IMG/VR virus record: IMGVR_UViG_3300009073_000033
Location: 1 to 25,986 of that record
Length of the DNA: 25,986 bases
Source of the DNA: a virus
Strand: one strand, 5' to 3'
This document shows, piece by piece, positions 1-25,986 of the stretch. The notes under the pieces are model-generated. The model was not told where the DNA came from and did no database searches. It saw nothing but the letters and a program-made list of their open reading frames with translations. The stretch's first letter is position 1, and the number at the start of each line of letters is the position of its first letter. A program made the translations under genes and the position numbers.

Positions 1-36
1 GAACAAGACATTGTTTATATAATGGGTTTTAAATAA
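1..36 (+). CDS. 3' end of an upstream late gene (partial)
   Basis: Frame 1 is the only + frame open to the end of this stretch. It ends in TAA at 34-36, which overlaps the ATG at 36 of the next gene (TAATG). The same one-base overlap recurs throughout this operon, so this is probably the last 11 codons of a head-tail connector or neck gene. Too little is present to identify it. Confidence 0.45.
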   Translation, partial: EQDIVYIMGFK

Positions 37-626
37 TGAGTGAAGGGTTAACATATATCCAGGCTCGCGATTTAATGTATGCATATTTTAACGGTATGGT
101 TTCTAACCATGCTGCTCGTTTGTGTGGTTACACGCCTTACGTCAAATGGCCTGGTTTGGAGCCTGAAGCGGGTGAAGCTGGTATTGAAGATGATGGTAAG
201 ATTGACGCGAGCAAACACCATTATCGTATTCAGAAACAACCTATAAAAGATACCGTTATAGGACATACAGCACCGGCCAACATTAAGTTTGAACCTCGAA
301 AACAAACCGGCATATTGAGCATAGAGCTATTCGCGCCCCGATCCGATGACGAAGCCTACGATATAATGGAACAATTTTCACAAATTGTAAAAAACAGCTT
401 TCGTTTAAAAAGATTATGGGGTAGCCTTTGGTTTAAATCAGCCGTTGGTTTTCCGCTTGATCCTTCTGACAATTCATATCGTTACAAGGTGACAGTTGAA
501 TATCAATATTTAGAAGTTCAAGACCCTGTGTTAATAGCCATTGACAAGATACAAGATTTGACAGGTTCTTTAGTTATACCTTGGCTAAACTCATTAGAAA
601 CGCTTTCTAATGACAAATTTATATAG
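36..626 (+). CDS. Putative tail terminator / tail completion protein (196 aa)
   Basis: I recognise no strict motif. The protein lies directly before the tail-tube gene, where siphoviruses place the tail terminator or completion protein that caps the tube and joins it to the head. The size (196 aa) and the mixed alpha/beta, non-membrane composition fit. The start ATG at 36 overlaps the upstream stop and has no good Shine-Dalgarno sequence, so translation is probably coupled to the upstream gene. The role is inferred from position; a minor tail or neck protein is the main alternative. Confidence 0.5.
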   Translation: MSEGLTYIQARDLMYAYFNGMVSNHAARLCGYTPYVKWPGLEPEAGEAGIEDDGKIDASKHHYRIQKQPIKDTVIGHTAPANIKFEPRKQTGILSIELFAPRSDDEAYDIMEQFSQIVKNSFRLKRLWGSLWFKSAVGFPLDPSDNSYRYKVTVEYQYLEVQDPVLIAIDKIQDLTGSLVIPWLNSLETLSNDKFI

Positions 627-637
627 GAGAATTTGAA

Positions 638-1966
638 ATGGCGATTGAAAATACAACACTTTCCGGTAGTTCAGTTGGCGGCTATATGGCTCGCGAAACT
701 ACGATTGGTAAACTGCCAGCCGATGCTACGATTGATTGGTATGAAATGGACGTTACCGCTTGGGGAGAAACCGGCGCTAAAACGAACACTGAACGCGAAA
801 AGCAACAAAACGTTTCACGTCAATACGGAAACTCAACCATTGTTGGTTTTGATTACGCTGCGGCGTATAACAACAAAATGCGCCCTTCCAATAACCGCAT
901 GGCTCTTGAAAGCTTTTTGTTTGCAGCTCCAAACGCTCGCCCTGCCGCAAAAGTTTCCCTTGCTGCCGGTGACGCAACTATCACACTAACTGGAACTGTC
1001 GCATACCTAAATGTCACAGCTTATACTTTTACAGCGGCTAATGGTTTTATTCCTGGTAACTGGATTGCGGTTGGTAGTGATACTGCTACAAAACGTTTTG
1101 GTAAGCAATTCTATGCTGAAATCGTAGCTGTCACAAGCAAGCGTTTAACTTTTGGCCGAACAAGTCAGACGCTTACAGCCGATGCTGGAACTGGTAAATC
1201 AATCGAAATTTTCATGGGCTTGTTATATCGCAATGAAAAAGAAGTTGCCGATATTGTTTGTACGTCTTTTACGATTAAGCGTTTGCTTGGTATCATTGAC
1301 GGAAACCAAGAAGCTCAAAACATTGAAGGTTGCATTGGCAACAGCCTAAAGCTTTCAATGGGTACTGAAAAACCCTTTGCTGTTGATATGTCATATATGG
1401 CTATTTGCGATATGGATATTGAAGACGATAGCCAACTGACAACAGGCACTATTGTTCCAAAAGAAATTGAAGACGCTTTTAATACTTCAAGCGATATGTA
1501 CCAATCCATGATTACAGTTTTCAATGATGATGGAACTGTTGCCGGTGAACAATTATTTGGGATTGTTACAAATTCCGAATTGGAGCTGAACAACAACATG
1601 AAAGCCGCTAAAGGTCATACCCGCGAAGGTGGCAAAGTCAAAGCCGGTGGTCACAACTTAACCCCTGGCCCTCTTGATGTTACAGGCAAAATTGATTTGT
1701 TCTTTAACACAATTAAAACCATTGCTCTTATCAAACGTGGCGCTCCGGTTGGCTATCACGCTATCGCGGCTCGCAACAATAAAGGTATCGTTGTTGATAT
1801 GCCAAATTTTCGTATGTCTGACGGCATGGTAAATGTACCGGCTGAAGAAGAAGTGACGATCCCTATTACCGCTGAAGCCGGTGAAGGTCGTTTAGGTTCT
1901 ACTGTGGGCTTTATCTATTTTGATGAATTGCCTAACAGCTTAATGCCTTCAATGGACTGCAACTAA
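638..1966 (+). CDS. Major tail tube protein (442 aa)
   Basis: This is probably the tail-tube subunit that polymerises into hexameric rings around the tape measure. It sits between the terminator-like gene and the G/GT chaperone pair, as in lambda-like tails. The N-terminus (GGYMARETTIGKLP and following) is typical of phage tail-tube-like proteins. At 442 aa it is long for a tube protein, so an extra surface domain is likely; a Gly/Thr-rich beta-type segment (residues about 105-190) is a candidate. A strong ribosome site (AGGAGA, about 8 bases before ATG 638) fits a high-copy structural protein. It is set off by short intergenic gaps, unlike the overlapping genes downstream. Confidence 0.8.
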   Translation: MAIENTTLSGSSVGGYMARETTIGKLPADATIDWYEMDVTAWGETGAKTNTEREKQQNVSRQYGNSTIVGFDYAAAYNNKMRPSNNRMALESFLFAAPNARPAAKVSLAAGDATITLTGTVAYLNVTAYTFTAANGFIPGNWIAVGSDTATKRFGKQFYAEIVAVTSKRLTFGRTSQTLTADAGTGKSIEIFMGLLYRNEKEVADIVCTSFTIKRLLGIIDGNQEAQNIEGCIGNSLKLSMGTEKPFAVDMSYMAICDMDIEDDSQLTTGTIVPKEIEDAFNTSSDMYQSMITVFNDDGTVAGEQLFGIVTNSELELNNNMKAAKGHTREGGKVKAGGHNLTPGPLDVTGKIDLFFNTIKTIALIKRGAPVGYHAIAARNNKGIVVDMPNFRMSDGMVNVPAEEEVTIPITAEAGEGRLGSTVGFIYFDELPNSLMPSMDCN

Positions 1967-2013
1967 AAATAATAAAATAACGAATAAAATCACACAAAAC
2001 AGGAGCCTTCAAA

Positions 2014-2439
2014 ATGGGTTTTAAATCACAATTCGCCGCCGATCTTGACAAAACTAACAAAGGTGTTTGGATCACACTTGGTAAAACAAAAGACGACAAA
2101 GAAATTCGTATGCGTATCGCGTCTATGGATAACGGCAACCAAGCTTATTCTACCGCTGTGCATGAGATTAATCGCGAGTTTGCTTCAGTCAATGGCGAGC
2201 GTGAAGCTAACCATGAAGAAGCTAAAGAAATGACACGCAAAGTTGTCGCTGAAACTGTTGTAACAGAATGGGAAAACGTTCAAGACGAAGCGGGTTTGGC
2301 TATTAAATGCACACCTGAAAACGTATATGATATTATTTCCGATCCTACTCTTTATCGTGTTTACAAGCGCATTCTTATTGCGGCTGGAGAACAGACCCGA
2401 TTTGATCCGGCGAAAGTGGCAGGAGAAGCAAAAAACTAA
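2014..2439 (+). CDS. Tail assembly chaperone, G-like (141 aa)
   Basis: This is the zero-frame product of the tail assembly chaperone pair that coats the tape measure and recruits tube subunits. The protein is acidic and soluble, with a TEWENVQDEAG stretch near residue 87 that is typical of phage G-type chaperones. AGGAG lies 8 bases before the ATG. The gene ends GCA AAA AAC TAA, so its last codons form the slippery heptamer A AAA AAC (2430-2436). The next open frame is exactly -1 to it. Position between tail tube and tape measure is diagnostic. Confidence 0.82.
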   Translation: MGFKSQFAADLDKTNKGVWITLGKTKDDKEIRMRIASMDNGNQAYSTAVHEINREFASVNGEREANHEEAKEMTRKVVAETVVTEWENVQDEAGLAIKCTPENVYDIISDPTLYRVYKRILIAAGEQTRFDPAKVAGEAKN

Positions 2440-2750
2440 TACAGGTCTTATTGCATGGAACCAAAAAACCTAACGCTGATTTTATATCAAATCAATATCG
2501 GCGTATGGGTTTGCCGGTAAAGAAAAAGCTTATAAGGCCAGATTTAAGATATGATTTGTTTCCATTTTATGAGGCTTTTAACGTACTAACGAAAGATCGC
2601 CCTTTTTATGAAAGCATAGGCTACATACCATATCCATCTATTGTTATGTTTGCCAATGAAAACGGTTATAAGGGAGTTTTAAGACAAGAGCTGTTTCACT
2701 TTTTAGATAAAATGGATAACGCTTTTGTTAAAGAAGTTAATACGAAATGA
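2014..2750 (+). CDS. Frameshifted tail assembly chaperone, G-T-like (about 245 aa)
   Basis: A -1 shift at A AAA AAC (2430-2436) joins the 141-aa G-like protein to 104 more residues, effectively join(2014..2436,2436..2750). The -1 frame is open across the G stop: after the slip it reads CTA ATA CAG GTC TTA TTG and continues to 2750. The downstream segment has only a TTG near its beginning and no ribosome site, so it is not a separate gene. In lambda and many siphoviruses the G-T fusion binds both tape measure and tube protein and is made at a low ratio to G. The order and the heptamer make this call strong. I did not see a clear stimulatory pseudoknot. Confidence 0.8.
2430..2436 (+). promoter_or_regulatory. 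Programmed -1 ribosomal frameshift site A AAA AAC
   Basis: The heptamer fits X XXY YYZ in the zero frame (GC A AAA AAC TAA), immediately before the stop of the G-like gene. Slippage lets both tRNAs re-pair on AAA AAA and continue in the -1 frame to 2750. The adjacent stop codon may help by pausing the ribosome. Confidence 0.8.
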
Positions 2751-3190
2751 GCAACGGGTTTGGAGAATTAGCAAAACAATTAGCGGACATTCGAGAGAGT
2801 GTGCCTCTAATTGCAAATGAAGCCGCCAAAGACACTTGTTTAGCTATGGTTAGATATGGTGTTTATAATATGCCAGTTGACACTTCTAAAGCTTTGTCGA
2901 ATTGGCAAGTAGCTTTTAACTCCAGGCCGGAAACAACTTTGAATGCCTACACTGAAGGAACCGCCGGATCGTCTTTAACGGCTAGCGCTGAAGAAACAAT
3001 TAGGCAAGCCTCATTTTCTTTGACTGCCAAACAACCAGGCGATGTTATATTTCTGTCAAACACAACCCCTTATATAACCTATATCAATGACGGTACTGAA
3101 AAGATAGCCGCTTCAAATTTCGCAGAACGTATGATTGTGATAGGTCAAAACTTCAGCATTGATGCTCCAACCATAGAGCGAGTATTGTAA
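2747..3190 (+). CDS. HK97-gp10-like tail component (147 aa)
   Basis: The pattern resembles the HK97 gp10 / minor tail family: an N-terminal helix, a central PVDTSKALSNWQV segment, and a C-terminal TPYITYINDGTEK element followed by FAERMI. Such proteins act at the head-tail joint or tail completion. It overlaps the GT frame by 4 bases (ATGA) and the tape-measure start by one base (TAATG), so it is translated in tight coupling. Lying between the chaperone and the tape measure is less usual for this family, which is more often upstream of the tail tube. The family call is moderate and the role is inferred. Confidence 0.55.
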   Translation: MSNGFGELAKQLADIRESVPLIANEAAKDTCLAMVRYGVYNMPVDTSKALSNWQVAFNSRPETTLNAYTEGTAGSSLTASAEETIRQASFSLTAKQPGDVIFLSNTTPYITYINDGTEKIAASNFAERMIVIGQNFSIDAPTIERVL

Positions 3191-6042
3191 TGTCTGAAAA
3201 ACGTATTGATATTGTTCTTGTAGATCGTATAGATCAAAACATTGATAAAGCTCTTAATAAAATGGAGCAATCGGCCCTTAAAGCTGAAAAGGCTCAAGAT
3301 CGTCTTGTCGCTTCTATGGAGCGAGCAACGGTAGCCAATAAAAGAGCTGAAACAGCCGCTGCTAAATATACAAAAGCCGCTAACACTAAGGTCAGAACTG
3401 ACAAAGAAGCTGTAAAGGTATCAGCGCAAGTTTCTGCGGCTGATACAAGAGCCGCTATATCTCGCGAAAGATTGCGCAAAATAACAGCTCAAGCTTCAGA
3501 GGCTGAAGTTAAAGTAGCTATTGCTAAAAAACGTCTTGAGAAAGCTACCGTAGATGTTACCGCCGCTGAAGTGCGTTTGGATAAGGCGCGTAAAGCTCAA
3601 AATAGAACAAGCGCTGTTGTAATATCTAAAAACGGTGAATTAGAAGCTTCGCACGACAAGGTTGCTAACGCTGCGACTAGAGCCGGTAATGCAGCTCAAG
3701 CCGGATCACGCAAATACAAAGCTGCTACCGCCGCTAGTCGTCAACAGACAGCACAGACTTCTAACTTGATCTTTCAGCTTCAGGACGTTGTTGTATCGCT
3801 CCAGGGCGGTCAGAAACCGCTCACAGTCCTATTGCAGCAAGGCGCACAGATACAAGGCGCATTCGGGCCAGGAACCGGCGTTACCGGCATTCTAAAAGGC
3901 TTAGCTCGCGCCGCTGTCACTATGGTTAAACCTTTCTTACCTCTTGTTGCGGTTGCGGCTGTTTTAGCTGGCGGTTTTGCAATATTCAGCAATGAAATAA
4001 AAGGCGCGACTGACGAAGCTGTTAGCTTTGGCGATACAGCCCTAGCTTCTATGCAAGTTTTAGGTAGCGCTATATATGATTATGTTCAACCGGCGATAGG
4101 CTTAATAGCTCCGTATTTTAAACAGGCTTACGATTTTATTGTGGGCAATACTGGAAATGTAATAAACTTTTTGGTAGGTAACTGGATGGGCGGTATAGCT
4201 GCTATGAAAGCCGCTTGGGGTTTAATGGCTGATAATCAAACCGCTGTTCTTAAAATTGCAGCTAATAAAACAGTTGACGTTTTAATAGACCTTACGCAAA
4301 AAGCTTTGGATATTGTTTCAGCTCCTTTAACTTTGATCGAAAAGCTAGCCGCTTTGGGTGGCAAAGAGATTGATATAACTTTCACAATACCAAAAGTTAA
4401 ACTGTTTGAACTTAATGAAGAAGAACAAGCCGTTGAAGATATGATACGCAAAGCTTTTGATGACGCTAGGAATAAAGATTACGCCGGTGCTTACTTTGAC
4501 GCTGTTGCTATAAAAGCTGTTGAAAATATGCAAAAACGTGTTGAGAAAACATTAACAGGTTTAGGTAAAAACGATACTTCGAGAACAGAAGCGATGAACC
4601 GTGAAGCTGCAAGCCTTAGAGCCAACATAGGTGTTTATGGCGACTACGGTAAAGCTTTAGAAACAGCTAAGAAGCGTGACGAATTGCTAATTAAAGCTAA
4701 AAAAGAAAAGATTAAAATAACACCTGGGGTTATAGCGGTTATTGATCGCTTAGCTTCAGCATATGGTAACGCTGCTGCCAACCTGGAGAAAACAAAACAG
4801 TTTAAGTCTGTTGTTGATGAAATTAAATCTCCTGTTGTGGAATATGCGCAAAGTCTTGATATTTTAAAGCAAGCTCTTGACGAAGGTTTTATATCACAAA
4901 ACCAATTCAATAATGCTATTGCTAACAACCCTTTGGTAAGCTCTTTCAATGATGTTAAAAGATCGCTTCAAGGTACTAACTTTGCCTACAAGCAAATCAT
5001 TGCTGATATTGACCTTGATCGTATTGCGGCAAAAACCATTGTCGAAGACGCTTTCACAGCCGGTATAATTAAAACTGAAAAAGCTCGCGACGAAATACTA
5101 GCCGCTTTAAATCAAAAAGCTGGTATAGATAAAGCTGCGGCTAACGATAACCAAACTCAAGTTGTTAGAGACTTCGATCAAGGTTTGGGTGGAGAGTTTG
5201 GAGCGCAAGCTGAAATAGATCAAATCATAATTGACGATCAACGTAAGCTTGAACAGTTACAATTATTTTACGGTGAAAAGTACCGTTTAAATGAAGAATA
5301 CAACCGTAGAGAACAAGCGCTGTATGTTCAACAAAATAATAGAATTGCAGCTATTGAAGCTCAACGAAAAGTAGTCATACTGCAAGGGTTTGAGAGCCTT
5401 GGCAATAGCATGACTTCTGCTATAGGTGATATTGCCGGTAAGCAAAGCAAAGCTTACAAAGTTATGTTTGCTGCTTCTAAAGCTTTTGCTATTGCGCAAA
5501 GTATTATAAATATTCAGGTTGCTTTATCTGAAGCTGCTAAGTTACCGTTTCCTCTTAATATAGCAAAGTACGCCGAAGCTGCGGCTCAAGGCGCTTCTAT
5601 TATATCTAATCTTAAAGCTGTTACAACGGCAGGATTTAGAACAGGCGGTGTTGGGGTTGGTGGTAACAAAATGCCGCATGAAATAGCCGGTGTTGTTCAT
5701 GCTCGCGAAACTGTTATTGATGCTTACACAACAGCTCAAAATCGTCCAGCGTTAGAAACGCTTCAGAGAACAGGTAGATTGCCTTCAGAAACCCCTAGAA
5801 CGCCAGCTAACAGTAATTCGCAACCGATCCTTAATCAGTTGAAGCTAATTAACGAAACTGGCGTACCTATGCGTATGGAGCAATTGAGCGCTACTGAAAT
5901 TCGTCTTATCGCAGAAGACGCCGCTGAACGTAAAGTTCAGAGCGAAGCCCCTAAAGTTATCGAAGCTGATTTGGCTAACCCTAATTCAAAGACTTCTAAA
6001 GCACTTAGCAACTTCACTGATACACAAAGGAAGTACGGCTAA
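3190..6042 (+). CDS. Tail tape measure protein (950 aa)
   Basis: This protein sets tail length and is ejected with the DNA. Residues about 10-180 are Lys/Glu/Ala-rich and predicted coiled coil. Residues about 188-225 (SNLIFQLQDVVVSLQGGQKP and following) carry the signature of the lambda-H / TMP_2 family. A hydrophobic segment follows at about 240-267, then a helical middle. A Gly-rich FRTGGVGVGG element near residue 817, preceding HEIAGVVHARETVIDA, is typical of tape-measure C-termini. At the usual rule of about 0.15 nm per residue the tail would be about 140 nm long (inference). It is the largest gene here, follows the G/GT pair, and overlaps both neighbours by one base. Confidence 0.93.
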   Translation: MSEKRIDIVLVDRIDQNIDKALNKMEQSALKAEKAQDRLVASMERATVANKRAETAAAKYTKAANTKVRTDKEAVKVSAQVSAADTRAAISRERLRKITAQASEAEVKVAIAKKRLEKATVDVTAAEVRLDKARKAQNRTSAVVISKNGELEASHDKVANAATRAGNAAQAGSRKYKAATAASRQQTAQTSNLIFQLQDVVVSLQGGQKPLTVLLQQGAQIQGAFGPGTGVTGILKGLARAAVTMVKPFLPLVAVAAVLAGGFAIFSNEIKGATDEAVSFGDTALASMQVLGSAIYDYVQPAIGLIAPYFKQAYDFIVGNTGNVINFLVGNWMGGIAAMKAAWGLMADNQTAVLKIAANKTVDVLIDLTQKALDIVSAPLTLIEKLAALGGKEIDITFTIPKVKLFELNEEEQAVEDMIRKAFDDARNKDYAGAYFDAVAIKAVENMQKRVEKTLTGLGKNDTSRTEAMNREAASLRANIGVYGDYGKALETAKKRDELLIKAKKEKIKITPGVIAVIDRLASAYGNAAANLEKTKQFKSVVDEIKSPVVEYAQSLDILKQALDEGFISQNQFNNAIANNPLVSSFNDVKRSLQGTNFAYKQIIADIDLDRIAAKTIVEDAFTAGIIKTEKARDEILAALNQKAGIDKAAANDNQTQVVRDFDQGLGGEFGAQAEIDQIIIDDQRKLEQLQLFYGEKYRLNEEYNRREQALYVQQNNRIAAIEAQRKVVILQGFESLGNSMTSAIGDIAGKQSKAYKVMFAASKAFAIAQSIINIQVALSEAAKLPFPLNIAKYAEAAAQGASIISNLKAVTTAGFRTGGVGVGGNKMPHEIAGVVHARETVIDAYTTAQNRPALETLQRTGRLPSETPRTPANSNSQPILNQLKLINETGVPMRMEQLSATEIRLIAEDAAERKVQSEAPKVIEADLANPNSKTSKALSNFTDTQRKYG

Positions 6043-6626
6043 TGAGACATTTAAACTTTGTAACGCTTGAGGGTAACGGTTTATCTTTTCAAGATGGTAT
6101 GCTTATTCAAAAAGTCAAAGGCGGCTTTTCAAAGACTAGGCGTGACATTGTGGGCAGTCCTGTTGTGACTAATATAAGCCTTCAATTAAACTGGAAAGAG
6201 TATAATCAATGGGCAACGTTTTATGATATTTTAATTGACGGTGGAGCTGATATTTTCACAACTGATATGATGGTAGATCAATGGCTTGTTGAAAAACAAA
6301 CGGTTCAGATAATATCAGACTGCAAAGTTAAATTTAAAGGTTTAACAGCTTTTGTTGATTTTCAGATAGAGATTAAGCGTCAAGATAATATAGAGGAAAG
6401 AAAGCTTATAGCTGAAATAATCTATACATACGGTGATGCTGAAACAGGTATTGCTGTAATGGCTTGTTTAGAGCAAATAGCTAATCTTGAATTTAATTAC
6501 ACAGATGCTAATTTTAGCACAGCTCGTATTCGCGGGGAAGGTCAAAGAAAGTTTAACTCTGAAGACGCTATTGATGTTACTAATGCTTTACAGCAAGTAG
6601 CCAACTATGAATTTTTGAGCGCTTAA
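6042..6626 (+). CDS. Distal tail protein, function unassigned (194 aa)
   Basis: It is translationally coupled to the tape-measure gene (TAATG) and lies between it and the tail-tip genes, where lambda has M and L. The sequence is beta-rich in its first 130 residues with a helical C-terminus; no catalytic motif or membrane segment is seen. By position it is a distal tail or tail-tip adaptor, perhaps the Dit/L-like hub. I do not recognise the family from sequence alone. Confidence 0.6.
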   Translation: MRHLNFVTLEGNGLSFQDGMLIQKVKGGFSKTRRDIVGSPVVTNISLQLNWKEYNQWATFYDILIDGGADIFTTDMMVDQWLVEKQTVQIISDCKVKFKGLTAFVDFQIEIKRQDNIEERKLIAEIIYTYGDAETGIAVMACLEQIANLEFNYTDANFSTARIRGEGQRKFNSEDAIDVTNALQQVANYEFLSA

Positions 6627-6627
6627 T

Positions 6628-7134
6628 ATGTCCGGTCAAACTCCTATTCAATTTTATTTAAACGGCAAGCGTTCAGTTGCCGAACTTGAAACTGTTGAAA
6701 TATCACACCCTGATTTTTCTAAAACTTATCGGTTTGTTCGTAATCATATGGACGGAATAAAAGCTGTTATAGAAAATGATGAATATGTTGAGTTTGAATA
6801 TAGACCTGTTATTTTTGAGATATTAGGTTTTAAAGATGACCTGGATCAAAAAATAAACGTTTCTCTTGGAACTCTTGGGGAAGTTTTGCCAATGGAGCTT
6901 AAAAGACTTCGTGAAAATAACGGTTTTTTAATTAAGCCTAGTTTGATATATAGAACGTATGCTAGTGATAACTTAGATCACATTCTACAAGGCCCGATAA
7001 ATTTACTTGCTACTGAATTTGTTTCGAGAGAAAAGGGAACTGGTATAACAGCTCAAGCCGAAAACATAAGTACGGCTAGAACTGGAGAAATATACGATCT
7101 TAACAGGTTCTTTATGTTAAGAGGTTTTATATAA
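6628..7134 (+). CDS. DUF1833-like minor tail protein (168 aa)
   Basis: The N-terminal EISHPDFSKTYRFVRN and the YVEFEYRPVIFEI segment resemble the phage DUF1833 family, a conserved tail protein found just upstream of the NlpC/P60 and tip genes. No enzymatic residues are evident. It is separated from the upstream stop by a single base and overlaps the next start by one (TAATG). The likely role is a structural tail-tip component; the family assignment is from memory of its pattern. Confidence 0.6.
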   Translation: MSGQTPIQFYLNGKRSVAELETVEISHPDFSKTYRFVRNHMDGIKAVIENDEYVEFEYRPVIFEILGFKDDLDQKINVSLGTLGEVLPMELKRLRENNGFLIKPSLIYRTYASDNLDHILQGPINLLATEFVSREKGTGITAQAENISTARTGEIYDLNRFFMLRGFI

Positions 7135-7508
7135 TGTCTTTTGCTGTAACTCCATATTTGTATAAAAAGTTTGATATTGAAAGCTATAATTGCTGGCATT
7201 TATTACTTGATTGCTTAAAAGAATATCACGATTTGACATATCCTGATTTTACCCCAACTGATTGTAAAAAGAAAAACTTAACTGAACAATTCACACCTGA
7301 AAGATTAAACCTTTTCGAGAAAATAAAACCTTCTAAAAAAGAAGATGGTGTTATTGCCTACATGACACACCCTATTTTAGTTCCTCATGTTGGTTTCTTT
7401 TTTGACGGCAAAATACTATCTATGAAGAAAACCGGCCCTACTTACGAAAGAGTTCACGAAGCTACACACGGCTTTAAGAAACTGGAATACTACCGATGCA
7501 AAAAGTAA
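7134..7508 (+). CDS. NlpC/P60-like tail-tip peptidase (124 aa)
   Basis: This is a small papain-fold protein likely to cut peptidoglycan peptide bridges during DNA entry, like the C-terminal half of lambda K. C20 in the YNCWHLL motif is the expected nucleophile and H85 in PHVGFFFDG the expected base. At 124 aa it is a minimal domain with no JAB partner domain. It overlaps the next gene by 13 bases. The third polar catalytic residue is not obvious. Placement between distal tail and tip genes supports the call. Confidence 0.75.
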   Translation: MSFAVTPYLYKKFDIESYNCWHLLLDCLKEYHDLTYPDFTPTDCKKKNLTEQFTPERLNLFEKIKPSKKEDGVIAYMTHPILVPHVGFFFDGKILSMKKTGPTYERVHEATHGFKKLEYYRCKK

Positions 7509-10297
7509 TATTAGGAACTAATGCGCTAGAGCCTAAAACATGGACTGAACACAGCGTTCTTTCTGTTGATGCTTTTTTGCGTGAAACTTTTCCACAAGGT
7601 TTGCCTGAAACAGCTCGTATTTATAAAGGTTCTGTAAATCTGTTAAACGATATTACCCCTAAGTGTGAAAAAGAAATAGAGTGCATGAACTCTGTTGATG
7701 AAACAGTTTATGTTGTTGTATATCCAGGTGATCCGATAACTATTATTGTTGCCGTTGTTGTAGCTGTCGTTTCAGTTGTCGCTTCTTTATTGTTGGCCCC
7801 TAAGATACCTAACGTTTCGCAGAGAAATAATCAAAACCAAAGTTCAAATAACGAACTTTCGTCAAGAGGTAATAAATCGAGAATTGGCGCTAGAATACCT
7901 GACATATTCGGACAAGTTAGATCGTACCCCGATTTAATAGCGGTTCCTTATAAAGTCTTTGTTGCAAATATTGAATACGAAACAACTTATATGTGTGTTG
8001 GCCGTGGAGAATATTTGATTGAAGATATTCGAGAAGGTAGTACGATTATGTCAACTATCCAAGGCTCTAAAGTAGCTTTTTACGGCCCTGACACTTCTCC
8101 TAATATTGGTACGGCGCAACTCGCGATAGGTTCTCCTATAGGTGATCCACTTCTTGATATTAAAAGAATTGAAGCCTTTAATGGACAAGTTCTCAAAGCT
8201 ACAAATACCTCTAACCGAAGCTATTCAAGTTGGTTAAAATTCTCCAACAATGGAACCACACAAAAGCTTTTGATTGATCCTTCTGTTCTTAACACCGGTA
8301 GAAGTTACGGTTATTACGATTATGAATACGAAGATTATGAAGAAGACGATTATTACACAAACCCCATATTTAGCGCTGGCGATATTATCGAAATAACCGA
8401 TGATCTTTACGCCGGTGTATATACAATTGGTTACGTTAATGGTGCTGAAATGCAACTGTTGAACGCAACTACTGTTAACTCAAACTGGTCTTCTCTGTCC
8501 GGCACTACCGCTCAAGACAATACAGCTACTGTGTCAAAACAAAACCCTGACGCTGTTGGAGAATATCTATCTGATAAAAAAGACGCCGACACTTTTATTG
8601 TAAATGTTGTAGCCTTGAATGGTTTATATAAAGAAGACGCGGATCGTCAAATTGCGGCAAGTATTCAATACCGCATAACCATAACGCCTGTTAATTTAAG
8701 CGATGTTGCAACCGGCCCCGCTGAAGTATTCACAAACACAATTCGCGGCTCCTCTAGTGAAAAAACTTCAATAGGCCAGACGTTTTATTGTAAGCCTTCA
8801 TTTGTAGGCAGATGTAAAATATCAGCGGTTAGATTGACTGCTAACGATACAGCTTTTGATGGTAATGTTGTTGACGAAATAAAAATACGTGACGTTTATG
8901 CGGCTAAAAGAGTTGCCGATGGTGTTCATTTTGGAAATGTGACGACTGTTCATTCTCAAATAAAAGCAACAGATGGGGCTTTGGCGGTTAAAGATAGAAA
9001 ACTATCAGCTCTTGTTACAAGAAAGCTACCCGTTAAATTATCAAATAACACTTTTGATGAAAACGATTTACAACCAACTCGAAGCTTTGCTGATATACTT
9101 TGCTTTAACGCTCTTGATCCTTTTATCGGCAGACGTTCAATTAATCAAATAGATGTTCAAAATATTTATGATACTGAACAGGAAATAATTGATTATTTTG
9201 AAGACACCGAAAACGCAATAGAAGGTGAAAATTTTACAAGATTTGCATATACTTTTGATGCCGATAATATGTCTTTTGAAGAAACGGCGTCTATTATCTG
9301 TGGAACTGTCCACGTCACGCCTTATAGAAAATGGAACTTGATAAAAACTATTTTTGAGCGTCAAGAGGATAACCCTTCAATGGTTTTTAGCCATAGAAAT
9401 AAATTACCTGGAACCGAAACGCGAGCTTACAAATTTGGTATTTATAACGAACATGACGGGGTAGAATTAACTTACGTTTCACCTATCGATGATGCTTTGA
9501 TGACTATTAAGGTTCCAAATGATTTAATTACAAATCCTAAGAAAGTTCAAACTGTCGGCGTTCGTAATTCAAGACAAGCTTATGTTCACGCTTGGAGAAC
9601 TTGGAATAAGTTGATATACAATTATCTAAGCACTCAATTTGAAGCTACTGGCGAAGGTAATGTTCTTAAACGTCAAGATCATATACTTGTTTCCGATAAT
9701 ACCAACCCTGTTACTTTTGATGGTGAGATATTAGAACAGGCGGGTTTATCTTTGAAGCTTTCTCAAAATGTTGAACTTGAAGAAAACTTGACATATTATA
9801 TAGCTGTTCAACATACAAATAGGACGGTTCAAATAGTTGAATGTTCAAGCTCCTCTATGGGTAAAAATTACGTTCAACTTGTAACGCCTTTGACTTTTAA
9901 ATTAGCTTTTGAAGATGACTTATATTCAAGATCGGCGTTTAAAATATCAGAAGAAAGTTTAGTTTCGGTTGATAGATTTATTGTTAGTGAAAATAGAATT
10001 AATAGCAATATGTCCAGCGATGTTAAAGCTATTAATTACGATGCTCGTTATTACCAGAATGACAGTTTGAGCAATAATGCACCCGAACTTGATGTGAGTT
10101 CGCCTTTTGAGCCTGAACCGCCATATGTGCCGCCTACGCCAGAGCCAGAACCTGACCCTGTTCCCGATCAACCCGAACCCGATCCTACGCCAGAACCGGA
10201 GCCAGAGCCAGACCCGCCACCTTCTCCACCTGGACGCAATCCGCGTGAACCTGATTATATATTTGACCCCTCTAACCCGAATGAAAATATTCAATAA
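7496..10297 (+). CDS. Tail tip / host-specificity protein, J-like (933 aa)
   Basis: This is the large central tip protein that probably carries the receptor-binding apparatus. Residues 1-75 resemble the small lambda-I-like tail assembly domain. A hydrophobic, Val-rich segment follows (about 81-101), a hallmark of I/J-type proteins. A long beta-rich body comes next, and from about residue 870 a Pro/Glu/Asp-rich tail (PEPEPDP-type repeats) ends in a short polar tip. Residues about 272-287 form an unusual Tyr/Asp/Glu-rich run. The start at 7496 overlaps the peptidase gene. The proline-rich tail probably acts as a spacer to the fibre encoded next (inference). Confidence 0.82.
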   Translation: MQKVILGTNALEPKTWTEHSVLSVDAFLRETFPQGLPETARIYKGSVNLLNDITPKCEKEIECMNSVDETVYVVVYPGDPITIIVAVVVAVVSVVASLLLAPKIPNVSQRNNQNQSSNNELSSRGNKSRIGARIPDIFGQVRSYPDLIAVPYKVFVANIEYETTYMCVGRGEYLIEDIREGSTIMSTIQGSKVAFYGPDTSPNIGTAQLAIGSPIGDPLLDIKRIEAFNGQVLKATNTSNRSYSSWLKFSNNGTTQKLLIDPSVLNTGRSYGYYDYEYEDYEEDDYYTNPIFSAGDIIEITDDLYAGVYTIGYVNGAEMQLLNATTVNSNWSSLSGTTAQDNTATVSKQNPDAVGEYLSDKKDADTFIVNVVALNGLYKEDADRQIAASIQYRITITPVNLSDVATGPAEVFTNTIRGSSSEKTSIGQTFYCKPSFVGRCKISAVRLTANDTAFDGNVVDEIKIRDVYAAKRVADGVHFGNVTTVHSQIKATDGALAVKDRKLSALVTRKLPVKLSNNTFDENDLQPTRSFADILCFNALDPFIGRRSINQIDVQNIYDTEQEIIDYFEDTENAIEGENFTRFAYTFDADNMSFEETASIICGTVHVTPYRKWNLIKTIFERQEDNPSMVFSHRNKLPGTETRAYKFGIYNEHDGVELTYVSPIDDALMTIKVPNDLITNPKKVQTVGVRNSRQAYVHAWRTWNKLIYNYLSTQFEATGEGNVLKRQDHILVSDNTNPVTFDGEILEQAGLSLKLSQNVELEENLTYYIAVQHTNRTVQIVECSSSSMGKNYVQLVTPLTFKLAFEDDLYSRSAFKISEESLVSVDRFIVSENRINSNMSSDVKAINYDARYYQNDSLSNNAPELDVSSPFEPEPPYVPPTPEPEPDPVPDQPEPDPTPEPEPEPDPPPSPPGRNPREPDYIFDPSNPNENIQ

Positions 10298-10305
10298 ATC
10301 AGCTC

Positions 10306-10333
10306 TTGATATGCCTACAATATGTGATAGAGT
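10306..10333 (+). promoter_or_regulatory. Possible internal promoter before the fibre gene
   Basis: TTGATA at 10306-10311 and TAGAGT at 10328-10333 are separated by 16 bases, a plausible but imperfect sigma70 promoter just after the J-like gene. Readthrough from the upstream operon is equally possible. Confidence 0.3.
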
Positions 10334-10356
10334 TTTAACAAAATGGAGAATTGCCA

Positions 10357-11175
10357 GTGTCCGGTATTACTGAACAACAATTAATTAATGCAAAAACAGA
10401 CGCGGAAAGCTTAGAGGCTATCGTTAACGGTGGCCCTACTCAAACTGTTAGCACTAGGTTGGGGCGAAGTATTAAAACGTTAGCTAAAACTCTAGCTGAT
10501 ATGGAAGCTTTAACTTCTCCACCTGCTGTTGCAGAAAATACGTCTAGTATCAATCATATTGAAAATGCCGGTTTAGGTACTTCAATATTTATTTATATTG
10601 ATGCTGTTAATGGTAGTGATGCTGGCGATGGTTCTTTTGCAGCTCCTATACAAACAATGTCAGAATTAGGCGCAAGACTTGTGCAAGGCAGACGCCACAT
10701 TGTAAGACTTCTTAGTGATTTTGATTTTGATTACCGTGTTGAAATATCCGGTACTATACTTATTCAATTTGAAGGGCGCTCAACCGATAATTCAGCATTA
10801 CAAAATAGAACTATCAACGGTGTCAATTCTACAAACGTGCCTACTAGAACAGGGGGTATTGCTTTGCAACGCGGTTGCGCGGCTGTTCAATTTAACACAT
10901 GCACAATTAATTTGAACGATCCAACTTCAGGGGTAGGTTTCCTTGAAATAGGCAACGGTTTAATGACCACTTCTTTTTATAGTTGTTCATTCTCAAAATC
11001 TGCTTCTAATATAGCAACTATGTTACATCAAGTAAACCACTCTCTGATGACGGCTTTCTTTTCAGCAAGCGCGGTAACACCTATTGCTGGAAAAGTTGCT
11101 AATGGTATCGCCTCTGGTTCCGATCCCGCTCTATCGGCAACACGTCACTATCGCTCTAACATATCCGCTTGGTAG
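10357..11175 (+). CDS. Tail fibre / beta-helix-type protein (272 aa)
   Basis: The GTG at 10357 is preferred over the in-frame TTG at 10351 because GGAG (10345-10348) is 8 bases from the GTG and only 2 from the TTG. The N-terminus is helical and Ala/Thr-rich, as in fibre proteins that attach to the tail tip. From about residue 85 the IDAVNGSDAGDGS and APIQTMSEL elements match the opening of right-handed beta-helix fibres or depolymerases. Remaining residues are Ser/Thr/Asn-rich. No catalytic residues can be assigned. Probably a receptor-binding fibre. Confidence 0.65.
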   Translation: MSGITEQQLINAKTDAESLEAIVNGGPTQTVSTRLGRSIKTLAKTLADMEALTSPPAVAENTSSINHIENAGLGTSIFIYIDAVNGSDAGDGSFAAPIQTMSELGARLVQGRRHIVRLLSDFDFDYRVEISGTILIQFEGRSTDNSALQNRTINGVNSTNVPTRTGGIALQRGCAAVQFNTCTINLNDPTSGVGFLEIGNGLMTTSFYSCSFSKSASNIATMLHQVNHSLMTAFFSASAVTPIAGKVANGIASGSDPALSATRHYRSNISAW

Positions 11176-11184
11176 GAATTAATT

Positions 11185-11694
11185 ATGTCTAAATTATTTA
11201 ACGTTTTAATTGGTAACGAAAGAGTTCCTTATCCGGCAGAACAGTTAGCCGTTGATTTTCCACAAGAAGCTGAAGCCATGCTTTTTGAAGCTGCTAAATA
11301 TGAAGCTGTTGATTATGCTCACGATTACGGAGACGCTATGCGTCGATCTTTGTTAGACGGTGTTTCAGAGCTTCGTAGAGCGGCTTGGCCCACAAAGGGG
11401 CGCATTGCTGCAAACATTATTAAAGGCAACGCTCTTGAAGCTGAAATCGCCACTGTCCAGGCTGAAATTGATGAACGCGATGAAGGCGAAACGGTTGAAC
11501 AACTGGCCGGTATTCATTTAGCTAAAAGTGTAGCCCTCTTGACTGTTGACAATGTTATTGAAGGTATGACGCATAAAGCTGCAAAAGCTATCAACGCTTG
11601 TACCACACCGGCTGAACTAAAAGCTGTGACAGATAGTTTCATTGAATTGGCAGATACTAAAAAAGCGGCGATACTTGCAACTTTTAACAGCTAA
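11185..11694 (+). CDS. Helical protein after the fibre gene; possible fibre chaperone (169 aa)
   Basis: Apart from the first 30 residues the protein is predicted almost wholly alpha-helical (Ala/Glu-rich, with a segment around EAEIATVQAEIDERDEGE) and has no membrane helix. AGGA, overlapping the fibre stop codon, is its ribosome site. Its position just after a fibre gene is where tail-fibre assembly chaperones lie, but I do not see a family motif. It overlaps the next gene by one base (TAATG). Confidence 0.45.
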   Translation: MSKLFNVLIGNERVPYPAEQLAVDFPQEAEAMLFEAAKYEAVDYAHDYGDAMRRSLLDGVSELRRAAWPTKGRIAANIIKGNALEAEIATVQAEIDERDEGETVEQLAGIHLAKSVALLTVDNVIEGMTHKAAKAINACTTPAELKAVTDSFIELADTKKAAILATFNS

Positions 11695-12188
11695 TGCTTT
11701 ATTCTGATATTCGTGACAAAATGCAAAGCGGGGATTTACTCGCTTGGCGTTCTCGCACGTTGGCCGGTAAGTTCATTAGAGCTGTCACCGGCTATGAATA
11801 CTCTCACGTTGGTATAGTGTGGCGCAAAGCCTCTGAAGACGGCGTAGATCGAGTTTTCATCATAGAGGCTCGCGAATGGCGCGGTGTTGTGATCCGGCCA
11901 GCTTCAAAGGCTCTACCCTTCTCATGGCTATCTGTGGGCATATGGAACCAAGATGTTGAGGATTATTTGTTTCGCAAGCTTGGAAATCGTTATGATTGGC
12001 GCTCTATGATTAGAGCTGGACTTAGGCGAAAAGCTGTGGTAGATAATGCCTATCAGTGTGCAGAGTTCGCGGCTATGGCCTATATCAAAGCTAATGTGAT
12101 ACACCGGCTACCGCAACCAACCCCAGGTGAAATTGTTTCGCTCATGGAAAATGTCACAAAATCCGATATTATTCATCTTACCGGCTAA
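11694..12188 (+). CDS. Permuted papain-like (YiiX/NlpC-type) hydrolase (164 aa)
   Basis: The order His, acidic, Cys is that of circularly permuted NlpC/P60 (YiiX/YaeF-like) enzymes: SGDLLAWRS opens the fold, H38 lies in YEYSHVGIV, E58 in IIEARE, and C122 in YQCAEF. These enzymes are amidases, peptidases or lipid-acyl hydrolases. It is the last gene of the tail operon, so it could be a virion-associated or lysis-related wall enzyme (inference). No signal peptide or membrane helix is visible. It is the second papain-fold protein of the operon, distinct from the one at 7134-7508. Confidence 0.7.
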   Translation: MLYSDIRDKMQSGDLLAWRSRTLAGKFIRAVTGYEYSHVGIVWRKASEDGVDRVFIIEAREWRGVVIRPASKALPFSWLSVGIWNQDVEDYLFRKLGNRYDWRSMIRAGLRRKAVVDNAYQCAEFAAMAYIKANVIHRLPQPTPGEIVSLMENVTKSDIIHLTG

Positions 12189-12211
12189 AAGTTAGGCTTG
12201 CCTGATTTTAG
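12185..12211. terminator. Bidirectional terminator between convergent operons
   Basis: CTAAAA-g-TTAGGC, a TT turn, then GCCTGATTTTAG form a stem with one bulged G and T-rich or A-rich flanks on both strands. It covers the stop codons of both the hydrolase (+) and the DNA polymerase (-). The tight GC turn would open by a base pair or two. It probably ends both the tail and replication transcripts. Confidence 0.6.
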
Positions 12212-14211
12212 AACGGAATTTCGTCGTCAAGATCGAAGTCGTTATAGTCGCCGTTTTGCAATCTGTAATAACCAATATCAACAAGCATTTGTTTAGCTTC
12301 TTGTATATACCAAGTGTAATCCAGGTCTTCAGGCAAAGCGTAATTATCCGGTAACTCCATAAGCGGCCAAGCTCCACGGCTTTTAGAAACTTTGCCACCT
12401 TGTCCGGTTTCAATTATACCATGTTCGTCTTTTTTATAATACCAACGAACAGTTTTACCAACTAAGAAACCGTCTTTGTAGCCACCCCCTGCTACTTTGC
12501 GAACAGTTACGAATTTTCTAACGTCTTTGCAAGCTTTCACCGTTTCTTCAATGGGTTTGTTTTCAGTCAAAAATAGTTTTACCGCTTCGGAGCATATGGG
12601 GTTTTGGGGATTTTTCTTCATTGCAAATTCCCATTCTTCGTCTGCAAACGGATCAGAGAATTGACCTTTACCTTTTATTTTACCATTAGTTTTAACAGCA
12701 ATATACGTGTTGCAAGCTTGTGAATACATTGCCGAATATCTAGTTTCTTCAGTATCTAAACCCGTCATATTCTCCCATAATTTAACAAGTCTGTTGAACA
12801 ACTCATATTTATCTTTTGGAACAATGCAAACAACCCCGTCTGTGTTTGCGGATATTACTTTAAATCCATAATGCGTCATCATATCAATATACATTAATAA
12901 ACAAAGTTGTCCGGTGATAGTAACTTGTATGAAACCTTTAGGGGTATAAATTTTACTAAAAGGGGAGTTAGTTTTTCCAAACGTACCATTGATTGTAATT
13001 TTTAAACTATCGGCTGTCGATTTATCTTTGGCCCTTTTCGCACTAAGTCGCCTGTCAACAATGCTTTTATAAACCGGTAGAAATTCGTCACCCATTTGAA
13101 TAGGTGTTAATCCTTGGTTCAAAATAAGAGCCGGATAATAGCTAGCTACGTCACGATCAATTATATAACTATCTTCGTCTGCCTTGTAGGACATTGCTTT
13201 TTCTTGACTATGTAAACCACCTACTCCCATTTTATAAGAACCGTTATCTATCTCTATAACAAGATCGGTAAATTCTTCAGGTAGTTTTATACGTCCGTTG
13301 TGATCTGTTTTAAATTCACAATTTCTAAGAGTGTTTAGCATAGATCGTAGAGAAGTGTTTTCATAATGAATATAATCGGGTATGTCATAGAAATATGAAC
13401 GAAACGGTTCTATTTTAGGTTTGCGAATATAAGTGCCTTTTGCTTCAGAAACTTCTTTGTCAATAACAGCTTCGGCAATTTGAGCGTCAGATTTAGACCG
13501 TAAATCTATATTGTATTCAGCGCTCATTGTGCGGCGCAATTTCATTTGCTTAGAAAGTTTGTTGTAAATATCAATGTTATCGTCAAGATCATTTATATTA
13601 TAGTATTTAACAACGTCCATTTCTTCAGGTGTTAAAACGTGTTCAGCCGGGTAAGGTAAGTCTTGAATACGCTTTGCGTGTATTCGAGCTGCATACATTT
13701 TCAAAGAAGCAGTTAACGGAGTTACGGGTAAAAGGTCTATGGAATTGTAACCTCTTGTAGCAAAGCCCCATTTTTTACAAACTTGGTATCGTGACATTTC
13801 CATAACAATTATGTCATTCACCATTTCTTTCAATTGCGAAGGTTTAAGTTTTAAGCGTATCAATGCCCACAATAGAATATCGTCAAATTCGTGAGTGTTG
13901 AAACCTACGAAACAAAAATTATGAGTTAACCAAAGAGCTAGATCGGCAAACTCAAACGGCTTTTCTTCGCGATTTTCTATTGATAAAACACGTCCGGTTT
14001 GTATAGACTTAAACCCTAGACAATAATAGTTTTTGTAACTTTCAATATCGAAAGACAATTCGTTACCAACTTCAGCTTCAAGAGTATGATTGTTAAACCA
14101 TTCAATACTAGGTTGCGAATATTTAGGTGGAACGTAACGTTCTCCGAACAGCAAAGGCGGCTGTCGGCTTTTCTTGCGCATAGGCGTATTATCAAAAAAC
14201 TTAAACGACAT
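12208..14211 (-). CDS. Family B DNA polymerase with 3'-5' exonuclease (667 aa)
   Basis: Phage replicative polymerase. Exonuclease motifs are intact: Exo I D55/E57 (SFDIESYK), Exo II GFNTHEFD (N105, D110), Exo III YNIND (Y204, D208). Polymerase motif A is DVASYYP (D354), motif B KITINGTFG (K404), and motif C SANTDGV (N456, D458), where the first Asp of the usual DTD is Asn. The metal-binding second Asp remains, and I recall the NTDG form from other phage polymerases. At 667 aa it is compact. The C-terminus is FDLDDEIPF, strikingly like the bacterial SSB tail. It is the last gene of the replication operon and overlaps the clamp gene by one base (TAATG). Confidence 0.93.
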   Translation of the reverse strand: MSFKFFDNTPMRKKSRQPPLLFGERYVPPKYSQPSIEWFNNHTLEAEVGNELSFDIESYKNYYCLGFKSIQTGRVLSIENREEKPFEFADLALWLTHNFCFVGFNTHEFDDILLWALIRLKLKPSQLKEMVNDIIVMEMSRYQVCKKWGFATRGYNSIDLLPVTPLTASLKMYAARIHAKRIQDLPYPAEHVLTPEEMDVVKYYNINDLDDNIDIYNKLSKQMKLRRTMSAEYNIDLRSKSDAQIAEAVIDKEVSEAKGTYIRKPKIEPFRSYFYDIPDYIHYENTSLRSMLNTLRNCEFKTDHNGRIKLPEEFTDLVIEIDNGSYKMGVGGLHSQEKAMSYKADEDSYIIDRDVASYYPALILNQGLTPIQMGDEFLPVYKSIVDRRLSAKRAKDKSTADSLKITINGTFGKTNSPFSKIYTPKGFIQVTITGQLCLLMYIDMMTHYGFKVISANTDGVVCIVPKDKYELFNRLVKLWENMTGLDTEETRYSAMYSQACNTYIAVKTNGKIKGKGQFSDPFADEEWEFAMKKNPQNPICSEAVKLFLTENKPIEETVKACKDVRKFVTVRKVAGGGYKDGFLVGKTVRWYYKKDEHGIIETGQGGKVSKSRGAWPLMELPDNYALPEDLDYTWYIQEAKQMLVDIGYYRLQNGDYNDFDLDDEIPF

Positions 14212-15221
14212 TATTTAATTCGCCCTACTAAGCCTCTGAAACCTTCTCCGAATATCATACAAGCGTTAGGGTGAGAAGTGAAGTCAATAGAGTGTATATA
14301 TTTTTCCACGGATTTTAAATATTTAGCTCTAAAAGCCTGGCCTGTGTAGCCATAAAAAGCCAATTCGTCTTCAGCTTGAGAACCTATATTATGTGTTGAA
14401 CCTCTACCTTCAAAAGAATGTGATGAAACTTTATGATCTAACATATAAACGGTTTCATCTTCACTGAATGAAACAACAGCGTCGATAGCTTTAAAGAAGT
14501 CGCGAGGTATTGGTTTTGGGTTACAGTCTATGTTAAGCAAGCTGTTAACATTTGGGTATTTTTCCATATACAATTGTGTTCTAAACCAAGAGCCGTCTTC
14601 AAAATGTATAGTTATCGATCTATCACTAGCTCCAAAATAAACAGGTCTTTTATTTATTTTTGTTAAAACGTTAACGCTAGCTTTCGGCAAAAGTATATTA
14701 GTTGGTAAGTTGAAACCATGCCAAGCTTGTAATATAACATGAGTGTCAGTGCCTTCAACAGTTTGCCCATTTATGCAAACGCTGGAAGTTATTATACGAT
14801 CTTCTCTTTCGTCAACAATACCGGCTACCTTTTTTATCGCAGTTATAAAGCTTTCGTCAATTCCAACTTGAGCTGGATCGGGTACGATATAAGTAAAAGC
14901 TGAAGGATTTACACATTCTAAAACAACCTTCATTTTATCAGTTTGAAGTATTAGCGTTTCTCCGCTGTTTTCAGCGAACAATACTTTTGATCCGCATTTC
15001 TTTAGAGCGGTTAACATCTTAGTAGTTTGTGGGCATACTTTTAAATCAACGTCAATGGGATGGCCCAAAGCTATTGAACCGTTAAAAGTAACAGCCGTTT
15101 TGTTGAACAACCTAACGTGTTTTTCAGTTATACTAGCTGCGGGGTTTTTAGTCGCAATTAGATTAACGAAGCTGATAGCTTCTAACATTAAGTTTTTTGT
15201 CTTTCGTGTAGGTCTAGGCAT
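14211..15221 (-). CDS. DnaN-like DNA polymerase sliding clamp (336 aa)
   Basis: The overall pattern resembles a bacterial beta clamp: an N-terminal domain with AVTFNGSIALGHPI, then VCINGQTVEGTDTHVI (compare the DnaN 'ATDGHRL' region), LLPKASVNVLTKI, and MEKYPNVNSLL, matching the 'FPD...L' element. It ends with a beta-rich third domain. The usual length is about 365 aa, so it is slightly short. It would ring the DNA and hold the polymerase encoded next. No clamp-loader subunit is seen here, so loading probably relies on the host. It overlaps its neighbours by one base each. Similarity is remote, hence moderate confidence. Confidence 0.7.
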   Translation of the reverse strand: MPRPTRKTKNLMLEAISFVNLIATKNPAASITEKHVRLFNKTAVTFNGSIALGHPIDVDLKVCPQTTKMLTALKKCGSKVLFAENSGETLILQTDKMKVVLECVNPSAFTYIVPDPAQVGIDESFITAIKKVAGIVDEREDRIITSSVCINGQTVEGTDTHVILQAWHGFNLPTNILLPKASVNVLTKINKRPVYFGASDRSITIHFEDGSWFRTQLYMEKYPNVNSLLNIDCNPKPIPRDFFKAIDAVVSFSEDETVYMLDHKVSSHSFEGRGSTHNIGSQAEDELAFYGYTGQAFRAKYLKSVEKYIHSIDFTSHPNACMIFGEGFRGLVGRIK

Positions 15222-15436
15222 TAGAAAGGTATCTCCGTTATATCAACGTGCAACTCACAGCCTACGGCTATAACAGTAGCAGGGGGGCGCTTGTTAGCTT
15301 TCTCGCATACTTCGTAACCAAGATCAAAAAATTCACAATTGACACAGCTTTTACGCAAAGCCGGTGTCATAAGCTTTTCTATAAACTGTCTAAGTTCATA
15401 TTCCGTTTGATAATAAATATTTCTTTTATCAGTCAT
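15221..15436 (-). CDS. Small Cys-rich, probably zinc-binding protein with SSB-like tip (71 aa)
   Basis: C31 and C34 (CVNC), C44, C60 and H63 (VGCELH) form a C-x2-C-x9-C-x15-C-x2-H module that probably binds zinc. The RPPATVIAVGC segment is of a kind common in small phage proteins. A near-matching module lies at the C-terminus of the nuclease encoded at 17107-18015. The last residues, VDITEIPF, resemble the SSB C-terminal tip and share EIPF with the DNA polymerase. It overlaps the helicase gene by 8 bases and the clamp gene by one, so it belongs to the replication operon. Function unknown; an adaptor between replication proteins is an inference. Confidence 0.75.
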   Translation of the reverse strand: MTDKRNIYYQTEYELRQFIEKLMTPALRKSCVNCEFFDLGYEVCEKANKRPPATVIAVGCELHVDITEIPF

Positions 15437-17105
15437 ATTCGTATCTTATTATTTCAGGGTATTTTTGATTAGTTATAACATGAATATACGTTGGAACTCT
15501 CAAACTATCAACATATTTTAACGCTTCTTCGATTGTTTCCGGTGGCTCTAAAGGTGAACACTCTCGCCACCAATCCCTTGATTTTTTAGTGTGAGCCATG
15601 CCTTTTTTGTCTTCTAAGAAAACGTATTTGTAAAAAGTGTTCATTCCGTTTGCACAAAAATAAGCTATCTTTAGCATGGGAACTCTACCCGCTTTTGTGT
15701 GCTGTTTATAAGTAACCTTTCTTATTTCGTATCTCTCAACAATAGGATCGGAAGTAGCTATAAGCTCTTGTGTTGAAGCAAACGTATCTATATTTTCTTC
15801 GATAGGAAAAACGTAATCACAATGTTCACAAGAAGGGCTTGAAGTATGACTATAACAATCGCACATAGGGCATAGTCTAACAGGTGCTAATATGCTATTA
15901 GAAACACCTTTACCTTTACCCTTGTTAGGAGCATGGGGTAATATAGGATCATTAATAGGGCCAATTCTTGCAGTGTTACCGGCGAAATCCATAACCAAAC
16001 AATTATGTTTTGGTAGCAAACTGACAAAGCAACCAGGCGCGTATTCGTACTCTCCACCCGCCCAAGGTCTAGTTCCTCTACCTAACATTTGTACCCATAA
16101 ACCTGGGCTTTGAGTAGGTCTTAACATTCCTATTAAGTCAATAGCAGGATGGTCAAAACCAGTTGTTAGAACGTTCATGTTAACCATAGCTCTATATTTA
16201 CCAGCTTTGAAGTCTTTTAATCTTTCGCGTCTTTCTCCAGCCGGTAATTTGCCGTGAACAAAGGTAGCTGTAACACCTTGTTTGTTTAGTTCGCTCGCCA
16301 CATTTTCAGCATGGTCTATGCCTGAAGCAAACAGCAACCAAGCCTGTCTATCAAAACCAAATTGACACATTTCTTTAACAGCCGCTTGGGTTTTAGCATA
16401 TACGTTTACGGCACTTTCAAGATCACCTTTTTGATAGTCACCCGCTCTAGTTCGTACCCCTGAAATATCTAATAAAGTATCGGGGTTTTTTGGAACAAGT
16501 GGGGCTAAATAACCTTCTTGTATAAATCTTACAAAATCATCTTTGCCAGTTTTATCATAACATATTTCGTCAAATATTCCACCTTCTACTAACCCGCCTG
16601 TGCCTACACGATATGGAGTAGCCGTTAAACCTATCACTTTAAAGTTGGGATTAATCATCTTTTGATAAGCGATGAATTTTTGATATTGGCTTTCGGCTTT
16701 TGGCCCGATCAAATGACATTCATCTACAATCATTAAATCGAAAGCTTCAAAGCTTTCTATATTGCGGCTCATGCTTTGTATCATTCCAGCCGTAACAGGT
16801 TGATGTATTTCTTTGCGACCTAGACCCGCTCCATATAAACCTAACGGGCATAGAGGCCATAGCTTTAAAACCTTGTCAACATTCTGTTCAATAAGTTCTT
16901 TGACGTGTGCGGCCATTAGAACGCGCCCAAAGCCCATTTGATAAGCTTGCATAGCTTCCATTGCTTCTTTGATAAGCATGGCGATGATCCAGCTTTTGCC
17001 CGTACCTGTGGGCAAAGCTATAACGGGGTTTCCGCTATATCCTGAATTGAAATATGTAAAAACGGCGTCAACGGCTTCACGTTGATACCAGCGAGGATCA
17101 AACAT
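15429..17105 (-). CDS. DEAD/DEAH-box (SF2) helicase with zinc ribbon (558 aa)
   Basis: ATP-dependent DNA translocase/helicase. Motifs in order: WYQREAV (Q-type, residues 6-12), Walker A LPTGTGKS (31-38), DECH (128-131), TATPYR (161-166), the C-terminal RecA domain with FVHGKLP (282-288) and TTGFDHP (314-320), and motif VI QMLGRGTR (339-346). A C-x2-C ... C-x2-C zinc ribbon follows (C412, C415, C426, C429), then about 120 residues without a recognised fold. The layout is that of XPB/ComFA-like phage helicases. It may serve replication restart, recombination or branch migration. It starts one base after the nuclease stop. Confidence 0.88.
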   Translation of the reverse strand: MFDPRWYQREAVDAVFTYFNSGYSGNPVIALPTGTGKSWIIAMLIKEAMEAMQAYQMGFGRVLMAAHVKELIEQNVDKVLKLWPLCPLGLYGAGLGRKEIHQPVTAGMIQSMSRNIESFEAFDLMIVDECHLIGPKAESQYQKFIAYQKMINPNFKVIGLTATPYRVGTGGLVEGGIFDEICYDKTGKDDFVRFIQEGYLAPLVPKNPDTLLDISGVRTRAGDYQKGDLESAVNVYAKTQAAVKEMCQFGFDRQAWLLFASGIDHAENVASELNKQGVTATFVHGKLPAGERRERLKDFKAGKYRAMVNMNVLTTGFDHPAIDLIGMLRPTQSPGLWVQMLGRGTRPWAGGEYEYAPGCFVSLLPKHNCLVMDFAGNTARIGPINDPILPHAPNKGKGKGVSNSILAPVRLCPMCDCYSHTSSPSCEHCDYVFPIEENIDTFASTQELIATSDPIVERYEIRKVTYKQHTKAGRVPMLKIAYFCANGMNTFYKYVFLEDKKGMAHTKKSRDWWRECSPLEPPETIEEALKYVDSLRVPTYIHVITNQKYPEIIRYEYD

Positions 17106-17106
17106 T

Positions 17107-18015
17107 TTAAGCTATCGGGTTATGTTGTCTGCAACCTTTTATTATAGCGTCTGAAGGTATTGCTCCGTAAATGTCACAACTCCAGCTACCGTCTTCTTGA
17201 GCGGTTCCGTTTACACAAGATCGGCAATTAATATCTATAACACCTTCTCCTAAATGGCATAGCTTTTTGTAGTCACAAAACTTACATTTAAAATGAGCTT
17301 CAGACATAGCAATTTGGGCTGGAGCTATTTTTGTTGTTATAATTCTTTCAGCCTTGGCTTTCAAACTGCTAACGTAATCAGTGTCAACTTCAAATATTTC
17401 CACGTCAAGATCATCGGTGTTTTTATTAACACCTATTATGGCCCCATAAGGAACACCGTAGTCAACAGCGTAAATAGAAACCTGACAGAAGTATTTATTG
17501 TGTGAAACTCTAACTCCGTCTTTTTTCCATTTCTTAAAGTTTGCATCATTAAAAGATTTAACGTCTGCCATTATGACAACGCCAGGGTAAAGCTTTTCAT
17601 TAGTTAAAATTAAATCTAACTTACCTGTGAAATGACCAGCAACAGGTTTACATTTATATTGCTTACCGTTTTCGTCTTGATAAACAACAGTCCAACCGGA
17701 TTTTTCTAACCATTTAATAACACGATCTTCAATAATGTGACCGGTTCCGAAAAGTCTTAAAGTCTTAGCATTAAAAGAAGTTACTAAGACCTTTCGGAAC
17801 TTGTACCATATTTTGCGTGAACATTCTTCGCCTATCTCTCCGGCTCCTATTTTATTAAGACCGTAAGGGGCACGATAGTTTTCTTTAACAACAACTGTAT
17901 CTATGGCGTCTTTAATAGACTTTTCCATATTTTTAAGATCAAGTTTACTGCTAACCTTTTTGGGCGCTTCGGGTAAACCGTTTGGTAATTTAAGAGTTGT
18001 CATATCATTAGCCAA
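17107..18015 (-). CDS. Cas4/RecB-type PD-(D/E)XK nuclease with Fe-S cysteines (302 aa; 298 from the ATG)
   Basis: Probable ssDNA-end exonuclease. Catalytic core: E96 (GHIIEDR), H128 and D134 (GHFTGKLDLI), D151-x-K153 (ADVKSF) and Q178 (YFCQVSIYA). C65, C244, C247 and C253 have the C ... C-x2-C-x5-C arrangement of Cas4/AddB 4Fe-4S clusters. A further C-x2-C-x12-C-x14-C-x2-H module (C264, C267, C280, C295, H298) follows and resembles the 71-aa protein at 15221-15436. The frame opens with TTG at 18015, but the ATG at 18003 is likelier; neither has a good ribosome site. A strong terminator stands directly upstream. With the Sak4-like and SSB-like proteins it could form a recombination module. Confidence 0.85.
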   Translation of the reverse strand: MANDMTTLKLPNGLPEAPKKVSSKLDLKNMEKSIKDAIDTVVVKENYRAPYGLNKIGAGEIGEECSRKIWYKFRKVLVTSFNAKTLRLFGTGHIIEDRVIKWLEKSGWTVVYQDENGKQYKCKPVAGHFTGKLDLILTNEKLYPGVVIMADVKSFNDANFKKWKKDGVRVSHNKYFCQVSIYAVDYGVPYGAIIGVNKNTDDLDVEIFEVDTDYVSSLKAKAERIITTKIAPAQIAMSEAHFKCKFCDYKKLCHLGEGVIDINCRSCVNGTAQEDGSWSCDIYGAIPSDAIIKGCRQHNPIA

Positions 18016-18041
18016 AAAAGAGGCGGGGAATTACCCCCGCC
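18014..18041 (-). terminator. Strong intrinsic terminator after the SSB-like gene
   Basis: Read on the - strand: GGCGGGG, a 7-base loop, CCCCGCC, TC, then six T. It lies between the SSB-like gene and the nuclease gene and ends only about 10 bases before the nuclease ATG. It would make the upstream genes more abundant than the downstream replication genes. Confidence 0.85.
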
Positions 18042-18050
18042 AAGTTATAA

Positions 18051-18066
18051 CAGTCTTTTAAAAGAC
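18051..18066 (-). repeat. 16-bp perfect palindrome before the terminator
   Basis: AGTCTTTTAAAAGACT is a perfect palindrome between the SSB-like stop codon and the terminator at 18014-18041. As RNA it could form a second small hairpin protecting the SSB mRNA 3' end, or it could be a protein-binding site. Confidence 0.55.
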
Positions 18067-18077
18067 TATCGGGGAAA

Positions 18078-18767
18078 TTAAGGCGCGGCTTGACCCGCCC
18101 ACCCTGGAGCTGCGCCGCCGCCCTGGGGCTGTTGTGCTGGCTGTTGAGCGGGTTGTTGAGCTGGAGCGCCGCCGCCCTGCCAGCCGCCAGCATTAGCCTG
18201 TGGCTGTTGCTGTGCCGGTTGATTAGGCATTTGAACATTGTTATCAATGGCCGGTTGTTGAGCGGGTTGTTGTTGAACAGGCTGTTGTTGCACCGGCTGT
18301 TGTTGAACAGGTGTTTGCGGAGCTGAAGTAGCACCGGCTGGCATTTGACCTTTAACCGGATCATTACCGGCAACGTCCATATAACCTTTAATTTCATTAT
18401 TGAACTTGCTAGCGTCATCATTGCGAGCGACTTTTTCAACACGAATACGAAAAGGCTTGCCGTGTAGAGCGTTCGTATTGTCAATGCGGAAAACACCGAT
18501 AACGTGACAGATTGCAGAAAGTGTTTGTTGGGCGATTTGAACCGCTGTTTCATTTGAGTTTTGCAAATTCAAACGTTCAATAATGCCAGCACCTTTATGC
18601 TCGCCGTCTTGAACCTTCATGTTAAGCTGAAGATAAGAACCGGATTGATCCTTAGTCATCTTGCTTTCTGACGATACGATACAAACCGCATATTCGCCAG
18701 TAGGAACAACGCTCATGCCAGTTGACGGATCATGTTGCGTTGCATCGAATGTAAATTGAACAGACAT
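18078..18767 (-). CDS. DUF669-like single-strand DNA-binding protein with Gln/Pro tail (229 aa)
   Basis: Residues about 20-130 match the phage DUF669 pattern (TGEYAVCIVSSESKMTKD, then SYLQLNMKVQDGEHKG and RLNLQNSN). Such proteins lie next to annealing ATPases and are thought to act as phage SSBs. From about residue 145 it is a low-complexity Gln/Pro/Gly/Ala tail with PVQQQ repeats, like the disordered linker of bacterial SSBs. Unlike those it ends WAGQAAP, with no acidic Pro-Phe tip. Its ribosome site is GAGGT, 8 bases before the ATG. It is followed by a palindrome and a strong terminator, as expected for an abundant protein. Confidence 0.75.
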   Translation of the reverse strand: MSVQFTFDATQHDPSTGMSVVPTGEYAVCIVSSESKMTKDQSGSYLQLNMKVQDGEHKGAGIIERLNLQNSNETAVQIAQQTLSAICHVIGVFRIDNTNALHGKPFRIRVEKVARNDDASKFNNEIKGYMDVAGNDPVKGQMPAGATSAPQTPVQQQPVQQQPVQQQPAQQPAIDNNVQMPNQPAQQQPQANAGGWQGGGAPAQQPAQQPAQQPQGGGAAPGWAGQAAP

Positions 18768-18800
18768 AGTATTTACCTCATTAGTTGTTCAGTTGATGTG

Positions 18801-19508
18801 CTAGGCTAAAACTTTTTGGAACAGGTGGCCTAGATCACCGTATTCTATAGGAGCAAGTTTGCCTGTCCTATCTTTTGCTTCATGCGTATCAGATTGAGAC
18901 GTTTGAAATTGGGGAATGTTATGAGGGTTAGCGGGATCGGTAGAAACCACTGTATAACAACGTAAGAAAAAATCGAATTTGTACGGCACATAATCCCGCA
19001 ACGCTTTGCCTTCAAACTTAGAAGTGTGCATTACGGAGCCGGTCATACTATCGCTAATCCGTTCTTCTTTAGCAATAACTAGAACGTGTTTACCTTGAAC
19101 GTTTAAGAGATTGTTTACAACCGCTTCAATTTTTGTTTGCATTTCACCGTAAGCGGCTTGCCCGTTAACTTTGTTGCCACTTTTAGAAGTCTTTGCCAAC
19201 TCAACGGTTACAACAATTTTAGCAAGCTCGCTAATATCATCTATGCAAATAACGTCATAGTTGGCCTGATTTTCAGGCTTGCCTAAAAAATTGAACGCTT
19301 CCAGGAATTGCTCATAAGTGGTAACAGAAAGGTAAGGAACACTAGCACCGGAAAGCGACAATAAACCATTGTCAGTTGAAATAACAATCGGTCTAAAACC
19401 TGCATTTTGCAAAGCTAAAATCTGCCTAGTTTTTTGAGCGCCAGTTCTACCATAGATCAACGCTTTAATACCATTCAGTTTAATATCGCCGGTGTTTTGT
19501 ACTTGCAT
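18801..19508 (-). CDS. Sak4-like RecA-fold ATPase (AAA_24 type), probable recombinase (235 aa)
   Basis: RecA-like NTPase similar to the phage Sak4 single-strand annealing/recombination group. The P-loop is GRTGAQKT (20-27), with Gln where the last Gly of GxxxxGKT is expected. Walker B is YDVICIDDISE (D90, D91). A central AYGEMQTKIEAVV helix and the VLVIAKEER strand are typical of the family. Lying next to the SSB-like gene supports a role in annealing or strand exchange. It overlaps the 72-aa gene by one base (TAATG). Confidence 0.75.
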   Translation of the reverse strand: MQVQNTGDIKLNGIKALIYGRTGAQKTRQILALQNAGFRPIVISTDNGLLSLSGASVPYLSVTTYEQFLEAFNFLGKPENQANYDVICIDDISELAKIVVTVELAKTSKSGNKVNGQAAYGEMQTKIEAVVNNLLNVQGKHVLVIAKEERISDSMTGSVMHTSKFEGKALRDYVPYKFDFFLRCYTVVSTDPANPHNIPQFQTSQSDTHEAKDRTGKLAPIEYGDLGHLFQKVLA

Positions 19509-19726
19509 TATACAACTTCCGTTATTCTGATTTGGCCGTTGCCTTCGTCACGGATCAACCATGTAGGCAACGCAGCATCAAGAGCTTGGATAGAAGGGTT
19601 TTCCATAAGAAATTTCTTATATAAACCCTTCGCTTTAAAGCGTACTGGACTTGTAGCGTCCAGAGCTTGTTTCAATCTCCAGGGTAAAGTTTTTGGAGAT
19701 TTGGAATTTTCCATACCGTTTTGCAT
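19508..19726 (-). CDS. Small protein of unknown function (72 aa)
   Basis: A soluble, basic protein with no motif I recognise. It overlaps both neighbours by one base (TAATG at each end), and AAGG lies about 10 bases before its ATG at 19726, so it is a real member of the replication operon. A second in-frame ATG at 19714 has no better site. Its KALKxP-like N-terminus and compact size suggest a small DNA-associated or accessory protein, but this is a guess. Confidence 0.65.
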   Translation of the reverse strand: MQNGMENSKSPKTLPWRLKQALDATSPVRFKAKGLYKKFLMENPSIQALDAALPTWLIRDEGNGQIRITEVV

Positions 19727-20148
19727 TATGATTTGACCTTCGGGGGAACAATTGAAAATGTTGGAGTTTTGTCTTTGATTGTAATGACCTCATTAACCAA
19801 CCGTTTTTCGTCATCGGGGAGACTGTCATATGTACGCTTATCAAGCTTGGCGTCCCACTTGAAAAGAAGTTCAGCAATACGCTCCGGTAGCTGTTCTTCA
19901 ACATTCATAACTTCGTCGTATGAACCAGTGACATTGAAAGATTGACCGGCAACGAGTTTAGCCTTCCAGCCGTTACCAAGATCAACTGTGTTAGTTCCAA
20001 TTTGTTTATCGGGGAAAACGACTTCGGAAACTTGATCGCGAAGCTCTTTTTCAATCGCTTTATAGTGATCTAATTGTTTCTTGGCTTCTTGCCATTCAAT
20101 CAAAAGATCGTCGCGAGATTTTACAGGGGTAGCGAATGTATCGGTCAT
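19726..20148 (-). CDS. Conserved phage protein, DUF7173-like (140 aa)
   Basis: First gene of the replication operon. The pattern (a helical EWQEAKKQLDHYKAIEKELR segment, then FPDKQIGTNTVDLGNGWKAK, then a second helical part and TPTFSIVPPK at the end) matches a widespread small phage protein I recall as DUF7173, found beside SSB and Sak4-like genes; its biochemical role is unknown. The ATG at 20148 is chosen because GGAG stands 9 bases upstream. The longer reading from 20181 would start inside the promoter's -10 region and so would not be transcribed. Confidence 0.75.
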   Translation of the reverse strand: MTDTFATPVKSRDDLLIEWQEAKKQLDHYKAIEKELRDQVSEVVFPDKQIGTNTVDLGNGWKAKLVAGQSFNVTGSYDEVMNVEEQLPERIAELLFKWDAKLDKRTYDSLPDDEKRLVNEVITIKDKTPTFSIVPPKVKS

Positions 20149-20181
20149 TTTAGTTTCTCCACAAGAGTTGTTGATAGACAC

Positions 20182-20209
20182 AACATAACCAAGGCGAAAC
20201 CATAGTCAA
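20182..20209 (-). promoter_or_regulatory. Promoter of the replication operon
   Basis: On the - strand TTGACT (20204-20209) and TATGTT (20182-20187) are 16 bases apart, giving a transcription start near 20175 and a leader of about 27 bases. The leader includes CTTGTGGAGAAACTAAAATG, which matches the leader of the early gene at 23283 in 19 of 20 positions. Confidence 0.65.
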
Positions 20210-20228
20210 CAACAAAATTCGCATATTT

Positions 20229-20286
20229 TAGAATATTTTATCTTGCGTAATCTGCGAACATGGCTAAAGATGCCCACAATATTCTA
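20229..20286. repeat. Inverted repeats in the divergent control region
   Basis: TAGAATATT (20229-20237) and AATATTCTA (20278-20286) are perfect 9-bp inverted arms. TTCGCA (20218-20223) and TGCGAA (20253-20258) form a second interlaced pair. They lie between the - strand replication promoter and the + strand HTH-like gene and are candidate operators. A weak + promoter (TTGCGT, 16 bases, TAAAGA) could lie between the arms. Confidence 0.4.
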
Positions 20287-20303
20287 TTCTTGTGGCCGGA
20301 TCA

Positions 20304-20492
20304 ATGACATTTTCATTACTTACTGAAACTATCACATTACTCGAAAAATACATGGTGTCCGGCACTATTCAAAAGCTATCTAAAGATAGCGGTATAAATG
20401 ACAAATGGTTGTATGCTTTTCATAACCAGGTTTCTAAAGACCCTGGAGTAACTAAAGTTCAAGCGTTGTACGATTATTTGAGTGACGTTTAG
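20304..20492 (+). CDS. Small HTH-like DNA-binding protein, Cro-type (62 aa)
   Basis: Residues about 20-50 (TIQKLSKDSGINDKWLYAF) look like a helix-turn-helix, followed by DPGVTKVQALYDYL, which is common in small phage regulators. It stands at the divergent junction facing the replication operon and next to inverted repeats, so it may repress that promoter or its own (inference). The frame also contains a GTG at 20292; I prefer the ATG at 20304 but neither has a clear ribosome site. It overlaps the primase frame by 11 bases. Confidence 0.6.
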   Translation: MTFSLLTETITLLEKYMVSGTIQKLSKDSGINDKWLYAFHNQVSKDPGVTKVQALYDYLSDV

Positions 20493-22824
20493 CGTGATTG
20501 AACAATATAGAAAAATACCAGATGAAATGAAGGGCTACAAACAATGGGTTTGTTGGCGCTTAGAAACATTGTTAGATGGTACGAAAACGAAAATTCCATA
20601 TAATATAAAGACGGCTCATAAAGCTTCTGTTAACGATCCTAATTCTTGGGTAACGTTTGAAGACGCCGTTATGAAACTACAAGATGGTTTCTATACCGGA
20701 ATAGGTTTTGTTCTAACAACCGCTGACCCTTTTTGTTTTATTGATTTAGACAACCCTAAAGATTTTGTTGAAGAACAAGAGCGAGCGGAAATATTTCAAA
20801 GACAGATTAAGATATATGATGAATTTGAAAGCTATTCTGAACGTTCTCCAAGCGGCAAAGGCTTGCACATTATATGTAAAGGAGCCGTTAAGGTTGGCCG
20901 CAAACGTTCTTATGTAGAGGTTTATTCTCAACAAAGATTTATGACTATGACCGGTGAACAATACGGTTCTGTCACTGTTATAAATGACCGATCCGAATTA
21001 GTTAATGTTCTTTATAAAGAAATGGGCGGTAAAGCTAACCATTCTGTTTATGTCGAAGAAGAAGATCAAACCATAACAGATGAAGAATTGTATAATAAGA
21101 TAGTTGGCGCTAAAAACGGATTGAAAGCGCACGATCTTATAACCGGTAATTGGATAGCTCATTATCCAAGCCAATCTGAAGCTGACTTTGCGCTTATAAA
21201 TATTATTTCATATTACAGTAAGAACCGCGCTCAAATCATGCGTTGTTTTCGATACAGTAAGCTTGCTGAACGCAAGAAGGCTAATCGTGACAAATATCTT
21301 AACGATATGATAACTTATTCTTTTGATCGTATGCTGCCGAAAATTGACATTGAGGGCTTGAAAATCCAAATGGAAGCGGCTATAGCTGAAAGCCAGGGGG
21401 CTACCCGCCGCGACGATCCCGCCAATTCTCCACAAGAATATAAGCTGGAAACTGTTGCGGCGGGTATGCATCCCGCCAAAATAACAAGCGATATAGGCGA
21501 CTGGCCCCCTGGAATAACAGGCGAAATTGCACGTTACTTTTACCATTCTTCACCGCGTCAAATTAAAGATATTGCTATAGTTGCAGCTTTGGCTTTCATG
21601 GCAGGTGTTACAGGTAGAGCTTATAATATTTCGGGAACTGGTCTTAACCAATATATTCTTTTGCTTGCTGGAACCGGAACCGGTAAAGATAGCATGGGTA
21701 GTGGAATGTCACGCCTTGTATCTTCGGTTATGCAACAGATACCCGTAATTGATGATTATATCGGCCCGTCCGGTTTTGCTTCAGGATCGGCTCTAATTAA
21801 AGATATGGTTAAGAAGCCGTCTTGTGTCGCTGTCATAGGAGAGTTTGGATTACGCTTACAGCGCATGGAAGACCCGCGCCGTAATTCAAGCGAGCTTCAG
21901 CTTAAAGAAGAACTGTTAGATTTTTATAGCAAGAGTGGACAAGGTGAAGTTAAGCGCCCGTTAGTCTATAGTGATAAGTCAAAAGATACAATGGCTATTC
22001 GTTCTCCAGCTCTTACAATATTAGGCGAAAGTGTTCCAGGACGTTTTTATAAAACGCTTACTGAAGATATGGTTTTGCAAGGTTTTATTCCACGTTTTTT
22101 AATAGTGGAATATAAAGGCAAAGTTCCTGATTTAAACATGAACCGCGAAATGGTTCCAAGTAACGAATTAAAAAACAACCTTTGTGATCTTGTAGATACA
22201 GCAGCCCATCTAAATGCGCAACAGCAAGCTTTCAATGTCCCTACAACAGATGAAGCGCAAGCAAGCCTAATGGAATTTTCCAAATTTTGCACAGCAAAAG
22301 TGAATGTTGAAGCTGAAGACGCTAGCAAGCAACTTTGGAACCGCGCTCATTTAAAACTGTTGAGATTGTGCGCTTTGTTAGCTGTTGGCGAAAACTGGAA
22401 AAATCCCATAATTTCCATACAAAATGTCACATGGGCTAAGAACTTAATACTCACTGAAATTAACAATATAATCAGTAAGTTTAAAACCGGTGAAATTGGC
22501 GAAGACAACAAAGAGACTAAGCAAGAAGATACTTTTAAGAAAGCTATTTTTGATTACTGTATAAGCGCTATTAAAAAACCGGCTGAAGAAAAAACAGCTA
22601 TGGAAACTGATTTGATAATATCTAAAAAAGTTATTGACGCTCTTAGAAATCAACCATGCTTCAAAGATGATTACCGTGGATCGACTAATGCCCTGGAGCG
22701 CACCATTAAGAATTTCGTTGAACGCGGTAGCTTTAGAGAAGTACCTAAGACCGATCTTCGCGCAAAGTATCAATATTATGGTAGAGGGTTTGCAGTGTTA
22801 AACCCTATGGACTTCGGCCTTTAG
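20482..22824 (+). CDS. Primase-polymerase / P-loop ATPase fusion, replicative primase-helicase (780 aa)
   Basis: N-terminal archaeo-eukaryotic-type primase domain: WVCWRLE and KIPYN opening (residues 22-42), FIDLDN with D88/D90, SPSGKGLH with H129, and YVEVY with E146, as in NrS-1-like phage primase-polymerases. A linker follows, then a DUF3987-like ATPase/helicase domain: LAGTGTGKDS Walker A (K402), Walker B AVIGEFG (E454), and GFIPRFLIV (about 535-543) with a likely arginine finger. It would prime and unwind the phage DNA. The frame opens at GTG 20482; a GTG at 20494 is possible and neither has a strong ribosome site. Its stop codon lies inside the first iteron-like repeat. Confidence 0.85.
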   Translation: MTFSVIEQYRKIPDEMKGYKQWVCWRLETLLDGTKTKIPYNIKTAHKASVNDPNSWVTFEDAVMKLQDGFYTGIGFVLTTADPFCFIDLDNPKDFVEEQERAEIFQRQIKIYDEFESYSERSPSGKGLHIICKGAVKVGRKRSYVEVYSQQRFMTMTGEQYGSVTVINDRSELVNVLYKEMGGKANHSVYVEEEDQTITDEELYNKIVGAKNGLKAHDLITGNWIAHYPSQSEADFALINIISYYSKNRAQIMRCFRYSKLAERKKANRDKYLNDMITYSFDRMLPKIDIEGLKIQMEAAIAESQGATRRDDPANSPQEYKLETVAAGMHPAKITSDIGDWPPGITGEIARYFYHSSPRQIKDIAIVAALAFMAGVTGRAYNISGTGLNQYILLLAGTGTGKDSMGSGMSRLVSSVMQQIPVIDDYIGPSGFASGSALIKDMVKKPSCVAVIGEFGLRLQRMEDPRRNSSELQLKEELLDFYSKSGQGEVKRPLVYSDKSKDTMAIRSPALTILGESVPGRFYKTLTEDMVLQGFIPRFLIVEYKGKVPDLNMNREMVPSNELKNNLCDLVDTAAHLNAQQQAFNVPTTDEAQASLMEFSKFCTAKVNVEAEDASKQLWNRAHLKLLRLCALLAVGENWKNPIISIQNVTWAKNLILTEINNIISKFKTGEIGEDNKETKQEDTFKKAIFDYCISAIKKPAEEKTAMETDLIISKKVIDALRNQPCFKDDYRGSTNALERTIKNFVERGSFREVPKTDLRAKYQYYGRGFAVLNPMDFGL

Positions 22825-22945
22825 TTTAAGCAGATACTGTTTTTTCTTAAACAGATACACCGTTAGTTTAAGCAGAGCGTTAGTTTAAACAGATACTACA
22901 CCCTGTTTAGTTTAAGCAGATACTACTTTAGTTTAAGCAGATACT
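22821..22945. repeat. Iteron-like array: six copies of an 18-bp repeat
   Basis: The unit is TTAGTTTAAGCAGATACT. Exact copies start at 22821, 22907 and 22928; a copy with one change starts at 22880 (AAACAG for AAGCAG); a copy truncated on the right starts at 22863 (ends AGAGCG); a degenerate copy starts at 22842. Steps are 21, 21, 17, 27 and 21 bases. It begins in the primase stop codon and runs into the last codons of the convergent small gene. Layout beside the primase gene suggests a replication origin or a multi-site protein-binding region. Confidence 0.8.
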
Positions 22946-23127
22946 CGCTCACAAGTAAACGTGATCGTTCTTGTGGCGTTTTGCGCCTCAAACGTTCTTT
23001 TAAAATATTTACCTTCTTTCAAGCAATATTCACGGCTAACCGGCTCGCTCGCTTTAATAGGCGGCAAGCAAACGGTTTCACCGCTCACAGCTTGGCAAAT
23101 GGTAACAACAAGTTCAAACAAACCCAT
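22933..23127 (-). CDS. Small four-cysteine protein of unknown function (64 aa)
   Basis: A single small gene on the - strand between two + strand blocks. It has a hydrophobic start (LFELVVTICQAV) and four cysteines (residues 11, 20, 35 and 59), a pattern seen in small phage proteins of unknown role. GAAGG lies 8 bases before the ATG. The last codons and stop come from the sixth iteron copy. Upstream on the - strand is a perfect TTGACA (23182-23187) with only a poor -10 (TAGCGT, 18 bases away). It could be membrane-attached or disulfide-bonded; uncertain. Confidence 0.6.
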   Translation of the reverse strand: MGLFELVVTICQAVSGETVCLPPIKASEPVSREYCLKEGKYFKRTFEAQNATRTITFTCERVSA

Positions 23128-23223
23128 AATTAAACCTTCATTAATGTACGAGCTTTAACGCTAATCTTATATTGTGGGCAATGTCAACACCTAAAATAAA
23201 TTATTTTTATTTGCACTTTTCTC

Positions 23224-23252
23224 TTGACGTATAGAAAAACGTTTGCTAGATA
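23224..23252 (+). promoter_or_regulatory. Early promoter 1
   Basis: TTGACG (23224-23229), 17 bases, then TAGATA (23247-23252) preceded by TGC, an extended -10. It is followed by the shared leader AACTTATGGAGAA ending 6 bases before the ATG at 23283. Confidence 0.75.
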
Positions 23253-23282
23253 ACGATTAATAAAACTTATGGAGAAACTAAA

Positions 23283-23621
23283 ATGCTTAACTTTGAAATT
23301 ACTAAAAACGGCAACCTTTCTATTTCATTAGATCAAAATGATGATTTAGAAGATTTTAACGAAGCTGAAGGCTATTGCGAACGCCGCGACATTATAGCCG
23401 AAAATTTTGGCGTTAGCGTTGGCGAATACTGTTATACAACAGCCGATCAAATTGGCGCAATGTCTGAAGCCGATTGCTTTTTAACTGAAATGTCTATAGA
23501 AGATGACGGCGCTCAAGATGCCGTTGGCGATTGGTTTTATTATAATGACTATATGATTAACGATTTTACCGAATTGCTTAAAAATGGTGAAACTGTTATT
23601 TTCACAAAATACCGCGCTTAG
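23283..23621 (+). CDS. Small acidic early protein of unknown function (112 aa)
   Basis: An acidic, soluble protein rich in Asp/Glu with an EAEGYCERRDIIAENF segment; no family motif recognised. It has its own strong promoter and an ideal ribosome site (GGAG, 8 bases before the ATG), and it is the first gene of the early-type block, so it is likely made soon after infection. Acidic early phage proteins often bind host enzymes or mimic DNA, but nothing here proves that. Confidence 0.75.
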   Translation: MLNFEITKNGNLSISLDQNDDLEDFNEAEGYCERRDIIAENFGVSVGEYCYTTADQIGAMSEADCFLTEMSIEDDGAQDAVGDWFYYNDYMINDFTELLKNGETVIFTKYRA

Positions 23622-23623
23622 AT

Positions 23624-23719
23624 ATGTCTTACCCGATCCGGCCAAAATCTAAAAAGCAAGCTTTACTATGGAGCGTTTGCGCATTCTTTACCGGCTTTCT
23701 AATAGTCGCAACCCTTTAA
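23624..23719 (+). CDS. 31-aa single-pass membrane microprotein (candidate)
   Basis: The ATG begins two bases after the stop of the 112-aa gene (TAGATATG) and the frame runs to a TAA at 23717. The product has a basic N-terminus (RPKSKK) followed by one long hydrophobic stretch (about residues 13-31), a classic inside-positive single membrane helix. It lacks a Shine-Dalgarno sequence but is placed for termination-reinitiation, and it lies before the operon's terminator at 23740. Possible roles are superinfection exclusion or a holin-like accessory (guess). It may be chance. Confidence 0.45.
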   Translation: MSYPIRPKSKKQALLWSVCAFFTGFLIVATL

Positions 23720-23739
23720 CCTACTCCATAGGTTCAACT

Positions 23740-23776
23740 GACCTGGTTAGCTTTAACGCTTTCCAGGTCTTTTTTT
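23740..23776 (+). terminator. Intrinsic terminator
   Basis: GACCTGG (23740-23746) pairs with CCAGGTC (23763-23769) around a 16-base loop containing a small AGC/GCT stem, followed by seven T. It closes the first early transcription unit before early promoter 2. Confidence 0.85.
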
Positions 23777-23809
23777 GTCAACTTTTATGAAAATAGTTCA
23801 AAATAACGC

Positions 23810-23840
23810 TTGCAATAACGATTTACATAACGTATATAAT
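23810..23840 (+). promoter_or_regulatory. Early promoter 2
   Basis: TTGCAA (23810-23815), 17 bases, then TATATAAT (23833-23840). The leader holds a small hairpin, GAGC-AAACAA-GCTC (23849-23862), then the shared AACTTATGGAGAA before the ATG at 23884. Confidence 0.75.
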
Positions 23841-23883
23841 AAACATAAGAGCAAACAAGCTCACAACTTATGGAGAATACAAA

Positions 23884-24180
23884 ATGACACAAACAATTAA
23901 CAAAGCCGATCTTGAGCGCGTTGTAACAATGTTAAACGATCTTATGGGGTTTGGGCAAGAACAATACATTCGCAACTCTGAAGGTAAATTAGAAGGGCAA
24001 CCTAACGTATATCATCTAGATAACGCTTACGGCGGTTATAAGCTCGCTCAAATGTGTAGCGATGGGCGCGGATCGCGCAACGTTTTAAATGTTGCTTTTG
24101 AAAGCAAGCGTCTTTGTCATGCTCAAATGGTCGCTTACGCTAACGGCATTCGCGATGTTAAAGAAAGGTTTGGCGCATAA
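23884..24180 (+). CDS. Conserved small phage protein of unknown function (98 aa)
   Basis: The YHLDNAYGGYKLAQM element (residues about 43-57) is a pattern I recall from many small uncharacterised phage proteins, where it is followed by a variable Gly/Ser segment and a C-terminal helix (here SKRLCHAQMVAYANGIRDV). The function is unknown in all cases I know. It has its own promoter and leader, and overlaps the next gene by one base (TAATG). Confidence 0.75.
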   Translation: MTQTINKADLERVVTMLNDLMGFGQEQYIRNSEGKLEGQPNVYHLDNAYGGYKLAQMCSDGRGSRNVLNVAFESKRLCHAQMVAYANGIRDVKERFGA

Positions 24181-24365
24181 TGTCTCTATTAGATCAATAT
24201 AAAGAAGCGCAACAAAGCGAATTAGATCATCTTTTAGCTGAAAGGAAAGCCGGTTACTCTATAGGACGTATTCACGGCGAACATTTTCCACGCTTAAAAC
24301 TTTCAAAAGACCATGACAAGCAAATAGAAACCATGCAAAATAATATTGCAAGTTTGACTAAATAA
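24180..24365 (+). CDS. Small charged protein of unknown function (61 aa)
   Basis: A short, mostly helical, highly charged protein with no recognised motif. Its ATG overlaps the stop of the 98-aa gene (TAATG), so it is translated by coupling from promoter 2. It ends just before promoter 3. Confidence 0.6.
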   Translation: MSLLDQYKEAQQSELDHLLAERKAGYSIGRIHGEHFPRLKLSKDHDKQIETMQNNIASLTK

Positions 24366-24368
24366 AGC

Positions 24369-24411
24369 TTGCAACTGTTTTCTATAACTGTTATATAATG
24401 GTTATAGAAAA
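24369..24411 (+). promoter_or_regulatory. Early promoter 3 with 11-bp inverted-repeat operator
   Basis: TTGCAA (24369-24374), 17 bases, then TATATAAT (24392-24399). The -10 is flanked by perfect inverted arms TTTTCTATAAC (24378-24388) and GTTATAGAAAA (24401-24411) with a 12-base centre, well placed for a dimeric repressor or other regulator. Confidence 0.75.
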
Positions 24412-24429
24412 ACTTATGGAGAATGACGA

Positions 24430-24828
24430 ATGTCTTACACTGAAAAACAGTTAGAAGAATTTAAACGCGGTTACGTTGGCGCTATGGAATGGCTAACGGT
24501 TGATTGTCCCGATCAAGGTCACGAATTTAAAGGGCATAAAGGCTATGCCCACAAAACAGAGCTTTTAATTGACACCGATTGCGAGCGCTTTTTAGACAAT
24601 AATTTAGCCGATCTTAAAGAGGTTTGCGCGTTGTATTCTGATTATAACCCTAACGCTTATTCCTGGAGTTCTGCCGGTCACGATTTTTGGTTAACTCGCA
24701 ATGGTCACGGCGCTGGTTTTTGGGATAGGGATTTGGGCGAAATTGGCGATAGGTTAACCGCGTCATGTGAAAACCAAACGTTAGACCTTGTTAAAGGTGA
24801 TGACGGAAAGTTATACTTAGAAGGGTAA
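24430..24828 (+). CDS. Conserved phage protein with DFWLTRNGHGAGFWDR motif (132 aa)
   Basis: Residues about 85-110 hold the DFWLTRNGHGAGFWDRDLGE motif followed by GDRLT, shared by small uncharacterised proteins of many phages. The invariant His, Asn and Trp suggest a binding pocket but no activity is known. Driven by promoter 3, with the standard AACTTATGGAGAA leader. The next small gene follows 4 bases later. Confidence 0.78.
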   Translation: MSYTEKQLEEFKRGYVGAMEWLTVDCPDQGHEFKGHKGYAHKTELLIDTDCERFLDNNLADLKEVCALYSDYNPNAYSWSSAGHDFWLTRNGHGAGFWDRDLGEIGDRLTASCENQTLDLVKGDDGKLYLEG

Positions 24829-24832
24829 ACAA

Positions 24833-25012
24833 ATGAATGATTTTTCAAGAGCTTTGCGTTATTTCGATCAAACTTTAACACAACAGGCGATAGGTAACAT
24901 TTTAGCTATGAGTTCAAAAGAGTTTGAATTATTTTCGCAAGAATTTAACAAAAGATCGGGCGCAACTGATAATCGTAAAGGTTCAAGAGTAATTAAAACT
25001 GATATAGTTTAA
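24833..25012 (+). CDS. Small protein of unknown function (59 aa)
   Basis: A short frame starting 4 bases after the stop of the 132-aa gene and running to a TAA at 25010. It begins MNDFSRALRY and is mixed helical and charged with a basic end (TDNRKGSRVIKTDIV). AAGGGT upstream, overlapping the previous stop, can serve as its ribosome site. It fills an otherwise empty gap, so it is probably real. Confidence 0.6.
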   Translation: MNDFSRALRYFDQTLTQQAIGNILAMSSKEFELFSQEFNKRSGATDNRKGSRVIKTDIV

Positions 25013-25020
25013 CTTTTCTC

Positions 25021-25051
25021 TTGCTATGTTCTGACAACTGTTGTATATAAT
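25021..25051 (+). promoter_or_regulatory. Early promoter 4
   Basis: TTGCTA (25021-25026), 17 bases, then TATATAAT (25044-25051). ACAAC-T-GTTGT (25034-25044) forms a small palindrome inside the spacer and -10. The shared AACTTATGGAGAA leads to the ATG at 25080. Confidence 0.75.
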
Positions 25052-25079
25052 GTTTATAACAACTTATGGAGAATTGATT

Positions 25080-25346
25080 ATGCCAAACGTGACACGCTAT
25101 CCCGATTATAAAAAGCCTTGCGATAACTTTACGGTTAGTGGGTTAACCCTGGAGCAAGATGCTAACGCTTGTCATTATAATGTTGACGTTAAAAACAGCG
25201 TTATCACAATTAAACAACACCTTAAAGCCGGTGGCATTCTTAACCTTAAATCATATGACGGTTGGCGGTTTGATGCTCTTTATCAAGAGGCATTTAAACT
25301 TGCTTATAATGCTGAAGCTATGCAACCTCGCAAGATCGGAGCTTAA
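25080..25346 (+). CDS. Small protein of unknown function (88 aa)
   Basis: No family motif recognised. The start at 25080 is chosen because the shared leader (GGAGAA then 6 bases) stands directly before it; the open frame extends 13 codons further upstream into the promoter, which cannot be translated. It contains a beta-like middle (NSVITIKQHLKAGGILNL) and a helical end. The next gene begins 3 bases after its stop. Confidence 0.7.
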   Translation: MPNVTRYPDYKKPCDNFTVSGLTLEQDANACHYNVDVKNSVITIKQHLKAGGILNLKSYDGWRFDALYQEAFKLAYNAEAMQPRKIGA

Positions 25347-25349
25347 ACA

Positions 25350-25595
25350 ATGAACAACGTTCAACAAATGATTAACGATCTATCAGGAACCGGCTTAAAG
25401 GTTTTATGGGCTGTTGATGGGCCAAACGATAACAGAGTTGAAAAGATCGGCGCTTTAATGTCGTGTCACGTTATCGTTAATTTTATGCTTTACGAATGCG
25501 GTAAATATGAGCTTCTTATTCCTGTTGTTCATTCTGAAGATAAACGCCGGATTAAGTCAAAAGTTATTGACTATTTAAAATCGCAAGGTTGCTAA
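25350..25595 (+). CDS. Small protein of unknown function (81 aa)
   Basis: An alpha/beta-looking protein with no motif recognised, starting 3 bases after the preceding gene, with GGAG inside that gene's last codons as ribosome site. It is the last gene of the promoter-4 unit, ahead of a terminator. Confidence 0.65.
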   Translation: MNNVQQMINDLSGTGLKVLWAVDGPNDNRVEKIGALMSCHVIVNFMLYECGKYELLIPVVHSEDKRRIKSKVIDYLKSQGC

Positions 25596-25618
25596 CAATA
25601 AATTACATGAAAGGTTAA

Positions 25619-25643
25619 AAGGCTCGCTTTGCGGGTCTTTTTT
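25619..25643 (+). terminator. Intrinsic terminator ending the promoter-4 unit
   Basis: AAGGCTCGC (25619-25627), loop TTT, GCGGGTCTT (25631-25639) form a 9-bp stem with two G-U pairs, followed by a T run to 25643. Confidence 0.75.
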
Positions 25644-25986
25644 AATGCGTGAATGAATAACGAAATCGATCGTCGTTATATGTATCGTGCAAACCGTAAA
25701 AGTATCGTTATAGAATGTTTTTGCTATCTGATAAACGATAAGAAAAAAGTTCTTAGTCTAAAAGCCAATAAAACAAGGGTTTTTGATACATAGAAGGTTT
25801 TTTCTTACCTCTTTTGTTCCGGCTCACTAATGGGGAAAAGATAGCAACTTTTTTCACAAAGTAAAAAACTATCTATTAAAATGAGATTATGATGTATAAA
25901 TATTAAGACTAAGAAAAAACTTTCTATCCTATCTTTTCTATAGAAAAAACTTGCTATCTAAATCGATCCGCGATAAAGTGGGCAAA
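25644..25986. other. Non-coding region rich in inverted repeats
   Basis: No convincing gene lies in this 343-base stretch. It holds TTGCTATCT at 25721 and 25951, with its inverse at 25839-25847; a 17-bp inverted repeat with one mismatch (25839-25855 against 25943-25959); the hairpin TAAGAA/TTCTTA (25739-25744, 25750-25755); TTCTTAGTC against GACTAAGAA (25750-25758, 25907-25915); and the 14-bp palindrome TTTTCTATAGAAAA (25934-25947). It is probably a control region for genes beyond the right edge. Confidence 0.6.
25951..25979 (+). promoter_or_regulatory. Possible fifth early promoter at the right edge
   Basis: TTGCTA (25951-25956), 17 bases, then TAAAGT (25974-25979), the same spacing as promoters 1-4. 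The palindrome TTTTCTATAGAAAA sits just upstream. Its gene would lie beyond the window. Confidence 0.45.

Follow-up and report, generated by a model that had tools for sequence, protein, structure and literature searches.

An SSB-like C-terminal tip in a phage replication module, carried by several of its components and, in one phage, by the B-family DNA polymerase

B-family DNA polymerases, among them gp43 of RB69 and T4, archaeal PolB with its PIP box, and E. coli Pol II, have C-terminal peptides that bind the sliding clamp. In bacteria, the chi subunit of the clamp loader is one of the partners of the C-terminal tail (SSB-Ct) of the single-stranded DNA-binding protein, SSB. Through it, bacterial SSB engages at least 17 proteins (PMC7145534). 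A tail of this general kind is also found in phages: Sak4 of HK620 needs the NDYPPF tail of the phage SSB in order to bind SSB-covered ssDNA, and the stimulation of annealing needs it too (PMC5928155).

The locus described here, referred to as the window, is the whole stretch of 25,986 nucleotides of viral DNA that was analysed (IMG/VR virus record IMGVR_UViG_3300009073_000033). It contains a replication module of lytic type, in which two proteins end in a tip that resembles SSB-Ct. The relevant features are the following:

12208..14211, minus strand: family-B DNA polymerase of 667 aa, phrog_1252 (profile, PDB and AlphaFold2/Foldseek matches)
12211..12237, minus strand: SSB-like C-terminal tip FDLDDEIPF of the polymerase (from the sequence; tail residues 652-667 with pLDDT <50)
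14211..15221, minus strand: phage sliding clamp, a DnaN-like processivity factor, phrog_947; without a tip here, with a DDIPF-type tip in many relatives
15221..15436, minus strand: 71-aa Cys4 protein, phrog_23504, ending VDITEIPF; the commonest carrier of the tip in relatives
15224..15241, minus strand: second SSB-like tip, ITEIPF, at the end of the Cys4 protein (from the sequence; IPF is conserved in the family)
15429..17105, minus strand: SF2 helicase (ResIII/DEAD-type), tip-bearing in Skure, R7M, L035, L042, L066 and L072
17107..18015, minus strand: Cas4-like exonuclease
18078..18767, minus strand: DUF669 phage SSB without a tip, ending WAGQAAP
18801..19508, minus strand: Sak4-like ATPase/annealing protein
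20482..22824, plus strand: primase/helicase, phrog_3022, with an NrS-1-like HBD, divergent

Motifs and fold both place the polymerase in family B. It matches phrog_1252 with an E-value of 7e-182 and the PDB profiles of Sulfolobus-type PolB1, Pol alpha and E. coli Pol II with E-values from 6e-9 to 1e-5, and its AlphaFold2 model, which is confident (mean pLDDT 88), retrieves archaeal B-family polymerases and E. coli Pol II in Foldseek searches. The last nine codons, at 12211-12237 on the minus strand, read FDLDDEIPF (DFDLDDEIPF in the longer form) and are followed by a TAA stop at 12208-12210, in agreement with the original prediction of an SSB-like polymerase end; the description, in the same prediction, of a phage SSB-like protein that ends WAGQAAP and lacks the tip likewise agrees with the DUF669 protein at 18078-18767 (minus strand). 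The tip-bearing residues 652-667 of the polymerase make up its sole predicted disordered stretch besides the N-terminus. Absent from the original prediction was the second tip, borne by the Cys4 protein, whose gene adjoins the clamp gene directly upstream. In both proteins a [DE]-rich run followed by (I/V/L)PF occupies the exact C-terminus, as in SSB-Ct, and the likeness extends to a disordered tail, which is seen in the low pLDDT of the polymerase end and in the C-terminal extensions of the clamps, variable in sequence and length.

Gene order of the module in relatives is exonuclease, helicase, (Cys4 protein), clamp, PolB. The first alignment of four homologues of the Cys4 protein had the four cysteines and the terminal IPF as its main invariant features. 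The profile of this family also matches the C-terminal Cys-rich domain of the module exonuclease, with E-values down to 6e-5 in complete exonucleases, so that the Cys4 protein was probably derived from that domain; its structural neighbours included none that were significant. In one locus (L114), a Cys4-like domain sits inside the helicase. The module helicases themselves show striking conservation at their very end, VNKKYPE(I/V)LSxE(W/Y/F), which may also serve in docking, and in the L035, L042, L066 and L072 helicases an extension follows this conserved end and itself ends in the tip. The DUF669 SSBs of the module have a recurrent C-terminus of another kind, PWGQR/K or PWGAR-like, which may dock a phage partner, for example Sak4. 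A proline- and acid-rich repeat end (PEPEPDP) is seen in the large protein at 7496-10297 (plus strand) of the window.

Among 152 distinct PolB homologues, the SSB-like tip occurs in one, which is the window's own. The other 151 end differently, and conservation of the tip at the polymerase level, which had been proposed as a check of the original prediction, is rejected; for the polymerase taken by itself, this is the outcome that the prediction had named as its refutation. The last 130 residues of the polymerase match 327 records of GenBank phages, and none of the best 40 alignments extends to the end of the protein. A search for close relatives of the polymerase in IMG/VR and among GenBank phages found none closer than ~46%, and a Genome_contigs search yielded two MAG contigs only. 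The tip of the polymerase rests on a single sequence and has so far been seen in the window only. About half of the polymerases of the clade end in [FLM]F, often in a QxxFF-like motif (as in L002, L006 and L102), with such endings as QIMFF, QATMFF and QISFF. These are probably clamp-binding tags, and the window polymerase, which ends DLDDEIPF and not in a QxxLF or QxxFF motif, does not have one.

The proposal of an SSB-type docking tip, to which the homologues of the polymerase lend no support, is nonetheless well supported by the proteins encoded next to it. We read the ends of all ORFs in module-bearing sequences, ~160 loci from IMG/VR and 21 named phages, defining the tip as a terminal [ILVMFA]P[FY] that has one or more acidic residues among the six before it, and counting distinct proteins. 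The tip was present in 62 of 72 Cys4 proteins, 33 of 135 clamps, 5 of 130 helicases and 2 of 115 exonucleases; PolBs (1/130) and SSBs (1/99) had one instance each, and Sak4 (0/88), Gam-like proteins (0/74) and primases (0/39) had none. A stricter definition gave the same picture, with no tip in 97 DUF669 SSBs of the module. A chance origin of the tip is rejected, as the unrelated ORFs of these loci (100 aa or longer, 4303 in number) include only 2 with such an end. When considered by carrier, the tip is conserved in the Cys4 protein and in one large clade of clamps, and not in PolB, and it is a feature of the replication module, not an oddity of the polymerase. No OB-fold ssDNA-binding domain was found in the tip carriers, i.e., PolB, the DnaN-like clamp, the SF2 helicase and the Cys4 protein.

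The tip is present in 19 of the 21 named phages. Thirteen have it on the Cys4 protein (Pfeifenkraut, Halfdan, AH03, Pavpe01, R3, Kimi, Eidolon, RHEph04, BcepGomr, Me-ZS1, pVco-14, nyashin_LB6 and PSASB_03), four on the clamp (Kmi2C, RcMotherGoose, PaMx42 and KL1), and two on the helicase (Skure and R7M). A pattern scan of the whole records found no tip in the Acinetobacter Lokiviruses Loki (L005) and IMEAB3 (L004), which have the full module, so that the tip, as defined by the pattern used, is not indispensable. In two related modules without a tip, an ORF ending VMDIPF is located just upstream of the exonuclease (L126:5387-5893 and L160:5677-6204) and is possibly a further carrier.

In 25 representative tip-bearing clamps, P is found in 25/25, I or V in 25/25, F in 24/25, and D at position -5 in 23/25; the last five residues are near-invariant and yet use up to four synonymous codons. 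Entropy is 0.4 bits in the tip and 2.3-3.8 bits from position -6 upstream, where the linker is essentially unconserved. The fixed residues, their varied synonymous codons and the unconserved linker together show purifying selection that acts on the clamp tip alone.

When the clamps are clustered at 90% identity, 52 of the 110 clusters have the tip on the Cys4 protein only, 24 on the clamp only, 2 on both, and 4 on the helicase only; 23 clusters, about a fifth, show no tip in the stretch covered, and variants such as ETPF and GFLPF are seen at the ends of some. Fisher tests of exclusivity between Cys4 protein and clamp give p of ~1e-7 at 90% identity, ~2e-5 at 70% and no significance at 50%, but these values are inflated by relatedness, as the tree of 105 clamp cores requires the clamp tip to have changed six times and offers just three independent contrasts, too few for a phylogenetically independent test. 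Individual lineages are more telling about the change of carrier than the cluster statistics. In the lineage of L103, L125 and L132, which is found among relatives with the tip on the Cys4 protein, the Cys4 gene is kept without a tip and the tip is present on the clamp; in L149, the Cys4 protein extends beyond DDIPF, and the clamp ends SDDVPF. In these two lineages the tip of the Cys4 protein has been lost or buried, and it is the clamp that bears one.

The company that such an end keeps elsewhere was examined by scanning viral contigs for genes ending in D[LF]DDEIPF followed by a stop, and 98 proteins were taken into a family scan. Most of them are SSBs or belong to other ssDNA-binding families: Pfam SSB accounts for 43, and PHROGs annotated as ssDNA-binding for many others. 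One is a sliding clamp, which comes from the same phage module. Among the matches listed for the 98 proteins, there are no polymerase families.

In the 21 complete relatives, no clamp-loader domain (PF13177) was found, and a search for AAA proteins gave sub-threshold matches only, except for one protein of R7M. The latter is an AAA ATPase above the PF00004 cut-off, at MT345684.1:50085-50501 on the minus strand (L008). Among the named phages, all except Me-ZS1, whose record is on a cyanobacterium, Microcystis, have alpha-, beta- or gammaproteobacteria as hosts. HolC is listed in alpha-, beta- and gammaproteobacteria (Table 1 of PMC3290774), and the portions of that paper drawn upon here make no separate statement for the chi of Acinetobacter. 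A possible difference in Acinetobacter chi or SSB could explain the tip-less Lokiviruses. In our own survey of 14 controls, chi was found only in E. coli and Caulobacter; the cyanobacterial control had none, and Me-ZS1 nonetheless bears the tip.

We consider it quite probable, from these sequence comparisons, that the tip docks some partner of SSB-Ct. The fuller proposal, in which a transferable mimic of SSB-Ct brings in a host partner of SSB, the likeliest being the clamp loader via chi (HolC), seems to us about evenly balanced between being right and wrong, and the naming of chi and the clamp loader as the main partner of the tip would fall a little short of even. The tip would be a copy in kind of bacterial SSB-Ct, placed on the flexible C-terminus of a phage replisome component. 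Phage ssDNA would be coated by the phage's own tail-less DUF669 SSB, and the host factors that home to the SSB tail would not be recruited; a tip on whichever fork protein evolution permits, be it the Cys4 protein, the clamp, the helicase or, here, also PolB, would restore the docking. Since a tail on any fork-bound protein would do this, the carrier would be exchangeable. The host clamp loader, reached through the chi subunit, would be the likeliest client, given a phage that supplies its own DnaN-like clamp and has no recognisable loader. PolB would then be an additional carrier, specific to its lineage, of a tip with the same function. The idea that the polymerase recruits the host SSB interactome is in this way modified: it survives in the form that some replisome component usually bears the tip, as two do here. 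In its most general form, the proposal is that widespread lytic phages of proteobacteria, having their own clamp and no loader, hijack the host loader by means of an SSB tail on an interchangeable fork component, and that the tag was switched among unrelated replisome proteins (Cys4 protein, clamp, helicase, exonuclease and, here, PolB) with its function kept; we put this forward tentatively. Against the proposal stand the tip-less Lokiviruses, the 23 clusters in which no tip is seen, the tip of Me-ZS1 on a host group whose control has no chi, the loss of significance at 50% identity, the single sequence behind the polymerase tip, the AAA ATPase of R7M, and the possible presence of host SSB at the forks of the phage.

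With at least 17 host proteins known to bind SSB-Ct (PMC7145534), the tip might dock one other than the clamp loader, such as PriA, RNase HI, ExoI, RecO, DnaG or RecG, for example in primer removal or fork restart. The occurrence of the tip on a helicase and an exonuclease, beyond the polymerase, the clamp and the Cys4 protein, speaks for such a partner, as does Me-ZS1, recorded on a cyanobacterium when the cyanobacterial control is without chi. We nevertheless think it unlikely, as these phages have their own primase/helicase and SF2 helicase, and the clamp loader is the obvious missing piece of the module; RNase HI as the sole client is further weakened by Skure, in which a tip is retained although the phage encodes RNase H and ligase. 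A phage partner would be Sak4, encoded in the same module. The tail of the HK620 DUF669 SSB provides the precedent (PMC5928155), and the dock, in that case on the SSB, would here have been transferred to other proteins of the fork. But Loki and IMEAB3 have Sak4 and no tip, and the PWGQR/K-like end of the module's own DUF669 SSBs would be a more natural dock for Sak4, which leaves this reading improbable.

A still more doubtful reading concerns the polymerase end by itself, which may be a drifted clamp-binding peptide that binds the phage clamp and became SSB-like by convergence. The [FLM]F and QxxFF-like ends of about half of the clade's polymerases favour it, inasmuch as EIPF can be read as a variant of these. 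The acidic DFDLDD run, however, is missing from the ends of relatives, which are basic or polar, the viral genes that end in D[LF]DDEIPF mostly belong to SSB families, and the presence of the same tip on the Cys4 protein and on the clamps of relatives is inexplicable by drift of a clamp-binding peptide. Finally, the original prediction had allowed for sequestration of host SSB partners, and a decoy of this sort, inhibiting nucleases, recombination or defence factors, can be imagined: a mimic of SSB-Ct would be a competitor of host SSB, and the small Cys4 protein, if free, would suit the purpose. We found no support for sequestration. The tip is also fused to proteins bound at the fork (clamp, helicase, PolB), for which local recruitment is a better explanation than titration, and we regard the decoy as very improbable. 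Recruitment of a host SSB partner, with the clamp loader as the leading candidate, is the reading that we retain.

If true, this would explain how processive synthesis starts in phages that have a DnaN-like clamp and a B-type polymerase and no loader, and it would assign a function to the uncharacterised small family phrog_23504. Selection on a short linear docking motif would be seen to act on the replisome as a whole instead of on one protein. The phages would depend on host HolC or on other pockets that bind SSB-Ct, and inhibitors of the SSB-Ct pocket could affect them.

The original prediction knew of no description of such a tip on a phage B-type polymerase, and we found none either in the open-access literature searched, nor any for a phage clamp, helicase or small Cys4 protein, or for a change of carrier. 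The closest system is bacterial SSB-Ct itself (DDDIPF in E. coli), which shares with the phage tips the acidic run and IPF at the exact C-terminus, the position after a disordered linker, and the role at the fork; the difference is that in the phages the carriers are a polymerase, clamp, helicase or Cys4 protein and not an ssDNA-binding protein, and that docking is putative. The DUF669 SSB of HK620 is similar in having an acidic/aromatic C-terminal docking tail in a phage module with Sak4 and DUF669, but there the tail is on the SSB, whereas in the present clade the DUF669 SSB is without a tail and other proteins bear it. The clamp-binding peptides of B-family polymerases are, like the tip, short docking tags at a disordered polymerase C-terminus, and about half of the clade has the [FLM]F/QxxFF form, but the end of the window polymerase is acidic and SSB-like, not QxxLF-like. 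In the YoaA-chi-SSB system, too, a factor other than a polymerase, in that case a helicase, is tied to the replication machinery through chi; YoaA, however, binds chi at the HolD site, without a mimic of SSB-Ct. Docking by SSB-Ct and the tails of phage SSBs are thus already known, and what appears to be new is the existence of carriers other than SSB whose ends fit the sequence definition of SSB-Ct.
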